From positions 62,001-126,000 of the forward strand of contig NZ_JAHUTN010000003.1 of the NCBI RefSeq assembly GCF_019209935.1: a stretch of 64,000 nt of DNA, given 5' to 3'. Source of the stretch: Corynebacterium sp. TAE3-ERU16 (GTDB lineage: Bacteria; Actinomycetota; Actinomycetes; Mycobacteriales; Mycobacteriaceae). Below the pieces are notes generated by a model. It did no database searches and was not told the DNA's origin. It saw only the letters and a program-made list of their open reading frames with translations. Position 1 is the stretch's first letter. Every line of letters begins with the position of its first letter. The position numbers and the translations under genes are program-made. Below are positions 1 to 64,000 of the stretch, one piece after another.

Positions 1-468
1 GGAACCGAAGTCACCGAGGGTACGCAGCGATCCCGTGGCGAACTGTCTGCGCCCGGGTTCCGGGAGGATCACGTACGCGGGGTGGGAGATCTCGGCCTGT
101 CCGCGGAACACCCGGAGTTTGCCGGAGAACATCGCCCGGACACCGGTCTTGAGTTGTCTCGCCGGGAGTCTGGCCTGGAAGAAGGTGGCGGAGAGGGTGC
201 CTGTGCCGTCGCTGATCGTGATCCGGTGCATCTGTTTCCCGGTGGACGTGTACCCGGTCCTCGCCGAGATAACCGTACCGACGCAGGTGACGGTGTCGCC
301 CGGCTCCGCGGCATCGACGTTGACTCCGGCTCCGTGGTGGGACCAGGCGCGAGGGAAGTGCAGGAGGAGTTCATCGACGGTGGTGTACCCGAACGCCTTC
401 TCCAGTGCTGCGGCGTTCTTCTTCGGGATCAGATCGTCGATTCTCCGGGGGTCGAGCCAACCGAGCAT
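1..468 (-). CDS. recG: ATP-dependent DNA helicase RecG, N-terminal fragment
   Basis: RecG remodels stalled replication forks and Holliday junctions. Reading the minus strand from the ATG at 466-468 gives an open frame to the window edge (about 156 residues). It starts MLGWLDPRRIDDLIPKKN, followed by a stretch like the RecG wedge/OB-fold entry, including LLLHFPRAW near residue 36 and the FFQARLPARQL region near residue 100. Only the N-terminal OB-fold is present; the helicase motifs lie outside the window. It begins 5 bp after the stop of the upstream DAK2 gene on the same strand, so the two are probably co-transcribed, an arrangement also common in Firmicutes and actinobacteria. Truncation is due to the window edge, not decay. 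Confidence 0.85.
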   Translation of the reverse strand, partial: MLGWLDPRRIDDLIPKKNAAALEKAFGYTTVDELLLHFPRAWSHHGAGVNVDAAEPGDTVTCVGTVISARTGYTSTGKQMHRITISDGTGTLSATFFQARLPARQLKTGVRAMFSGKLRVFRGQAEISHPAYVILPEPGRRQFATGSLRTLGDFGS

Positions 469-473
469 GGGCG

Positions 474-2150
474 CTACTCCACCCCGACCTCGGCGAGATG
501 CGCCAGCCCCTCGGCCGGATAGACCATCACCTCTATCTCGGCGCCGCGCTCCACCGCACTGTTGACACCGGGGAGCTGATCGGTGAACCGCGCGAGATCG
601 ATCTCCGCGGCGGCTTCATCGGTCAGCAGCAGAGTGACCAGTTCGCCGCCCCGTCCGAGCAATCGGGCACAGGTCTGTTCGAGTGCGGTCTGCAGGTCAT
701 CGGCCACGAAGAGAACCCCGGTCCCGCTGGTGACGAGGATGTCTCCGCGGGAGCACGGGCCGGCGAGGGTGAGTGCGGCCTTGTCGGCACGCTGCAGGAT
801 CGCGGTGCGCATGGAGCCCGCGGCCTCGGCCATGGCATAGGAATCGACCGCCACGGGCTGTTCCGGATCGTGGACCGCCAGCGCGGCGATGCCGCTGACG
901 AGTCGCGCGGTGGGCAGGATCGTCATGGTGCGTTCCGCCGCGTGTGCGGCGAGTTCCGCCGACACCATCTCCCTGCGGGTGAGCAGGCCGTTCGGGAGCA
1001 GAATGACCTCACCGATTCCGCGGGTACGCAGTTCCGCGAGAATCCTCGAGACCGTGTCGGTGGTGCCGTCGTCACCGTCACCGGGGGCATCCGGGGTGAT
1101 GACGATCGCACCGGCCTGCCGGTAGAGCTCCGCGAGCGGTCCGTCCGGGGCGAGTGCCATGACCGCACGGCGGAGCGTCTCCACCTGGGGGCTCTCCGGC
1201 AGCACCTCGAGGCGGAGATCACTCACGTCACCGGCCCGGTACAGCTCCTCGATCACGGGACCGGGAACGCTGCTGTGGATGTGGACGGTCGCTGAACGGA
1301 CGGGGCCGTCCGGATCGGTGTCGGCGGGTGCGAGGATGAGGCTGTCACCCATATCCGCCAGGTTGGCGCGGAGCGTCCCGAGGGCGTCCCCGTCCTCACC
1401 GCTCAACCGGATGAAGCACATGATCTCGAGCTCGCGGGACCTGCCGTGGCGGGCGTCGCAGACGGTGCTGTCCTCCACCACGGGGTGGGCCCCGGGACGC
1501 CCGAAGGAATCGATCACGCCGTCCTCCCGGGCGATGCCCTCGATCTCGTCGAGCAGCGACTGGAGCAGAACCACCAGACCCGCCCCGCCCGCATCCACGA
1601 CACCCGCGGACCGGAGGACCTCCAGCTGGGACGGGGTCTTCATCAGGGCGGTGCGGGCGGCATCCACGGCGGCGGCGGCCGTCTCCCGGAGTCCTCCCCC
1701 GGCCTGTGCCGCTGCGACGGCGGTCGCCCGGAGGACGGTCACGACGGTGCCCTCGACCGGGTCGGTGATGGCGCGGTCGACGAGCCGCACGGCGATGGCC
1801 AGCGAGTTCTTCAGGCACTCGCCGTCGATGCTTCCGCTGGCGGCAGCCTGGGCGATACCGCTGATCACCTGGCTGAGCACCACACCCGAATTGCCCCGGG
1901 CACCGCGCACGGACCCCGCGGCGAGTGCGGCCGCCACCGCGTGCGCGCTCTCCTTCTCCGCGTCGTCGAGCCGGGTGGCTTCCGCGAGCGCCGCCTCCAT
2001 GGTGTAGGTCATGTTCGATCCCGTGTCCGCGTCCGGAACCGGGAAGACGTTCAGCCCGTTGATCTCCTCCCTGCGGGTGGAGAGAGCGTCCACCGCCCGT
2101 TCCGCCCACGAAAGGAGGGCGGTACCGTCGAGGGATAAGTCAGAGGCCAT
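474..2150 (-). CDS. DAK2-domain fatty-acid-kinase-like protein (FakA/YloV family)
   Basis: A 558-residue protein of the dihydroxyacetone-kinase-like family whose best-known member, FakA, phosphorylates fatty acids bound to a FakB (DegV) partner. The N-terminal DhaL-type nucleotide domain carries NVFPVPDADTGSNM at residues 34-47, the Mg-ADP binding signature. A middle and C-terminal DAK1-like region follows. I chose the ATG at 2148-2150 because it opens directly into the conserved domain; a longer frame upstream overlaps the ung gene and has no family resemblance. It sits between ung and recG on the same strand with gaps of 11 and 5 bp, so an operon is likely. Substrate in this organism is inferred from the family; no degV gene is in the window. 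Confidence 0.8.
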   Translation of the reverse strand: MASDLSLDGTALLSWAERAVDALSTRREEINGLNVFPVPDADTGSNMTYTMEAALAEATRLDDAEKESAHAVAAALAAGSVRGARGNSGVVLSQVISGIAQAAASGSIDGECLKNSLAIAVRLVDRAITDPVEGTVVTVLRATAVAAAQAGGGLRETAAAAVDAARTALMKTPSQLEVLRSAGVVDAGGAGLVVLLQSLLDEIEGIAREDGVIDSFGRPGAHPVVEDSTVCDARHGRSRELEIMCFIRLSGEDGDALGTLRANLADMGDSLILAPADTDPDGPVRSATVHIHSSVPGPVIEELYRAGDVSDLRLEVLPESPQVETLRRAVMALAPDGPLAELYRQAGAIVITPDAPGDGDDGTTDTVSRILAELRTRGIGEVILLPNGLLTRREMVSAELAAHAAERTMTILPTARLVSGIAALAVHDPEQPVAVDSYAMAEAAGSMRTAILQRADKAALTLAGPCSRGDILVTSGTGVLFVADDLQTALEQTCARLLGRGGELVTLLLTDEAAAEIDLARFTDQLPGVNSAVERGAEIEVMVYPAEGLAHLAEVGVE

Positions 2151-2161
2151 GGTCGACAAGT

Positions 2162-2866
2162 CTACAGCCGCCAGTCCACCGGCTGTGCGCCCCGGGAGGC
2201 GAGGATCTCGTTGGCACGGCTGAACGGGCGGGATCCGAAGAAACCGCGGTGGGCCGACAGCGGGGACGGGTGCGGGGAGCAGATGCACGGGGTGTCGCCG
2301 AGGAACCGCTGCGTGTTCTGCGCGTCACGCCCCCACAGTACGGCGACGAGGGGGCGGTCCCGTTCGGCGAGAGCGGTGATCGCAGCCTCGGTGATCTCCT
2401 CCCATCCCTTCCCGCGGTGGGATGCCGCGGCGCCGGGACGCACCGTGAGAACCCGGTTGAACAGTGCGACGCCCTGCTTCGACCAGGGCGTGAGGTCACC
2501 GTCGTCCGGCACGGGGAGCCCCAGGTCCTCCGAGTACTCCCGGAAGATGTTGGCCAGGGACTTCGGTAGCGGACGGACGCCCGGCTGGGTGGAGAAGGAC
2601 AGCCCCATCGCGTGCCCCGGTGTGGGATACGGGTCCTGTCCCACGATGAGGACCTTGACCTCGTCGAAGGGGTAGGTGAACGCCCTCAGCACGTCGGCTC
2701 CCGCGGGGAGGTAACCACGGCCCGCCGCGTTCTCGGCGCGGAGGAAGTCGCCCATCCGGTGGATCGCCGGAGCCACCGGTTCGAGGACCCGCCGCCAGCC
2801 CTCCTCCACCGGGAGGGGGGTGGTGTGGTCGGCGGACATCTGCACGGGGTTTTCTGTGTCACTCAT
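2162..2866 (-). CDS. ung: Uracil-DNA glycosylase
   Basis: Family-1 uracil-DNA glycosylase of 234 residues that excises uracil from DNA to start base-excision repair. The water-activating motif [11 protein letters not shown] is at about residues 76-86 (catalytic Asp78), and the leucine-loop/HPSPLS motif is at about 199-204, followed by [12 protein letters not shown]. The ATG at 2864-2866 is the most sensible start; an in-frame extension reaches into thiL and looks non-coding. A second ATG nine codons later is also possible. It is followed within 11 bp by the DAK2 gene and preceded by thiL on the same strand, matching the usual actinobacterial thiL-ung-DAK-recG order. Confidence 0.93.
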
Positions 2867-2879
2867 GTCATCCCCGAGT

Positions 2880-3893
2880 CTAGGGTGCCGTCGCCTGCCG
2901 CGGGAAACTGTCCCAACCGGCACTGTGGGCGGGAGGCACGGAATCGACCGTGACGGCCGCTCCGGCACGGCGGCGGTGGACCGCCCCGATCACGCGGAAA
3001 CCGCTGGGCGCGTCCTTCGACGTCGTGCCGATGAGGGTGTGGTCCTCCCCACCGGTGAGGACCCAGCTCCAGGGATCAACCCCCAGGTGCTTCCCGGCGG
3101 CGGTGAGGAGTTCGTCGGGTGCGATGGCGACCCCCGCCAGATCGATGCCCACCTCGCTGCGACGGGCGATGGTACCGAGGTCGGTGATGAGACCGTCCGA
3201 GTTGTCGGTCATCGATGAAGCGCCGGTGGCCCGGGCGATGACTCCCCTGCCCGGGTCGACCGTGGGGGCGAGATGCGCGTCGACGAGTTCGGAGAACTCC
3301 GCGGGCACCCGCTCCCGCCCGTACCTCCGCAGAAGCGCCAGGCCCGCCGCGGAGTAGCCGATGCGCCCCGATGCGACGACGGCCTGGCCAGGGCGGGCGG
3401 CATCCAGAGTGAGGGCGGGCAGGCTCCCGCCGAGATGACCGATGGCGCTGACACCCACCACGATGTGCTCTCCCCCGGTGAGATCCCCTCCGGCGAGATC
3501 GGCACTGTAGGCGGAGACGCGGTCCCCGACTCCCCGGGCGAGGTCTGTGATGAAGTCGAGGGGGGTGTGTCCCGGTGCGGAGAGCGCGAGGACGACGGCG
3601 ACGGGCCTGGCCCCCATCGCCTCGATGTCGGCGAAGTTCTGTACGACGGCCTTGTGTCCGATCTCCGCCGCGCGGGACCAGTCGAGTCGGAAGTGCCGCC
3701 CCTCGACGAGCATGTCCGTGGTGACCACGGTGCGGGTGTTGGGGTTCGGCAGCGGGAGCACCGCAGCATCGTCCCCGTTGCGGTGGGACGGAACCGCGTC
3801 CAGGATCGCCCGGATCGTGGCGCGTTCCCCGGTCTCGGCGACGGTCGGCCCGGTGTAGCGGCTGGGAAATACGGTGGACACGGGGGAGATCAC
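2880..3893 (-). CDS. thiL: Thiamine-monophosphate kinase
   Basis: ThiL phosphorylates thiamine monophosphate to the cofactor thiamine diphosphate with ATP. The 337-residue product shows the AIRS/PurM fold hallmarks: GDDAAVL near residue 40, [15 protein letters not shown] near 58-72, the [11 protein letters not shown] glycine-rich segment near 132-142, and [12 protein letters not shown] near 230. Start is taken as GTG at 3891-3893, since no ATG lies near; a GTG four codons inside is an alternative. It ends 13 bp before the ung start. The gene is divergent from the DUF3515 gene, with a 62-bp shared promoter region. Confidence 0.9.
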
Positions 3894-3941
3894 TCTTTTT
3901 CGGTGGTGGGGTACGGGCAGATGTGCACATTACCCGGCGAC

Positions 3942-3947
3942 TAGGAT
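3942..3947 (+). promoter_or_regulatory. Probable -10 element of the DUF3515 gene (leaderless)
   Basis: TAGGAT fits the actinobacterial -10 pattern TAnnnT and lies 8 bp before the ATG at 3956, which would place transcription start at or next to the start codon. No Shine-Dalgarno sequence precedes that ATG, consistent with a leaderless mRNA. Inference from spacing only. Confidence 0.4.
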
Positions 3948-3955
3948 GGGGTGCC

Positions 3956-4927
3956 ATGAGCACCGAGCAGTCCACCCCGTTCAACCGCGTTCCGTTGTAC
4001 ATCGCCCTCGGGCTCTCCGTGGCGCTGGTGATCGCCACCCTGATCGGGGCGAAGATCGTCTATCGGAAGGCCGCACTGCAACCGGTGTCCATGTCCACGA
4101 TCGATTCCCCGGACGCGGATTCACCGGAGTGTTCGCGGTTCCTGGATGCCCTTCCCGGGGAACTCTCCGGACATCCCCGGGCGGAGCTCACGGACCCGGC
4201 CCCGGCGGGTGCGGCGGCGTGGCGCTCGAACTCCGTCAGCCGGATCACCCTGCGGTGCGGTGTCTCGCTGCCGCTGCAGTTCACGGCACTGTCCGACACG
4301 ACCGATGTCGACGGTACGGTCTGGATCCGGGTGGATGACGCGACCACGGGATCCAGCCTGCGGACGTGGTTCGCCGTGAACCGGACCCCGGTCGTTGCCG
4401 TGACGGCCGACGGCCGTGCCCTGGACGACACCGAATCCCCGGTTGCGGAACTGTCCGCGGCACTCGGGACCCTGGACCGCACCGAGCCCGTCCCCGCACC
4501 GGCTCCGCTCGCGGAGCTCGGGCCGGGGTCCTCCGATGCGGGCTGCGACAAGCTGCTCCCCTCGTTGCCGGAGAAACTCGGCGGCGCGGCCGGCTACACC
4601 CGTGTCGACGGCGACCGGCTCAGTGCCGCCGGTCTGCCCGCCGGTTCGGCGGCCTGGACCGCGCCGGGTGCGGAACCCGTGGTCCTGCGGTGCGGGGTCG
4701 CCGATGCGCCGTCCTATGAACCGGGTGTCCAGGTGCAGCAGGTCAACGACATAGCCTGGTACCACGACACCGCACTCGCCAACGGCACCACGGCCGGGAC
4801 CTGGTATGCGCTGGGACGTACCGCGAATGTGGCGGTCTCGATGCCGCAGGCGGCCGGCAACACGGCGATCGTGGGGCTCGGTGACGCGATCTCCCGGAAC
4901 ATCCCCGCGGCTCCGGGGACCCGGTAG
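3956..4927 (+). CDS. Secreted or membrane-anchored protein with two tandem DUF3515 domains
   Basis: A 323-residue protein with one N-terminal hydrophobic segment (residues about 14-35, VPLYIALGLSVALVIATLIG) that should anchor it or act as a signal peptide. The exported part contains two similar units: one from about residue 60 (ECSRFLDALPGELSG ... ITLRCGV ... WFAVNRTPVVAVT) and one from about 195 (GCDKLLPSLPEKLGG ... VVLRCGV ... WYALGRTANVAVS). Each has the paired Cys and RCG signature of DUF3515. Family function is unknown; the usual actinobacterial homologue near ddl/thiL has one copy. It is divergent from thiL and followed by the gene at 4978 on the same strand. ATG 3956 is chosen because a -10 box and the transmembrane start fit it. 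Confidence 0.75.
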   Translation: MSTEQSTPFNRVPLYIALGLSVALVIATLIGAKIVYRKAALQPVSMSTIDSPDADSPECSRFLDALPGELSGHPRAELTDPAPAGAAAWRSNSVSRITLRCGVSLPLQFTALSDTTDVDGTVWIRVDDATTGSSLRTWFAVNRTPVVAVTADGRALDDTESPVAELSAALGTLDRTEPVPAPAPLAELGPGSSDAGCDKLLPSLPEKLGGAAGYTRVDGDRLSAAGLPAGSAAWTAPGAEPVVLRCGVADAPSYEPGVQVQQVNDIAWYHDTALANGTTAGTWYALGRTANVAVSMPQAAGNTAIVGLGDAISRNIPAAPGTR

Positions 4928-4977
4928 CGTCGGTCCGTCCCGCTTCGCCCGTCCCCAGTCGTCCCAGGAAGGACCCG

Positions 4978-5958
4978 ATGACCATTCTCCACAGCGGGAG
5001 ACCGGACCTGCCCGGTTTCGCTCGTGTCGCCGGCGTGTACTCGTGCGCCGACTGGTGCCGGTTCGTCGACTCGGGCGAGCCCGCCGTGGATCCCGCGTAC
5101 CTCTCCGACGGCGGCGGTGCCTTCCTCATCGCGCACCACTGCCCCGCGGATCCCCCGCCGCACTACCCCGGTGGCCTGGTTCTCGGTGGTCTCGCCGGAC
5201 GGACCTCACGCCTCCTCCTCGATGACGGCGTCCCGGAGTCCCGGCTGCCCGCACTGGTCGACGCGGCGGTGGATCTCTTCCCGTCCTCCCGGGGTGCCTG
5301 GGTGTGGCCGTTTCTCAGCGGCGACGACTCCAGACGTCTGATCCGCGCGTTCGGGTTCAGCGCCTCCCACCTGCGGCTCGCCGGCGCGGACTGCACGGTG
5401 ACCGTCCCCGCGGGCGGAATCGAGGCACACATCGGATCCCTCCAGTCCCGCGAGCGTCGCGACGATGTCCGCGCTGAACTCGGCGCCTTTGCCCGGGGAC
5501 CGGTGCGGATCGCGGCTGCCGCGGCCACGGCGGCCGACTGCCCCTCCCCCGACATGCTGGGTCCCCTGCTCGGAACCGTGGAGCGGGCTCACGGACAAAC
5601 CGTCACCGATGGACGGGCGGTCGATCTGCTGGAGCGCCGGAACCGGTTCCTGGCCGACTCGTCGACCGTGTTCACCGCCACGGACACCACCGGTGGGATA
5701 GTCGGATTCAGTGTGCTCCGGCGGGTCGGTGACGAGGCCACCGTCGATGTGGTTGGCCTACGTGATCCGTCCCGGGAGGCCGTGGCGGGCCCGCTCTACG
5801 CGCATCTCGCCCTGTGGGAACCGCTGGCGTGGTGTGCCGGGCCAGATCGCGGTGTCGTGACGCTGCACCTCGGGATGCAGGCATTCGAGGCGAAGACCAG
5901 ACGCGGTGCCGCGATGCGGTCCCTGTGGACCGTCACCGCGGCACCGCGCGATGACTAG
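4978..5958 (+). CDS. Putative GNAT/FemAB-like acyltransferase-fold protein
   Basis: A 326-residue soluble protein with no clear named homologue that I can assign. The central part has HIGSLQSRERRDDVRAEL near residues 150-167, and the C-terminal part has MQAFEAKTRRGAAMRSLWT near 300-318. Both resemble segments of the FemAB/BioF2-like branch of the GNAT superfamily, where a basic helix precedes the acyl-CoA or acyl-tRNA site and a late K-x-R-R-G segment lines it. It follows the DUF3515 gene after a 50-bp gap containing AGGAAGGA 5-12 bp before its ATG, a strong ribosome binding site. It converges on ddl, 9 bp apart. The peptidoglycan-related neighbour makes a cell-envelope role possible, but that is inference. 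Confidence 0.5.
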   Translation: MTILHSGRPDLPGFARVAGVYSCADWCRFVDSGEPAVDPAYLSDGGGAFLIAHHCPADPPPHYPGGLVLGGLAGRTSRLLLDDGVPESRLPALVDAAVDLFPSSRGAWVWPFLSGDDSRRLIRAFGFSASHLRLAGADCTVTVPAGGIEAHIGSLQSRERRDDVRAELGAFARGPVRIAAAAATAADCPSPDMLGPLLGTVERAHGQTVTDGRAVDLLERRNRFLADSSTVFTATDTTGGIVGFSVLRRVGDEATVDVVGLRDPSREAVAGPLYAHLALWEPLAWCAGPDRGVVTLHLGMQAFEAKTRRGAAMRSLWTVTAAPRDD

Positions 5959-5967
5959 TCGGGTTCG

Positions 5968-7101
5968 TCAGTGCAGCGCGCGGGCGACGAGAATGTCCAG
6001 CAGCTCGCCGTAGTCGACTCCGGACGCGGCCAGCACCTGCGGGTACATGGAGATCGGGGTGAACCCGGGCAGCGTGTTCACCTCGTTGATCACCGGGCCG
6101 TCCGGGGTGGCGAAGAAATCGACCCGGGCGAGTCCGTCCGCGTTCACGGCGCGGAATGCCGCGACGGCCATCCGACGGATCTCCCCGGTCGTCGCCTCGT
6201 CCAACGGCGCCGGGATCTGCGGGGTGACCGCGTCATCGAGGTACTTCGTGTCGAAGCCGTAGAATCCCTCGTCGCCTGATTCGGTGCCCTGGAGCTGTGC
6301 CGGGACCGAGGCGAACAGCCGGCCGTCCGGGTACTGCAGGACGCCGACCTCGACCTCGGGGCCGGTGATCTGGGATTCGACGATGACCTTGTCGTCCTCG
6401 GAGAACGCGGTGTCGAGGGCGGCCGGGAAGTCCGACCAGTCGGTCACCCGGGACACCCCGATCGAGGATCCGCCCTGCGCGGGTTTCACGAAGACGGGGA
6501 GGCCCAGGCGTTCGCGCTCGGCGGAGTCGAGGTCCCGGTGCTCACGGAGGATGATCTCCGGGGCGACCGCGAGATCCGCCGCCGCGAGCAGCTTCTTCGT
6601 GTACTCCTTGTCCATGCAGCAGGCCGAGGCCAGGACACCGCACCCCACGTACGGGATCCCGGAGAGCTCGAACATCCCCTGGACGGTGCCGTCCTCACCG
6701 AAGCGGCCGTGCAGTGCGGGGAAAATCACGTCCACCTCGGCGTGCACCTGCCCGGCACGGTCCCCGTCCAGGATGATGAGTCTTCCCCGGGAGTCCGGGT
6801 CGAGGGAGAGCTGGAGGCGCTCACGGAGCCGCACCTCCGGGAGGGTGCGTCCGGAAATGGTGAGCGCCCGCGGATCGGATTCACCGACGGTCCACACCCC
6901 CTCGCGGGTTATCCCGACCGGCACGATCTCGTAGCGTTCGGGGTCGAGGTGGGACATGATGGCGCCGCCGGTCACACACGACACGGAGTGCTCGGAGCTG
7001 CGGCCACCGTAGACGACCGCGACGCGGATGCGGCGGTCGGTTACGGGTTTGCCCACTGCGGGGGCGGTACTGGGTTCAACGGGTGAAGTCACGACCGTCA
7101 T
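5968..7101 (-). CDS. ddl: D-alanine--D-alanine ligase
   Basis: Cytoplasmic ATP-grasp ligase (377 residues) that makes the D-Ala-D-Ala dipeptide for peptidoglycan. Visible motifs are YGGRSSEHSVS at about 31-41 (N-terminal Glu of the active site), ALHGRFGEDGT near 135, the ATP-grasp loop VFVKPAQGGSSIGVS near 200-214, and DFFATPDGPVINEVNTLPG near 325-343 with the metal-binding Glu and Asn. Its 3' end converges with the GNAT-like gene. Upstream, after 36 bp, lies gpsA on the same strand, the usual corynebacterial and mycobacterial gpsA-ddl pair. Length agrees with other actinobacterial Ddl proteins. Confidence 0.95.
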   Translation of the reverse strand: MTVVTSPVEPSTAPAVGKPVTDRRIRVAVVYGGRSSEHSVSCVTGGAIMSHLDPERYEIVPVGITREGVWTVGESDPRALTISGRTLPEVRLRERLQLSLDPDSRGRLIILDGDRAGQVHAEVDVIFPALHGRFGEDGTVQGMFELSGIPYVGCGVLASACCMDKEYTKKLLAAADLAVAPEIILREHRDLDSAERERLGLPVFVKPAQGGSSIGVSRVTDWSDFPAALDTAFSEDDKVIVESQITGPEVEVGVLQYPDGRLFASVPAQLQGTESGDEGFYGFDTKYLDDAVTPQIPAPLDEATTGEIRRMAVAAFRAVNADGLARVDFFATPDGPVINEVNTLPGFTPISMYPQVLAASGVDYGELLDILVARALH

Positions 7102-7137
7102 CGTACCGAGCGTCGCTCCGCGGTGTACCGTTCCGCC

Positions 7138-8136
7138 CTATTCCGCCTTCTTCGAGCGCCCCATGAGCGCCCGGATCATCGTGTCCACGTCCATCCCTCC
7201 GTGACACACACCGACGACGGCCTGGGTGATCGGCATCTCGACGCCGTGTTCCCGGGCGAGCTGCCAGACGGACTGAGACGAGATGACGCCCTCGGCGACC
7301 TGGCCGTGGGTCGCCCGGGCAGCATCCTCGAGCGAGTCACCCCTACCCAGGCATTTGCCGAAGGAGCGGTTCCTGGACAGGGGCGATGAGCACGTCGCGA
7401 TGAGGTCGCCGATGCCGGCGAGCCCGGCGAAGGTCCGCGCGTCGGCTCCGAGTGCCTCCCCGAGCCGGGAGATCTCCGCCAGACCCCGGGTCATCAGCGA
7501 GGCGAGGGAGTTCTCCCCCAGTCCCTTACCGGTCGCCATGCCGCAGGCCAGGGCGATGACGTTCTTGCACGCGCCGCCGATCTCACAGCCGATGACGTCG
7601 TCGTTCGTGTACGGACGGAAATACGGTGCCGCGAGCGCCGCCTGGACCGCTTTGGCGCGCTTCTCGTCGGTGCAGGCGATGACCGTCGCCGCGGGTTGTT
7701 CGAGGGCGATCTCGCGGGCGAGGTTCGGTCCGGACAGGACCGCGATCCGGTCCGGATCGACTCCGGCCACCTCGGCGATCACCTCCGTCATCCGGAGATG
7801 GGTGCCCCGCTCGATACCTTTCGCCAGGCTCAGGAGGGTGGCGTCCTCCGGGATCAGCTCCCGCCACTCGGACAGGTTCTCCCGGAGTGTCTGACTCGGG
7901 ACCGCGAGGACCACGATGTCGGCGTCCTGCAGTGCCCTGGCCGGCTCCGACGTCGCCCAGATCTCCCTCGGGAGGACGAGTCCGGGGAGGTAGTCGGTGT
8001 TCTCGCGGCTGATCTGGATCGTGCGGGCGACCTCAGCGCGCCGGGCCCAGAGCGTCACCGCGCTCCCGGCGTCGGCGAACACCTTGGCGAGGGTTGTACC
8101 CCAGGAGCCGGCTCCCATGACTGCGACTCTGACCAT
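7138..8136 (-). CDS. gpsA: Glycerol-3-phosphate dehydrogenase [NAD(P)+]
   Basis: GpsA reduces dihydroxyacetone phosphate to sn-glycerol-3-phosphate for phospholipid synthesis. The 332-residue product begins with a Rossmann loop [11 protein letters not shown] at about residues 8-18, has [12 protein letters not shown] near 72-83, and the catalytic-lysine segment [17 protein letters not shown] near 188-204. ATG 8134-8136 is chosen because it opens straight into the first beta strand. It is followed by ddl on the same strand. In related genomes mutT lies directly upstream; here about 3.3 kb of extra sequence separates them, so this gene's promoter lies at the edge of an insert. Confidence 0.93.
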
Positions 8137-8638
8137 TCTCGTTCTCCTCGTCCTCGGTGTCCGGTGCGACGGAAGCCTCCGCCGGCGGGTCCCAGAAAAC
8201 ACTCACACAATTCTAACGCCTGCGATCCGGGCCGAACCGTGGGGACGGCCGGGAATCCTCAGACGGCCGACACGTGGATTCTGGGTTGCGGCAGAGACCT
8301 CACCTGGCTCGATATCTCGTTACCTATTCCACATTGACACTGTAACCGGCGGGAACAGATTTCGGCGGAGCGGACGGGGCACACCAAGAGGGAAACGGGG
8401 GACTGAAAATCGCTCACATGAGCCCGTACGTGAGAGAGGTACCGCCAAGGACAAACAGTTACAGCTGGTCTCGGTTCCGGGAAAATCAATCAACGGAGAT
8501 TTCGGCGGGTCAGGATTGAGGTTCGAACGGTGAAGGGACTCAGCCTCTTTGAATACCGGACATCCCGGTTCGGTTCAACACCCATACAGACCGAGGATGA
8601 AAACCCGAAGACAAGCCGTGTAACCCGACGAAACCTCA
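8137..8638. other. Gene-free stretch upstream of gpsA
   Basis: About 500 bp with lower GC than its flanks. Reading both strands I find only short overlapping open frames without family resemblance or ribosome binding sites. It presumably holds the gpsA promoter (minus strand) and, around 8335-8365, a TTGACA-like element that could have served the decayed sdpC-like gene on the plus strand. It forms the left part of the insert between gpsA and the mutT-type gene. Confidence 0.4.
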
Positions 8639-9306
8639 ATGAAACGCACTTCCGGATCAACCGTCCCACTCGCCGTGCTCCTCTTGAGCTCACCGGCTCC
8701 GGTCACCGGCCAGTCAGAAGATTTGCAGGCACTATCGATAACCGCGCAAAATAGCGGAACCCATCCCCGACGGAACGCGCCCCGTGGTGCACAGCGCCTT
8801 CAAGCCCGGCTGAGCGCCATCGATCCCCCTTACACTGACCGGGAAGTGGCCGAGTTCACTGTTCCCGGCTTCGGTAGAGCGGCTGAGATGAATCCTGATC
8901 TTTCCCGCTTGGTGCGGACGGACAATGCTCAACGGGTTGGTCCGACCGAAAACCAAGTAAACTTTTCTGTACGGAAAACTGTTCGAAAAGTTTCCGGATC
9001 ACCATGATGTCGTTTCGCCCAGAATGCAGAGCGGAGAGCCGAACCGGACGCAACGAGCAATTCTGACCACCACATTGGGCTTCGCGAGATCGGGAGGGAA
9101 TACAGCCACACATCAGAGGAAGGCCACTACGCACAGTACGGTTGCGTGACACCACCGACAATACCGGAAGCAATGGTGCTGTCATTTTGAACGCGGCGTT
9201 ATATGCACATGCAGCCGTAGCGACTGAGGTAGCCAAGGTTTTCCACGTCGTGCCCGGAGTGATCAGGTACCGGTTCCCCGTGACGGCGATCCCCTCCGAA
9301 GCCTGA
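8639..9306 (+). pseudogene. Decayed SdpC-like toxin precursor gene
   Basis: SdpC-family proteins are secreted precursors of membrane-active antimicrobial peptides. From the ATG at 8639 the frame encodes a signal-peptide-like start (MKRTSGSTVPLAVLLLSSPA). Then comes YTDREVAEFTVPGFGRAAE, which lines up without gaps with the family's conserved Y/F-S/T-G-E-E-x-F-R-G-x-x-F-G-x-G segment as I recall it. That frame stops at 9005-9007. A different frame carries NGAVILNAALYAHAAVATEV and KVFHVVPG before a TGA at 9304-9306, resembling the hydrophobic C-terminal toxin segment. At least two frame breaks are needed to join the parts. Overall length (about 220 codons) and position ahead of sdpA-like and sdpB-like genes fit. 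Weak sequence similarity keeps confidence moderate. Confidence 0.45.
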
Positions 9307-9639
9307 TGCGAAACCCTCAAAACCGGCGGTCAAATTGTTCTGGCACATCTGGAAATCACCGCGCTCAAGGTCCTACCGCGCTCAAGGTCCTGAGGCACTA
9401 GACTTGACCGAAAGATTCCGAATGAAGGATGGAGAGACCGGGCCGATGATCTCTCGCCGTCCCCCAAAGACGCACTCCCGACAACCCCTGGAGAAGTTGG
9501 CAACATGTCATCGCAAACAATATGTCGAGACGTGATAATCAACTCGACCCTCATCACCCCCAGATCGTTTCGACCACTAATTAAAGATGAATACAGAATC
9601 GATAAGGCCGCGAAGACACGGGTGGCATGTGATGGGTGA
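9306..9639 (+). pseudogene. Decayed SdpA-like gene
   Basis: SdpA is a small protein required with SdpB to mature the SdpC toxin. An ATG at 9306 overlaps the end of the sdpC-like remnant (TGATG). The phase changes within the gene: one frame gives LFWHIWKSPRSRSYRA, like the family's W-x-F-F-T-K-S-P-R segment. The last 80 codons lie in another frame and contain TICRDVIINSTLITPRSF and KTRVACDG before a TGA at 9637-9639, like the SdpA C-terminal L-C-G-D-V and final V-x-C. A perfect 17-bp tandem repeat at 9358-9391 sits between the two halves and a stop follows it. The remaining length, about 111 codons, is shorter than a typical SdpA, so some sequence is probably lost. Confidence 0.5.
9358..9391 (+). 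repeat. 17-bp perfect tandem duplication inside the sdpA-like remnant
   Basis: ACCGCGCTCAAGGTCCT occurs twice in direct succession. Seventeen is not a multiple of three, so the duplication shifts the frame. It lies where the sdpA-like reading frame changes, and a TGA follows immediately (9391-9393). Confidence 0.9.
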
Positions 9640-10891
9640 TCAGGATTCGCCAATGGTTAAAGTGGAATCATCGACAAGGCTCGAAGCGATAGTTAGATCT
9701 GCGAATATCCAATCCAGGTTCATTTCAATTGGCAGAGCCCTTATCGCCGTCACACAATTGAGCTTCATTCTCTTCACCTCGCACGAGGCACGGTTCGCGG
9801 AGGTTGGTCCGCAACCGTTCGGCCCTCACTGTCAAAGTTGGAGTCAGGCCGGTTTGTACTGCGTGGTCGGTAAGGAGAATTTGGGCCTTGCTGACGTGAT
9901 GATTGCGTTTGGGCTGATCCTAGTCATAAGCGGCTTTTATCCGCGGTGGACCGGATTTTTGCATCTCTACATCACCTACACGATATCGACTGCAGTCGCC
10001 CTCCCGGACGGTGGAGAATCTGTGGCTCTCATTTTCGTTGGTCTTCTTGCGATTGTGAGTTTGAGTGATAACAGGCGCAATTGCTACCTCACAGACCTTG
10101 ACATGGATCGCATTCCGATCCCCCTGCAGGGAATCAGTCGGGCCGCGATCATTTTCGGGCGAGTTCTGTTGTGTTTACTTTACGCCGGTGCTGCGCTTTT
10201 CAAGCTCGGTGTTGCCGACTGGAATAATGAAAATGCACTCTACCATGCCGCGAATAATACTACATTTGGTGACTGGTACCAGCTTCTCGAAACATCTGGA
10301 ATTTCCGAGCACGGCTGGCTTTCAGCAGTGGCCGCCTGGACGCCTGTAGTGCTGGCACTTTTAATCTCGATCAACGCTATCGGCACCGCTGATATGCGGC
10401 GATTCGCATTCACGTTAGTTGTTGTCCTGCATGGCGGAAATGTCCTTAGTACGGGCCTTGTCAGTTTTTCCTTGATTATGATTGGCTGCTGCCTAAGCGT
10501 AATTACACCGCCTAATCGCTACACACATGTCTCGATTCTCTCCACACCGACAGATTCGGCCGCCTTGGATGATTTCGTGGCGGTCAAGGCCGACATTCGT
10601 CCGAACCCTTTCATTTCCCTTTTCGGATTCCATCAGGCGTTCACTCGTCCTGTGGTGTGCTGCGATGGGGTGGCCACACAGGGCCGTTGGGGAGGTGATC
10701 TGGCTCTGGTGAAGATCGGCGAACCAATAGTCGTACGGATGCGTTACAAGCTGACGAACAAACTACTCGGCCACAGTACAGAGGTACTGGTCGATGACGA
10801 GAGCGATATAATTCGTGCCCGCCTGGGCCCGCTGAACGGGTCCCCGTTCAAAGTTGAGGTCATCTCCGGCGGCAGCTCGGATCCCGGGTAG
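9632..10891 (+). CDS. SdpB-like (HTTM-type) integral membrane protein
   Basis: A 419-residue polytopic protein. Several hydrophobic segments cover residues about 35-330, and the family-typical stretch YAGAALFKLGVADWNNENAL is near residue 190, followed by a YHAANNTTFGDW loop. Known SdpB proteins have this K-x-x-x-x-x-W-x-x-x-x-A-L-Y pattern and act with SdpA to produce active SdpC toxin. A hydrophilic C-terminal domain of about 90 residues follows the membrane part. I chose ATG 9632 because it overlaps the stop of the sdpA-like gene, a coupling typical of these operons; an ATG 15 codons earlier is possible. GC is lower than flanking housekeeping genes. The frame is intact although its partners look broken, so function is doubtful. 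Confidence 0.7.
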   Translation: MGDQDSPMVKVESSTRLEAIVRSANIQSRFISIGRALIAVTQLSFILFTSHEARFAEVGPQPFGPHCQSWSQAGLYCVVGKENLGLADVMIAFGLILVISGFYPRWTGFLHLYITYTISTAVALPDGGESVALIFVGLLAIVSLSDNRRNCYLTDLDMDRIPIPLQGISRAAIIFGRVLLCLLYAGAALFKLGVADWNNENALYHAANNTTFGDWYQLLETSGISEHGWLSAVAAWTPVVLALLISINAIGTADMRRFAFTLVVVLHGGNVLSTGLVSFSLIMIGCCLSVITPPNRYTHVSILSTPTDSAALDDFVAVKADIRPNPFISLFGFHQAFTRPVVCCDGVATQGRWGGDLALVKIGEPIVVRMRYKLTNKLLGHSTEVLVDDESDIIRARLGPLNGSPFKVEVISGGSSDPG

Positions 10892-10898
10892 TTCTCAA

Positions 10899-10951
10899 CC
10901 TACCGATTGCCCGGCACCTACCGATTGCCCGGCACCTACCGATTGCCCGGC
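10899..10951 (+). repeat. Three tandem copies of an 18-bp unit
   Basis: CCTACCGATTGCCCGGCA is repeated three times (the last copy lacks its final base), starting 8 bp after the sdpB-like stop codon. The copies are identical, suggesting recent slippage. The repeat could be translated as P-T-D-C-P-A units in one frame, but no gene is supported there. Confidence 0.9.
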
Positions 10952-11191
10952 GGGAGACCGCTGCAGCAAACGCTTCGCCGCATGGTTGAACGCTGAAGCC
11001 TCATTCTCGGGTCCAGGGAATGAGGGGGATGGAGTCGCCATTCGGACAGCAGAGGGACGGAAAGATCCTCGTGACCGTTTACTCCTGCCGTGTCGGCCGA
11101 GATAACTGCTTTCGTCGGTGTCCTCCTCGTGGATAGAGGTCCGTAAGCTTGAATGACCCCGGCTCTACATTGGATGCAAGTGCGTCTGCAG
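10952..11191. other. Gene-free stretch between sdpB-like gene and terminator
   Basis: About 240 bp without a supportable open frame or RNA. Together with the repeat before it and the hairpin after it, it makes up the 3' end of the insert between gpsA and the mutT-type gene. Confidence 0.4.
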
Positions 11192-11230
11192 CCCCACCTA
11201 CTACGTATGGTAGGTGGGGTTTTCTTTATT
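11192..11230 (+). terminator. Rho-independent terminator
   Basis: A perfect 10-bp stem CCCCACCTAC / GTAGGTGGGG (11192-11201 and 11210-11219) with an 8-base loop is followed by TTTTCTTTATT. It is oriented to stop plus-strand transcription coming from the sdp locus and insulates the downstream mutT-type gene. Confidence 0.85.
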
Positions 11231-11479
11231 GACCCAGGTGCACACGAAAAGATCGGACCACGGTAAACGGTGTGGTCCGGGCGGGTTCCCCGGAACTCTC
11301 CTGTTACTGGAGGAGATCGCCTGCGATGGTGATTCACCGGGTGAGTTCCGCCCTTCTGCGTGCCGTTTTGTTCCAGTACACGTGGTTACGTCACCCCGGT
11401 TTCGCTCACACGACACTCCGGGATGGACAATGATGGGAACAGCACCCCCGTAGAACCAGCCAAGGAGAGTGGAAGCCAG

Positions 11480-12481
11480 ATGGCAAAGAAGTCGAGCGAG
11501 TCCGACAAGGACCGCAGCAATGCGCTGAACGTCACGGGGCGTTACCAGTCGATTCCGGCACGCCCCGCCGACGAGTTCCGGCGGTGCACTCTCGCGGCCG
11601 GCGCCGTGCTGTGGCGCGGGGAACTCACCGAGCCCGAGACCGTCGAGGTTGCGGTCATCCACCGCCCCCGCTACGACGACTGGTCCCTGGCCAAGGGAAA
11701 GGTGGATCCCGGCGAGTCACTGCCGCAGACCGCGACCAGGGAGATCCTCGAGGAAACCGGCTACGAGGTACGTCTGGGCAAGCTCCTCGGACGCGTCACG
11801 TATCCGGTGGCCGACCGTACCAAGGTCGTCTACTACTTCACCGGGAAGGTCATGGGCGGAGAGTTCGCGGCCAACGATGAGGTGGATGAGATCCGGTGGC
11901 TGACGATCCCGCAGGCCCGTGAGCTGCTGAGCTACGACGTCGACCGCCAGGTGCTCGACAAGGCGGCCAAGCGGCTGGCTGTTCCGGTGGACACACGACT
12001 GCTGCTGGTCCGGCACGCGCACGCCTTCGCGCGCCGAACCTGGTCCGGCAACGATGACGTCCGGCCCCTGGACAAGAAGGGCCGTCGCCAGGCGACGGCC
12101 CTGACGGAACTGCTCGCCCCCTACCGGCCCGACCGCATCTACTCGGCCAAGCCGGACCGCTGCGTCGCCACCGCGGAGCCACTGGCTGCACACCTCGGCC
12201 TCGACATCGAGTCCGACGTCCTCCTGGGTGATGAGGGCTGGACCACCGCGATGAAGAACTCGAAGAAGCGCTTCCGGGAGATCATCGCCGGCGGCGGAAC
12301 CCCCGTGGTGATCTCCCAGGGGCTGACGATCCCCGATGTCATCGCCTGGTTGTCCGCCGAGGGGCGGCTTCCACTGGACGAGCCGGACGCGAAGAAGGCG
12401 TCGGTGTGGGTGCTGACCTTCACCACGGACGGCGAACTCACCGGGGCAGACTACCTGGTCAGCCCACTGCCCGTGAAATAG
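11480..12481 (+). CDS. mutT1: NUDIX hydrolase fused to histidine phosphatase (MutT1 type)
   Basis: A 333-residue two-domain enzyme like mycobacterial MutT1, which hydrolyses 8-oxo-dGTP/8-oxo-GTP and dinucleoside polyphosphates. The N-terminal NUDIX domain has the full box GKVDPGESLPQTATREILEE at about residues 73-92. The C-terminal histidine-phosphatase domain starts near 170 with LLLVRHAHA (catalytic Arg178-His179). ATG 11480 is preceded by AAGGAGAG at about 11 bp, a good ribosome binding site, and the frame upstream is not conserved. It converges on leuD across 67 bp. In related genomes this gene is adjacent to gpsA; here an insert separates them. Confidence 0.88.
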   Translation: MAKKSSESDKDRSNALNVTGRYQSIPARPADEFRRCTLAAGAVLWRGELTEPETVEVAVIHRPRYDDWSLAKGKVDPGESLPQTATREILEETGYEVRLGKLLGRVTYPVADRTKVVYYFTGKVMGGEFAANDEVDEIRWLTIPQARELLSYDVDRQVLDKAAKRLAVPVDTRLLLVRHAHAFARRTWSGNDDVRPLDKKGRRQATALTELLAPYRPDRIYSAKPDRCVATAEPLAAHLGLDIESDVLLGDEGWTTAMKNSKKRFREIIAGGGTPVVISQGLTIPDVIAWLSAEGRLPLDEPDAKKASVWVLTFTTDGELTGADYLVSPLPVK

Positions 12482-12548
12482 CTCGGCCCTGTGTCCCGGG
12501 GTGCCCCGACATCGGCTCCGGGCTGCGGGCCGGCGGTGGGGCTCGAGG

Positions 12549-13142
12549 TCACGCCCGACGGGTCACCGGTTTGAACGTCGGCCGCCCGGCCTCGAAGCGG
12601 CTGATCGCGGGCTCGTCCCGCAGGGTCAGTCCGATGTCGTCCAGCCCCTCGAGCAACCGCCAGCGGGTGTAGTCGTCGACGGTGAAAGGCAGGACGTGGG
12701 ATCCGGCTGTCACGGTGCGTTCGACGAGATCCACGGTGAGTTCCATGCCTGGATCGGCATCCATCAGTTTCCACAGCAGATCGATGTCGGTCTGTTCCAT
12801 CTGCGCGGCGAGCAGCCCGGACTTGCCGGCGTTGCCCCGGAAGATGTCGGCGAAGCGCGAGGAGAACACGACCCGGAACCCGTAGTCGATGAGCGCCCAC
12901 ACGGCGTGCTCGCGCGAGGAACCGGTCCCGAAGTCGGCACCCGCGACGAGGATCGAACCGTCACGGAACGCGTCCTGGTTCAGGACGAACTCGGGATCCC
13001 TGCGCCAGCTCTCGAACAGTGCGTCCTCGAACCCGGTACGGGTCACGCGCTTCAGGTAGACCGCGGGAAGGATCTGGTCGGTGTCGACGTTCGAGCGTTT
13101 CAGGGGGACGCCGACGCCGGTGAATTCGGTGAACTTCTCCAT
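12549..13142 (-). CDS. leuD: 3-isopropylmalate dehydratase small subunit
   Basis: Small subunit (197 residues) of isopropylmalate isomerase, second step of leucine biosynthesis, paired with LeuC. The swivelling aconitase domain shows [17 protein letters not shown] near residues 18-34 and [20 protein letters not shown] near 68-87, which contact substrate. It lies 20 bp downstream of leuC on the same strand, so the two are co-transcribed. Start ATG at 13140-13142 has upstream GAGAGGAAAT as a ribosome binding site. Confidence 0.95.
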
Positions 13143-13162
13143 GATTTCCTCTCGTGCGTCGC

Positions 13163-14647
13163 TCAGGCGCTCGCGAGTGCGGGCACCGGGTCAAGGTCGG
13201 AGGGGGCGGCGAGATGTCCGAGTACCGCCGTCGCCGCGGCCACCTGTGGTGACACGAGGTGGGTGCGCCCACCGGGCCCCTGGCGTCCCTCGAAGTTGCG
13301 GTTCGAGGTCGAGGCCGCCCGTTCGCCCGGTTCCAGCTTGTCCGGATTCATCGCCAGACACATGGAGCAGCCGGGTTGCCGCCAGTCGGCGCCCGCCGCA
13401 CGGATGATCGAATCCAGCCCCTCGGTCTCGGCCTGGGCGCGGACCACGGCGGAGCCGGGTACGACGAGCATGCGCACCCCTTCGGCGACGCGGCGCCCCT
13501 CGAGGACCGCGGCGACGGCCCGGATGTCCTCGATCCTGCCGTTCGTGCAGGACCCGACGAACACGGTGTCGACGGGAATCTCCCGCAGGGGTGTACCGGG
13601 GACCAGGTCCATGTAGGACAGCGCCTTCTCCGCCGCGATCCGTTCGGTCTCGTCGGTGAAGTCGTCCGGGTACGGCACACTGCCGTCGAGCGGCAGACCC
13701 TGGCCCGGATTCGTGCCCCAGGTGACGTACGGGGTGAGCGACGAGCCGTCGATCTCGACGACGGTGTCGAACTCGGCGCCGTCGTCGGTCCGGAGGCTGC
13801 GCCAGTACTCGACGGCGGCGTCCCAGTCCGCGCCGGTCGGTGCGTGCCGTCGACCCCTCAGGTACTCGAAGGTGACGTCGTCGGGGGCGATCATGCCGGC
13901 CCGGGCGCCGGCCTCGATGGACATGTTGCACACCGTCATGCGGGCCTCCATCGAGAGTTTCCCGATGGCTTCACCACGGTACTCGATGATGTGGCCCTGT
14001 CCGCCCCCGGTACCGATCCGGGCGATGATCGCGAGGATCAGGTCCTTCGCGGTCACATCCTCGCGCAGTGTCCCCGAGACGTTGACCGCCATGGTCTTGA
14101 ACGGCCGCAGCGAGAGCGTCTGCGTCGCCAAGACGTGCTCGACCTCCGAGGTCCCGATACCGAAGGCGATGGCGCCGAATGCGCCGTGCGTCGCGGTGTG
14201 GCTGTCACCGCAGACGACCGTCATGCCCGGCTGGGTGAGCCCGAGCTGTGGACCGGCGACGTGGACGATGCCCTGTTCCGCGGTTCCCATCGGGAAGATC
14301 GGGACGTCGAACTCCTCGCAGTTCCTGCGCAGGGTGTCCACCTGGGTCCGGGAGATGAGGTCCTCGATCTCGATGACCGCGCCGGTGGTGATCCCGGAGG
14401 TGGGGACATTGTGGTCCTCGGTGGCCAGGGTGAGATCCGGCCGGCGGAGCCGACGTCCGGCGAGCCTGAGCCCGTCGAATGCCTGCGGGGACGTCACCTC
14501 GTGCAGCAGATGCAGGTCGATGTAGACCAGGTCGGGGTCGTCGCCGTCGCCTTTCGCGACGATGTGGTCCGCCCAGACCTTCTCCGCGAGGGTGCGGGGT
14601 CCGTCTGCTGCGACGCCGGCGGCGGCAACATCGTTCGGACCGCTCAT
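13163..14647 (-). CDS. leuC: 3-isopropylmalate dehydratase large subunit
   Basis: Large, [4Fe-4S]-containing subunit (494 residues) of isopropylmalate isomerase. Substrate and cluster motifs are visible: [14 protein letters not shown] near 36-49, [20 protein letters not shown] near 145-164, [13 protein letters not shown] near 365 with the first cluster Cys, and [12 protein letters not shown] near 430 with the other two. Start is ATG 14645-14647, preceded by GGAGGTGC, an excellent ribosome binding site; the longer frame crosses the promoter. It is divergent from ltbR, whose product is expected to repress it in response to leucine status, as known in C. glutamicum. Confidence 0.95.
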
Positions 14648-14659
14648 GTCGGAGCACCT

Positions 14660-14677
14660 CCATATTCGTATATTCGG
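14660..14677 (-). promoter_or_regulatory. Candidate operator/-10 region of leuC
   Basis: On the minus strand this reads CCGAATATACGAATATGG, directly upstream of the leuC ribosome binding site. It shares 13 of 18 positions with the element next to the ltbR start at 14743-14760, in mirror orientation. An AT-rich island in a GC-rich intergenic region shared by a regulator and its likely target is a plausible LtbR binding site; the exact consensus is not known to me. Confidence 0.35.
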
Positions 14678-14742
14678 ATCAACTGCGGGACAGCGCGGTT
14701 GAGGGTGCCACGCAACACCCTCGCTTTCCCACAACATGAGAT

Positions 14743-14760
14743 GTTAATATCAGAATATGG
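14743..14760 (+). promoter_or_regulatory. Candidate operator/-10 region of ltbR
   Basis: GTTAATATCAGAATATGG overlaps the ltbR start codon. TAATAT at 14745-14750 lies 6 bp before the ATG at 14757, suggesting a leaderless transcript. The shared AATATnnGAATATGG core with the leuC-side element suggests a common binding protein. Confidence 0.4.
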
Positions 14761-15479
14761 GACAGTATAACTCACCGGACGCCAACGAAGGAAGCGGGAT
14801 CAAGGTCCTCGACCGTGCCGTGCTCATCCTCTCCACGGTCGCCGAACAGCCCCGCTCACTGGCGGAACTCTGCGAGTCGACCGGACTCCCCCGGGCCACC
14901 GCGCACCGACTCGCAACCGCACTCGAGGTTCACAACATGCTGACGCGCACCGGTGACGGCAGATGGTGCATCGGGCGGACGCTCACGACACTCGGGGCGA
15001 ACGCCTCCGACAAGCTCATCGACGCCGCCCGCCCCGTGATGAGCGCACTCATGGAGACCACCGGTGAATCCGTGCAGCTCTACCGGCTGACGGGAACGAC
15101 CCGCACCTGCATCGCGTCCCTCGAGCCACCATCGGGCCTGCAGAACACCGTCCCCGTCGGATCCCGCATGTCCCTCACCGCCGGATCCGCGGCACGGGTA
15201 TTCATGGCCTACGCCTCCCCGCAGCTCCGGGGTGTGATCCTGCCCGACGCCGCATTCACCACCGACGATCTCGAGCGGGTCCGCCGCCTCGGCTACGCGG
15301 AATCCGTCAGCGAGCGCGAGACGGGTCTGGCCTCCCTCAGTGCACCGGTGTTCGAGGACGCCGCCATGGTCGCCGCCCTGTCGATCTCGGGACCTGCGGA
15401 GAGACTGCGCCCCCACCCGGGGCAGAAGTGGGGCGTCGAGCTCAGCAGGGCGGCGCGGGAACTGTCCGCACAGCTGTGA
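14757..15479 (+). CDS. ltbR: IclR-family transcriptional regulator (LtbR-like)
   Basis: A 240-residue IclR-type regulator: N-terminal winged helix-turn-helix at about residues 15-75 (SLAELCESTGLPRATAHRLA is the recognition region) and a C-terminal ligand-binding domain to the end. Position, divergent from leuCD, matches LtbR of C. glutamicum, which represses leuB, leuCD and tryptophan genes. ATG 14757 is used because the conserved N-terminus fits and a -10 box lies 6 bp upstream; no Shine-Dalgarno sequence exists, so translation is probably leaderless. It converges on the surface-protein gene with a hairpin terminator between them. Confidence 0.88.
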   Translation: MGQYNSPDANEGSGIKVLDRAVLILSTVAEQPRSLAELCESTGLPRATAHRLATALEVHNMLTRTGDGRWCIGRTLTTLGANASDKLIDAARPVMSALMETTGESVQLYRLTGTTRTCIASLEPPSGLQNTVPVGSRMSLTAGSAARVFMAYASPQLRGVILPDAAFTTDDLERVRRLGYAESVSERETGLASLSAPVFEDAAMVAALSISGPAERLRPHPGQKWGVELSRAARELSAQL

Positions 15480-15552
15480 GGACGCGGCCCGACGGCCGGA
15501 CCGAGGCAACCCGGGGCTCCCGGGCCCCGACAGACGGGAACCGGGGCCCGTG

Positions 15553-15582
15553 GGTGCCGATCACCGGTGGGTGATCAGCACC
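15553..15582. terminator. Bidirectional hairpin between ltbR and the surface protein gene
   Basis: GGTGCCGATCACC at 15553-15565 pairs with GGTGATCAGCACC at 15570-15582 with one mismatch and a 4-base loop. No strong U-tract follows on either side. Its position between convergent genes supports a terminator role. Confidence 0.5.
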
Positions 15583-15607
15583 GGACCCCGGCACCGACCT
15601 GAGAGAA

Positions 15608-16975
15608 TCAGCTCCTCTGTCTCCGCATGAAGACCAGGAGTGCACCGATCACGAGAGCCAGCAGGCCGGCGGCGAGAAGGCCGACCACGTCGGCACCCGT
15701 CGAGGCGAGAACCCCGGACTTTTCTCCACTATCAGGAGCCTGATCGGTCGACGGCGCGGCGGGCGCCGGCGCGGCTGCCTCCGGTGAAACGGGGGAATCG
15801 CCGGCATTACCCGACGCGCCCGGAGCGGAACTACCTGACGACCCCAGAAGGGAGCTTCCGAGAGCCGCCCCCAACAGGGCCCCTCCGGACAGCAGGGCGT
15901 CATCGGCGGACTCCTGACGGATGAGGAACAGTGGGTCGTGGGCCTCCATCAGAGCGTTGGTGACCTTCCCGTTGGAGGTCACCGCCGCCATGTCCGCGTG
16001 GTAGCTACCCAGCCGGTCGATCACCGACACGCAGTTGACGGCCTGGCCCGGGGCGACGCTCAACTCCTCCGGGAACTCGAACTTGGCCTTGTTGACACCG
16101 TCCTCGGTGAACCGCGAACCCTCGACGGTGAATTCCGCACCATCGAGGTAGCTGGCCTGACCCGACGCAGCCTTGTCCACGGTGCAGGTCAGCGGCTCGT
16201 CAACCACCGCGGTGTCCCTGTCCGCGGTCTGCACGACCGTGCCCTCGACGGTGAAGTCAATGTTCGAATCCACCAGTTCCAGCATGGTCAGGGCCTCGTC
16301 CGACAGTTCCGGGACGCTGACACGGTAGCGAACCTCGACTGAATCGCCGGCCACGTGCACCGGATCGGTGCCCTTCTGACCGTCACCCTCCGGCAGCGAC
16401 TCCACGAACTTCTTCACGCCGACGCCGACGCCGGCCTCGCAGGAGGAACGGTATTCGACGATGCGCCCCTCGGATACGGAGACCCCCTCGGGTCCGGACA
16501 CGATCTCCCAATCCGTCGGGGAGGTCGGCTGAAGGACGATAGGCGTCTCATTCGCCGTGCATCCCGGTGCGGCGGTGTTCTCCTTCAGGATCAGCTGGGT
16601 CGTCGCCCCATCATCCTTCTTCTGGTCCCAGCCGACACCGTCAGGAAGCCGGTCTTGGAGAGAAATACCGGATCCGGAGACTTCGAAGGAACCCAGATCA
16701 GATATCTCACCAGACACGTCCTTGAAACTGACGTCGTACTTTGCACCTTCCCTGGCCTGGCCGGTGGCACTGTCAACGACGCGGAAGGTCAACGGGGCTT
16801 GTCGAACCTCCGGCCCCTCCTCGCTCGGGGTGGGTTCTGACTCCACCTCGGACCGCTGCTCGACAGTGGCCTCGGCCCCGCCTGTCGGGACCTCATCCTC
16901 GGCTGCGGCGGGGGACACCACAGATCCGGCCAACACCATCATCACACTGACCGGAATCATCCAGCGCTTCTGCAT
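15608..16975 (-). CDS. Secreted surface protein with LAXTG sorting signal
   Basis: A 455-residue protein with a Sec signal peptide (basic MQKR, hydrophobic 6-20, cleavage near SPAAAEDE) and a C-terminal cell-wall sorting signal: LASTG at about residues 423-427, a 23-residue hydrophobic stretch, and a basic tail MRRQRS. LAXTG is the motif preferred by class E sortases of actinobacteria, unlike canonical LPXTG. The middle contains beta-rich repeats with paired cysteines (PGCTANETP near 139, SSCEAG near 175, LTCTVDK near 266, VNCVSV near 318) but no domain I recognise. A Pro/Ala-rich spacer precedes the sorting signal. No sortase gene is in the window. It is monocistronic on the minus strand. 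Confidence 0.8.
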   Translation of the reverse strand: MQKRWMIPVSVMMVLAGSVVSPAAAEDEVPTGGAEATVEQRSEVESEPTPSEEGPEVRQAPLTFRVVDSATGQAREGAKYDVSFKDVSGEISDLGSFEVSGSGISLQDRLPDGVGWDQKKDDGATTQLILKENTAAPGCTANETPIVLQPTSPTDWEIVSGPEGVSVSEGRIVEYRSSCEAGVGVGVKKFVESLPEGDGQKGTDPVHVAGDSVEVRYRVSVPELSDEALTMLELVDSNIDFTVEGTVVQTADRDTAVVDEPLTCTVDKAASGQASYLDGAEFTVEGSRFTEDGVNKAKFEFPEELSVAPGQAVNCVSVIDRLGSYHADMAAVTSNGKVTNALMEAHDPLFLIRQESADDALLSGGALLGAALGSSLLGSSGSSAPGASGNAGDSPVSPEAAAPAPAAPSTDQAPDSGEKSGVLASTGADVVGLLAAGLLALVIGALLVFMRRQRS

Positions 16976-17342
16976 AGTTCTCCTCTTTAAGAGCGGGTTC
17001 CGAGACCACTGCCGCCTCCCCCGGGGACACGTCGTTCCTCCGGGAAAAGTTCTGTGTTCGGGTTTTAGATCACCGCGATCTACGGTGCTAACGAATTAGA
17101 CGATAGCAGGAAAAAAAGACACGGACAGCACGGGTTTCAGAGTCAGAACACGGGTTACACCCGCGTACTCACCCCCGCTCCAGGTCCGGTTCCCGGAGCA
17201 GGATTTCCTCGGCGCGGATCAGTCCGACCGATGCCACAGCAGCAACCCTGGAGCACGCCCGTGACCCGAGGAACCGCCCCACCACTGCCACCGACGACAC
17301 CCCGTGGGCCACCACCCGACCCCGGAAGCGCTGGACAGACGA
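16976..17342. other. Intergenic region upstream of the surface protein gene
   Basis: A 367-bp stretch with no supportable gene. It should contain the surface-protein promoter near 16976-17100 on the minus strand, where an AT-rich patch (17090-17120) occurs. An open frame over 17231-17437 runs through a tRNA gene and is rejected. Confidence 0.4.
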
Positions 17343-17377
17343 AAAGGCCGGGCGCAGATCTACCGCGCCCGGCCTTT
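17343..17377 (-). terminator. Rho-independent terminator after tRNA-Glu copy 1
   Basis: A perfect 13-bp stem AAAGGCCGGGCGC / GCGCCCGGCCTTT (17343-17355 and 17365-17377) with a 9-base loop. On the minus strand the stem ends in TTT followed by TC, giving a short U-tract just past the tRNA-Glu gene. Confidence 0.85.
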
Positions 17378-17383
17378 CACTCG

Positions 17384-17456
17384 TACCCCGTACGGGATTT
17401 GAACCCGTGTTACCGCCGTGAGAGGGCGGCGTCCTAGGCCCCTAGACGAACGGGGC
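17384..17456 (-). tRNA. tRNA-Glu (CUC), copy 1
   Basis: On the minus strand a 73-nt cloverleaf folds with a 5' GCCCCGT acceptor arm, anticodon arm CCGCC-CTCTCAC-GGCGG (anticodon CUC) and T-loop GTTCAAATC. It differs at only two positions from the second tRNA-Glu gene at 24100-24172 and has a G-U first acceptor pair. CCA is not encoded. It is followed by a strong terminator. Confidence 0.93.
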
Positions 17457-17679
17457 ATGCCCTGTGGACCCGCACTACTCTAGGCGACCACCCGATGGGT
17501 AACAAATCGCCTGAATAGAGGGTATTTTCCGCACCGTCCGGAGGAACCCACACCGCAAGTCAACCACCACCGTCACAACCGCTCACAGTACTCCGGGCAG
17601 CACTTCTTTTGCACAATGCAGACGGAATTGCTAAATTATGTTCATTGTTAGATTAGGGTCGACTCACACAAGGAGCCCG

Positions 17680-18690
17680 ATGATCACCTCCGCCCCCGCA
17701 TCCCCGCCATCGACCATTCTCGACGTCCGCGGTCTGCACTGCGACCGCGGTGGCACCGAGATACTCAAGGGGGTCGATCTGGCCATCCCCGCCGGTGGGA
17801 TCCTCGCGGTACTCGGTGCCAACGGCGCGGGAAAGACCACACTCATCAACGTCCTGAGCACCCTCATCCCCTACAGCTCCGGTTCGGTGAGCGTCGCCGA
17901 CCATGACCTGGGATCCGACCCGAGCGGCGTCCGGAACTCGATCTCCCTCACCGGCCAGTTCGCCGCGGTGGACCAGGAACTGACCGGGACGGAGAACCTC
18001 GTGTTCTTCGGGCGACTCGCCGGTCTGTCCCGCAGAGCGGCCCACGACCGTGCAGCGGAACTGTTGACGGAGTTCAATCTCAGTGACGCGGCGGACAAAC
18101 GCCTGTCGGACTACTCGGGCGGAATGCGGCGTCGGCTCGACATCGCCGCATCACTCGTCGTACCTCCCGCCCTCCTGTTCCTCGACGAGCCATCGACCGG
18201 ACTCGACCCGGAGTCCCGGGAGGCGCTGTGGACACAGATCCTCGATCTGCGGGATCACGGAATGTCGATCCTGCTGACCACCCAGTACCTCGATGAGGCG
18301 GACCGACTGGCGGACCGTGTCGCCGTACTCCGGGACGGCCGGATCATCGCCGTGGACACACCGCAAAACCTCAAGTCCGCGTACGGCCGCCACCGGTGCT
18401 CGGTCTCTTTCCCGGACCACGCCTCGGCCGTGACGGCCGGGCGAATCCTCACGGAACGCGGGTACACAGCCCGGAGCAACGATCTCGTGGTGGGCGACAC
18501 CGGTGTCGTCGAGCTTCTCGTCCGTTCCGGCTTCACCGAGCTCAACCCCCTCCTGCAGGCGATCGACTCGGCGGGACTCACGATCACGGACGTCGGGATG
18601 ACGCCGCCCTCCCTGGACGACGTCTACTTCGCCCTCGCCCGTTCCGGGGTGCAGACCCCGCAGGGGCCGGCCGGGGACGGTGACCGGTGA
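17680..18690 (+). CDS. ABC transporter ATP-binding protein, DrrA type
   Basis: ATPase subunit (336 residues) of an ABC-2 exporter of the daunorubicin-resistance (DrrA) type, which pumps drugs or lipids outward. Walker A GANGAGKTT is at about 46-54, signature YSGGMRRRLDIA near 146-157, Walker B LLFLDEPSTGLDP near 166-178, and the H-loop region LTTQYLDEADRLA near 200-212. The C-terminal 90 residues form the DrrA-specific extension. ATG 17680 has AAGGAG 5 bp upstream. Its stop overlaps the next gene (GTGA), and two permease genes follow, so this is a three-gene exporter operon. Substrate unknown; linked resistance genes are absent. Confidence 0.88.
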   Translation: MITSAPASPPSTILDVRGLHCDRGGTEILKGVDLAIPAGGILAVLGANGAGKTTLINVLSTLIPYSSGSVSVADHDLGSDPSGVRNSISLTGQFAAVDQELTGTENLVFFGRLAGLSRRAAHDRAAELLTEFNLSDAADKRLSDYSGGMRRRLDIAASLVVPPALLFLDEPSTGLDPESREALWTQILDLRDHGMSILLTTQYLDEADRLADRVAVLRDGRIIAVDTPQNLKSAYGRHRCSVSFPDHASAVTAGRILTERGYTARSNDLVVGDTGVVELLVRSGFTELNPLLQAIDSAGLTITDVGMTPPSLDDVYFALARSGVQTPQGPAGDGDR

Positions 18691-19439
18691 ACACGCTCAC
18701 GGCACTGTGGACCCGCGGAATTCTGCGCTTTCTCCGGAACCGCGCGGCGATGATCTCGGCGCTGTTCATCCCCGGTATCTTTCTCGTCTGCTTCTACAGC
18801 GTCTTCTCCGACGCGACGGCCATCTTCGGCATCGACTACGCGACCTTCCTCTATCCGGCGGCGATGATGCAGGTGATCGTGTTCGCCTCCGGCGGTTCCG
18901 CCCTCGACGTGACACTCGACCGGGAGAACGGCATCCACTCACGTCTGGAGACGATGGCGGTCAGTCCGATCCAGATCGTCACTGGACGACTACTGACCGA
19001 TGTCACCCGCGTCACCATCTCCGGGGGCGTGGCCACCCTCATCGCGGTTCTCCTCGGGGCACGCATCGACGAAGGCGCGTGGCGGATCGTGGTGGTGTTC
19101 GTGGTCTTCCTCCTGCTCACACTCACGTTCTGCGCGGGCTTCTGCGGGTTGAGTCTGCTCGGCCGGAAACCGACGTCCACGGCACTGCTGATCCAGTCCC
19201 TGGTCATGCCCTTCATCCTCTTCTCGACGGCGTTCATCCCCGCCGAGGCGATGTCCTCCACCGTCCGACCGATCATCACCCACATGCCGCTGTCACCGAT
19301 CCTCGACACCGTCCGCGCCATCATGACCGGTGCCGAACTGGATCGGGGAACGACCATCGAAGCCGGGGTATGGCTGATCATCCTCACGGCTGTCGCGGTC
19401 GTCGGTTTCTCCGCCGCATTCTCCAGGGAGCACAAGTGA
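18687..19439 (+). CDS. ABC-2 type permease, first subunit
   Basis: A 250-residue membrane protein with six predicted hydrophobic segments and the ABC-2 arrangement: a cytoplasmic N-terminus LRFLRNRAAMISALFIPG leading into helix 1, and GGSALDVTLDRENG near 70-83 resembling the coupling region of DrrB-type permeases. It starts with GTG overlapping the ATPase stop by four bases and ends overlapping the second permease (GTGA), so the three genes are translationally coupled. It probably heterodimerises with the next product to form the export channel. Confidence 0.85.
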   Translation: MNTLTALWTRGILRFLRNRAAMISALFIPGIFLVCFYSVFSDATAIFGIDYATFLYPAAMMQVIVFASGGSALDVTLDRENGIHSRLETMAVSPIQIVTGRLLTDVTRVTISGGVATLIAVLLGARIDEGAWRIVVVFVVFLLLTLTFCAGFCGLSLLGRKPTSTALLIQSLVMPFILFSTAFIPAEAMSSTVRPIITHMPLSPILDTVRAIMTGAELDRGTTIEAGVWLIILTAVAVVGFSAAFSREHK

Positions 19440-20200
19440 CCCAGTCCATTCTCTCCTCCGCTGTCACACACGCCCGACGACTCTTCCTCGGTTGGCGCCG
19501 CAACCCGTCCGCCGTCGTCAACACCCTCGGGCCCCCTGTCCTGATGACGCTGATCACCCGTGCGATGTTCGGTGATCTCATCCGCGCCGTCCACCCGGAC
19601 GGTGAACTCGACCTCCTGCCGCTGACCGTCATGTTGATCTTCGCGGTGGAGTTCATGCTCGCGATCTCCACGTCCGCGGAGATGATCCGGGAAAAGCGCC
19701 TCGGCCTGACCGCACGGTTCGCCACCACCCCGTCCGGGATCCGCTCGTACATCGCCGGAAACCTGCTCTTCATCCTGTTCCGGATGATCCTCGGCGGCCT
19801 ACTCGTCGTCGCGGTCGCCGTCCCCTGTGGACTTCGGATACACACGATCACAGCCGGGGTGTGGCTGGCGGCGTTCATCGCCCTCGCCGGACTCACAGCC
19901 GGAGCACTGTCCGTACTGATCGGATCCGTATTCCAGACCCCGGAATCAGCGATGGTGATCGCACCGTTGGTGATGATCCTCCAGTTCTTCAACGAGGGTC
20001 TGATGCCCGCGGAGAGGTTCGTCGCCGCTGTCCGGCCCCTGGCGGTGAATTCCCCGGTGAGCCATGCGGTCCGTACGGCGACCGGGCTGAACGACGGTAC
20101 CGGTGTCGGGGACTCGCTCACCTTCAGTCTCCTCTGGTTCGGCGGACTTCTTCTGGTGTTCTCCTGGGGGGCGCTGCGGGCATCCAGGCGAAGTCTCTGA
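19436..20200 (+). CDS. ABC-2 type permease, second subunit
   Basis: A 254-residue permease paralogous to the preceding one: N-terminal amphipathic segment FLGWRRNPSAVVNTLGPPVL, six hydrophobic segments, and STSAEMIREKRLGLTARFAT near 78-97 as the coupling region. The GTG start at 19436 overlaps the previous stop. An alternative frame starting far upstream at 18680 is out of frame with the real first permease and is rejected. Last gene of the exporter operon. Confidence 0.83.
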   Translation: MTQSILSSAVTHARRLFLGWRRNPSAVVNTLGPPVLMTLITRAMFGDLIRAVHPDGELDLLPLTVMLIFAVEFMLAISTSAEMIREKRLGLTARFATTPSGIRSYIAGNLLFILFRMILGGLLVVAVAVPCGLRIHTITAGVWLAAFIALAGLTAGALSVLIGSVFQTPESAMVIAPLVMILQFFNEGLMPAERFVAAVRPLAVNSPVSHAVRTATGLNDGTGVGDSLTFSLLWFGGLLLVFSWGALRASRRSL

Positions 20201-20211
20201 CAGCAGATCCT

Positions 20212-20251
20212 CCCCCCCCCCCTGAATATGGTGGGGACCTGCCCCCCCCCC
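20212..20251 (+). repeat. Two poly-C tracts (C11 and C10) in a promoter region
   Basis: C11 at 20212-20222 and C10 at 20242-20251 flank a 19-base spacer. The second tract ends 15 bp before the presumed -10 box TAGCCT of the membrane protein gene at 20280, so it covers the -35 region. Homopolymers this long are unusual elsewhere in the window and are classic slippage sites. Confidence 0.85.
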
Positions 20252-20266
20252 GACCGACCGCGCCGG

Positions 20267-20272
20267 TAGCCT
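20267..20272 (+). promoter_or_regulatory. Probable -10 element of the small membrane protein gene
   Basis: TAGCCT lies 7 bp before the ATG at 20280, giving a leaderless geometry. A 17-bp spacer would put the -35 hexamer inside the C10 tract. Confidence 0.35.
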
Positions 20273-20279
20273 CGGCACC

Positions 20280-20813
20280 ATGTCTACCTACCCCTTCGAA
20301 CATTTCCTCTGGATCACGTTCATCTTCGCGGCCGTCCCGTCGGCCGTGTGGGCCGCGATTCTCGCGGTCCTCGCCTGGCGGTTCCCCGATGACCGTTCCG
20401 CGTCCGGACCGGGGCTGTGGCTGACCGGGCTCATCGGGTTCGCCTTCGGTATTCTGGCGGCCGTCGGCTGGTTGAGCTGGTCGGCGGACGACCACGGAGG
20501 AATCACGGCCCCCGGGTTCCCGCCGCCGACCAACTTCCCCTCCTGGCAGATCGCGGCCTGCGCCCTCACGGTCGGTGTTCTCTGGTTCCTGGCGGCCCGG
20601 TTGTCCTCGTGGCGGAAGCTCGGCGGGTTCAGCGCCGCAATCGGGGTGACCGCGGGGCTTGTCACCGCGTTCTGCATCGCGGCCGCGACGGACATTACGG
20701 GCCAATCGGGAGTCGGTGCCGTGTTCCTCGGCGCAGGCGCCGGTGTCTCACTGGCGTTCTGCGCCGGCACCCGGGCGACCTTTCTGGGCAGGTCGCGGGA
20801 TACCTCAGCGTAG
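20280..20813 (+). CDS. Small integral membrane protein, unknown function
   Basis: A 177-residue protein with four or five hydrophobic segments (about 12-30, 47-67, 90-108, 118-137 and 145-163) and a Gly/Ala-rich C-terminus. I recognise no family. No Shine-Dalgarno precedes the ATG; a -10 box 7 bp upstream suggests leaderless expression, and two poly-C tracts lie just upstream. It converges on the VanZ gene with a 16-bp gap. Confidence 0.6.
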   Translation: MSTYPFEHFLWITFIFAAVPSAVWAAILAVLAWRFPDDRSASGPGLWLTGLIGFAFGILAAVGWLSWSADDHGGITAPGFPPPTNFPSWQIAACALTVGVLWFLAARLSSWRKLGGFSAAIGVTAGLVTAFCIAAATDITGQSGVGAVFLGAGAGVSLAFCAGTRATFLGRSRDTSA

Positions 20814-20829
20814 CGTCAGATTTGCCGGA

Positions 20830-21369
20830 TCAGCGTAGTTCGACGATCTTCTCCGCGTCGCCGAGCCGGTCCCCGAGCCCCACGAGCACGAGGAACACCG
20901 CTCCGAGGAAGAACGACAGGCCGACCCACAATCGGTGGAACCTCGGTCCGCAGAGCCCGGCGAACCATGCGCCGAGAAAAGCACCCAGCGTGTTGAACAG
21001 GATGTCGGTGACGTCGGAGTGCCCGAGCACGAAAACATACTGCAGTATCTCGATGCACAGGCTCACCGCCGCACCCACGAGGGTCACCCTGCGGAGCGGG
21101 TTCGACTCCGATTCGACGATGATGTACAACAGCACGCCGAGGGGAACGAAGAATGCGACGTTTCCCACCCCGTCGAACAACGGCGCGAACCAGCTCGATC
21201 CCCGCAAAGCCTCCGCGAGGGGCACGAGTTCCAGGGACCGGGTGCGTTGATTTTCCGGGCGCCACAGGTGACCGATGACAAAGAATGCCTTGAGCATGGT
21301 CAGTGCGATCATCACCCCGCCGTAGACGAACAACGCTCCGAAAGCCGCCTGCCGACGTACTGCGACCAT
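20830..21369 (-). CDS. VanZ family membrane protein
   Basis: A 179-residue VanZ-like protein. VanZ confers low-level teicoplanin resistance in enterococci, but most family members have unknown roles. Conserved features are the NVAFFVPLGVLLYII helix near 70-84, the SLCIEILQYVFVLGHSDVTD segment near 107-126 with the family's E-x-x-Q and R/H-x-x-D-x-x-D pattern, and the following DILFNTLGAFLGAW helix. ATG 21367-21369 is chosen because the upstream extension is hydrophilic and low-complexity. The gene is on its own on the minus strand. Confidence 0.8.
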   Translation of the reverse strand: MVAVRRQAAFGALFVYGGVMIALTMLKAFFVIGHLWRPENQRTRSLELVPLAEALRGSSWFAPLFDGVGNVAFFVPLGVLLYIIVESESNPLRRVTLVGAAVSLCIEILQYVFVLGHSDVTDILFNTLGAFLGAWFAGLCGPRFHRLWVGLSFFLGAVFLVLVGLGDRLGDAEKIVELR

Positions 21370-21467
21370 GTGGCGGTTCCCCTCTTTCGACCCCCCAGAC
21401 GGTTGAGGGCCCAGAATACCACCGGGGGTGGTGGGCCAGGCGTCCACGATGGGGAACCGACGGCGAA

Positions 21468-21505
21468 AGGCCGGTGGGCTCCCCTGGAGGAGAGCCCACC
21501 GGCCT
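21468..21505 (-). terminator. Hairpin terminator of the histidine-phosphatase lipoprotein gene
   Basis: A perfect 14-bp stem (21468-21481 and 21492-21505) with a 10-base loop lies 36 bp beyond the stop codon of the minus-strand gene at 21542. The U-tract is weak (TT), but stem length and position support termination. Confidence 0.65.
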
Positions 21506-21541
21506 CAGAAAACCTGCACTACCACATGCGGCGAATCATGA

Positions 21542-22318
21542 TCACATGGCTAGCTTGGGCCACTCTTCAGCGGTGATCCGGGTGACGACCTCGAAGCTGT
21601 CGCCCTCGGGCTTCACGATGTAGGTGGTGCCCTGCGGCTCCGGGTAGATACCCGTTGCGGCGTCGAAGACATCGTCATGGCCGACGATGACGTTGTTCAT
21701 GCCCTCAGCGGGCATGGTCTCGAGCATCGGGGTCATGTTGTCCTTCATGATCTTGAGCTGCTCCGCCGTGTACTCCTCGGCGGGCTGGAAGTTCAGCTTC
21801 GAGTTCTTCTCGTAGCGGCCGAATGCGAGTTCAGCGGTGTTGTACGCACGGCAGTACTCACTGGAGACGACCTCGCCGACCGGGATCTCGAGCTTCTTGA
21901 AGGCTTCGCCGATCTCCTTGGCCTGCTTCTTGCCGAGGTCATCGAGCTGACGCTGGGTCGAGCAGTCATCGAGCTTCATGTTCGGATCAGCCTGGTCGGC
22001 GTAATCCTTGGCGGTGTGGCCGTGGCGGATGAAGATGACATAGCCACCGTCCTTGAGGTCCTTGACGATCTCCTCCGGGGCAACCACGTTCTCGAACTTG
22101 GCCTGCTCCTCGGAGTCATCGTCGTCGCTCTCGGCCTTCGTACTGCTCATGGTCGAGGACTCGTCGGAAGCGGTCTCCGACGAGGCGGACGAAGCCGAGC
22201 TCATTTCCTCGGTGGTCTCGTCCGCGGAGTCGGAGCTGCAGCCCGACAGTGAGCCGGCAACGACCATGATGCTGGCGGTTGTGACGAGACTGAGTCGACG
22301 GATTCTGGAAATCTTCAT
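21542..22318 (-). CDS. Secreted histidine-phosphatase family lipoprotein
   Basis: A 258-residue lipoprotein: signal peptide with lipobox LSGC (lipidated Cys27), then a Ser/Asp/Glu-rich linker to about residue 75, then a histidine-phosphatase (phosphoglycerate-mutase-like) domain with FIRHGHTAKDY near 96-106 (catalytic Arg98-His99) and VVSSEYCRAYNTAELAFGRY near 165-184. Near the C-terminus MNNVIVGHDDVFDAATG carries the second conserved His. Likely an extracytoplasmic phosphatase. A DtxR-type iron box lies 29-47 bp upstream of the ATG at 22316-22318, so expression probably rises in iron starvation. Start chosen to give the signal peptide; another ATG lies 11 codons upstream. Confidence 0.82.
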   Translation of the reverse strand: MKISRIRRLSLVTTASIMVVAGSLSGCSSDSADETTEEMSSASSASSETASDESSTMSSTKAESDDDDSEEQAKFENVVAPEEIVKDLKDGGYVIFIRHGHTAKDYADQADPNMKLDDCSTQRQLDDLGKKQAKEIGEAFKKLEIPVGEVVSSEYCRAYNTAELAFGRYEKNSKLNFQPAEEYTAEQLKIMKDNMTPMLETMPAEGMNNVIVGHDDVFDAATGIYPEPQGTTYIVKPEGDSFEVVTRITAEEWPKLAM

Positions 22319-22346
22319 ACTTTTCTGCTCCTTGATTTGGTGAATG

Positions 22347-22365
22347 CTCATTTAGCCTAACCTAT
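22347..22365 (-). promoter_or_regulatory. DtxR-type iron box
   Basis: The right 13 bases TTAGCCTAACCTA match the DtxR consensus (TTAGGTTAGCCTAACCTAA) perfectly; overall 14 of 19 positions agree. It lies 29-47 bp upstream of the lipoprotein start, a typical place for repressor binding over the promoter. DtxR is the general iron-dependent repressor of corynebacteria. Confidence 0.65.
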
Positions 22366-22658
22366 CCTCTTTGCCTCAGCACAGGTCCAGACGGGAATAA
22401 TGGGAGGAAGAACGAAACCGGGCGCCCCGAAGCGGGATATTTTTCATCGGCACACACAATCGAAGGAAGGGCGGGAAAGTACCGCTACTCAGCTGTTATG
22501 CTACATTTTTTCAGCCCACCGCAAACCCGGGTGCGGTCTGCCGGTACTACACATGTGATATGTGTCACATTTTCTCGTCGATGTCTCATCCCCCACCATT
22601 CGATCCGTCATCCGGGACCCGAAAACGCGGGAAATACACCCCGTCCGGCGAACCGGCG

Positions 22659-23848
22659 TCAGTGACCGACGCGAAGCTCCGACACAGCGAACCACCCGAG
22701 GAATCCGACGACGGTCACGAGCACCGCCGCCTTCCCACACCGGCATCCCGGACATCGCCGCCGCCGGTCCGGACACGGCCCCACCGAATGCGGCCGCGAC
22801 GTTCATGGTGAGGTCACTGCGCCCCTGCGCCCGGACACGCATCCCGGCGGGGACGACATCGACGAGGAGCGCGGAGGATCCGACGAGCGCAGCCGACCAG
22901 CCGAGCCAGAGCAGGGTGAGCGCGATGACCACCATGACGGTCTCGCCGTCGCCGATGATGAGCAGTACGCAGCAACCGGTGATCATGGCGTAGCCGGCCA
23001 CCACGGTGGGGAGTCTGCCGAAGCGGTCCGCGGTGAAGCCGAGCAGTGGCGCCAGGGCGTGCATGCCTGCGACATGGAGGCTGATCGTCACTCCGATCAG
23101 GGTGAGAGCCACACCGTGTTCGTGCATGTGGACCGCGGTGACGACCACCGACACCGATCCAGGCCCGGATACCCGTGAGGCAGGTGGTTCATCCTCCGGC
23201 TGCGGTCGCTGCGTGCCTGCGCCGGAATGGATGAGTGCCGGGTCCGGCCGCAGGGCGACCTGAAGTACCGACACGACGAACAGTCGGGCGGAGATGGTGA
23301 TCACATGGGCCCCGGAATGCGGTGCCAGGGCCAGCGACCACCCCGACATCCCGCTCGGCTCGAAGAGGTTGAGTCCGGTCACCGCACCAACGGTGGTCGC
23401 CCAGACCACCAGAGAGATCACGACCCCGCGTCACCGCGGAAACGGAGACGTCGGTGGCGGCGAACCGACTCTGGAGGTTCACCGCAGTCACCGAACCGAA
23501 GAGAACGAAACCCATGAGCAGTAGTGGCGGGGAGATCCTCTGGTCCGTCGGCACCGCGCAACCGGCGCCCGCTGTGCCGATGAGCAGGCCGGTAATCAGG
23601 GAGAACCGTCGTCCCCTGGACACCACGAGCCGGCCGAGAGGCAGCGCGAAAGCGGCGGCACCCAGGGTGGTGCAGGTCGCCGCGATGCCATCCCATGCCG
23701 TGCCCGCCATGCCGGCGGCGAGCAGGCCACCCATCGAGTAGGGGATCCCGCTCGCGAGCCCGGCCATGACCTGGGCCGTCATCAGTGCGCCGGGAACACG
23801 GCGGCGGTAGCCGGGCGAGAGGCGGTCACCGGGAGAATTCGAAGTCAT
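22659..23848 (-). pseudogene. Frameshifted MFS transporter
   Basis: Three consecutive frames together encode one major-facilitator transporter of about 395 residues. The first segment from ATG 23846-23848 has GLASGIPYSMGGLLAAGMAG and LPLGRLVVSRGRRFSLITGL, a typical TM2-TM3 loop, and reads to about 23440. The frame then changes and continues with ISLVVWATTVGAVTGLNLFE, MHEHGVALTLIGVTISLHV and ALLVDVVPAGMRVRAQGRSD. A second shift near 22735 leads into AAVLVTVVGFLGWFAVSELR and a TGA at 22659-22661. Each break falls inside a helix that reads smoothly across frames, so two frameshifts are the simplest explanation. About 290 bp of gene-free DNA lies between it and the lipoprotein promoter. Confidence 0.8.
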
Positions 23849-24057
23849 GATATGAGACTCCCGCATCCCCAGAGCGGTCATCTCCTTCCGGTGACTGAAC
23901 GTCACGCCCCGGATACGCAGCGAAGCAGCCTGCCATCACCGCTGCCTGAACAACCGGAACCTGCCGCGATGTCCACGCGCCCGCTATGGCGCACGGCCGA
24001 GATACCGGCAGGCCCACCACCCCACACCAGCGATCCACGGCATCCGGGAACACGAAG

Positions 24058-24087
24058 AACCCCCACACCTCGTGAAGTGTGGGGGTT
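24058..24087 (-). terminator. Rho-independent terminator after the tRNA-Gln/tRNA-Glu unit
   Basis: AACCCCCACAC pairs with GTGTGGGGGTT (24058-24068 and 24077-24087) around an 8-base loop. On the minus strand the stem ends in TT followed by CTT, just downstream of tRNA-Glu copy 2. Confidence 0.8.
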
Positions 24088-24099
24088 CTTTCAATCTTG

Positions 24100-24172
24100 T
24101 ACCCCGTACGGGATTTGAACCCGTGCTACCGCCGTGAGAGGGCGGCGTCCTAGGCCGCTAGACGAACGGGGC
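24100..24172 (-). tRNA. tRNA-Glu (CUC), copy 2
   Basis: A 73-nt minus-strand cloverleaf with acceptor GCCCCGT, anticodon loop CTCTCAC (anticodon CUC) and T-loop GTTCAAATC. Two substitutions distinguish it from the copy at 17384-17456. It follows tRNA-Gln by 26 bp and is probably co-transcribed with it. Confidence 0.94.
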
Positions 24173-24198
24173 ATAAAGGACGCGGAATTTATCCGCTG

Positions 24199-24270
24199 CT
24201 GGCCTACCAGGACTCGAACCTAGAACGACGGTACCAGAAACCGCTGTGTTGCCAATTACACCATAGGCCA
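24199..24270 (-). tRNA. tRNA-Gln (CUG)
   Basis: A 72-nt minus-strand cloverleaf: acceptor TGGCCTA / TAGGCCA, anticodon stem GCGGT / ACCGT with loop TTCTGGT (anticodon CUG), T-loop GTTCGAGTC. CCA is not encoded. First gene of the tRNA unit, lying downstream of gltX as in other corynebacteria. Confidence 0.94.
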
Positions 24271-24415
24271 TCGTCTCACGCGCGGTCTGTGCGATTCCTA
24301 CCGCTTCGCCGCGCTGTGCAACGAAGAACACTATAACCTCATTGTCCGATCACGGACAAATCAGCAGGTGGCCGACCATTCCTCCCGGCCGACCACCCGA
24401 CACCCCACCCGCGGG

Positions 24416-25900
24416 CTACTGTGCGGCGGGCGCGACGGGAGTGATCGCACGGGCGGCACGCAGCCGTGCCAGGGTGGAATCCTTCCCGAGGAGCTCCATG
24501 GACTCGAACAACGGCGGGGAGACCTGACGCCCGGATACCGCGACCCGAAGCGGAGTGAACGCCTTGCGGGGCTTGAGTTCGAGCTCCTCGATCAGCGCGT
24601 TCTGCAGCGCCTTCTCGATCACCGGGGTATGCCAGTCCTCGACGGCGTCGAGTGCGCTGATGGCGGCGTCGAGCGGCGCGATCGCGTCATCCTTGAGGTT
24701 CTTCCGGGCGGCCTTCTCATCCAGCTCCAGGTCGTCGTCGGAGACCACGAGGAACTCGAGCAGGTCCCAGGCGTCGCCGAGGGTCTTGATGCGGGTCTGC
24801 ACCTGCTCGGCGGCGAAGGCGAACTTGTCCGCCGGGTAGTCCGCCGGGAATCCCTTGTACTCCTCCAGGTAGCTGCGCAGCCGGTCCCGGAAGTCCTCCG
24901 GGTCGAGCAGCCGGATGTGGTCGGCGTTGATGGCCTCCAGCTTCTTCTGGTCGAAACGGGCCGGGTTGGCGAGGACGTCGGAGACGTCGAAGTTGGCGAT
25001 GAGGTCATCGACGCTGAAGATGTCCCGGTCCCTGGACAGCGACCAGCCGAGCAGGGCGAGGTAGTTGAGCATCCCCTCGGGGATGATGCCCGCGTCCCGG
25101 TGGTTGAAGAGGTTGGACTGCGGATCGCGCTTGGACAGTTTCTTGTTGCCCTCCCCCATCACGAAGGGCAGGTGGCCGAACTCGGGCGTCCGTTCCGCGA
25201 CACCGATGCGCTGGAGTGCGGCGTAGAGCGCGAGCTGGCGCGGGGTCGAGGGCAGCAGGTCCTCACCGCGCAGGACGTGGGTGATCCCCATGAGCGCGTC
25301 GTCGACGGGGTTGACCAGCGTGTAGAGGGGCGCTCCGTTGGAGCGGGCGACGACGAAATCCGGCTGGGTCGATCTTTTGAACTCGATCTCGCCGCGGACC
25401 AGGTCGTTCCAGGACCAGTCCTGATCGGGCATCCGCAGCCGCCAGACGGGTTTGCGGCCCTCGGCCTCGAACGCGGCGATCTGTTCCTCGGTGAGGTCCC
25501 GGTCGTGGTTGTCGTAGCCGAGCTTCGGATCGCGGCCCGCCGCACGGTGGCGCTCCTCGACCTCCTCGGCGGTGGAGTACGCCGGGTAGATCTCACCGGC
25601 CTCCTTCAGCTTCTCCAGCACGTCGAGGTAGATGTCCATCCGCTGACTCTGCCGGTAGGGCTCGTGGGGACCGCCGACGACGACCCCCTCGTCCCAACCG
25701 AGTCCGAGCCACTCGAGGGAGTCGATGATCGCCTGGTACGACTCCTCCGAGTCGCGGGCGGCATCGGTGTCCTCGATGCGGAAGATCAGTTTTCCGCCGG
25801 TGTGTCGGGCGTGCGCCCAGTTGAAAAGGGCGGTGCGGACCATACCGACGTGCGGGGTCCCGGTGGGCGATGGGCAGAAGCGAACGCGTACATCAGACAT
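24416..25900 (-). CDS. gltX: Glutamate--tRNA ligase
   Basis: Class I glutamyl-tRNA synthetase (494 residues) that charges tRNA-Glu (and often tRNA-Gln, for later amidation, in Gram-positives). The HIGH-like [18 protein letters not shown] is at about residues 9-26, and the KMSKS loop KKLSKRDPQ is near 255. The C-terminal anticodon-binding helical domain runs from about 320. ATG 25898-25900 opens directly into the catalytic domain; the long upstream extension overlaps the divergent entC gene. The adjacent tRNA-Gln and tRNA-Glu genes fit its function. It is divergent from the isochorismate synthase gene. Confidence 0.96.
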
Positions 25901-25939
25901 GGTTCCCCATGGTAGTCCAGAGGCGTCCGGGCTCCCCGG

Positions 25940-25945
25940 TAGACT
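25940..25945 (+). promoter_or_regulatory. Probable -10 element of the isochorismate synthase gene
   Basis: TAGACT lies 8 bp upstream of ATG 25954 with no Shine-Dalgarno sequence between, indicating a leaderless transcript. Confidence 0.4.
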
Positions 25946-25953
25946 GTTTGCCC

Positions 25954-27075
25954 ATGCCCAACTCCCGTCCGGTGACCGCCCCAGACTTCCTTCTCTCCCG
26001 GGCTCACGGCTCGGTGCGTACCCAGGGCAGCCGCGACACCTTCGACGATCCGTGGGATGCCGTCTCCGCACTCCGCGCCGGCCGCCACGACATGATCGTC
26101 GGTGCCCTCCCCTTCGACCCCGGGGCACCGTGCGCACTGACCGTGCCGGAAAAGGTCATCCGTTCGGACTCGCCGCTGGAGCCCCACGCCCACTACCGGT
26201 TCGGACCGGGCAGCGAACTGAGTGCCCGGCTGGCCGGGGTCGACCCGGACGAGAGGACGCACCTGTCCCGGGTGTCGGCCGCGGTGCGCACGATCAGCCG
26301 CACGCCCCTGCAGAAGGTGGTGCTCGCGCGCGCGGTCGACATCGCCTTCGATCCCCCGGTCGATCCACTCCTGGTGGCGGCCCGACTCATCGACCACTCC
26401 GCGAACCGGGACGGTTTCATCGCGGATCTCTCGCCGGCCGGCGGTCGATTCACCGGCCGGATGCTGGTCGGTTCCTCACCGGAGGTACTCGTCCGCAGAC
26501 ACGGCTCCACGGTGAGCACCTATCCCCTGGCGGGCTCGGCGGCGCGACTCGCCGACCGGGACCGCGACAGCCTGGCCGGGCAGCAGCTGCGGTCGTCGAG
26601 GAAGGATCTCGGGGAGCACCGTTTCGTGGTGGACGCGATCACCGCGGCGCTGACGCCGTTGTGCTCCTCGCTCTCCGTGCCCGCGCACCCCGAGCTCACC
26701 CGGACGAACGAGATGTGGCACCTCGCCACCCCGATCACGGGCGAACTGAAGGATGCCCGCACGACCGCGCTGGAGCTCGCGCTGGCAGTGCACCCGACAC
26801 CGGCGATCTGCGGGACTCCGGAGGAGGCCGCACGTGCGGTCATCGATTCCGCGGAGACGGACCGCGGATTCTATGCCGGTGCCGTCGGGTGGTGCGACTC
26901 CACCGGTGACGGTGAGTACATGGTGGCGATCCGGTGCGCGGAGGTCTCCGCCGACGGGGCGACGGCACGCGCGTGGGCCGGCGGCGGAATCGTCGGTGAC
27001 TCCGATCCGCGGGCGGAACTCGAGGAGACCACGGCGAAGCTGCGGACGGTGCTCCGGGCACTCGGGATCAGTTGA
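25954..27075 (+). CDS. entC: Isochorismate synthase
   Basis: Chorismate-utilising enzyme (373 residues) converting chorismate to isochorismate for menaquinone or catecholate siderophores. The C-terminal chorismate-binding fold contains [14 protein letters not shown] near 115-128, [17 protein letters not shown] near 167-183, [10 protein letters not shown] near 190, [15 protein letters not shown] near 213, and [20 protein letters not shown] near 310-329 with the metal-binding Glu. Start at ATG 25954 fits the family and a leaderless promoter. The genes for later menaquinone or siderophore steps are not adjacent, so the pathway is inferred. Its 3' end overlaps that of the convergent methyltransferase by 8 bp. 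Confidence 0.85.
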
Positions 27076-27664
27076 GCGTCCGACGCGCCCTGAGCACCTG
27101 ATCGGGATTGTCCGTGTGCGCGTGTCCGCCGGGGGCGGTTCCGGCCTCGTCCACGGTGAAACAGCAGTCCGACAGAAGCTCCGCGATCTCCGGGGGGCGG
27201 AGCAGATCCGACACCTCGACGCCCAACCGCGCGGCCTGCTTCGAGGCGTCGGTGTGGTGAACGACGATGAGCGTTCCCCCGGGCGCGACGAGCGCGAGGA
27301 GATCGTCGAGATCGCCGGTGCCGCGCCGCAGTGGCACATAGAAGCAGGTCACCAAGTCGAACATCCGGCCGTCCACCGCCCGCATGCCTCCGGTGATCAC
27401 CTCCACCTCAACGCCCGCGGCCGCCGCAGCTCCTGCGGCGCGGCGGGTGGCGGTGGACACGACGTCGACACCGGTGACCCGCCACCCGTGCTCGGCGAGC
27501 CAGACGCAGTCCGCCCCCTCGCCGCAGCCGACGTCGAGCGCCGTCCCCGGGCGCAGCCCGGCGGCGAGATGGGTCAGGGCGTAGTTCGGGCGTCCGCTCC
27601 AGCGGCGGGCCCGACCGGTGTAGAGGTGTTCCTCACCCGAGTTGGCGTTGGGGTGGTCGGCCAT
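27068..27664 (-). CDS. SAM-dependent methyltransferase (class I)
   Basis: A 198-residue Rossmann methyltransferase. Motif I LDVGCGEGADCVWLAEHGW is at about residues 39-57, motif II VTGVDVVSTA near 59-68, and motif IV FDLVTCFYVPL near 101-111. The N-terminus contains W-S-G-R-P-N-Y-A-L near 21, common in SAM methyltransferases of the tellurite-resistance TehB-like and thiopurine methyltransferase groups. Substrate unknown. It ends overlapping the entC stop and lies 13 bp downstream of the membrane protein gene on the same strand, so the two may be an operon. Confidence 0.8.
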   Translation of the reverse strand: MADHPNANSGEEHLYTGRARRWSGRPNYALTHLAAGLRPGTALDVGCGEGADCVWLAEHGWRVTGVDVVSTATRRAAGAAAAAGVEVEVITGGMRAVDGRMFDLVTCFYVPLRRGTGDLDDLLALVAPGGTLIVVHHTDASKQAARLGVEVSDLLRPPEIAELLSDCCFTVDEAGTAPGGHAHTDNPDQVLRARRTLN

Positions 27665-27677
27665 CGGTGGATCCTTC

Positions 27678-28082
27678 TCAGCTTGTCACGGGCAGCTGCC
27701 TACGCAGCCGCACGACGGGTACGTACACGGCGATCGCCACCGCGGCGTCGGCGACGTTGACGATGAAACGGCTCAGGGAGTCGTCGACGAGCCCGGACCA
27801 GGTCACCGCGGTGAGCACCAGCATCACGAGGGTAACCAGGACAGGTGTCCGCAACCCACGGTGCGGGAAGTGCATCTCGACGCAGATCCCGGAGAACACC
27901 GCCGCCACGACGGCCAGCACCAGACACGCAAGATGCAGCCCGGAGAACGACGGCGTGCGATCGGGGCTGAAGAAGGGACCGAATGCTCCGGCGTACCAGA
28001 AGATCGGGGCGAGGCTGATCACGAGCGCCTGCCATCCCGACAGGCGGAGACCCGGGAAGAATCGACGTTGAGTTTCGTTCAT
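27678..28082 (-). CDS. Small membrane protein, unknown function
   Basis: A 134-residue protein with four hydrophobic segments (about 18-36, 46-66, 78-97 and 105-123) and a basic C-terminus VVRLRRQLP. No family recognised. ATG 28080-28082 chosen; a TTG three codons upstream is possible. Followed by the methyltransferase gene 13 bp downstream. Confidence 0.55.
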   Translation of the reverse strand: MNETQRRFFPGLRLSGWQALVISLAPIFWYAGAFGPFFSPDRTPSFSGLHLACLVLAVVAAVFSGICVEMHFPHRGLRTPVLVTLVMLVLTAVTWSGLVDDSLSRFIVNVADAAVAIAVYVPVVRLRRQLPVTS

Positions 28083-28108
28083 GACCGTCAAGAATAACGG
28101 GGACGGGA

Positions 28109-28140
28109 CGGCCCCGCCCCCTTCATGAGGGGCGGGGCCG
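28109..28140 (-). terminator. GC-rich hairpin downstream of the Odx-like gene
   Basis: A perfect 12-bp stem CGGCCCCGCCCC / GGGGCGGGGCCG (28109-28120 and 28129-28140) begins 13 bp after the stop of the minus-strand FAH gene. It lacks a U-tract. Confidence 0.6.
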
Positions 28141-28153
28141 GGAGGACAGTGGG

Positions 28154-28951
28154 TCAGGCCCGTTCGACGGGATTTCCGAGTCGACCGATGCCGGGGATCT
28201 CGATCTCGATGAAGTCGCCCGGCTCCATCGGCGCGGTACCGGCCGGGGAACCGGTGCAGATCACGTCGCCGGGTAGCAGCGTGATGGACGCGGTGATGAA
28301 CTCGATGATCTCACCGATGTTCATGATCATCTGGTTGGAGTTGGAGTCCTGCTTGGTCTCCGTCGAACCGTCACGGGTGAGGTGCGCCTTGATCGGCAGG
28401 TTGGTGGTGTCGATGGAGTCGAGGTCCGTCTCCATCCAGGGGCCGAGCGGGCAGAAGGTGTCGATGCCCTTGGCTCGGGCCCACTGTCCGTCAGCGAACT
28501 GGAGGTCACGGGAGGAGACGTCGTTGACGATGGTGAATCCGCGGATCACGGACTTCCAGTCGTCCGCCTTGATGTTCTTGCAGGGCTTGCCGACGACGAG
28601 GGCGAGCTCGCCCTCGAACTCGACGTTGGTGGCGAACTCGGGGATCCTGATGGCGGCACCCGGCCCGATCACCGCGGTGTTCGGCTTGATGAACAGGGTC
28701 GGCGGCAGTGATTCCGCGGACTTCTTGAACACCTCGGCGACGTGGTCGGCGTAGTTGCGGCCGATGGCCACGACCTTCGACGGGAGCGAGGGTGCCAGCA
28801 GACGGACCTCCTTCAGGGGCCACTGGCGGCCGGTAAAGGAGGGCTCGGTGAATGGGGTGCCCTCGATCTCGCGGCACACCGTTGCATCGCCGTCGCCCTC
28901 CACGACCGCGAAGCACAGACCATCAGGGGTGGCAATTCGTCCAAAACGCAT
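28154..28951 (-). CDS. odx: Fumarylacetoacetate-hydrolase family protein, probable oxaloacetate decarboxylase (Odx-like)
   Basis: A 265-residue FAH-fold enzyme. Metal ligands appear as EFEGELALVVGKPC near residues 112-125 and in GFTIVNDVSSRDLQ near 140-153. IGRNYADHVAEVFKK near 70 and the late TASITLLPGDVICTGSPAGT near 222-241 are family motifs. In C. glutamicum the FAH-family protein in this neighbourhood, Odx, is an oxaloacetate decarboxylase giving pyruvate and CO2; similar fold members hydrolyse acylpyruvates, so the substrate is inferred from synteny. ATG 28949-28951 fits the start of the domain. The gene precedes a hairpin terminator and is monocistronic. Confidence 0.75.
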   Translation of the reverse strand: MRFGRIATPDGLCFAVVEGDGDATVCREIEGTPFTEPSFTGRQWPLKEVRLLAPSLPSKVVAIGRNYADHVAEVFKKSAESLPPTLFIKPNTAVIGPGAAIRIPEFATNVEFEGELALVVGKPCKNIKADDWKSVIRGFTIVNDVSSRDLQFADGQWARAKGIDTFCPLGPWMETDLDSIDTTNLPIKAHLTRDGSTETKQDSNSNQMIMNIGEIIEFITASITLLPGDVICTGSPAGTAPMEPGDFIEIEIPGIGRLGNPVERA

Positions 28952-29159
28952 GCGGACGATTCTAGCGTCACGGACAACGGGGGGAGACATCGGGGCCGCA
29001 TCTGTGCTGTCCACGGTTCCCCGGGCCCGCGACACCGGATCACCGGACCCGTGACATATGACAGTGTCCGTACGGTGCGACGTACCGTTTAGTGGGTGCA
29101 TGAACGGTACGGATCCGTGCACCACCCAGACTGTCCCCCACCCACCGGAGGCCACCCCC

Positions 29160-30266
29160 GTGACGACAACAGATGAACGTGTCCGATCGAACGCGATCAC
29201 CGCCGCGCCGGCACTGCTGACGCTCATACCGGGCGTCGTCTACGGTCCGGAGTATCTCCCGTACACGCTCAGCCCCTGGATCCTCTATCCCTGCGTCATC
29301 GCGCTCCTGGTGGCGTACGGCGGGTTGTTCCTCTGGCTGTTCCACCGCGGCGAACGCCGTCTCGCACTCCGCCGGCGGGTGTGGGGCGCGGGAGGACTGA
29401 CGGCCATCGCCGGGCTGATGCTGCCGCTGAACCCGGATTCGTCGGCGGCGGGATTCTTCCTCGCCGCGCTCTGGCTCGTCTGTTCCTGTCCGTGGCGTGT
29501 CTGGTTGCCTGGCTGGGCTCTCTTCGTCATTCTCGAGATCGTCGCCCAGTTGTTGACGGCCGTCGGGACGGGGATTATCTTTCTCTACCCCGGTGCGCCG
29601 CTCATCCTCATCATCGGGGCCATCCGGGTGTTCACGGGAAGGCAGCGCCGGGGAAGCCTGGAGATCGCGGGAGCGGTGACCTCCGAACGCTCCAGATTGG
29701 CTCTCGACATCCACGACACGGTGGGGCAGACACTGACCGCCGCGGTAGTGAAACTGCAGGTCGCCGGGCAGCTCTTCGATTCCGCGTCCTCGAATGGAGC
29801 GAGCGCGGATGAACTCGGTGCCCGCGCCCGCAGGGAGATGGATGAATCGGAGGAACTCGTCCGCCGCGCACTGACGGAGCTGCGGGCGCTCATCGGTGAT
29901 CTCCACGATTCCGGTCTCGCCCGGGAACTCGATCACGCGGAAGACATCCTCACCGCCGCCGGAATCACCCCGGTGATCCCCCGGCGCGGTGTGGAGCTGG
30001 TCCCGGAGTCGTTGAGCCCCGTGATGGGGTGGGTCGTGCGGGAGACCGTGACCAACGTGGTCCGGCATTCCGGTGCGGATGAATGCCGGATCCGGGTTGA
30101 GTCGGACCGGATCATCGTCACGGACGACGGGCGGGGGCCCGGTGCGACGGATGCCCCCGGCACCGGGACAGCGTCGATGACGAAACGTGTCCGGCAGTCC
30201 GGTGGGACACTGCGGATCACCGCAACCGAACCAACCGGAACCCGCGTCGAGGCACGGTGGTCATGA
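29160..30266 (+). CDS. Sensor histidine kinase, NarL/DesK type (first system)
   Basis: A 368-residue membrane kinase. Five to six hydrophobic segments occupy residues about 15-160. The HisKA_3 dimerisation box LALDIHDTVGQTLTAAVVKL has its phospho-acceptor at about His185, and a HATPase_c domain follows with ETVTNVVRHSG (N-box) near 283-293 and IIVTDDGRGPG near 310-320. GTG 29160 has GGAGG 10 bp upstream; two ATGs further up lie near the promoter. It overlaps its response regulator (ATGA). It probably senses envelope stress or a compound and controls the ABC transporter that follows, as is common for such pairs. Signal unknown. Confidence 0.85.
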   Translation: MTTTDERVRSNAITAAPALLTLIPGVVYGPEYLPYTLSPWILYPCVIALLVAYGGLFLWLFHRGERRLALRRRVWGAGGLTAIAGLMLPLNPDSSAAGFFLAALWLVCSCPWRVWLPGWALFVILEIVAQLLTAVGTGIIFLYPGAPLILIIGAIRVFTGRQRRGSLEIAGAVTSERSRLALDIHDTVGQTLTAAVVKLQVAGQLFDSASSNGASADELGARARREMDESEELVRRALTELRALIGDLHDSGLARELDHAEDILTAAGITPVIPRRGVELVPESLSPVMGWVVRETVTNVVRHSGADECRIRVESDRIIVTDDGRGPGATDAPGTGTASMTKRVRQSGGTLRITATEPTGTRVEARWS

Positions 30267-30877
30267 CCGGGCGGATACGGATCATCATCGCCGACGATCA
30301 GGCACTCGTCCGGGGCGCGGTCGCCGCGCTGCTGTCCCTGCAGGCCGACATCGAGGTCGTCGCCGAATGCGCGGACGGCGCCGAAACCGTTGACGCCGCG
30401 CGACGTCTGGAACCCCACGTGTGCCTGCTCGACATCGAGATGCCCGGCATGGACGGACTCACCGCGACGCAGGCGATCCGTGCGCTCCCGAACCCGCCGA
30501 AGGTACTCATCGTCACCACCTTCGGGCGGATCGGGTACCTGAAGCGGGCTCTCGACGCCGGTGCCTCCGGGTTCACCGTGAAGACGGCACCCGCGGGCGA
30601 ACTCGCGGAGGCGGTCCGCCGGGTCCACCGGGGGCTCCGGGCGATCGACCCCGTGCTCGCCCGGGAGTCACTTTCCTCCGGAACCAGTCCCCTGACCGCA
30701 CGCGAGTGCGACGTCCTCCGACTGAGCCTGACCGGAGACACCATCGCGGGAATCGCCGGACATCTGGGGCTCTCCCCCGGTACCGTACGCAACCACATCA
30801 GTCACGCGATGGCGAAAACCCACGCCGTCACCCGGACAGAAGCCGCCGTCACCGCCCGCGAACACGGCCGGATCTAG
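30263..30877 (+). CDS. LuxR/NarL-type response regulator (first system)
   Basis: A 204-residue regulator. The receiver domain is at 1-115 with acidic pair DD at 11-12 and phospho-acceptor Asp57 in CLLDIEMPG. The C-terminal LuxR helix-turn-helix has LTARECDVLRLSLTGDTIAG and LSPGTVRNHISHAMAKTH near 140-190. It starts inside the kinase stop codon (ATGA), so production is coupled. It is about 60% identical by eye to the regulator at 33768. The VK motif at about 108 keeps the conserved Lys but has T instead of D after it. Confidence 0.88.
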   Translation: MTGRIRIIIADDQALVRGAVAALLSLQADIEVVAECADGAETVDAARRLEPHVCLLDIEMPGMDGLTATQAIRALPNPPKVLIVTTFGRIGYLKRALDAGASGFTVKTAPAGELAEAVRRVHRGLRAIDPVLARESLSSGTSPLTARECDVLRLSLTGDTIAGIAGHLGLSPGTVRNHISHAMAKTHAVTRTEAAVTAREHGRI

Positions 30878-30972
30878 TTCCGCACCCGATCAACGAGCCA
30901 TGACATCTGTCACCTCCAGGTGGTGACATTCCGGGGATCCGGAACACCCGGCCCGCAACCGACACTGGGGCC

Positions 30973-31923
30973 ATGAGAAACACAGACCCCACCACACCAG
31001 TCATCTCGGTCTCCGGAGTGACGAGGACCTTCGGATCGGGCGACCGTATGGTCCGGGCCGTCGACGACGTCACCCTGGAGATCAACGCCGGCGAGATCGT
31101 CGCCCTGCTCGGCCCCAACGGCGCGGGCAAGACGACCCTCATCGACATGATCTGCGGGTTCTCCACACCCGGGGGCGGATCCATCCGGGTGTTCGGCCGG
31201 CAGCCGGCCGCGGTCACCGGCAGCGGGCGGATCGCCTGTGTCCCCCAGTCGGGCGGGCTCAATCCCCACCTGACGGTGCAGAGAACCCTGCTGCTCATCG
31301 CCGCCGCCCAGGAAGTGGAGACGGGGCGCGTCGACGAGGTCGCCGAACGGGCGGGGATCACCGGTCTGATGAAGCGCCGGGTGAAGAACTGCTCGGGCGG
31401 GGAACAGCAGCGCATCAAGTTCGCGGTCTCCCTGATCGCGGATCCCGACCTGATCATCCTCGACGAGCCGACCACGGGCATGGACGCCGGTGCCCGGCGC
31501 GAGTTCTGGGCAGCGATCTCCCGGGACGCGGATGCCGGGCGGACGATCATCTTCGCCACGCACTACCTCGCCGAGGCGGAGGAACACGCCGAGCGGATCG
31601 TGGTGATGGCACACGGGGCGATCATCTCCGACGGGTCGGTGCGCGATCTCCTGGGTACCCGGGCACGGACGGTGACGATCGCGGCCGTCTCCCCGGAGGA
31701 CACGGCCCGCGCGTGCACCGGTCTGGACGCCCGGGTGGACGGTGACCGCATCACCGTCGCACCCGGCCACTCCGATGAGCTCGCCCGCCGACTCCTCCGG
31801 ATCCCGGGCGCCCGGGACCTGATCATCCACCAGCCGTCCCTCGAGCAGGTCTTCCTCGAGCTCACCGCCGAGCCCACGGCCCACCCGACGGCTGCGGGCG
31901 TCGACACGCACAGCACTCACTGA
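30973..31923 (+). CDS. ABC transporter ATP-binding protein
   Basis: ATPase of an ABC-2 exporter (316 residues). Walker A GPNGAGKTT at 47-55, Q-loop CVPQSGGLNPHLTVQ near 82-96, signature CSGGEQQRIKFA near 139-150, Walker B LIILDEPTTGMDA near 159-171, and ATHYLAEAEEHAERI near 196. The C-terminal 90 residues resemble the extension of antibiotic/lantibiotic exporters. It lies 95 bp after the first response regulator, in a gap that probably has its own promoter, and 13 bp before its permease gene. Confidence 0.88.
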   Translation: MRNTDPTTPVISVSGVTRTFGSGDRMVRAVDDVTLEINAGEIVALLGPNGAGKTTLIDMICGFSTPGGGSIRVFGRQPAAVTGSGRIACVPQSGGLNPHLTVQRTLLLIAAAQEVETGRVDEVAERAGITGLMKRRVKNCSGGEQQRIKFAVSLIADPDLIILDEPTTGMDAGARREFWAAISRDADAGRTIIFATHYLAEAEEHAERIVVMAHGAIISDGSVRDLLGTRARTVTIAAVSPEDTARACTGLDARVDGDRITVAPGHSDELARRLLRIPGARDLIIHQPSLEQVFLELTAEPTAHPTAAGVDTHSTH

Positions 31924-31936
31924 AAGGCAGCCGACC

Positions 31937-32698
31937 ATGACAACGACCTTCCTCAACCGCCTCCTCCGCCACACCCTCACCGACATCTCCGTCATGCTCG
32001 CCGCGGTGTTCCTCCCCGTGGCGGTGTACCTGGGTGTCACCTTCGACACCGGTCAGTGGAACGTCCCGGCCGGGCCGGTCGCCAACCTGCACTTCATCGT
32101 CGCCATGTCCATCGCGCTCTACGGCACCGCGACCGTCGCCGCGAACGAGGGCGCGACGATCACGGCGGAGCGGGACACGAACTGGCTCCGGACCATCGCG
32201 CTCACCCGCCTGGGGATGAACCGCTACGTGGCCGTGAAGCTGCTCATCACGTTGGTGGTGTCCGTCGTGCCGATCCTCGCGATCGCGGCGGTCTCCCCGC
32301 TGCGTGGCGCCGAGGCCCCGGTCGGCATGTGGCTCGCGGTCGGCGCCTGCTGCCTCGTCGGCGCCGTGATCTTCGGACTCTTCGGCCTCATGATGGGGCT
32401 CTGGTTCTCCGGGTCCACGGTCACCCGCTACATGGGGCTGATCATGATGCTGATCGCGTTCACGGGCAACCTATTCCTGCCGCTCGAGGGCGTGCTGCTG
32501 GACATCGCGCGCTTCACCCCGATGTTCGGCCCGGGCATGCTCACCCGCTCGGTGATCTGGTACCTGAGTCCCGGCACCGGCGGCGGAGCGGAAGACCAGC
32601 TGTTCCCGCTGTGGCAGCTCATCCTTAACATGGGGGCATGGACGCTCATCTTCGTCGCGCTCGCGTGGCTCGGCCACCGGAGGGGACTGCGCAGGTGA
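31937..32698 (+). CDS. ABC-2 type permease
   Basis: A 253-residue protein with six hydrophobic segments and ABC-2 features: NRLLRHTLTDISVMLAAVF at the N-terminus, ATVAANEGATITAERDTNWL near 60-79 as the coupling region, and a large loop before the last helix. AAAGGCAG 8 bp before ATG is a good ribosome binding site. Its stop overlaps the start of the second kinase gene (GTGA). It forms the membrane part of the exporter with the preceding ATPase. Confidence 0.83.
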   Translation: MTTTFLNRLLRHTLTDISVMLAAVFLPVAVYLGVTFDTGQWNVPAGPVANLHFIVAMSIALYGTATVAANEGATITAERDTNWLRTIALTRLGMNRYVAVKLLITLVVSVVPILAIAAVSPLRGAEAPVGMWLAVGACCLVGAVIFGLFGLMMGLWFSGSTVTRYMGLIMMLIAFTGNLFLPLEGVLLDIARFTPMFGPGMLTRSVIWYLSPGTGGGAEDQLFPLWQLILNMGAWTLIFVALAWLGHRRGLRR

Positions 32699-33777
32699 GT
32701 CCCCGGACCGTGACCGGCGGGCGGGACCGGATCTCCGTCCCGGCGGCGCTGACCACCGCCCTCTGGCTGGTGTTCCTCGCCCCGGCCGTCGGGGAGGCCC
32801 TCACCGGGGATCACCCGGCGTGGGTGCGGGTGGCGTCCGTGACCACCATCCTCGTCTTCGGTGCTCTCTACGTCGCCCTGTACGGGTTCCTCCTGACGAA
32901 GCGGGCCTCCCCGATGACCCGGCGCCGGTCGCTCGTGGGCCTGACCGGTCTGCTCGGGCTCACGGTGCTCAACTGGCTCCTCATCGGTCCCACCGCGGTC
33001 GGCATGCTCTACTACCCGGTCGCGTGGGCCGGGATCGCCCTGCCGATCCTGGTGAGTGCACCCCTGATCGGCGGGTCCGTCGTGGTGTTCTTCCTGGCCG
33101 GGATGGAGAACCCGGTGCCGATGTCCATCGGGATCATCATCCTCGGCTGGGCCATGATCCTCACCCAGCACTACCGGTACCTCGGCCTGCGGGAAGCCGA
33201 GACGCAGAACAAGCTCGCGATCCTCACGGAGCGGGAGCGCCTCGCCCACGACATGCACGACACCGTCGGGCAGACGCTCACCGCCGTCACCGTCAAACTC
33301 CAGCTCGCCGAGCGTCTCGTCGACGCGGCACCGGCGGATGCGCGCGACGAGATCGCGGAATCCCGTGAGCTGACCCGGCGGGCGCTGAACGAGCTCCGCA
33401 GCGTCGTGGCGGGACTGCGGGAGTCGTCGCTGGACTTCGAGCTGTCCTGTGCGGCGGACATCCTCGGGGCCGCGGGCATCCGGGCCGACCTGCCCGCTGA
33501 CCCGCCGGTCGACGGGGACGTGGAGAAGCCGATGTCCTGGGTCGTCCGGGAGGCCACCACGAACGTCGTCCGCCACTCCCGGGCACGGACCTGCCGGATC
33601 ACCGTCGGCCCGCGCAGGCTCGTGGTCACCGATGACGGCACCGGGTTCCGGGCCGACCCGGATCCGGGCGGCAACGGGCTGCGCTCGATGCGGAGCCGCG
33701 TCGAATCAACCGGCGGGACATTCACGGTGGACACCGGGGAGAACTCGGGGACGACGGTGGAGGCGACATGGCCGTGA
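32695..33777 (+). CDS. Sensor histidine kinase, NarL/DesK type (second system)
   Basis: A 360-residue kinase paralogous to the one at 29160: five hydrophobic segments to about residue 155, the HisKA_3 box RLAHDMHDTVGQTLTAVTVK with phospho-acceptor near His188, and a HATPase_c domain with EATTNVVRHSR near 277 and LVVTDDGTGF near 302. The GTG start at 32695 overlaps the permease stop, so kinase and transporter are made from one mRNA. Its stop overlaps the next regulator. The fusion of transporter and sensor expression suggests transport-dependent sensing, as in lantibiotic detoxification modules (inference). Confidence 0.86.
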   Translation: MSPRTVTGGRDRISVPAALTTALWLVFLAPAVGEALTGDHPAWVRVASVTTILVFGALYVALYGFLLTKRASPMTRRRSLVGLTGLLGLTVLNWLLIGPTAVGMLYYPVAWAGIALPILVSAPLIGGSVVVFFLAGMENPVPMSIGIIILGWAMILTQHYRYLGLREAETQNKLAILTERERLAHDMHDTVGQTLTAVTVKLQLAERLVDAAPADARDEIAESRELTRRALNELRSVVAGLRESSLDFELSCAADILGAAGIRADLPADPPVDGDVEKPMSWVVREATTNVVRHSRARTCRITVGPRRLVVTDDGTGFRADPDPGGNGLRSMRSRVESTGGTFTVDTGENSGTTVEATWP

Positions 33778-34388
33778 CAGACGGCATCCGCGTCCTCATC
33801 GCCGAAGACCAGGCGCTCGTCCGGGGAGCGCTCGTGGCCCTGCTCAACCTCGAGCGCGACATCGACGTCATCGCCGACTGCGGCGACGGCGCCACCGCCG
33901 TCGATCTCGCCGCCTGCCACCGGCCCGACGTGTGCCTGCTCGACATAGAGATGCCCGTGACGGACGGGATCACCGCGACCCGGGAGATCCGCGCGCTGGA
34001 TGATCCACCGCGCGTGCTGATACTCACCACCTTCGGGCGCGCCGGGTACCTGCGCCGCGCGATGGATTCCGGAGCCAGCGGCTTCATGGTGAAGGACTCC
34101 CCGGCGGAGGAACTCGCCGAGGCGATCCGCCGCATCCACGCCGGGCTCACCGTGATCGACCCCGCACTCGCCCGGGACTCACTCGCGGCCGGCACCAGCC
34201 CGTTGACCGACCGTGAGGCAGAGCTTCTCCGGCTCGCGCTCACCGGGGCGACGGTGGCCGACATCGCGTCAAGTGTGCACCTGACCCAGGGGACGGTGCG
34301 CAACCACCTGAGCCGCGCGATAGCCAAGACCCACACCGCCAACCGGATGGAGGCCGCCGTCACCGCACGGGACCTCGGCTGGATCTGA
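33768..34388 (+). CDS. LuxR/NarL-type response regulator (second system)
   Basis: A 206-residue regulator: receiver domain with ED at 13-14 and phospho-acceptor near Asp59 in CLLDIEMPV, Lys in VKDSPAEEL near 110, LuxR-type helix-turn-helix with LTDREAELLRLALTGATVAD and LTQGTVRNHLSRAIAKTH. It overlaps the kinase stop by 10 bp; a GTG two codons in is an alternative start. Highly similar to the first regulator, so the two systems arose by duplication. Confidence 0.88.
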   Translation: MAVTDGIRVLIAEDQALVRGALVALLNLERDIDVIADCGDGATAVDLAACHRPDVCLLDIEMPVTDGITATREIRALDDPPRVLILTTFGRAGYLRRAMDSGASGFMVKDSPAEELAEAIRRIHAGLTVIDPALARDSLAAGTSPLTDREAELLRLALTGATVADIASSVHLTQGTVRNHLSRAIAKTHTANRMEAAVTARDLGWI

Positions 34389-34510
34389 GACGGGCTGTTC
34401 CCCGGCGCGGGCACGGTACGTGGGTGGCGGTCGGGACGGTCCCACCGGGATCAGCGGTGCCCGTCAGTTCCCATGCGGCCACCGGTGGTTTCCCGCGGCA
34501 GGCGAGAGGA

Positions 34511-35176
34511 TCAGGGCTGCATCGTCTTCATCGTGTCGCCCCGGGCGTTCGCCGCGAGGGCCAGGTACAGCTCCGCGCACGCCAGGGCGTCGGTGAGCGC
34601 GTTGTGGCTGCGGTAGAACGGTAGCCCGTAGCGGCCGCGCACCCGGGGCAGGCGCAGGTCTTCGCCCCGGGGATAGGTTCCCATGCGTTCCATGTGCCGG
34701 CGTTCCACGGCGAAGGTGTCGACGATCGGGACCATCAGGTCGGCGCCGAAGTGCCGCCTGCACGCGTACCCGAGGAACCCCTGCTCCATGTGGGCGTAGT
34801 GGACGAGCATGACCCGCCCGGCGAGCGCGTCCAGCAGCCGGGCCACCGCCTCTGCCGGGTCCTCGCCCGCGGCGACGGCGTCATCGGTCAGGCCGTGGAC
34901 GGTGGCGGAGTCCCCCACCGAGGCGTCCCCCTCGGCTCCGCGGAGCACGACGTGTCCGGCTCCGGCGAGGTCGATGGACCCGCCGTCGACCGGCACCCAA
35001 CCGATGGACAGCAGCCGGTCCTTTCCCGGGGTCAGTCCGGTGGTCTCCACGTCGACGGCGAGCAACGGCAACGTGTCCAGCTTGTCGGAGGGAACCGGGA
35101 AACTGCTCCGGTAGAACTCCGCCAACGGGCCGGTCGCGGCGCGTATCGTGCGGGAGCGCTTGTCCAGACCGAACAT
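34511..35176 (-). CDS. DnaQ-like 3'-5' exonuclease
   Basis: A 221-residue DEDDh exonuclease. ExoI motif AVDVETTGLTPGKD has Asp42 and Glu44. ExoII is in SATVHGLTDDAVAAGED near 86-102, and ExoIII HNALTDALACAELYLA near 193-208 supplies the late His and Asp. These proteins trim DNA or RNA 3' ends. ATG 35174-35176 overlaps the stop of the upstream CBS/DUF294 gene (TGATG), so the two proteins are translationally coupled, a pair conserved in corynebacteria. A longer frame reading into the upstream gene is rejected. Confidence 0.85.
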   Translation of the reverse strand: MFGLDKRSRTIRAATGPLAEFYRSSFPVPSDKLDTLPLLAVDVETTGLTPGKDRLLSIGWVPVDGGSIDLAGAGHVVLRGAEGDASVGDSATVHGLTDDAVAAGEDPAEAVARLLDALAGRVMLVHYAHMEQGFLGYACRRHFGADLMVPIVDTFAVERRHMERMGTYPRGEDLRLPRVRGRYGLPFYRSHNALTDALACAELYLALAANARGDTMKTMQP

Positions 35177-37032
35177 CAGATGCTCCTGACCGGGTACTTC
35201 GTCGCCAGTGCGTTCTGCATGTTCTTGATGATCTGGAAGGCGTCGCGCAGGTGCTCGGAATCGAGCCTGCCCAGCGCCTTCGGGTTGATGTGGTAGTTCG
35301 GCTCCTCGCCGCGCCGGACCTGCTCCGCCTGCTGTTTGAGGGCGATGGTGTTGAGGAAGTCGAAGGCGTCGATGAGTTCCTCGGCCCCGCCCGTGGACAC
35401 CGCCCCCTGCCCGGCACTGAGCTTCAGGCGTGGCCGGGTACCCACGGCGTCGATTCCGCTGGCCAGGGAGAACAGCCGCGCCATCTGGACGATCGCGGCG
35501 GTGCCGCCCTTCTTCACGTCGAGGGTGTTGGCGTACTCCCCGGAGCGGTCCACCACCAGGCCGCGGAAGAGCCCCAGCGGCGGTTCGCGGCGGGCGGCCA
35601 GCGCGCCGAGGTGCGCGTGCATCCGCTGTGCACTCCGGGCCTGCTGGACGGCGAAGGCGTGCACCTCCTCGGCGAGTCTCTCCTCGCCGTGGATGGCCCG
35701 GAAATCGAAGAAGGTCTGTGCGTGGAGCAGGGCGTCCGGCTCGGGTGCGGTGATCCAGTTGTGGAACGTGGAGATCCACGTCGAGACCGTCATCCGCCAG
35801 TCCGGATTCATCGCCATCATGTTGCCCGGGCAGAGCACCTGACCGGCGGCGGCCAGGCCCTCGCACACGTAGGTCGCGAGATCCGCGAAGTACTGTCCGT
35901 GCTCCGCCTCATCGAAGGAGTCGTCGAGCACCATCGCGTTGTCCTGGTCGCTCGCCAGCCCCATGCCGCGGCGCCCCTGCGAGCCGACGACGACGAAGGC
36001 GTACGGGACCGGTGGCTCGCCGAACTTCTCCTCGCCGAGCTGCAGCAGGCGCCTGGCCAGGCCGTCGGCCGCGACGGTGAGCAGTCCGGTGACCTCCTCC
36101 GAGCTGGCGCCCCGTTCGATGAACCGGACGGCCACGTCGTGGGCGTTGTCGTAGACCTCCTTCAGTTCCTCCGGGGTGTCGCGCCTGGAGAGGTCCGCGG
36201 TGAGGTAGATGGGGTCATGGCGCAGCAGCCGCATGATGTCGGAGGAGCTGACCAGCCCGACGAGGCGACCCGAATCGACGACCGGAAGATGGTGGACGCG
36301 TCGTTCGGCCATGCGGAGCATCGCCTCGAAGGCGGGCATGTCGGACGTCGCCGTCTTCGGTCCCGCCGTCATGATCTCGGTGATCGGTCCGTCCAGGTCC
36401 GTTCCCGCGGCGATTCCGCCCCGCATGTCCCGGTCGGTCACGATTCCCGCCAGATCTCCACCGCGGGTGATGAGGAGGGACGAGACGCGGTTACCCTCCA
36501 TCGTCCGGGCGGCCTCACGGACCGAGACGCCGTCCTCCACCGACACGGGTTCGGTGACCATGAAGTCCCCGACGAGGGTGCTCAACACGTCGGAGGCTGA
36601 GTCCTGCCGCAGGGACGAGGCCGCCGCTGCGATCCGGGCGGACTGACCCGAGTAGTAGCGCTGAACCTGGGGATGCTCCTCCGCGAGCTCGACGAACGCC
36701 TGACGCGGCAGGACGAGGAGGAGGGTGTCCTCGACGGCGATCATGTCGTACCGGGAGGCCGCTTTGTCACCCACGAGAGTCGAGTACCCGAAGGTCCTGC
36801 CCGCACCACGCCGGTCCAGGAGGATGCCTTCCGCATCGGTGATGTCCACGGCGCCGGACCGGATCACGTGGAGGGTGTCGTTGGTGTCCCCCGTCCCGAC
36901 GATCGTCACCCCACGACGGACATAGCGCATGTCCATCTGCGCGGGCAGGGCGTCCAGGACCTCATCCGGCAGCTGCGCGAAGGGATCGGTGGTGGCCAGG
37001 AAGTCGCGGACCTCATCAAGTTCAACAGACAT
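35176..37032 (-). CDS. cNMP-binding, CBS and DUF294 nucleotidyltransferase-like signalling protein
   Basis: A 618-residue cytoplasmic protein with, in order, a cyclic-nucleotide-binding domain (about 1-130, with GAGRTFGYSTLVGDK), two CBS domains (about 165-280, with VTDRDMRGG and HHLPVVDSGRLVGLVSSSD), a DUF294 nucleotidyltransferase-like domain (about 300-440, with VVVGSQGRRGMGLASDQDNA carrying G-S and D-x-D), and a DUF294 C-terminal helical domain (about 480-600). This architecture resembles GlnD-like signal-transduction proteins that respond to nucleotides; the target is unknown. ATG 37030-37032 is chosen over an upstream ATG with a Cys-rich leader. It is coupled to the exonuclease and divergent from the esterase gene. 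Confidence 0.83.
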   Translation of the reverse strand: MSVELDEVRDFLATTDPFAQLPDEVLDALPAQMDMRYVRRGVTIVGTGDTNDTLHVIRSGAVDITDAEGILLDRRGAGRTFGYSTLVGDKAASRYDMIAVEDTLLLVLPRQAFVELAEEHPQVQRYYSGQSARIAAAASSLRQDSASDVLSTLVGDFMVTEPVSVEDGVSVREAARTMEGNRVSSLLITRGGDLAGIVTDRDMRGGIAAGTDLDGPITEIMTAGPKTATSDMPAFEAMLRMAERRVHHLPVVDSGRLVGLVSSSDIMRLLRHDPIYLTADLSRRDTPEELKEVYDNAHDVAVRFIERGASSEEVTGLLTVAADGLARRLLQLGEEKFGEPPVPYAFVVVGSQGRRGMGLASDQDNAMVLDDSFDEAEHGQYFADLATYVCEGLAAAGQVLCPGNMMAMNPDWRMTVSTWISTFHNWITAPEPDALLHAQTFFDFRAIHGEERLAEEVHAFAVQQARSAQRMHAHLGALAARREPPLGLFRGLVVDRSGEYANTLDVKKGGTAAIVQMARLFSLASGIDAVGTRPRLKLSAGQGAVSTGGAEELIDAFDFLNTIALKQQAEQVRRGEEPNYHINPKALGRLDSEHLRDAFQIIKNMQNALATKYPVRSI

Positions 37033-37202
37033 GCAGCAAGTGTATATGGTGATCGCGGACACATGCAGTCAATTCACGTGATGCACGTCTCCAATGTGGT
37101 CACCGTGGGTTCATCGGAAAGCTATCACCGTTCACTGTGAATTCCCGGTTGCACCCTGGTTTCACGTCCCCGATTTTTGTACGCTTACCGCAATCGAACT
37201 AC

Positions 37203-38381
37203 ATGCGTGGACCACAGGGTCACACGCCTGAATCCGGCCGGCCCCCCGACCGTCAACCCGAGGTGATTCGCTTGTCCACCGTTCGCGTCCAACCGGGCAC
37301 CCGTCCGTTCCCCATCAAGGACAACGCCCTACCCCTCGACACGGTCGCCGACGACGTCCTGTGCGATGCAGCCTGCGCCAACACCCCACGATTCGTCCCC
37401 CACGACGACGGGTGGGCACTCGTCCTGGCGACCACCCGGGGAGCACCCGGCCGCAGCCTTTTCGCGGACGTCTCCGGAATCACCGACCGGTCGCGCCTCG
37501 AGGCCGGTCTGATGCGCCCGCATCCCGAGGTCCCCAAGGTCCGCGCCTGCGTCCTGAAGGTCCCGAAGGGCTGGCGCGGAAGCGTCCGCTACCTGCCGAT
37601 GGAGGGCGAGCATCCCGTGGCCCCGACCGGTGCCGCACAACGCGCCTGGTGGAAGGACCTGATCCGGGGCGCGCTCCTCCCCGAGGGCGAGGAGATCAAC
37701 CACTCGTCCGCTCCGGCGACCGTGGTCTCCGCACCGGACGCCGCGATGGACCACGCCACGGGCGAGGAGCCCGGCTGGCCGGCCCGGACCGTGAACATCG
37801 AGGCTGCCGACCCACGGTGCATGCGCCTCGTGGAGACCGGTGGCACCGGGGTACCGCTGGTGGTGTTCGACGGCCCGCTGTTCCACAACGCCGGAGCGAT
37901 GGCCGCACTGTCCACCCTCGACGTGATCCCCTCCCACATCGCGTTCATCATCCACGGCCACGACGTCGGGTCGAGGAACCGTGACCTCCTGCGCAACGAC
38001 GATTTCACGGCCGCGGTGCTCGACACCGTGGCCCGGGAGACCGGCGCGCCGAGGGTCGTCGTCGCGGGTTCGTCCTACGGCGGGCTCGGCGCCCTCTACG
38101 CCGCCGCGACCCGCCCCGAGCAGGTGGCCGGGGTCATCGCCCTGTCCACGCCGTTCTCCCGCTTCGAGGACTGGGAGCTGCTGCGCAAACTACCGGACCG
38201 GATCCGGGTCGTCATCGACGGTGGAGAACTCGAGTGGCTCATGGTGCACGGCTTCGAGCACGCCGAGGACCGCCTGCGCGAACTCGGCGTGAACCACATC
38301 GCCAGGAGATTCGTCGGGGGCCACGACATCGCCTGCTGGCGGCGACGGATCGCGGAGGACTACAAGCTGATCGTTGAGTAG
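37203..38381 (+). CDS. Alpha/beta-hydrolase (enterochelin-esterase-like), start uncertain
   Basis: A protein of up to 392 residues with a C-terminal alpha/beta-hydrolase domain: FIIHGHDVGSRNRDLL near 249-264, nucleophile elbow VVVAGSSYGGLGALYAA near 285-301 (G-x-S-x-G-G, Ser about 290), and a late GGHDIACWRRRI near 375-386 supplying the catalytic His. The N-terminal 200 residues resemble the Fes accessory domain only loosely. Fes-type esterases hydrolyse ferric siderophores, but a mycolyl or other ester substrate is equally possible. Start could be ATG 37203 or TTG 37272, which has GAGG 9 bp upstream and is perhaps better. It is divergent from the CBS/DUF294 gene. Confidence 0.65.
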   Translation: MRGPQGHTPESGRPPDRQPEVIRLSTVRVQPGTRPFPIKDNALPLDTVADDVLCDAACANTPRFVPHDDGWALVLATTRGAPGRSLFADVSGITDRSRLEAGLMRPHPEVPKVRACVLKVPKGWRGSVRYLPMEGEHPVAPTGAAQRAWWKDLIRGALLPEGEEINHSSAPATVVSAPDAAMDHATGEEPGWPARTVNIEAADPRCMRLVETGGTGVPLVVFDGPLFHNAGAMAALSTLDVIPSHIAFIIHGHDVGSRNRDLLRNDDFTAAVLDTVARETGAPRVVVAGSSYGGLGALYAAATRPEQVAGVIALSTPFSRFEDWELLRKLPDRIRVVIDGGELEWLMVHGFEHAEDRLRELGVNHIARRFVGGHDIACWRRRIAEDYKLIVE

Positions 38382-38419
38382 AACAGCGGACACCGCACCG
38401 GGCACAGGGATATCATTTC

Positions 38420-38987
38420 CTGACGGACACACCGCCCGACCCGGCACTCCCCGCCGGCAAGTTCGCGTTCCCGGGACCGTTGCGCGATGCCCTGGTCGCG
38501 GCGATTCTCGGCGGGGAGAAAACCGCCACCTCCACCCAGCTGCGCGAGCACGAGGCCGAGGGCACCGATCCCCGGGCCCCGGCGGCCACGCGTGAGGTCG
38601 TGGTCGACAGCGACAACCGGCCGGTGTGCGTCATCGAGACAACGGACGTGGTGATCCGCCCGTTCGGCGACGCGGACGATGAGTTCGCCCCGGACCGAGG
38701 GCGAGGGGTACACGACCGCCCGGGAGTGGGCGTCGGCGCACCGCGGGTTCCGGCACAGCACCGAATACCGCGAAGCGATCGGCGATCCCCACTTCACCGT
38801 CAGCGAGGACACACCGGTGGTGTGCGCCCGTTTCCGCGTGGTGCAGCGGTGGGGGACAGCCCGCGCGACACCCCTGACGGGGTTCCACCATCCCCGGGAT
38901 GTCGTCCGGTCAGCCGACCACGGACCGGCCCACGCCCGAATCCCCCGTGGTTTCACGGGGTGGGGCGGTTCTCTCTCCACCCCGTGA
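38420..38987 (+). pseudogene. Frameshifted ASCH-domain protein
   Basis: ASCH domains bind RNA or modified nucleotides. The first frame reads LRDALVAAILGGEKTATSTQ and VVVDSDNRPVCVIETTDVVI up to DADDEFA, typical of the N-terminal half. A one-base change near 38690-38700 is needed to continue into RTEGEGYTTAREWASAHRGF and EDTPVVCARFRVV, the C-terminal half with the conserved E-G-x-x-x-x-x-x-E-W segment. No good start codon is visible either. Best read as a decayed gene; a sequencing error at the shift cannot be excluded. Confidence 0.7.
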
Positions 38988-39193
38988 CGCCGGGAAATCG
39001 GCGTCACACCCCGACGGCGGACTTCCGTGGACGTGACCGACGGGATCACCGGAGTGCGGGATCACCGTTTGTCCGGACCGCGGCCGGACCGGACCGGGTT
39101 CAGCGGATTCATCTCCGGTGACCCGGGCAGGGCGGAGGAATCGGAGACTCAGTGGTTCCCGCCGGTGGAGGGGTCGCGCCCGGGCCTGGGGCA
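38988..39193. other. Gene-free stretch
   Basis: About 200 bp between the ASCH remnant and leuB without a supported gene or a convincing hairpin. Confidence 0.35.
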
Positions 39194-40210
39194 CTACCCC
39201 AGAGCCGCGACGATCCGGTCGCCCACCTCGCTGGTGACGACACCGCCGGTACCGCGGGAGGCGACGTCCTCCGCGACGGCCTTCTCGATGCGTGCGGCGT
39301 TGTCCCCGTCGCCCAGGTGGCGCAGGAGGAGTGCCGCGGAGAGAATCGCGGCCGACGGATCGGCGACGCCCTTTCCGGCGATGTCCGGTGCGGAGCCGTG
39401 GACCGGTTCGAACATGGAGGGGTTGACGCCCGAGGCGTCGATGTTGCCGGAGGCGGCCAGCCCGATCCCGCCCGTTACCGCGCCGGCGAGGTCGGTGAGG
39501 ATGTCGCCGAAGAGGTTGTCGGTGACGATGACGTCGTAGCGGGAGGGGTCGGTGACCATGTAGATGGTGGCGGCGTCGATGTGGTTGTAGTCGACGGTGA
39601 CGTCCGGGTACTCGGCGGCGACGGCGTCGACGGTGCGCTGCCACAGCCCACCGGCGTGGACGAGGACGTTGGTCTTGTGCACGAGGGTCAGGTGTCCACG
39701 TCGTGCGCGGGCGCGCTCGAAGGCGTCGCGGACGACGCGCTCCGCGCCGAAGCGGGTGTTCTGGCTGACCTCGCTGGCGACCTCGTGCTCGGTTCCCTCG
39801 CGGAGGAGGCCGCCGTTACCTGCATAGAGGCCCTCGGTGCCCTCGCGGACGACGACGAAGTCGATCTCGCCCGGATCGGCGAGCGGACTGGCGGATCCCG
39901 GGTAGAGCTTCGCGGGTCGCAGGTTCACGTGGTGGTCGAGGGCGAAACGCATCCTGAGCAGCAGCCCGCGCTCGAGGACACCTGGCGGGACCTCGCCCGG
40001 TGCGCCGACGGCGCCGAGGAGGATCGCGTCGTGCTCCCGCAGGCTGGCGAGGTCCTCGTCGGTGAGGGTCTCGCCGGTGGCGAGGTAGCGGCGCGCACCG
40101 AGGTCGAAGTCGGTGGTCTCGATGTCGTCGCGTACCGCGCGGAGGACCTTGAGTGCCTCCGCCGTGACCTCCGGGCCGATTCCGTCGCCGCCGATGACCG
40201 CCAGTTTCAT
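39194..40210 (-). CDS. leuB: 3-isopropylmalate dehydrogenase
   Basis: NAD-dependent oxidative decarboxylase (338 residues) of leucine biosynthesis. It opens with [15 protein letters not shown], has [15 protein letters not shown] near 128-142, [15 protein letters not shown] near 180 with the catalytic Lys, and [20 protein letters not shown] near 233-252 with the metal-binding Asp residues, then [20 protein letters not shown] near 273. Start ATG 40208-40210 fits the first beta strand. It works with LeuCD encoded 26 kb away and is expected to be controlled by LtbR. The YbjN gene lies upstream on the same strand after 88 bp. Confidence 0.95.
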
Positions 40211-40298
40211 TTTATGAGACTCCATTCCCACATAGTGAACTTATGCGGGTGAGTCTAACACTTCCCCACCGGTCCCACAGCCCCCGGCCGGAGCTTGG

Positions 40299-41240
40299 TC
40301 AGACCTGCCGGAGCACGGCCTTCAGCTGCGAACCGGCACCGATGACACCGGTCCTGATCACGGCGTCGACCTGAGTGTCACTGACGCCTGCGGCCACGGG
40401 GACTCCGACGCGGGACACGAGCCACCAGTCACCCGACTGCTGCACCGCGCACACCGCCGCGGTCGTGGACGACGCGTTGGCGTGGTTGCAGACGTGCAGG
40501 AGCTGTCCGGGATCCGGTTCACCGGTCGCGGGTACGCGGGCCGCGACGCGGATGACCGCCTGCCCCGGATCGGCGAGGATGATGTCGACGGGGGTTCCGT
40601 CCATCGACAGGCACACGGTCTCCGTCTCCTCGTCGTAGGGAACCTCCTCCACCCCGCGCGCCGCGAACCAGCCTGCGACCCGCTCCCGGGTCAACGGTGG
40701 GAGCTCCGGGGACGGCGGCCGGACGACGGAACGGCCCGGTGTCTCCGTGACCTCGGGGGCCGAGTCCGGCAGCGCCTTCGCGATCGCCTCCGCGAGTTCC
40801 CCGCCGATGCGCAGTGCGGTGCCGATGAGTCCGGCCACCTGTCCCCTGGTCACCCCGTCGCCGACCGGGAACACCAGGCGGGCGGTGACATCGAGGGGGG
40901 CGGCATCCTCGGCCGAGGTGCTCTCCCCCGGCGCGAGCACCGTGCGCAGCGGTTCCCCGCCGGGCGCCGAGAGAAACACGTGCGGGGCACAGGGGGCCGA
41001 GTTCACCGCGTTCGCGGCGACGAGTGCGGTGACGTAGTCGGCCGCCGTGACGGTGCCGTTGTAGCGCAGCAGCGCGATGATCCGGGGGTCGTCGTTCTCC
41101 GTGTCCACGCGCACGGTGAGGGTGACGGGACCGTGGTCGACGGTGACGTCGGCCCCGGGGGCGGCTGCCCGCGGCTCGAGGCCGATTCCGCGGGCCGCGG
41201 ACTGGACGAGGGCGGTGTCGGGCCGGGTGAGTTCGTTCAT
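40299..41240 (-). CDS. YbjN-domain protein
   Basis: A 313-residue soluble protein. The C-terminal half (about 175-313) has LTRERVAGWFAARGVEEVPY, a middle VCLSMDGTPVDIILAD and a long HVCNHANASSTTAAVCAVQQ segment, matching the YbjN/type-III-chaperone-like family common in actinobacteria. The N-terminal half contains a similar TVRVDTENDDPRIIALLRYN region, suggesting two YbjN units. Function is unknown; Escherichia YbjN affects motility and stress. ATG 41238-41240 begins the coherent domain; the frame continues far upstream over the SulP gene in antisense, which is rejected. Upstream of leuB on the same strand. Confidence 0.72.
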   Translation of the reverse strand: MNELTRPDTALVQSAARGIGLEPRAAAPGADVTVDHGPVTLTVRVDTENDDPRIIALLRYNGTVTAADYVTALVAANAVNSAPCAPHVFLSAPGGEPLRTVLAPGESTSAEDAAPLDVTARLVFPVGDGVTRGQVAGLIGTALRIGGELAEAIAKALPDSAPEVTETPGRSVVRPPSPELPPLTRERVAGWFAARGVEEVPYDEETETVCLSMDGTPVDIILADPGQAVIRVAARVPATGEPDPGQLLHVCNHANASSTTAAVCAVQQSGDWWLVSRVGVPVAAGVSDTQVDAVIRTGVIGAGSQLKAVLRQV

Positions 41241-41386
41241 GGAGCGGTGGGGGTCACTTCCTCGGGCGGGTCGGGGCGGCCGGGGTTCGGTCCGGGCTGG
41301 TTTCTTCCCTGTCCAACCTACGCCACGCGGTGAGGGCATCGGCGGGGCGAGCACCGGCACCGTTTCCATTTGTGCCGCAACACCGC

Positions 41387-41444
41387 TAGGGTGGACCTCC
41401 TGTGTGCCCGACCGGATAGCGCAACGCGCCCGATCGGGCTTTTT
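41387..41444 (+). promoter_or_regulatory. Promoter with early intrinsic terminator (possible attenuator) ahead of sulP
   Basis: TAGGGT at 41387-41392 is a plausible -10 box. About 10 bases later, GCCCGA (41406-41411) can pair with TCGGGC (41434-41439), which is followed directly by TTTTTCTT. Transcripts would terminate about 40 nt after the start unless the hairpin is prevented. The gene itself starts at 41565. The rest of the 324-bp intergenic region shows nothing else I recognise. Confidence 0.4.
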
Positions 41445-41564
41445 CTTCATCGGCCGCACCCTCCCCGGATCAACCGCGGGAGCGCCGTGCACCCGACCCG
41501 CCGACCACGCCCCAGTGCGGTCGGGCGCCACGCTGATTCCCCATGATCCACCTGAAAGGCCCCC

Positions 41565-43094
41565 ATGCCCCTCGAGCGCTCCGCCGTGAACGACACCCAC
41601 GGAGACATCAGTATTCCGGCTTCCTTCCGCGCCGCCTTCTCCTCCCCGCGCAGGCTGCGCATCGAGGTCCTCGCCGGCCTCGTCGTGGCACTCGCGCTCA
41701 TCCCGGAGGCGATCAGCTTCTCCATCCTGGCGGGCGTCGACCCCAGGGTCGGGCTGTTCTCCTCCTTCATCATGGCCGTGACCATCGCGTTCACGGGCGG
41801 ACGACCGGCGATGATCACCGCGGCGACCGGCGCGGTGGCCCTGGTCATCGCGCCACTGGTCGCGTCCCACGGACTGAATTACCTGATCGCGGCGGTGATT
41901 CTCGCCGGTGTCTTCCAGATCCTGCTCGCCGCGACGGGTGTGGCGAAGCTGATGCGTTTCATCCCGCGCTCGGTGATGGTCGGATTCGTCAACGCACTGG
42001 CGATCCTCATCTTCATGGCGCAGATACCGCACCTCCACAACGTGCCGTGGATCGTGTACCCGCTGATGGCGGTGGCCATCGCGATCATGGTGTTCCTGCC
42101 GCGCGTGACGACGGCCGTTCCGGCACCGCTCATCGCGATCATCGTGCTCACCGCCGTGGCGATGCTCGGTGGCCTCAGGCTTCCCGATGTCGCCGACCAG
42201 GGCGAGCTGCCCTCGAGCCTGCCGCAGTTCCTCATCCCGGACGTCCCGCTCACACTGGAGACGTTGAAGGTCATCGCGCCGTTCTCGCTCGCGATGGCGC
42301 TCGTCGGTCTCATGGAGTCCCTGATGACGGCGAAACTCGTCGACGACATCACCGAGACCCGCTCCGACAAGACCCGTGAGGCCTGGGGCCAGGGCGCGGC
42401 GAACATCGCCTCCGGCTTCGTCGGCGGCATGGGCGGCTGCGCGATGATCGGCCAGACGATGATCAACGTCAAGGAATCCCGTGCCCGCACCCGGCTGTCC
42501 ACCCTGCTCGCGGGAATCTTCCTGCTGATCCTCGTGGTCACCCTCGGCGACATCGTCGGACAGATCCCCATGGCCGCGCTGGTGGCCATCATGATCATGG
42601 TCTCCGTCGGCACATTCGACTGGCACTCCATCGCCCCCCGCACCCTCACCCTCATGCCCTGGTCCGAGACCGCGGTCATGCTCGTCACCGTCGCGGCGAC
42701 CCTCGCCACACACAACCTCGCCGTCGGCGTCGTCACCGGCGTGGTCATGGCGATGGTCATGTTCGCCCGGCGGGTCGCCCACCTGACCACGGTGGAGAAG
42801 ATCGCCGACGTCGACACCGACGATGACGGCCGGGTCAATCTGCGCACCTACCGCGTCGTCGGTCAGCTGTTCTTCGCCTCGTCGAACGATCTGGTCTACC
42901 AGTTCGACTACGACGACGATCCCGCCCAGGTCGTCATCGACCTCACCGACGCCGAGGTGTGGGACGCCTCGACCGTCGCCACTCTCGACGCCATCACCCG
43001 CAAGTACGCGGCGAAGGGCACGGAGGTGCAGATCATCGGCCTCGACGGTGCGTCGAAGCGGCGTCTGGACCGGCTCACCGGCGAACTCGTCTGA
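41565..43094 (+). CDS. SulP-family anion transporter with STAS domain
   Basis: A 509-residue inner-membrane transporter of the SLC26/SulP family, which moves sulfate, bicarbonate or dicarboxylates. About 11-12 hydrophobic segments run from residue 30 to 400, including LVVALALIPEAISFSILAGV and ATGAVALVIAPLV, typical of the substrate-binding half-helices. The MIGQTMINVKESRARTRLST loop matches the family signature. A C-terminal STAS domain (about 410-509) has VIDLTDAEVWDASTVATLDA with the usual Ser. GAAAGG 10 bp before ATG is a ribosome binding site. Substrate cannot be told. A possible attenuator lies upstream. Confidence 0.88.
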   Translation: MPLERSAVNDTHGDISIPASFRAAFSSPRRLRIEVLAGLVVALALIPEAISFSILAGVDPRVGLFSSFIMAVTIAFTGGRPAMITAATGAVALVIAPLVASHGLNYLIAAVILAGVFQILLAATGVAKLMRFIPRSVMVGFVNALAILIFMAQIPHLHNVPWIVYPLMAVAIAIMVFLPRVTTAVPAPLIAIIVLTAVAMLGGLRLPDVADQGELPSSLPQFLIPDVPLTLETLKVIAPFSLAMALVGLMESLMTAKLVDDITETRSDKTREAWGQGAANIASGFVGGMGGCAMIGQTMINVKESRARTRLSTLLAGIFLLILVVTLGDIVGQIPMAALVAIMIMVSVGTFDWHSIAPRTLTLMPWSETAVMLVTVAATLATHNLAVGVVTGVVMAMVMFARRVAHLTTVEKIADVDTDDDGRVNLRTYRVVGQLFFASSNDLVYQFDYDDDPAQVVIDLTDAEVWDASTVATLDAITRKYAAKGTEVQIIGLDGASKRRLDRLTGELV

Positions 43095-43210
43095 CCCGGT
43101 GGCCGTGGGTTCCACGGCCACCCCTGCGGCGGGCTCACCCTGTTACCCTGTCGGTGACCGGACGCCGTTCCCCCCGCGCGTACACGGGGCTGACTTCTTC
43201 GGGGAGCCGG

Positions 43211-43981
43211 ATGCGTACCAGCGACGACCTCGCCACCTCCGGGACCACCACCGGCGGATTCTCCATCCGCCGCTGCCTGAACACGGCCGTGGAAACCTTC
43301 CTCACGAACACATGGGGATGGCTCGGATACGGGATCATCGCGATCCTGTTCGCACCGCCGACCCTCCGGTATGAGGATTCGGGAGGATTCAGCGCGACCA
43401 CCGAAGCAGTCATCGGAGCAGTCATCAGCGGTGTGATATCCACGGCGTTGTTCGCGCTCGGGTTCACCTTCATCATCCGGGCCGCACTCCGCGACACCGC
43501 AGGAGACGGGGACAACACCGACAGGGAACACGGAAACGCCTTCCCCGTACTGCTGCTGATCGGCGCCGCGTTCCTCACGGTCCAGGCGGCCGTGATCCAC
43601 GTCACAGATCTCCTGGGACCGGAGTGGGCGCTCATCGACGGTCCTTGGTACTTCCGCCTACGGCTCACCGCCCTGATCACCGCAGCCGTGAACGTTCTGC
43701 TGCTGCCCTTTGTACTGTTCGCCCCGTTCTGCTGCACCGCGGGCGCGACGGTCGGCGAGTCCCTCGCACGGGGCTTCGCCATGGGCCGGGCGCACTACCT
43801 CCGGCTCGTCGCACTGCTGCTCGTCTGCATCCCGGTCATCATTGCCGGTGCGCTCGCGCTCGGGGTCGGGATCCTGGTCTCGATCCCGTTGGCGATCCTC
43901 ACCGTCGCCGCCGCCTACCGGACCGTGAGCGGAGAAACGAACGCCACGGGGGACGCCCGCGGGCCGGCGATCGAGCGTTAG
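43211..43981 (+). CDS. Membrane protein of unknown function
   Basis: A 256-residue protein with five or six hydrophobic segments (about 37-54, 66-95, 115-135, 150-180, 200-230). SIRRCLNTAVETFLTNTWGW at the N-terminus and ESLARGFAMGRAHYLRLVAL near 185-204 resemble membrane-embedded DUF975/YciC-like proteins, but I cannot assign a family firmly. TACCCT at 43144-43149 may be its -10 box. Start ATG 43211 has GGGGAGCCGG just upstream. It stands alone between sulP and the transcarboxylase operon; a 222-bp gene-free region follows. Confidence 0.6.
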   Translation: MRTSDDLATSGTTTGGFSIRRCLNTAVETFLTNTWGWLGYGIIAILFAPPTLRYEDSGGFSATTEAVIGAVISGVISTALFALGFTFIIRAALRDTAGDGDNTDREHGNAFPVLLLIGAAFLTVQAAVIHVTDLLGPEWALIDGPWYFRLRLTALITAAVNVLLLPFVLFAPFCCTAGATVGESLARGFAMGRAHYLRLVALLLVCIPVIIAGALALGVGILVSIPLAILTVAAAYRTVSGETNATGDARGPAIER

Positions 43982-44203
43982 GCGACACCCGCATGCCCTG
44001 TGTCGGCCACCTCCCACATCATGTGATGCAACACACAGTTGATGGCCCGCACGCTGGACAGGGTGGCTTCGCGGCGTCTACCACGACATTCCCGACGAAC
44101 GGCCCGTAAACTTCCGATTACGCCCGACCAAACAAGACGGGGGTGTCCGTCGCCACATTCGATACCCCTCCGCATTCCGCGTTACATCAGTATCTTGGAG
44201 GTC

Positions 44204-45700
44204 ATGAACCCTCGGAAGATCGGCGTGACAGAAGTAGCACTGCGCGATGCACACCAGTCCCTGATGGCCACCCGCATGGCCATGGAGGACATGACGGGCA
44301 TCTGCGAGGACATCGACAAGGCCGGGTACTGGAGCGTTGAGTGCTGGGGCGGGGCGACGTTCGACGCCTGCATCCGCTTCCTCAACGAGGACCCCTGGGA
44401 ACGGCTGCGCACCTTCCGCAAGCTGCTGCCCAACTCGAAACTCCAGATGCTGCTCCGCGGCCAGAACCTGCTCGGCTACCGCCACTACGAGGACATGGTG
44501 GTGGACAAGTTCGTGGAACTGTCCGCGGAGAACGGCATGGACATCTTCCGCGTGTTCGACGCCCTCAACGACCCCCGGAACCTCGAGCACGCCATGGCCG
44601 CGGTGAAGAACGTCGGCAAGCACGCCCAGGGCACGATCTGCTACACCGTCTCCCCGCTGCACACCGTGGAGGGCTACGTCGAACAGGCGGGACGCCTGCT
44701 GGACATGGGCGCGGACTCCATCGCCCTGAAGGACATGGCCGCGCTGCTCAAACCGCAGCCCGCCTACGACATCATCCGCGGCATCAAGGAAACCTACGGC
44801 GAGGACACGCAGATCAACGTCCACTGCCACTCCACCACCGGCGTCACCCTGGTGACCCTGATGAAGGCCATCGAGGCCGGCGCCGACGTCGTCGACACCG
44901 CGATATCGTCGATGTCGCTCGGCCCGGGACACAACCCCACCGAGTCCCTCGTCGAGATGCTCGAGGGCACCGACTACACCACCGGCCTCGACATGGAGCG
45001 GCTCATCACGATCCGCGACCACTTCAAGGAAGTCCGCCCCAAGTACGCCGAGTTCGAGTCGAAGACACTGGTGGACACCAACATCTTCCTCTCCCAGATC
45101 CCCGGCGGCATGCTGTCCAACATGGAGTCCCAGCTCAAGGCACAGGGCGCGGGCGACCGCATCGACGAGGTCATGCGGGAGGTCCCCGTGGTCCGCAAGG
45201 ACGCCGGCTACCCGCCGCTGGTGACCCCGAGCTCCCAGATCGTCGGTACGCAGGCCGTGTTCAACGTGCTCATGGGCCGGTACAAGGTCCTGACCGCCGA
45301 GTTCGCCGACCTCATGCTCGGCTACTACGGCGAGTGCATCGGTGAGCGCAACCCGGAACTCATCGAGCAGGCCAAGAACCAGACCAAGAAGGAACCCATC
45401 ACCTGCCGCCCGGCGGACCTCCTCGACCCCGAGTGGGACGAACTCGTCGAGCAGGCCGCGGCCCTCGAGGGAGCCGACGGCTCCGACGAGGACGTGATGA
45501 CCAACGCCCTGTTCCCCGGCGTCGCCCCCGGATTCTTCACCACCCGCGACGAGGGCCCGAAGTCCGTCGGCAAGACGAAGGAACAGCTCGAGGCCGAGAA
45601 GCAGGCCGCCAAGGAGGGCGCCTCGGCCGTGCGCGAACCGATCACCTACCGGGTCTCCGTCGGCGGCCGCAGCCAGACCGTCCGCGTCGAACCCGCGTAG
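44204..45700 (+). CDS. Transcarboxylase 5S subunit (pyruvate/oxaloacetate carboxyltransferase)
   Basis: A 498-residue subunit of methylmalonyl-CoA:pyruvate carboxyltransferase. The 5S subunit moves CO2 between oxaloacetate/pyruvate and biotin. Features of the DRE-TIM carboxyltransferase are EVALRDAHQSLMATRM near 9-24, LQMLLRGQNLLGYRHYEDM near 84-102, the metal ligands in DSIALKDMAALLKP and INVHCHSTTGVT near 180-215, and the carbamylated-Lys region in LKDM. Length is close to the Propionibacterium 5S protein. TTGGAGG 5 bp before ATG is the ribosome binding site. First gene of a four-gene operon with 12S, a 99-residue protein and 1.3S; a decarboxylase alpha-subunit role is the alternative, but no membrane beta subunit is present. 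Confidence 0.88.
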   Translation: MNPRKIGVTEVALRDAHQSLMATRMAMEDMTGICEDIDKAGYWSVECWGGATFDACIRFLNEDPWERLRTFRKLLPNSKLQMLLRGQNLLGYRHYEDMVVDKFVELSAENGMDIFRVFDALNDPRNLEHAMAAVKNVGKHAQGTICYTVSPLHTVEGYVEQAGRLLDMGADSIALKDMAALLKPQPAYDIIRGIKETYGEDTQINVHCHSTTGVTLVTLMKAIEAGADVVDTAISSMSLGPGHNPTESLVEMLEGTDYTTGLDMERLITIRDHFKEVRPKYAEFESKTLVDTNIFLSQIPGGMLSNMESQLKAQGAGDRIDEVMREVPVVRKDAGYPPLVTPSSQIVGTQAVFNVLMGRYKVLTAEFADLMLGYYGECIGERNPELIEQAKNQTKKEPITCRPADLLDPEWDELVEQAAALEGADGSDEDVMTNALFPGVAPGFFTTRDEGPKSVGKTKEQLEAEKQAAKEGASAVREPITYRVSVGGRSQTVRVEPA

Positions 45701-45753
45701 AGCTCTCCCCCATCCCCCTGCACCACCCCAGCACGAAGGAGCACGATAGTCCG

Positions 45754-47307
45754 ATGGCGCAAGACAACATGGACACCCGCCTGACCGAACTCGCCGAACG
45801 TCGGGCGAAGGTCTTCGCCGGCGGCGGAGAGAAGAAGATCGAGGCCCAGCACGAACGCGGCAAGCTCTCCGCCCGCGAACGCGTCGACCTGCTCATCGAC
45901 GAGGGCACCTTCCAGGAGACCGGGGCCTTCACCACCCACCGCTCCACCCACTTCGGACTGGACAAGGCGACCCTGCCCGCCGACGGCGTGGTCACCGGGT
46001 CCGGCGCCGTCTACGGCCGCCCGATCCACGTCGCCTCCCAGGACTTCACCGTCATGGGCGGCTCCGCCGGCGAGGAACAGTCCAACAAGGTGGCCGCGAT
46101 GATGCAGGCCTCCGCCACCACCGGCACCCCCTTCGTCCTGATCAACGACTCCGGCGGAGCGCGCGTCCAGGAGGGCATCGGCTCGCTCTCCGGGTACGGG
46201 AAGGTGTTCTACAACAACGTCCTGCTGTCCGGCCTCGTGCCGCAGATCTCCATCATCGCCGGCCCCTGCGCCGGCGGCGCGGCCTACTCCCCCGCACTGA
46301 CGGACTTCGTCATCCAGACCCGCAAGGCCAACATGTTCATCACCGGGCCCGGAGTCATCAAGACCGTCACCGGTGAGGACGTCACCGCCGAGTTCCTCGG
46401 CGGCGCCGATTCGCACATGTCCAAGGCCGGCAACATCGACTTCATCGCCGAGGACGACGAGCAGGCCATCCTCATCACGCAGAAACTGCTGAGTTTCCTG
46501 CCGCAGAACAACACCGAGGAACCGCCGCTGGTCAACCCCGACGAAATCGTCGAATCCGACCCCGCCCTCCGCGACATCGTCCCCGTCGACGGCCGCCGCG
46601 GCTATGACGTCCGCGACGTCATCGGACGCATCGTCGACCACGGTGACTTCCTCGAGGTCCAGGCCGGCTTCGCCCGCTCGTTGGTCGTCGGTTTCGGCCG
46701 CATGATCGGCCGGACCGTCGGGTTCATCGCCAACCAGCCCAGCGTCATGTCCGGCGTGCTCGACATCGACTCCTCCGACAAGGCCTGCAAGTTCATCCGC
46801 TTCTGCAACGCCTTCAACATCCCCCTGGTCACCCTCGTCGACGTCCCCGGCTTCATGCCCGGCGTCTCCCAGGAACACGGCGGCATCATCCGCCACGGCG
46901 CCAAGGTCCTCTACGCCTACTCCGCAGCCAGCGTCCCGAAGATCACCATCGTCCTGCGCAAGGCCTACGGCGGCGCCTACGTCGCGATGTGCTCCAAGGA
47001 CCTCGGAGCGGACAAGGTCTTCGCCTGGCCCACCGCCGAAATCGCCGTCATGGGTGCCGAAGGCGCCGTCAACGTCGTCTTCCGCCGCGAGATCGCCGCG
47101 GCCGACGACCCCGAGGCACGCCGCGCGGAACTCGTCCAGGAATACAGGGACACCTTCTCCTCGCCGTACATGGCCGCCAGCCGCGGGCTGGTCGACGAGA
47201 TCATCGACCCCGCCGACACCCGCCGGGAGATCGCCCACGCCCTCGAACTGCTGGCCAACAAGCGGGTACACCGGCCCGCTAAGAAGCACGGCCTCGGACC
47301 GGTGTAA
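45754..47307 (+). CDS. Transcarboxylase 12S subunit (methylmalonyl-CoA carboxyltransferase)
   Basis: A 517-residue crotonase-fold carboxyltransferase that transfers CO2 between (S)-methylmalonyl-CoA and biotin. Acyl-CoA and biotin oxyanion motifs are visible: GGSAGEEQSNKVAAMMQ near 101-117, INDSGGARVQEGIGSLSGYG near 130-149, IIAGPCAGGAAYSPALTDF near 168-186, VDVPGFMPGVSQEHGGIIRH near 364-383, and RKAYGGAYVAMCSKDLGAD near 403-421. It closely resembles propionyl-CoA carboxylase beta chains; operon context decides the 12S call. ATG 45754 has GAAGGAGC about 12-19 bp upstream. It follows the 5S gene after 53 bp and precedes the 99-residue gene by 62 bp. Confidence 0.87.
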   Translation: MAQDNMDTRLTELAERRAKVFAGGGEKKIEAQHERGKLSARERVDLLIDEGTFQETGAFTTHRSTHFGLDKATLPADGVVTGSGAVYGRPIHVASQDFTVMGGSAGEEQSNKVAAMMQASATTGTPFVLINDSGGARVQEGIGSLSGYGKVFYNNVLLSGLVPQISIIAGPCAGGAAYSPALTDFVIQTRKANMFITGPGVIKTVTGEDVTAEFLGGADSHMSKAGNIDFIAEDDEQAILITQKLLSFLPQNNTEEPPLVNPDEIVESDPALRDIVPVDGRRGYDVRDVIGRIVDHGDFLEVQAGFARSLVVGFGRMIGRTVGFIANQPSVMSGVLDIDSSDKACKFIRFCNAFNIPLVTLVDVPGFMPGVSQEHGGIIRHGAKVLYAYSAASVPKITIVLRKAYGGAYVAMCSKDLGADKVFAWPTAEIAVMGAEGAVNVVFRREIAAADDPEARRAELVQEYRDTFSSPYMAASRGLVDEIIDPADTRREIAHALELLANKRVHRPAKKHGLGPV

Positions 47308-47369
47308 ACCACACACCCCACAAGCACAGCGCCCCGAACAACCCCGCACCCAGCCCACAGGAGAACACA

Positions 47370-47669
47370 GTGAGCGGCACCACGCCGAACCCCGCCGACC
47401 GGGACGACCTCGAAGCACGACTCAAGGTCACCGAGGACACGCTCAAGACCATGAGCAGGCGGATCGACCAGCTCGAGCGGGAACTCGACGAACTCCGGCG
47501 CCGTTCCGACGTCGAGATCCCCGACGACATCCTCATGGCGATCTCCGCCGCGGTGTCCGCCTACCTCGGTAACTCCGGCAAGGTCCGCGCCGTCCGTTTC
47601 CACCGGCACCGCACCTGGGCCCAGCAGGGACGCCGCGCGGCCCAGATCCACCACCGCACCCAGATGTAA
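47370..47669 (+). CDS. Small transcarboxylase-associated protein
   Basis: A 99-residue soluble protein. Residues about 10-48 form a charged, heptad-like segment (RLKVTEDTLKTMSRRIDQLE) likely to be a coiled coil. The rest, IPDDILMAISAAVSAYLGNS followed by the basic VRAVRFHRHRTWAQQGRR tail, resembles the small gamma/delta-like protein encoded in methylmalonyl-CoA decarboxylase and carboxyltransferase operons. It lacks a transmembrane anchor. GTG start with CAGGAG 6 bp upstream. Between the 12S and 1.3S genes; it may help assemble the complex, which is inference. Confidence 0.65.
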   Translation: MSGTTPNPADRDDLEARLKVTEDTLKTMSRRIDQLERELDELRRRSDVEIPDDILMAISAAVSAYLGNSGKVRAVRFHRHRTWAQQGRRAAQIHHRTQM

Positions 47670-47753
47670 CCCGACCGACAACACCCCACCCGGGCGCACC
47701 GAAACCCGCGCCGCCGAAACCCAGCTGATCGCCCCCAAAGGAGCACACCGCAC

Positions 47754-48119
47754 ATGAAACTCAAGGTCACCGTCAACGGCGTCGCCTACTCCGTCGATGT
47801 GGAGGTCGAGGAGGAGCAGCGGACCCTCGGTCCCGTGATCTCCATGGGCTCGAGCCCCGTCAACACCCCGGCGGCACCGACCACCGCATCCGTCCAGGGC
47901 GTGTCCTCGAACGCGGTCGTCGCTCCCCTGGCCGGCAGCGTGTCCAAGGTCCTGATCAACGAGGGCGACACCATCGAGCAGGGCCAGGTTCTCCTCGTCC
48001 TCGAGGCCATGAAGATGGAAACCGAGATCACCGCGCCCGCAGGCGGAACCGTCGCATCCCTCCCCGTCAGTGTCGGCGAATCCGTGCAGGGCGGACAGGT
48101 TCTAGTGGAGATCGGTTAG
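47754..48119 (+). CDS. Transcarboxylase 1.3S biotin carboxyl carrier protein
   Basis: A 121-residue biotinyl carrier. The N-terminal [18 protein letters not shown] resembles the Propionibacterium 1.3S start that binds the 5S and 12S subunits. An Ala/Pro/Thr linker spans about 36-52, and the biotinyl domain has [10 protein letters not shown] near 83-92, with the biotinylated Lys at about 87. AAAGGAG before ATG is a ribosome binding site. Last gene of the operon; DNA immediately after its stop becomes strongly AT-rich, so an insert starts at this point. Confidence 0.93.
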
Positions 48120-48798
48120 GTCAGTTCTGGCATGGACTCCCGGCTTTTGATGTAGCTGACTGCGGCAAAACACTATGTAAGAGGGCGCTGCTAGGAAAAA
48201 CCCACGTAAACCTGAATCCCGAATTATTATCTAGACAGTGTACCTACATACAGACGCGACATGACCGAAAAAGATTAAAAATAACAAGACAGTTAATCAA
48301 AGAGATTACCCCCTAAGCACATACTCGTCCATAACGTAAGTATTGGGAATATCAATTTCGGAACACTCATCTTAGGACCAGTCAGACCCCCTTTGGTTAT
48401 CCATTCAGAGCCCCGATTTGATCTAGGGATATAGTATAATAAATTGGCGAATTTCGTACCCAAAACACTCAACAAACACTGACCTACTCCAACGGAAAAT
48501 TAAACCACTCAAAGATAAACTAAAAAAATAGACCGTCAGACCTTCCATAGGCGCCCCAAGAATATCTTGAGCTTTCACCAGGTGCTTCTCGCACAACTCA
48601 GAGAAATTACTCCGTCACACCAATCCCAACGGCAAAACGGAGAGAATCACCAATACTCAATAATAAAGTGGAGACCAACGTAAATAAATACACATGCTAT
48701 CTGGAGGCACCGCTGCGAGAACTACTCCGACACCCCCAGAAGAAGCACCAATACTACATTGACCCCGATCCAACAAACGGCGAAATCAACGACACAGG
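48120..48798. other. AT-rich stretch without a recognised gene
   Basis: About 680 bp with GC far below the window average. One plus-strand frame stays open for about 83 codons (48551-48802) and encodes LEAPLRELLRHPQKKHQYYI and DPDPTNGEINDTG before a TAG that overlaps the stop of the opposing hydrolase gene. It has no start codon and no recognised homology. A second 60-codon open stretch follows the biotin carrier stop. They could be remnants of genes lost from the insert. No terminator, inverted repeat or tRNA is evident. Confidence 0.3.
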
Positions 48799-50481
48799 CT
48801 AGGAGGACACAGAGACAGAGCGCAACCGAAACCAAGATTCCTGAGTGACGGGGAAATAAAACTTGTTCCCAGCCGAAGTGTCCGATATCAATTCGCCTGA
48901 AGGATGTTTATGTTGATTTCCAATTCCAAAACTAGCAAAATAAACTAAAGGATCAAATACAGTAAAAAGTTCCCTACAACCATCTTTACGCGCTCCATGA
49001 TGAGGAAGATCAAGCACAAAGACAGAAGCATTCGCTGGAACATCCATAGGTCCAGTAAGGCAATTTTTTTCAAAACTCATCTTCAGACTTCCAAGCCTTG
49101 AGATAATACTTTCTTGCAATTTCTTACACTTTTCATCGTCTCCTAAATTCGAGTCGCCAGTATACAAGAAGGATAGCCCAAGATCGTCCGACCTAGGTTT
49201 CAGTAGCATAGTGTTTTTCACTACCCAACCTTCGAAGTCACTCTCCTGAGCAGGGTGACCAGAAACTCCAAACTCCACAACTTTTTGGGCAATCATTTCC
49301 CGAAAGATAGAAGCAGGAACTGGCGCACCTGGGAAAAACAACTCCAGAACGTCAGAGTAAGTTTCTTCTATTTTGTCGTCAAAATTACTGTAACAATCAT
49401 CGCTCGCAAGACCAACGGAAATTAGATGCTGAATATTCCCCGCTCTTTCTTCTCCGCCTCTAGCAAATGAGGTTAACTGCACTCCAGCAATAGTAAACAA
49501 CGGGAAACTCAGAACTATTAAGGAATGCTCATTGTGAACAGTCTTTTTATTGACGGATACTTTTTCCTTTTCTTCAAGATAATCGACAATTTTCGTTTTT
49601 ATTGCACTGCCCGCTATATTTAGATGTGATAATTCTACTAATTCACTTAGTAAATTAGAAAATTCTTTCGTTTTAGTGTCGTCACTTCTCATTTTTTCAA
49701 AAGAGCTTTTATGACGCCCCTCAATGAACGCAAAAAACGACCATAGCGGTGTCAGTATTTTTGATCTAGCATCGGACAAGAGGACAGTAGCTGAACCAGT
49801 CTCCTTGAGAGATCGTCCAATCGACTCTCCCAGATTTTTCCGAGACAACACAGTCCCCGATGTAAAATCGAAATCTACCTTAACAAAACCATCGTCATTC
49901 CGTTCATCGCTATTACTGTCAGCAACAGTAAAAACTGTTTCCGAGTCGTCCGACTCGCTACCTTCACGGCTGATTATTTTTTCCCGAAGCCATCCACTTC
50001 GATCAACACAATAGTGTATAAAATCGCCATCAGTAAATATTGAACGTTCACCTCGTTCCAATAGATCTAGCAGCGAGAACAAAACATCTCTTCTGGAATA
50101 AGGTGCCACTACGATTGACCGAATATCAAATTCTTCACGAAGTTGCCTTAAGCCACTTATATGGTCGAAATCAAAGTGACTTAAAAAGAGAACGTTAATT
50201 TCTGGATTTAATTTGGTATTACAGAATGTTTCTTTAAGTAAATTTATCGATTGCTCTATGTTTTTTGAACGGCTCCACTTTTCTGGTGTATTTTTTCCTT
50301 TTTTACACTTCGGTTTCGTTGCAGTGGAGCCACAATCGTACACCCAAGTAAACAATTGCTCATAATCAGCGCCTACATGCTCGCTATTGCTAGAATAATT
50401 TCTACATATTCTCCCTGCCTGAAAACCACCTTGGCCGACAGGAAGCTGCAGATTCTCAACCCAAATGTTTTCCATACTCAC
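48799..50481 (-). CDS. Metallo-beta-lactamase-fold hydrolase (ComEC-like), accessory
   Basis: A 560-residue protein with metallo-beta-lactamase ligands: SHFDFDHISGL with HxDxDH at 102-107, LYTGDSNLGD near 435-444 (metal-bridging Asp), DLPHHGARKDG near 491-501, and NQHKHPSGE near 522-530. The spacing resembles the hydrolase domain of ComEC/Rec2-type nucleases, but there is no transmembrane part. A 270-residue insertion of unknown fold separates the first two motifs. Codon use is strongly AT-rich, unlike neighbours, indicating transfer. GTG 50479-50481 starts right after the flavin-reductase stop; AAAGGA lies 5 bp upstream within that gene. ATG 50473-50475 is the alternative. Function and substrate unknown. 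Confidence 0.75.
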   Translation of the reverse strand: MSMENIWVENLQLPVGQGGFQAGRICRNYSSNSEHVGADYEQLFTWVYDCGSTATKPKCKKGKNTPEKWSRSKNIEQSINLLKETFCNTKLNPEINVLFLSHFDFDHISGLRQLREEFDIRSIVVAPYSRRDVLFSLLDLLERGERSIFTDGDFIHYCVDRSGWLREKIISREGSESDDSETVFTVADSNSDERNDDGFVKVDFDFTSGTVLSRKNLGESIGRSLKETGSATVLLSDARSKILTPLWSFFAFIEGRHKSSFEKMRSDDTKTKEFSNLLSELVELSHLNIAGSAIKTKIVDYLEEKEKVSVNKKTVHNEHSLIVLSFPLFTIAGVQLTSFARGGEERAGNIQHLISVGLASDDCYSNFDDKIEETYSDVLELFFPGAPVPASIFREMIAQKVVEFGVSGHPAQESDFEGWVVKNTMLLKPRSDDLGLSFLYTGDSNLGDDEKCKKLQESIISRLGSLKMSFEKNCLTGPMDVPANASVFVLDLPHHGARKDGCRELFTVFDPLVYFASFGIGNQHKHPSGELISDTSAGNKFYFPVTQESWFRLRSVSVSS

Positions 50482-50988
50482 CTAGATCCTTTCGCTATTG
50501 TCAAAACTCTTGTCACGCATTAAATGTCCTCTAAAATAACTTAGAGGATAAGATTCTGAGTTCTGGTCCGATTTTGTGACTTTGATAGTTAGGATAGTGT
50601 GGTCCCCACCTTCATACCACGAATCTACCACCCCCAGGAACCACGCCACAGCACCTTTGACAAAGGGCACACCAATCTCCCCCCGTCGTTCGATCTCCAC
50701 ACCCGCAAAACGGTCGTCCACGTGTCGAGCAAACTGCACCGCCAGTTCGAGCTGATCCGACGCGAGCACCGAGATGCCGATCTCACGGCCGACAGCCAGG
50801 TGCGGCAATGATTTGGACTTGTTCTCGATGCACACGACCACCATTGCGGGTTCGAGGGACAGTGACGCGAAGGCGCTGACTGTCAGCCCAATGTCTTTCC
50901 CCTCGGAATGGGTGGTCACCACCGTCACCCCGGAGGGGAACGATCCGACAGCGGTGCGTAGTTCGAGGCCCGATACCGTTTCAGTCAT
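50482..50988 (-). CDS. Flavin reductase domain protein with AT-rich 3' end
   Basis: A 168-residue member of the HpaC/RutF-like flavin reductase family that supplies reduced FMN/FAD to a partner oxygenase. The N-terminal half has AVGSFPSGVTVVTTHSEG near 12-29, GLTVSAFASLSLEPAMVVVC near 34-53 and the GISVLASDQLELAVQFA segment near 71-87. The last 60 codons are AT-rich like the adjoining hydrolase, whereas the first 100 have the GC-rich codon use of the chromosome. The C-terminal PLSYFRGHLM is typical for the family, so the gene appears to have been completed by imported DNA. No partner oxygenase is in the window. ATG 50986-50988 chosen; GTG two codons upstream is possible. Confidence 0.8.
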   Translation of the reverse strand: MTETVSGLELRTAVGSFPSGVTVVTTHSEGKDIGLTVSAFASLSLEPAMVVVCIENKSKSLPHLAVGREIGISVLASDQLELAVQFARHVDDRFAGVEIERRGEIGVPFVKGAVAWFLGVVDSWYEGGDHTILTIKVTKSDQNSESYPLSYFRGHLMRDKSFDNSERI

Positions 50989-51125
50989 GGTCACCTACTC
51001 TACCCTCTGATTTCCGGGACTGAAGAGCATGGAAACTGGTTCGGTCAGCGAAAAACGGACAACCAACGGGTATCTTGGGCGAGTACGCATCCGTGGCATC
51101 GACGATGCAGACACAGGACACGAAA

Positions 51126-51182
51126 GAACCGCCACCTCACCGGCACCCCCATCAAGGGGAAGAAACGGCGGGGTGGCGGTTC
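51126..51182 (-). terminator. Hairpin downstream of serA
   Basis: GAACCGCCACC (51126-51136) pairs with GGTGGCGGTTC (51172-51182); the long loop can form a smaller internal CCCC/GGGG hairpin. It starts 18 bp after the serA stop on the minus strand. No strong U-tract. Confidence 0.55.
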
Positions 51183-51199
51183 GTCGAACGACCGATCTA

Positions 51200-52795
51200 T
51201 CAGGCCCCGAAGTCGACCTGGAAGGCGGTTGCGTCGAGATCGGCGCTGATGGCCTCGACGATCTTCTCGGGCACCTCGGCGTCGACGCGGAGGATCAGGG
51301 TCGCGCCCTCACCAGAGGCGTCCTGCGACAGTGCGGCGGCGACGATGTTGATGCCCTCGCCACCGAGATGGGTGCCGACCTTGCCCAGTGCGCCGGGCTG
51401 GTCCGTGTAGTGGAGGAACAGGTTGCGGCCCTCGGCGCGCATGTCGAGTCCGCGGCCGTTGAGGCGCACGATCTTCTCCACGCGGTCGAGGCCGGCGAGG
51501 GTACCGACGACGGTGGCGGTGGAGCCGTCGGAGGCGATGGCCTTGACCTCGACGGCGGAGCGGTGGCTGACCGCCTCGCTCTCGGTGTTGACGGTGACCT
51601 CGACGCCACGCTCCTCGGCGATGCGGGGGGCGTTGACGAAGGTGACCTGCTCGTCGATCATCGAGGAGAACAGTCCACGCATGGCGGACAGGCCGAGGGC
51701 GTCGACCTTCTCGGTGGACAGCTCGCCGCGTGCGGTGACCTCGAGGGCGACCGGGGCGGTGTCGAGGAGTTCGCCGGCGACGAGGCCGAGCTTGCGGGAG
51801 AGGTCGAGCCAGAGGGCGACCTCTTCACCGACGCGGCCGCCGGAGACGTTCACGGCGTCGGGGACGAACTCGCCGGCGAGCGCCTTGAGCACGCTGTCGG
51901 CGACGTCGGTGCCGGCGCGGTCCTGGGCCTCGACGGTCGAGGCACCCAGGTGCGGGGTGACCACGACCTCCCTGAGACCGAACAGGGGCGAGTCGGTGCA
52001 GGGCTCGGAGGAGTAGACGTCGAAGCCTGCGCCGCGGATCTGGCCGGAGGTGATGGCGTCGGCGAGCGCCTGCTCGTCGACGAGACCGCCGCGGGCGGCG
52101 TTGATGATGATCTGTCCCTTCTTGGCCTTGGCGAGCAGCTCGGCGTCGAACATGCCGGCGGTCTCCTTGGTCTTGGGGAGGTGGATCGTCACGAAGTCAC
52201 TGCGGCCCATGAGGTCCTCGAGCTCGACGAGCTCGACGCCGAGCTGCGCGGCGCGCGCGGGGTTGGCGTAGGGGTCATAGGCGATGACGGTGGTCTCGAA
52301 GGCGGCGAGGCGCTGGGCGAAGAGCTGGCCGATGTGGCCGAAGCCGACGATGCCGACGGTCTTGCCGAAGATCTCGACGCCCTTGAAGGAGGAGCGCTTC
52401 CACTCGCCGTCGCGCAGGGTGGCGTCGGCGGCGGGGATCTGGCGGGCGGTGGACAGCAGCAGCGAGATGGCGTGCTCGCAGGCGGAGTGGATGTTGGAGG
52501 TCGGGGCGTTGGCCACCATGACGCCGCGCTCGGTGGCGGCCGCGATGTCGACGTTGTCCAGACCGACGCCGGCGCGGCCGACGATGGTCAGGTTCTTCGC
52601 CGCTTCGAGGACCTCACGGTCGACGGTGGTCGCGGAACGGACGAGCAGGGCGTCGGCGTCGCCGACTGCGGCGAGCAGCTCGGGTCGGTTGGGTCCGTCG
52701 ACCCAGCGCACCTCCACGCCGTCGCCGAGGGCGTCGACGGTGGACTGTGCGAGCTTGTCTGCGATGAGTACTACCGGGCGGCCATTCTGGCTCAC
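51200..52795 (-). CDS. serA: D-3-phosphoglycerate dehydrogenase
   Basis: First enzyme of serine biosynthesis (531 residues, the long actinobacterial form). Substrate and NAD domains contain VGRAGVGLDNVDI near 71-83, GKTVGIVGFGHIGQLFAQRL near 142-161, INAARGGLVDEQALADAI near 230-247 and TPHLGASTVEAQDRAG near 278-293. The extra regulatory domain (ASB, about 310-450) and C-terminal ACT domain (about 455-531, HYTDQPGALGKVGTHLGGEG) allow serine feedback. GTG 52793-52795 is chosen because CCAGGAG lies 9 bp upstream. It is followed by a hairpin; a 220-bp gap with its promoter separates it from the upstream lipoprotein. Confidence 0.95.
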   Translation of the reverse strand: MSQNGRPVVLIADKLAQSTVDALGDGVEVRWVDGPNRPELLAAVGDADALLVRSATTVDREVLEAAKNLTIVGRAGVGLDNVDIAAATERGVMVANAPTSNIHSACEHAISLLLSTARQIPAADATLRDGEWKRSSFKGVEIFGKTVGIVGFGHIGQLFAQRLAAFETTVIAYDPYANPARAAQLGVELVELEDLMGRSDFVTIHLPKTKETAGMFDAELLAKAKKGQIIINAARGGLVDEQALADAITSGQIRGAGFDVYSSEPCTDSPLFGLREVVVTPHLGASTVEAQDRAGTDVADSVLKALAGEFVPDAVNVSGGRVGEEVALWLDLSRKLGLVAGELLDTAPVALEVTARGELSTEKVDALGLSAMRGLFSSMIDEQVTFVNAPRIAEERGVEVTVNTESEAVSHRSAVEVKAIASDGSTATVVGTLAGLDRVEKIVRLNGRGLDMRAEGRNLFLHYTDQPGALGKVGTHLGGEGINIVAAALSQDASGEGATLILRVDAEVPEKIVEAISADLDATAFQVDFGA

Positions 52796-53015
52796 GTTCT
52801 TACTCCTGGAGTGCTGGTTGCGTCCGCGTCCGGGCAGGCACGACCGCGTCGGCCCGGGGCGGGTCCACGCCGGCAAAATGTGGCGTGCGACTGCGCTTCA
52901 GTCTAGACCGTGCTGTCCGTGTGTCCACCGCGGGTACCCACGGCGGAACGTTTGGTGACACACAACACAGTTTCCCTCACCGAACCTGCGGCTCCGGTGC
53001 CTGCGAAACGGGCGT

Positions 53016-54776
53016 TCACTGGTAGCTGACGAACCAGGGACGGGGGGTGATCTCCATCGTCTGCTCCGGGGTGAACATCGGGGTGTCCTCGTCGATGAAG
53101 TTCTTCCAGGCGATGAAGTAGCGGGGATCCAGATCCTGCCGGAGTGCGTCGAAGGTGGCGAACTTGTCGCCGGCGGTTCCGTGTCCGTCGGCGTGCAGGA
53201 CGAACGCGAGTTCCGGGTGCTCGAGGTCGATGGTCTCGCGGTCGCGGATCATCTGGAGCTGGAACTGGTGCAGCACGAACGCCTTCTGCGGGAGGTTGTT
53301 GTCCGCGGTGAGCTCGGCCAGCCAGTCGGCGACCTCGTTGACCTCGTCCGCCTGGACGTGGCCCACCTGCTGCAGCGGCACCTCGTCGGGGCCGAGTTTC
53401 CATTCGGCGTCCAGCGCCAGGCCCACGTTCGGGAGTTTCAGCAGTTCGGTGTAGATCTTCGCCTGGTCGATGAGCCGGGCGCGGCCGGGCTGGAGGTCGA
53501 GTACGGCGTAGCCGCCGGCGTCGGTGATGGCGTCGATGTAGGGCCGCAGTTCCTCCGGATCGGCTTCGTTGGAGTAGTCGCCGTCCGGCCCGGGTGAGCC
53601 GGAGGCGACGGTGGCGATGATCTCGAAGGCGGGGATCACGGGTTCCCCGGACAGCGACGCGTACTGCTCGACGAGTTCGTTGAGGTGGGCGACGGATTCC
53701 CCGGGGGTCCGCTCCCCCATGATCCCCAGTGCTCCGCCGGAGGGGTGTCCGTAGTAGGCGACCATTCGCCGACCCGGGAACACGAGTTGTCCCCCACCGG
53801 GCTGTTCCGCGGTGACGGTGCGGGCCAGCTCCGTGGTGCGGGTGAAGTGTTCCGAGTCGCCGAACAGCTGGCCGAGTGCTATGACAGGCTCTCCGTCCAG
53901 ACCTCGGATCAGCTCGAGGGAATGCTCGCTCACGCGGGGATCGGCGTATTCGAGGACCTCGACGTCCGCTCCGGCGGCGCGGGCGGTGGCCACGGCGGCG
54001 ATCCCGGTGCCGGGGGCGGCTAGGACGAGGGGCGCCCGTTCATTGTCCCCGTGGCGGTTGGGCAGCCGGTCGAGGTTCCCGCCGGACGGTGTCGGTGAAT
54101 CCGGTTCGGTACCGACCGCTGTCTCCGTGCCGGTCGGGTTCTCCGCGCCGGTGTCCGCGACGGCGGGGTCCTCCGCGGAGGCCGCGCCGAGCAGGTCCCC
54201 GGCGTTGAGTGCGGTGATCTGCCGGAGGAGTCCGACGGGCGTGTTGTCCGGGGTGACGGGGTTCGGGGTTCTTCCGGTGAGCGCCTCGAATGCGGCGGGG
54301 GTTCCGTCGTCGGTGTGGACGGTGACGGTCTCCGGCAGCTCAACCGCGGCACCGCCGACGGCGAGGACCTCCCCTGCACCGAGTCGTTCGATCTCGGCGG
54401 CCAGTGCCGGACCGTTGGTCCCGGTGGCGGTGAGCAAGGGCAGCCCGGCAGCGAGGGCGATGCTCGCACCACGCTGCTGCGCCGCGGGTTCCGGTGTCGC
54501 GATGACGGCGGCGGGCGCGTCGGGGAAGAACAGTTCACTGACCTCGATGCCGGAGCGGTCCGCGTCGGACAGGACGCGCGGTTCGGTGCCGTAGCGCTCG
54601 GCGACGGGCTTCCGGCCCTGCGCCGGGGACGACTGTGCGTTGCTCTGATCGGATACCCGATCGCCGGATCCCTCGACGGAGCAGGCGATGAGCCCGGTGC
54701 CGGTGAGCACCACCCCGCAGAGGAGCGAGATCATGCGCCGCCGGTTCGGGGTCGGGGTGCTGCGGTCGTGGGGCAT
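53016..54776 (-). CDS. Large secreted lipoprotein, possible cell-wall-binding type
   Basis: A 586-residue lipoprotein: basic N-terminus, hydrophobic segment, lipobox LIAC with Cys32. An N-terminal domain (about 70-180) with ELFFPDAPAAVIATPEPAAQ and IALAAGLPLLTATGTNGPAL resembles type-2 cell-wall-binding repeats, in which F-P-D-A and A-x-x-x-x-x-P-L-L-L-T recur. A Thr/Pro-rich linker is near 210-250. The C-terminal domain (about 310-586) has FPGRRMVAYYGHPSGGALG, NVGLALDAEWKLGPDEVPLQ and FVLHQFQLQMIRDRE, suggestive of a TIM-barrel-like hydrolase domain I cannot name. Probably attached to the outer face of the membrane. Upstream of serA on the same strand but well separated. Confidence 0.72.
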   Translation of the reverse strand: MPHDRSTPTPNRRRMISLLCGVVLTGTGLIACSVEGSGDRVSDQSNAQSSPAQGRKPVAERYGTEPRVLSDADRSGIEVSELFFPDAPAAVIATPEPAAQQRGASIALAAGLPLLTATGTNGPALAAEIERLGAGEVLAVGGAAVELPETVTVHTDDGTPAAFEALTGRTPNPVTPDNTPVGLLRQITALNAGDLLGAASAEDPAVADTGAENPTGTETAVGTEPDSPTPSGGNLDRLPNRHGDNERAPLVLAAPGTGIAAVATARAAGADVEVLEYADPRVSEHSLELIRGLDGEPVIALGQLFGDSEHFTRTTELARTVTAEQPGGGQLVFPGRRMVAYYGHPSGGALGIMGERTPGESVAHLNELVEQYASLSGEPVIPAFEIIATVASGSPGPDGDYSNEADPEELRPYIDAITDAGGYAVLDLQPGRARLIDQAKIYTELLKLPNVGLALDAEWKLGPDEVPLQQVGHVQADEVNEVADWLAELTADNNLPQKAFVLHQFQLQMIRDRETIDLEHPELAFVLHADGHGTAGDKFATFDALRQDLDPRYFIAWKNFIDEDTPMFTPEQTMEITPRPWFVSYQ

Positions 54777-54865
54777 GGGGCTCAGTCGCCTCTCTCGTAG
54801 GATCAGTGCGGTCGCCTCAAAATACTAGGAGACGACCCCCTGCTTCTACCGTGCGGCCCCGCGCG

Positions 54866-56800
54866 TCAGGAATCGGCGACCTGCGGATCCTCATCCCGGG
54901 AGGTGTCGCTTTCCCCGGATTCCCCGGGGTGCGCTGCACCTTCGCCGTCACCGCAGTCGGCGGCACCGTCATCGGCGGCAGCGGCGTTGCCGGTGGTGGC
55001 GAACGCGTCGGGGCCCTCCTCCCCACCGCCGAGGTTCGCCTCGTCGACGTCGTGGATCGCGCCCTTGCCCATCGCCTCCTCGATCATCTTGAGCAACCGG
55101 GTACGGCGGTCGGCGAAGAAGTCGTCGGAGCAGGCGTTGCGGAGGACCCGCGGATCGAGGAGATGGCTCGCGAGGACGGCGTCGAACTCGTCGTCGTCCA
55201 TGAGCGACTTCGACTGCACACGGGCGAGGTACCTGGCCGGTTCCGCCCCGTCCATGACCATCTCCGTCCGGCGGCTCAGGGGCGAACGGTTGAGCACACT
55301 GTCGGCCAGCATCTGGTTGACCCCCGTCCGACGGCAGTACCGCGGCGGGAAGATCGGGTGGAAGCCCTCCTCGTCCTCCACGAGGTTCTGCGCGTCGAAC
55401 CGGTCACCGGTGCGCCAGTCCCTGGCGCCGCGGCCCATGAGCAGGGCGTGGGTGCCCTTCCAGACGCCGGACTCCGGGCCGACGCTGAGCAGCCGGGACT
55501 CGACGAAACGGGCGTCGCTGATGGATGCCGGCTCGGGCACCTCGGATTCTCCGTCGAGTGCGGCCCGCACCCAGGGGGTCACCTGGTTGACGTCCCTGCC
55601 GGTGCGGACGACGACGGAGGCGGAACCGTAGAGTTCGCCGAAGACGCCGGACCAGAACCACCGGTTGAGCCGGTCGACGGCCGCGCTGCAGCGGAACACC
55701 TCGGGGGTCTCACCGAGCAGGGAGAGGATCACCGCGAGTGGGGTGATCTGTGCCGCGTAGGGGATCCGGGTGGTGTCGGATATGCACCGTGCCTCCAGGA
55801 ACTCGGCCGCCGAGATGAAGGCGTCGACGGTGCGTTGCGCGGCGGGAGCGTAGTCCGCGAGGGTGAGCCGGAGGATGTCCTCGCGGTGTCCACTCGCATG
55901 CCCCTTCCCCGCGGTGGTCAGGAGGGTGACCGCGGTGAAGAACGCGGTGCGGTCGACGCCGTCGAGGACGGGGTGCTCCCGCAGCGCCTCCTCGATCTCC
56001 CGCCACGAGTCGGAGAGCCGGAAGTCGGGGTCCTCGCTGGCGAAGACGGCGGTGAGCAGGTCGACCACGTCCATCTGGAGTCCCGCCGAGTTGGCCTGGG
56101 AGAAGATCGAGCCGACGCCGCCCTGGGCGGTCTCCCGGTCGAGCCGGATGATCGGGACGGAGTACCGCACGAGCGGCTTCGCCACGGTGTTGTTGAACCG
56201 CTTGACCCGCTCACGGGTGACGGCATCTGCCCCCTCGACGAAGTCGAAGAGCATGTCGGTGCCCTCGTCCTCGAGCAGCGCGGAGACCGGAACCAGGCCG
56301 TGGGCGCGGGCGGTCTCCCGGTCCGGGATGCCGCCCGGGATCTTCGGGCCGTAGTGGGACTTGATCTCACCGTCCGCGTCGATGGAGAGCACCGCCTCGT
56401 CGGGCATGATGTCCTCGGACACGGCCTTGTCCACGTCGACGTAGAACCGGCGTCGGATGCGCTTGTTGCGGAAGTCGACGGTGTCGACGAGTCCGTCGCC
56501 GCGCAGACAGTGGTAGAGGGTGGTGAGACGCTGCTGTCCGTCGAGGATCAGCATGCCCGGGTTCCGCCCGGTGTCCGGCGCCCCGGCGAGTGGGCGGGGG
56601 CGGAACCTCATCGGTTCGTTCCGGGTGTCCAACGCCATGAGGCAACCGATCGGGTAGCCGCGCAGCACCGTCACGATCAGGGACCGGATGCGGTCGACGT
56701 TCCAGCTGTAGTCCCGCTGGAAGTCGGGTAGTTGGATATCGCCGCGGTCGATGCGGGCGAACAGATCGGTGAGGTCGTAGCTCGGTGTGGTGAAACCCAT
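54866..56800 (-). CDS. DUF262/DUF1524 protein, single-chain GmrSD-like
   Basis: A 644-residue protein. The N-terminal DUF262 (ParB/Srx-like) domain has LPDFQRDYSWNVDRIRSLI near 24-42 and LILDGQQRLTTLYHCL near 84-99, where DGQQR is the nucleotide-binding signature. The region about 445-590 resembles the HNH-type DUF1524: FHPIFPPRYCRRTGVNQMLA, then SVLNRSPLSRRTEM, with H-x3-P and the second Asn kept, and a late ASHLLDPRVLRNACSDDFFA. The acidic Ala/Gly-rich tail from 595 is probably disordered. GmrSD proteins are type IV restriction enzymes cleaving glucosylated hydroxymethylcytosine DNA; substrate here is inferred only. It stands alone on the minus strand with no methylase nearby, with housekeeping-like GC. 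Confidence 0.75.
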   Translation of the reverse strand: MGFTTPSYDLTDLFARIDRGDIQLPDFQRDYSWNVDRIRSLIVTVLRGYPIGCLMALDTRNEPMRFRPRPLAGAPDTGRNPGMLILDGQQRLTTLYHCLRGDGLVDTVDFRNKRIRRRFYVDVDKAVSEDIMPDEAVLSIDADGEIKSHYGPKIPGGIPDRETARAHGLVPVSALLEDEGTDMLFDFVEGADAVTRERVKRFNNTVAKPLVRYSVPIIRLDRETAQGGVGSIFSQANSAGLQMDVVDLLTAVFASEDPDFRLSDSWREIEEALREHPVLDGVDRTAFFTAVTLLTTAGKGHASGHREDILRLTLADYAPAAQRTVDAFISAAEFLEARCISDTTRIPYAAQITPLAVILSLLGETPEVFRCSAAVDRLNRWFWSGVFGELYGSASVVVRTGRDVNQVTPWVRAALDGESEVPEPASISDARFVESRLLSVGPESGVWKGTHALLMGRGARDWRTGDRFDAQNLVEDEEGFHPIFPPRYCRRTGVNQMLADSVLNRSPLSRRTEMVMDGAEPARYLARVQSKSLMDDDEFDAVLASHLLDPRVLRNACSDDFFADRRTRLLKMIEEAMGKGAIHDVDEANLGGGEEGPDAFATTGNAAAADDGAADCGDGEGAAHPGESGESDTSRDEDPQVADS

Positions 56801-56909
56801 GTCGACGACTCTATCGGGCTTTGTCTACATGTGCGCTACCGGTGCGTGAAACCCCGGTGACGGAACCGTGTCCGTCCCGGGGCCGGGGTGTGGGATGTGG
56901 AGCCGGGCG

Positions 56910-57980
56910 TCAGTCGTGGACGTCCGCCTCGTGATCGGCGTGGTGCGCGGTTTCGATCTGGATCGTGGCGTGGGTGACGCCGACCTTCTCCAGGCTGCGG
57001 TTCGCGATGTCGAGGACGTCGCAGCCGGACTCGACCCGGTCCGGATCGATGACGAGATGGCAGGTTGCGATGAGCTCGCTGCCGTCCATCGTCCACACGT
57101 GGAGATCGTGGACGGTCTCGACACCGGGAATCTCCCCCAGTCTCCCGCGGATCTCGTCGAGGTCGACGTTCCCGGGGACCCGTTCCATCAGCACCCGGGT
57201 GGCGTCGAGGAGCAGGCGCATCGACCGGGGGAGGATGATCGCGGCGATCACGACGGAGGCGATGGTGTCGGCGAGGATGAAGCCGGTCGCCCGGACGATG
57301 AGGCCCGCGATGATGACGGCGACCGAGCCGAGCATGTCCGAGAGAACGTGGAGGTAGGCACCGCGCATGTTCATGCTGTCGTGCTGGCGGCGGACGAGCA
57401 GGAGCGCGGAGCCACCGTTGGCGACGAAACCGATGACCGCGACGATGAGCATCATCGTCGTGTCGATGTGCCCGTGTCCGCCGAGTCGCTTGATCGCCTC
57501 GACCACGATCCAGATCGAGATCGCCCCGACGGAGAGCGCGTTGACGGCCGCAGCGATGACCTCGATGCGGCGGAACCCGAAGGTGGCGGAGGACGTGGCC
57601 GCCCGCCTGCCGATGAGGATCGCCACCAGGGCGATGACCAGGCCCGCCGAGTCGGAGAGCATGTGGGCGGCGTCGGCGAGCAGCGCCAGGGAGCCGGACA
57701 ACAGGCCGAAGATGACCTCCGCGAGGAAGATCGTGGTGGTCAGGACGATGACACCGATCAGCGCTTTGAGGGATTTCGGCGCGTGGGCGTGTGCGTGTCC
57801 GCCGTGACCGTGATCATGTCCGTGGCCGTGGTCGTGGCCGGAGTGGTCGTGCCCGGCGTGGTCCTCCCCCTGACCGTGGTCGTGCCCGTGGTCGTGCATC
57901 CCGGGATCGTGTCCGGCGCAATCGTGGCCGTGTTCATGACCGTGTTCGTGATGGTCCCCGGTTCTCGTGCTCTCGCTCAT
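56910..57980 (-). CDS. Cation diffusion facilitator (zinc/cobalt-type exporter)
   Basis: A 356-residue CDF transporter exporting Zn2+ or related metals in exchange for protons. An exceptionally His/Asp/Gly-rich cytoplasmic N-terminus (about 1-67, over 20 His) probably buffers metal. Six hydrophobic segments follow, with SLALLADAAHMLSDSAGLVI near 95-114 (H-x3-D site) and GAYLHVLSDMLGSVAVIIAG near 208-227 (second H-x3-D). The C-terminal metal-binding domain has VHDLHVWTMDGSELIATCHL near 295-314. A direct 11-bp repeat sits upstream of its ATG at 57978-57980. No linked ArsR/CzrA-type regulator is visible. Confidence 0.92.
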   Translation of the reverse strand: MSESTRTGDHHEHGHEHGHDCAGHDPGMHDHGHDHGQGEDHAGHDHSGHDHGHGHDHGHGGHAHAHAPKSLKALIGVIVLTTTIFLAEVIFGLLSGSLALLADAAHMLSDSAGLVIALVAILIGRRAATSSATFGFRRIEVIAAAVNALSVGAISIWIVVEAIKRLGGHGHIDTTMMLIVAVIGFVANGGSALLLVRRQHDSMNMRGAYLHVLSDMLGSVAVIIAGLIVRATGFILADTIASVVIAAIILPRSMRLLLDATRVLMERVPGNVDLDEIRGRLGEIPGVETVHDLHVWTMDGSELIATCHLVIDPDRVESGCDVLDIANRSLEKVGVTHATIQIETAHHADHEADVHD

Positions 57981-58005
57981 GTCTTGAACACTAGTCCTGC
58001 AGACC

Positions 58006-58027
58006 CCTTATTGAAACCTTATTGAAA
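58006..58027 (-). repeat. 11-bp tandem repeat upstream of the CDF gene
   Basis: CCTTATTGAAA is present twice in direct succession 26-47 bp upstream of the start codon, within an AT-rich patch where the promoter should lie. It could be a regulator site or a slippage product. Confidence 0.7.
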
Positions 58028-58320
58028 ACGTGTTGGCGTTAAGCAGCGGAAACAGCTGCCAAATCCGGGACAATTTCGAATGTGGTGGCACGTAAAAGGC
58101 CTTTCCACATGGGCAAAGAACTAAGTGTCGACTTACCTGAAACGAATTCCGGTTACTTTTGTATCACCTCGGGAACACCCCCGAACTACACCCCCGATAC
58201 ACAGCCACTCCCGGGTCCGCGGCGGGGATGGCTCCACGGACCGGACCACGGCCCGGTGATACCGCCACTGGCGTACCCCGGCACCCCATCTCACCGGGCA
58301 ACGTGATCCGCGGCGACAGG
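58028..58320. other. Gene-free stretch
   Basis: About 290 bp between the CDF promoter and the terminator of the prpD/comA-like operon. Only short open frames without family resemblance are present. Confidence 0.4.
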
Positions 58321-58364
58321 AACCCCGCCGCACCGTCGTGTGTACATGACGGTGCGGCGGGGTT
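58321..58364 (-). terminator. Rho-independent terminator of the prpD/comA-like operon
   Basis: A perfect 17-bp stem (58321-58337 and 58348-58364) with a 10-base loop starts 23 bp after the stop of the minus-strand gene. The minus-strand stem ends in TT followed by CC. One of the strongest hairpins in the window. Confidence 0.85.
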
Positions 58365-58387
58365 CAGTGACCGTTCGAACGGATGGA

Positions 58388-59221
58388 TCAGTGGGGGTTG
58401 ATCACGCGACCCCAGGTGGACTTGTTGCCCCAGATGTTCTGACGCAGACCCTCGAGCTGCAGGACCTGCGAGTGGTCGACGAACAGGTTGCACTCGTTGC
58501 CGTAGTTCTTGACGTACCACTCGAACACGGGACCGTCGGCGGCCTCGAACATGACGTTCTCGAGGCCGAGCCCGTTGATGATGGAGGCGGCGGCGCCGGT
58601 GTTCCACTCCCGGACGTTCTCGGTGATGCCCTCGGACTCGATCATGATGATCGACGCCCCGGCGTCGAGTGCACGCTTGCCGCGGTCGATGAGGTCCCCG
58701 ATGTCCTTGGCCCCCTCAGCGGCGAGCTCGGCCTCGGAGGAGTCGCCACCGGAGCCGATCTGGATACCCAGCTCGGGCTTGGCCTTCAGGCCGGCCTTGA
58801 CGACCTTCTCGACGAGGCGCTCGAGACCCGAGGTCGGGAGCATGATGAAGCCGGTCGAGATCTCGATGACGTCGAAGCCGACCTCCTTGGCCTCCCTGAG
58901 GTAGTGGTCGACGGCGTCGTCGCCGTAGCGCAGGACCGTCTCGATCCAGCCGCCGGAGGAGACGTAGGCGTCATTCTCGTGGGCGATGTCGGAGAACTTC
59001 CGGACCTGCTCGGTGGGGCACAGTGCGAAGGAGCCACCGGCCCACTTGATGCCGTCCACCCACTGGCCGGCCATGTCGAACACGTCCTGGAGGTGACGGG
59101 TGCCGAAGGTGTCGTAGTAGGGCGCGCGGACCTCGGTCATGCCGTAGGAGCGGGGCTTGGCGGGTCGTTTGGCGCGGGGGACGAAGTTGAAGGAGACGTC
59201 GAAGTCAATCGCGTTGGACAT
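58388..59221 (-). CDS. Phosphosulfolactate synthase (ComA) family protein
   Basis: A 277-residue TIM-barrel protein of the ComA family; archaeal ComA adds sulfite to phosphoenolpyruvate to give (2R)-phospho-3-sulfolactate in coenzyme M synthesis. Matching segments are RPAKPRSYGMTEVRAPYY near 19-36, WVDGIKWAGGSFALCP near 54-69, DAYVSSGGWIETVLRYGDDA near 84-103, EVGFDVIEISTGFIMLP near 112-128, GASIIMIESEGITENVREWN near 187-206 and NVMFEAADGPVFEWYVKNYG near 221-240. Coenzyme M is not expected here, so the real reaction is unknown; related plant and bacterial members are linked to heat tolerance or sulfonate metabolism. It follows the MmgE/PrpD gene by 29 bp and must share its transcript. Confidence 0.82.
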   Translation of the reverse strand: MSNAIDFDVSFNFVPRAKRPAKPRSYGMTEVRAPYYDTFGTRHLQDVFDMAGQWVDGIKWAGGSFALCPTEQVRKFSDIAHENDAYVSSGGWIETVLRYGDDAVDHYLREAKEVGFDVIEISTGFIMLPTSGLERLVEKVVKAGLKAKPELGIQIGSGGDSSEAELAAEGAKDIGDLIDRGKRALDAGASIIMIESEGITENVREWNTGAAASIINGLGLENVMFEAADGPVFEWYVKNYGNECNLFVDHSQVLQLEGLRQNIWGNKSTWGRVINPH

Positions 59222-59250
59222 GGTGGTGCCTTTCTGTCGGTGGTGCGGTG

Positions 59251-60636
59251 TCAGGAGCGGGTCGTGGAGACCCGGGCCAGCAGGTCGGTCAGCTCGGAGA
59301 TCTCGGCGACCTCATCGAGCCGGTGGACGGTGTCGCAGATCTCGGTGCGCAGGGCCTCGTCGGTGAAGGGCTCGGCCAGTGCGGTGAACTTCGCCACCGC
59401 GCCGTCCCAGTCGAGCGGCTGGGAGTGGAAGCCGTCGTAGGCGGATTCCACGGCGTGGTACTCGGTACCGTCGTTCATGACGATGACGAGGTCGGCGGGC
59501 ATCTCGTTCGGGAACCGGTCGGAGAACTCGTCCGACGGGGTGATGGTGACCTTTCCCATCAGCGTCTGCACATCGTCGGCGACGATGCGCTCCGGCTCAT
59601 ACTGTGCGGGATTGAGCTCCCCGTCGAGGATCGTCACCGCGAGCATCCAGGGAAGGGAGTGATCGGCCTCCTCCTTGGTGCGGATGGAGCGCTTGTCACC
59701 CTCTTCACCGCCGCCGATGATGGAGTAGGCGACGTCGAAGGTGGTCAGACGCACCTCCCTGATCTCGGAGGGATCGAAGTCGTGCTTCCTCTTGAGCTCG
59801 AGGGCCGCCTCGAGGGCGGACTGGGAGTGGATCTCGGCGTTGTACTTCTTGATGATGGTGCGGGTGACGGACTCGAGGTCCTCCTTCGACCAGTCGAGCT
59901 CGTAGTCGCCGGCCAGCGCCTTGAAGCCCTTGTTCCCCTCGAACACCGCCTCGGGTCCGGTGATTCCCTTGCCAGCGAGGAGGGCGTAGAACATGCCCTC
60001 CTTGGAGGTGTGCGGGTAGGCCAGCCCCTTCCAGTGGGAGAGGTTACCGGTGCGGGTGACGCGCAGCGCGACATTGGCGGTGGCGGTCATCGCGGCCGCG
60101 TTGGCGATGCCGTCGGCATCGAGGCCGAGGGCGAGTGCGGCGGATGCACCCGCCGCGAAGGCACCCTGGGTGGTGTGGTCGAAGCCGAGGGCACGCACCG
60201 GCGCGACGTCGGAGAGCCGGGTGTGGATCTGGTAGGCGACGGCGAAGGCGGTGAGGAAGTCCCGGCCTGATGCGCCGGCGACCTCGGCCGCGGCGAGGAC
60301 GGCACCCATGTTGTCGGAGGGATGGTTGGTCTCCCCCTTGGCGAGGTACGCGTCCATGAAGTCGAGGTATCGGGACGCCGCGGAGTTGTGGAATGCCGCG
60401 AGGTCGGCGGCCGTCTTTCCGCCACCGATGAGGGTGGCCTGTCCGTTGCCGCCGAGATCGTCGTTGAGCGAACGGATGGCGACGAGAACGTCGGAGTCCA
60501 GCGCGCCGACAGCGACGCCGAGGGTGTCGAGGACGCGGATCTTCAGCTGTTCCAGCGCCTCCGGTGACATCTGCTCGAGTCTGGCGCTGGCGGCGAAGTC
60601 CGCCATCTGCTGCACTTCGGTGCGGTTCGTGGTCAC
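59251..60636 (-). CDS. MmgE/PrpD family protein
   Basis: A 461-residue all-alpha plus lid-domain protein of the MmgE/PrpD family, which includes 2-methylcitrate dehydratase, cis-aconitate decarboxylase and iminodisuccinate epimerase. Key segments are LKIRVLDTLGVAVGA near 32-46, FHNSAASRYLDFMDAYLAKG near 84-103 (active-site Asp and Lys), THPSD-like NHPSDNMGAVLAAAEVAG near 105-122, the GFDHTTQGAFAAGASAALAL segment near 152-171, and AEIHSQSALEAALELKRKHD near 268-287. GTG 60634-60636 is chosen as AGAAAGG lies 10 bp upstream; ATG three codons earlier is too close to that site. No prpB or prpC is adjacent; the partner is a ComA-like gene. A palindromic operator covers its promoter. Confidence 0.83.
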   Translation of the reverse strand: MTTNRTEVQQMADFAASARLEQMSPEALEQLKIRVLDTLGVAVGALDSDVLVAIRSLNDDLGGNGQATLIGGGKTAADLAAFHNSAASRYLDFMDAYLAKGETNHPSDNMGAVLAAAEVAGASGRDFLTAFAVAYQIHTRLSDVAPVRALGFDHTTQGAFAAGASAALALGLDADGIANAAAMTATANVALRVTRTGNLSHWKGLAYPHTSKEGMFYALLAGKGITGPEAVFEGNKGFKALAGDYELDWSKEDLESVTRTIIKKYNAEIHSQSALEAALELKRKHDFDPSEIREVRLTTFDVAYSIIGGGEEGDKRSIRTKEEADHSLPWMLAVTILDGELNPAQYEPERIVADDVQTLMGKVTITPSDEFSDRFPNEMPADLVIVMNDGTEYHAVESAYDGFHSQPLDWDGAVAKFTALAEPFTDEALRTEICDTVHRLDEVAEISELTDLLARVSTTRS

Positions 60637-60720
60637 GGGGTACATACCTTTCTGGTGGGGCAGCCTCGGGCGGGCCGGTCATCGGTTCCGCACCCCACAC
60701 TGTTTCGGAAGGCTACCCTT

Positions 60721-60748
60721 ACAGTACGAGCGTTCTGTTAGCTGTCAA
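60721..60748 (-). promoter_or_regulatory. Promoter with embedded palindromic operator of the prpD/comA-like operon
   Basis: On the minus strand TTGACA (60743-60748) and TACTGT (60721-60726) are separated by 16 bp, a good -35/-10 pair. ACAGTACGAGCGTTCTGT (60721-60738) is a near-perfect palindrome with 8-bp arms and one mismatch, covering the -10 box and much of the spacer. This is the layout of a TetR- or GntR-type repressor site. The regulator gene is not adjacent. The start codon at 60636 leaves a leader of about 75 nt. Confidence 0.6.
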
Positions 60749-61143
60749 CGCCCCCACACGGGCGTCACCGATCCCGCCACGTAATCCCCGCCCCGTACCG
60801 CGTCGTCTCGTGCGCGGGGGCATCTCAGCTGGTCAAACACCCCCAGATCACCCCGCCCCCCACCCGGCCCGCCACCGGATACCGGACGACGCCGCAGTGG
60901 TACCCGTGCCGTCAGTACTGCATCCGCACCCCGTACCATGGACAATTCAACGGACGTGAATGTCGTGTACCGCCAGCGTCCGCCCCCCTGCCTGCCGAAG
61001 GCGGAACAACGCGGCAGGTGCCAGTACCGCACCCCGGACACCCCCGAACAGCCCCTTACTCCAGCATTCCTAGGAAGTGGAAATCGAAACCCTGAATCAC
61101 CCCCTTTTTCCGCCCCCACACGATCGCTCCATCCTTCAGGTCG
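60749..61143. other. Gene-free stretch between the operon promoter and ilvC
   Basis: About 390 bp with no supportable open frame, RNA or repeat on either strand. Some AT-rich patches occur near 60940-60970 and 61060-61110. Confidence 0.4.
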
Positions 61144-61227
61144 CGCTCCGGCCGGGTTCGGGGAACGCGGCCGGAGCGGAAGAGAAGACCCGCCCGCCAA
61201 CCGTCGTGGACGGCTGGCGGGCGGGTC
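61144..61227 (-). terminator. Two stacked hairpins downstream of ilvC
   Basis: The first hairpin on the minus strand pairs 61215-61227 with 61187-61199 over 13 bp (GACCCGCCCGCCA arm), with an inner CCGTC/GACGG extension. The second pairs 61144-61153 with 61169-61178 over 10 bp. The first starts 36 bp after the ilvC stop. Neither has a long U-tract. Confidence 0.7.
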
Positions 61228-61262
61228 GGACACTCCTGCGCCGGGAACGGCCCGGTGGTGGA

Positions 61263-62357
<1,095 letters not shown>

Positions 62358-62479
62358 TCATTCCCCGTGTGCAGCGGCGGGTGTGCCGGATGGGGCGGTT
62401 GCGCGCGGAACCCCGTGGACTGTGGAGGTACCGCATGGGGGCATACGGAGGGGATCGACGTCCGGGCACCCCGTCGGGG

Positions 62480-63004
62480 TCAGCGTCCGCTGGCGGGGGC
62501 CATGGTCCTGGGGCCACGGCAGAGGGCGATCTCACCGGACTGGATCATCTCACGGATGCCGAACGGGGCGAGGACGTCGAGAAGCGCCTCGAGCTTGCCC
62601 GGGGTTCCGGTCGCCTCGATGACCACGGCGTCGGGAGAGACGTCGATGACCCGCGCCCGGAAGATGTTCGCGGCGTCGACGATCTGCGGCCGGTTGCCGG
62701 CATCCGCGGATACCTTGACCATCATCAGCGCCCGGGCGACCGTGCTCTCCTCCGGGAGACGGACGACCTTGAGCACGGGGATGAGCTTGTTGAGCTGTTT
62801 GGTGATCTGCTCAATCGTGTGCTCATCGCCCAGTTCCCCGTCGATGACGATGGTGATGCGGTTGATGCCGTCGACGTCGGTGATCGCGGAGACGATGGAT
62901 GCGATCGGGTAGCCACGACGGGTGAACAGTCCCGCGATCCGCGAGACGATTCCGTCGACGTCCTCGACGAGGACTGACAGGATGTAGCGGTTCTTCGGGA
63001 ACAT
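62480..63004 (-). CDS. ilvN: Acetolactate synthase small (regulatory) subunit
   Basis: Regulatory subunit (174 residues) that confers valine feedback on IlvB. The N-terminal ACT domain (about 5-80) has ILSVLVEDVDGIVSRIAGLF and RRGYPIASIVSAITDVDGIN; the C-terminal domain contains VVIEATGTPGKLEALLDVL near 125-143. Its ATG overlaps the ilvB stop (TGATG), so the two subunits are made in a coupled way. It precedes ilvC. Confidence 0.95.
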   Translation of the reverse strand: MFPKNRYILSVLVEDVDGIVSRIAGLFTRRGYPIASIVSAITDVDGINRITIVIDGELGDEHTIEQITKQLNKLIPVLKVVRLPEESTVARALMMVKVSADAGNRPQIVDAANIFRARVIDVSPDAVVIEATGTPGKLEALLDVLAPFGIREMIQSGEIALCRGPRTMAPASGR

Positions 63005-64000
63005 CAGTTCTTCTCCTCGGTGTGCTTGGCGGCGTCGTTCGCGTTGTCCTCGATGGCCTTCTCGACGTCAGCCAGGGCAGTCGCCGCCGAGCCCTCGTCA
63101 AACAGCGGACGCAGATCCTTGGCGTACTGGATGTCGGAGTTGGAGTGGCCGGCGGCGACCATGGGCCAGACCTGTGCATCCTCACCGACGATGAAGTCGA
63201 TGACGACGGGACGGTCGTTGATCTCTCGGGCTCGCCGGATGGCCGGGATCACGTCCTCCTCACGGGTGACACGGATCGCCTCGCAGCCGAGGGCCTCGGC
63301 GAGTTTGACGAAGTCGGGCACGTACTCGCCCTGCTTCCGCAGTCGGGTGTTGGAGTAGCGCCCCCCGTAGAACAGGGTCTGCCACTGACGGACCATACCC
63401 AGGTTCCCATTGTTGATCAGCGCGACCTTGATGGGGAAGCCCTCGACGGCGCAGGTGACGAGCTCCTGGTTGGTCATCTGGAAACAGCCGTCGCCGTCGA
63501 TCGCCCAGACCTCCTTGTCCGGCATACCGGCCTTCGCACCCATCGCAGCGGGTACGGCGTAACCCATCGTCCCGAGACCACCCGAATTGAGCCAGGTACG
63601 GGGGTTCTCGTAGTCGATGAACTGGGCCGACCACATCTGGTGCTGACCGACGCCCGCACAGTAGATGGCGTCCGGCCCGACCTCCCTGGACAGTGTGTTG
63701 ATGACGTACTGGGGGGAGATCGTGCCGTCATCGTTGCCCGTCCAGCCACGCGGGAACCTGTCACGGAGCCCGTTCAGGTAGGAGACCCAACGGTCGATTG
63801 CCGGAGGATCCAGTTCAAGCTTGCGGTACATGGTCAGCAGAGCGTCCAGGACTTCCCGGGCGTCCCCGACGATCGGGACGTCGGCGTGGCGGATCTTCGA
63901 GATCTCGGCCGGGTCGATGTCGGCGTGTATCACCTTGGCGTCCGGGGCGAAGCTGTCGAGGTCACCGGTCACCCGGTCATCGAAGCGCGCACCGATGGTG
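63004..64000 (-). CDS. ilvB: Acetolactate synthase large (catalytic) subunit, C-terminal part
   Basis: ThDP/FAD-dependent enzyme forming 2-acetolactate or 2-aceto-2-hydroxybutyrate. The visible 331 residues are the C-terminal half: [20 protein letters not shown] at the edge (middle FAD domain), then [20 protein letters not shown] and the ThDP-binding [20 protein letters not shown] with GDG and the later [12 protein letters not shown]. The frame runs off the right edge, so the N-terminal half lies beyond the window. First gene of ilvBN(C), co-directional and overlapping ilvN. Confidence 0.96.

What the first reader, a model, noticed from the sequence alone, without database searches (positions are those of the whole stretch)
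58388..60748. Two-gene operon pairing an MmgE/PrpD protein with a phosphosulfolactate-synthase-family protein
The two genes are 29 bp apart, share one promoter and end at one strong terminator, so they form a closed unit. PrpD family enzymes dehydrate, decarboxylate or epimerise tricarboxylates; ComA-family enzymes join sulfite to phosphoenolpyruvate. I know no described pathway that uses just these two. A corynebacterium is not expected to make coenzyme M. The unit could build or break a sulfonated or branched acid, or the ComA-like protein may have a different C-C/C-S ligase activity.
Basis: partly seen in the sequence, partly recalled or inferred. Interest (0 to 1): 0.7.

Follow-up and report, generated by a model that had tools for sequence, protein, structure and literature searches.

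The report
Iron-starvation stand-in pair for aconitase
Two neighbouring genes that scattered bacteria carry together appear to be switched on when iron or aconitase runs short, and may do the job of that iron-dependent enzyme of central metabolism without iron, which an enzyme assay could settle.

Summary
In detail: a PrpD-family gene (59251-60645, -) and a ComA-family gene (58388-59221, -) form a closed unit. PrpD sits directly before this ComA subfamily in 70 of 80 loci and in 7 of 8 long matches elsewhere in the phylum, but beside 0 of 20 ordinary ComA genes fetched. No constant third gene was found. The ComA-like protein has the ComA fold but replaces residues fixed in ordinary ComA, so it is probably not a phosphosulfolactate synthase. 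The control regions give the clue. A DtxR-type iron box stands before 39 of 50 actinobacterial operons (weak in the window). The window's promoter holds an exact operator of AcnR, the aconitase repressor; the only other exact match in this genome is before aconitase. Fourteen other genomes carry a TamR-like palindrome before both aconitase and this operon. Best reading: an Fe-S-free bypass, PrpD dehydrating citrate to cis-aconitate and the ComA-like protein hydrating it to isocitrate. The chemistry is inferred. The C. glutamicum counterpart, cg2796-cg2797, is in print as a DtxR-repressed operon of unknown proteins.

The parts
59251..60645 (-). PrpD-like protein, 464 aa, first gene; proposed Fe-independent citrate dehydratase
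   Evidence: Pfam MmgE_PrpD N and C; model matches cis-aconitate decarboxylase, MmgE and IDS epimerase at Z 41.3-42.5; H108, H157, K206, K266 in 66 of 66 aligned partners; T106 in 67 of 67 where E. coli-type PrpD has W110
58388..59221 (-). ComA-like protein, 277 aa, second gene; proposed aconitate hydratase (conjugate addition of water)
   Evidence: Pfam ComA 240.5 bits; model matches 1QWG at Z 27.3, rmsd 2.4, 241 aligned; equivalog TIGR03849 69 of 280 bits; residue swaps
60722..60737 (-). AcnR operator CAGAACGCTCGTACTG, between the -35-like hexamer and the -10 region
   Evidence: exact match to CAGNACNNNCGTACTG, the only one in the window, 0 in 100 shuffles; consensus from PMC2723105 passage; the only other exact match in this genome lies before acn
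60703..60721 (-). DtxR-type iron box TAAGGGTAGCCTTCCGAAA (weak)
   Evidence: matrix of 30 C. glutamicum DtxR sites, score 11.9, p 0.016, the smallest value that 60 random sequences allow
60743..60748 (-). TTGACA, -35-like hexamer
   Evidence: read by eye; not listed by the promoter scan
58320..58365 (-). 18-pair hairpin after the ComA-like gene, probable terminator without a clean T run
   Evidence: fold of 58305-58387 at -53.2 kcal/mol, z -6.9; not listed by the terminator scan

Best explanation
The operon is an iron-sparing bypass of aconitase. When iron is low (DtxR off), or when citrate builds up because aconitase is short (AcnR in this clade, a TamR-like regulator in other Actinobacteria), the two genes are expressed. 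The PrpD-like protein, which needs no Fe-S cluster, removes water from citrate to give cis-aconitate. The ComA-like barrel, which descends from an enzyme that adds sulfite to the double bond of phosphoenolpyruvate, adds water to the double bond of cis-aconitate to give isocitrate, which isocitrate dehydrogenase then uses. Shown here: the pairing, both folds (predicted models), the changed ComA residues, predicted iron boxes, and predicted operators shared with acn (and with icd, prpD and a tam-like gene in some genomes). Inferred: regulator binding, both substrates, both reactions, and that water is the nucleophile.
For: (1) Operators shared with aconitase in two unrelated designs. AcnR: exact site at the operon and at acn in this genome, in G165, G068 and G047; the gene after acn matches AcnR structures (E 1e-83, PDB 4AC6). 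TamR-like palindrome: in 33 of 53 actinobacterial operons with at most 2 mismatches, 0 of 2650 random sequences; before acn in 16 of the 22 genomes that have it, G003 with one mismatch; at both places in 14 of these 16 (G214 and G228 with one mismatch at the operon, G235 with a solitary comA); also before icd (L156, L157), methylcitrate prpD (L083), a gene closest to trans-aconitate methyltransferase (L091) and a MarR gene (L161). (2) Iron: DtxR box in 39 of 50 actinobacterial operons; C. glutamicum cg2796 rises 1610-fold in a dtxR mutant (PMC1382209 section 7), while RipA represses acn under low iron (PMC13001254 passages). (3) Wild-type E. coli PrpD dehydrates citrate to cis-aconitate as a side activity, 12-fold less efficiently than AcnB; W110 lines the pocket of the extra methyl group, and W110 mutants shifted from 2-methylcitrate to citrate (PMC9468356 passages). 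The pair's PrpD has T106 there in 67 of 67, two methylcitrate PrpDs have Y. (4) ComA's K137, R170, Q212, N227 and R244 are replaced while K43, E79, E103, E133, E168, E205, N224 and R240 are kept, as expected for the same kind of addition on another acceptor. (5) In Brevibacterium daeguense a solitary comA, acn, and a prpD 85% identical to the methylcitrate prpD of L083 all carry the palindrome.
Against: No enzymology. Aconitase is present in 50 of 50 genomes tested that have the ComA-like gene (45 of them with PrpD beside it), so none depends on the pair for isocitrate. Ten of 80 loci have the ComA-like gene without adjacent PrpD; in the 8 of those genomes searched no close PrpD is found, only 23-30% relatives in 5 and none in 3, so the ComA-like protein can act without its partner. 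One Corynebacterium keeps PrpD with a ComA remnant (G036). A DtxR box was found in 0 of 17 proteobacterial operons, and no clear Fur or Irr box (best Fur p 0.02, L055). The window's iron box is weak, and the close relative L043 (C. pygosceleis) has none by the same test (p 0.62). The AcnR site is exact in only 4 of 12 corynebacterial operons, one mismatch in a fifth (G160). The PrpD model cannot tell dehydratase from decarboxylase or epimerase. Loss of the lysine at 137, recalled as ComA's general acid, leaves the proton donor unknown.
Confidence: 0.48

Rival explanations
1. Sulfonation: PrpD makes cis-aconitate and the ComA-like protein adds sulfite to it, giving a sulfotricarboxylate that is exported as a chelator or disposes of sulfite when iron-dependent sulfite reductase fails.
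For: ComA ancestry is sulfite chemistry (family description). In 9 Brevibacterium loci a gene of one cluster lies divergently just upstream of PrpD; the one scanned is a Sulf_transp transporter (L006), and a TsuB/YeeD-like gene follows where checked (L088).
Against: The sulfur genes were seen there only in Brevibacterium. No exporter or siderophore gene was seen among the 20 neighbours given to Pfam. Classical R170, Q212, N227 and R244, possible anion ligands, are replaced. icd and acn share the palindrome, which suits isocitrate better.
Confidence: 0.15
2. Aconitate clearance: the pair removes cis- or trans-aconitate that leaks from damaged aconitase, rather than running a bypass flux.
For: The palindrome also precedes a gene closest to trans-aconitate methyltransferase (L091). 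TamR is relieved by citrate and trans-aconitate (PMC5487221 passages). In deep-branching actinobacterial loci CMD-family and DsbA-like genes, possible redox-stress genes, stand just before PrpD (L211, L212; DsbA-like alone in L215).
Against: A citrate-consuming dehydratase is not needed for clearance. Iron boxes are found in corynebacterial operons that lack both aconitase operators.
Confidence: 0.12
3. Fe-free methylcitrate branch: the pair converts 2-methylcitrate to 2-methylisocitrate by the same two steps.
For: PrpD family; methylcitrate prpD carries the same palindrome in Brevibacterium; the methylcitrate cycle itself uses a dehydratase followed by a hydratase (recalled).
Against: PrpD equivalog score 139 of 950; the aromatic residue of the methyl pocket is T106 in 67 of 67; no prp gene was seen among the 20 neighbours given to Pfam, though L215 has a citrate-synthase-family gene some 5 kb away, class not settled; acn and icd, not only prp genes, share the palindrome.
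Confidence: 0.1
4. Itaconate route: the PrpD-like protein is a cis-aconitate decarboxylase and the ComA-like protein adds a nucleophile to itaconate.
For: Cis-aconitate decarboxylase is among the best structure matches (Z 42.5).
Against: That Z is tied with methylcitrate dehydratase (42.0), and IDS epimerase follows at 41.3; the tyrosine position (307 here, equivalence recalled) is Y in only 39 of 66.
Confidence: 0.05
5. A true phosphosulfolactate synthase for coenzyme M or sulfolactate, as suggested for cg2797 in PMC2627906.
For: Pfam ComA far above cut-off; published suggestion (passage).
Against: TIGR03849 69 of 280 bits; K137, R170, Q212, N227 (20 of 20 classical) and R244 (19 of 20) replaced; the partner is PrpD, and the predicted control is by iron and aconitase regulators.
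Confidence: 0.02

Closest known systems
C. glutamicum cg2796-cg2797
   Same: MmgE/PrpD gene in an operon with a ComA-family gene, DtxR-repressed (PMC1382209, PMC2627906). Corynebacterium G096 has the pair with an iron box one base from the published cg2796 box.
   Different: Published as unknown proteins; deletion and overexpression were tested for indole tolerance, with no effect (PMC7764795 passages). The passages that I read mention no aconitase link. I did not retrieve that locus by name, and PF02679 did not ring in the tool's C. glutamicum control genome.
Phosphosulfolactate synthase ComA (1QWG, 1U83)
   Same: Fold (Z 27.3 and 25.9); eight conserved charged or polar residues named in the report.
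   Different: 19-23% identity; residues fixed in classical ComA replaced, an insertion around 155-170; partner gene PrpD.
2-methylcitrate dehydratase PrpD/MmgE
   Same: Fold and conserved His/Lys positions.
   Different: About 24% identity to solved ones; far below the equivalog cut-offs; T106 in place of the aromatic methyl-pocket residue.
Aconitase AcnA with AcnR or TamR control
   Same: Same predicted operators; proposed same net reaction.
   Different: No aconitase family domain hit for either protein; no Fe-S cluster expected; two proteins instead of one.

Membership tests
Phosphosulfolactate synthase (ComA) | Pfam PF02679 over gathering score and ComA fold | tested here: met
   240.5 bits, cut-off 25.2; 1QWG Z 27.3
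Phosphosulfolactate synthase (ComA) | Equivalog TIGR03849 | tested here: not met
   69.3 bits, cut-off 280; the model is named for archaeal ComA
Phosphosulfolactate synthase (ComA) | Residues fixed in classical ComA: K137 (recalled as general acid), R170, Q212, N227, R244 | tested here: not met
   Q154, E197, F233, F247, W264 in at least 20 of 21 subfamily members against 20 classical ones; Q154 and E197 in 78 of 78
Phosphosulfolactate synthase (ComA) | Makes phosphosulfolactate from PEP and sulfite | not testable with these tools
   needs an assay
MmgE/PrpD superfamily | Both Pfam domains and fold | tested here: met
   213 and 149 bits, cut-off 32.1; Z 36.5-42.5 to the 11 solved entries at the top
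2-methylcitrate dehydratase (equivalog) | NF042438, NF006943 or TIGR02330 over cut-off | tested here: not met
   139 of 950, 120 of 575, 96.5 of 458 bits
cis-aconitate decarboxylase | Fold and active-site residues (positions recalled) | tested here: inconclusive
   Z 42.5, tied with a dehydratase; four of five positions kept in 66 of 66, the tyrosine in 39 of 66
Aconitase | Aconitase family domain | tested here: not met
   no aconitase family domain among the hits of either protein
Aconitase | Interconverts citrate and isocitrate | not testable with these tools
   proposed for the pair together
AcnR regulon | CAGNACNNNCGTACTG in the promoter, acnR present | tested here: met
   exact site; AcnR-like gene after acn; binding itself not tested
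DtxR regulon | 19-bp iron box in the promoter | tested here: inconclusive
   weak in the window (11.9, p 0.016), absent in relative L043, strong in many other operons; binding not tested here

The most novel reading that the evidence does not exclude
A mobile, two-protein, iron-free aconitase: one lyase of the PrpD family dehydrates citrate and a ComA-family barrel, turned from sulfite addition to water addition, hydrates cis-aconitate to isocitrate, keeping the TCA cycle and glutamate synthesis open when Fe-S aconitase is off.
Probability: 0.42. Interest if true: 0.88.

Novelty: new variant of a known kind. Interest (0 to 1): 0.74.

Why it matters
Aconitase is a classic weak point of metabolism: it needs a fragile Fe-S cluster, and I know of no Fe-S-free enzyme that replaces it (recalled; one literature search for it, listed 20 of 21 papers, none naming one in its title or the start of its abstract). 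cg2796 has the fourth highest RT-PCR ratio in the 2006 DtxR table, yet I found no function for it in the papers searched. Operator sharing with aconitase gives a direct, cheap test: does the pair make isocitrate? If yes, it explains how such bacteria keep citrate moving at low iron, and gives metabolic engineers an aconitase without an Fe-S cluster. If no, the operators still confine the likely substrate to the citrate/aconitate node.

Tried and rejected
Third gene: neighbours of 80 loci plus the window were clustered (my ORF caller missed ComA in 5 of them: L015, L026, L037, L074, L079); after ComA and PrpD the next largest clusters reach 10-11 loci, and Pfam of 20 neighbours showed no shared theme. 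TonB-receptor idea for the methanotroph loci: the gene before PrpD in L067 is an HrpB-type helicase, so the siderophore idea lost support. Partners of solitary ComA genes: PGA_cap, lactamase-fold, LytR and acetyltransferase genes in three loci, nothing common. Loss of acn: 0 of 50 genomes, against the strongest form of the bypass idea. Fur and Irr boxes in Proteobacteria: nothing clear. Palindrome letters in papers: 11 hits, none on such a regulator by title. DtxR/HrrA ChAP-seq paper PMC12327846: cg2796 does not occur in the main text held. Six of 22 palindrome genomes have no site before acn (G219, G221, G222, G226, G227, G240) and two with the acn site lack it at the operon (G212, G213).

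Statistical cautions: the palindrome consensus was read from these same promoters before it was counted; p-values and the null come from first-order Markov sequences. Starts of L012, L036 and L038, and 5 of 9 starts, were estimated. One search prints AcnR scores as /10 although 12 positions are compared. The list stops within G096; its promoter was checked (best match 7 of 12). In one search, 14 of 81 entries gave no usable full PrpD (10 unpaired, L012, L036, L038, L071) and 3 gave no ComA; these were dropped from the alignments. Ordinary ComA loci have about 1.5 kb of flank.
Full report
What is there. On the - strand, a PrpD-family gene (59251-60645) is followed after 29 bp by a ComA-family gene (58388-59221). 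ilvC upstream is followed by a terminator-like hairpin (61187-61227). After the ComA-like gene lies an 18-pair hairpin (58320-58365); the stretch 58305-58387 folds at -53.2 kcal/mol against a shuffled mean of -29.4. It lacks a clean T run and the terminator scan did not list it. Neither protein reaches its nearest equivalog model: 69 of 280 bits for phosphosulfolactate synthase, 139 of 950 for methylcitrate dehydratase.

The pair is conserved as a pair. A scan of one genome per species gave 119 relatives, of which the best 80 loci were kept: Corynebacterium, Brevibacterium, Leucobacter, Brachybacterium, Rothia, Nesterenkonia and other Actinobacteria, gammaproteobacterial bins, Methylosinus, Methylocystis, Bradyrhizobium, Mesorhizobium. 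PrpD lies directly before the ComA-like gene in 70 of 80, including one broken (L036) and one cut by the contig end (L071); 10 lack it: L052, L053, L059, L060, L062-L065, L074, L077. In 201 Corynebacterium genomes 15 have a match; the 12 full-length ones all have PrpD beside them, one more has both genes broken (G184), one has PrpD with a ComA remnant (G036), one is a fragment at a contig end (G122). In 396 genomes of the phylum 38 match: the window's own, eight long matches at 55-59% identity, one fragmented match (G316), and the rest at 23-35%. Seven of the eight long ones have full PrpD beside them, the eighth (G268) a piece near its contig end; 0 of 20 ordinary ComA loci fetched have it. 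So this looks like a separate ComA subfamily tied to PrpD, rare but scattered. No third gene recurred. PrpD and ComA distances correlate over 66 paired loci (Spearman 0.82; related sequences, so not independent points). The ComA-like protein is 88-91% identical between the window and six genomes (two Brevibacterium, Brachybacterium, Leucobacter, Janibacter, Microbacterium) in which the N-terminal half of AcnA is 65-71% identical, which suggests transfer, strong constraint, or both.

Proteins. AlphaFold models (27- and 18-sequence alignments) have mean pLDDT 79 and 87. The ComA-like model fits 1QWG at Z 27.3, rmsd 2.4 over 241 residues, far above the next fold group (16.3). The PrpD-like model fits cis-aconitate decarboxylase, MmgE and iminodisuccinate epimerase about equally (Z 41.3-42.5), so the fold does not choose the reaction. 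Against 20 classical ComA sequences, 21 subfamily members keep K43, E79, E103, E133, E168, E205, N224 and R240 (M. jannaschii numbers) but replace, among others, K137 by Q154, R170 by E197, Q212 by F233, N227 by F247 and R244 by W264, and carry an insertion around 155-170. That K137 is the general acid of ComA is recalled, from no call. Q154, E197, K146, K148, E150 and H250 are the same in 78 of 78. PrpD-like proteins keep H108, H157, K206 and K266 in 66 of 66 and have Y307 in 39 of 66; the matching of these to decarboxylase residues is recalled. In E. coli PrpD, W110, G111 and I331 line the pocket of the extra methyl group of 2-methylcitrate, and W110 mutants moved towards citrate (PMC9468356 passages). 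By the alignment, W110 corresponds to T106 here, which is T in 67 of 67 pair PrpDs but Y in two methylcitrate PrpDs; I331 stays I. This favours citrate over 2-methylcitrate.

Control by iron. A matrix of 30 published C. glutamicum DtxR sites (PMC1382209, section 7 read; cg2796 left out) finds a site with p at most 0.05 in 39 of 50 actinobacterial operons and 0 of 17 proteobacterial ones. The window's box is weak (11.9, against up to 27.4), and L043, a close relative, has none. In nine corynebacterial promoters fetched separately, partly the same species, 6 have p at most 0.05. In C. glutamicum, cg2796 rises 1610-fold by RT-PCR in a dtxR mutant; cg2797 is called a ComA in one operon with cg2796, and coenzyme M synthesis is suggested (PMC2627906 passages). 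The same pair rises with indole, and its deletion or overexpression did not change indole tolerance (PMC7764795 passages). I did not fetch the named locus; the link rests on those descriptions, on 57% identity of cg2797 to a Rubrobacter ComA (passage), which is subfamily range, and on G096, whose iron box differs from cg2796's by one base. Against this, PF02679 did not ring in the tool's C. glutamicum control genome.

Control with aconitase, first design. AcnR binds CAGNACnnncGTACTG before acn (PMC2723105 passage). The window has exactly one exact match, 60722-60737, inside the promoter, 0 in 100 shuffles. The whole genome has two exact matches, this one and one before acn (L128), whose N-terminal half matches AcnA. 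acn is followed by a TetR-type gene matching AcnR structures at E 1e-83. G165, G068 and G047 have exact sites at both places (G047 also a third site); G160 has the operon site with one mismatch; G045, G117 and G100 have an exact site at acn but none at the operon. So AcnR control of the operon belongs to part of the genus.

Control with aconitase, second design. Many other Actinobacteria have a different palindrome, TMTCTYGAYRTCRAGAKA, before PrpD: 27 of 53 actinobacterial operons fit it exactly, 33 with up to two mismatches, 0 of 2650 random sequences. It is rare: 2-3 places per genome with one mismatch allowed (narrower pattern TATCTTGAYRTCRAGATA) in six genomes, none for the reversed pattern. 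Of 36 genomes searched, 22 have it; it lies 96-323 bp before acn in 15 of 21 compared by coordinates, plus G006 (the G003 site has one mismatch). Fourteen of these 16 have it at the operon too. Other targets: icd (754 and 760 bits, cut-off 335), methylcitrate prpD (873 of 950 bits on a truncated protein), a gene closest to trans-aconitate 2-methyltransferase (308 of 320 bits), and a MarR-family gene. This is what a TamR regulator would look like: TamR of S. coelicolor is a MarR protein that represses aconitase and other citric-acid-cycle genes and is relieved by citrate and trans-aconitate (PMC5487221 passages). That this palindrome is a TamR site is my inference; its letters were not found in a relevant paper.

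Mechanism. Two unrelated predicted regulators of aconitase also mark this pair; both are said to sense citrate (TamR; AcnR: recalled). Iron shortage releases the pair while RipA shuts acn (PMC13001254 passages). The simplest job is aconitase's own. Wild-type E. coli PrpD dehydrates citrate as a side activity, about 12-fold less efficiently than AcnB (PMC9468356 passages). The missing half is hydration of cis-aconitate. ComA adds a nucleophile to the double bond of an unsaturated acid (PEP); adding water to cis-aconitate is the same type of reaction. I give the bypass 0.48. The solitary ComA-like genes (10 of 80) fit if other enzymes supply the aconitate: in B. daeguense the solitary comA, acn and a prpD 85% identical to the methylcitrate one of L083 all carry the palindrome. 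They fit less well in Mesorhizobium, where no such link was seen.

Against. No genome in a set of 50 with the ComA-like gene (45 with the pair) has lost aconitase. Proteobacterial copies show no recognisable iron control. Sulfite chemistry is not excluded; in 9 Brevibacterium loci a gene of the sulfur-transporter cluster faces the operon. None of the reactions was measured.

Novelty. The operon and its iron control are in print for C. glutamicum; the pairing across phyla, the distinct ComA subfamily and the shared aconitase operators I did not find in the searches made (open-licence PubMed Central papers only, no preprints). As a kind, iron-sparing replacement of an Fe-S enzyme is known (recalled); a replacement for aconitase made of these two families would be new.

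Noticed in passing
L006, L008, L009, L010, L014, L016, L020, L023, L057 (Brevibacterium), upstream of PrpD: A gene of one cluster (Sulf_transp in L006; a TsuB/YeeD-like gene follows where checked, L088) is divergent from PrpD across the region that holds the palindrome and the iron box.
   Followed up: partly
L083 880-1491 (-), L146 866-1405 (-): A DUF4916 gene is divergent from methylcitrate-type prpD across the same palindrome in two Brevibacterium genomes, so it may belong to the same regulon.
   Followed up: partly
L211, L212 and L215, genes beside PrpD: In deep-branching actinobacterial genomes CMD-family and DsbA-like genes (DsbA-like alone in L215) stand on the same strand just before PrpD, hinting at redox stress; L215 also has a citrate-synthase-family gene at 1569-2696.
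   Followed up: partly
L036 7079-7950; L110; L112: Broken copies: PrpD in two frames in Gulosibacter chungangensis, both genes broken in Corynebacterium G184, a ComA remnant after an intact PrpD in G036.
   Followed up: no
L127 and L130: A second exact AcnR-type site lies before a major-facilitator transporter gene in two Corynebacterium genomes, G117 (Pfam MFS_1) and G100 (by eye).
   Followed up: partly
window 54866-56800 (-): A GmrSD_N-domain protein (644 aa; Pfam PF03235, 84.7 bits), of the kind found in modification-dependent restriction enzymes, stands beside a cation-efflux gene (56910-57980).
   Followed up: partly
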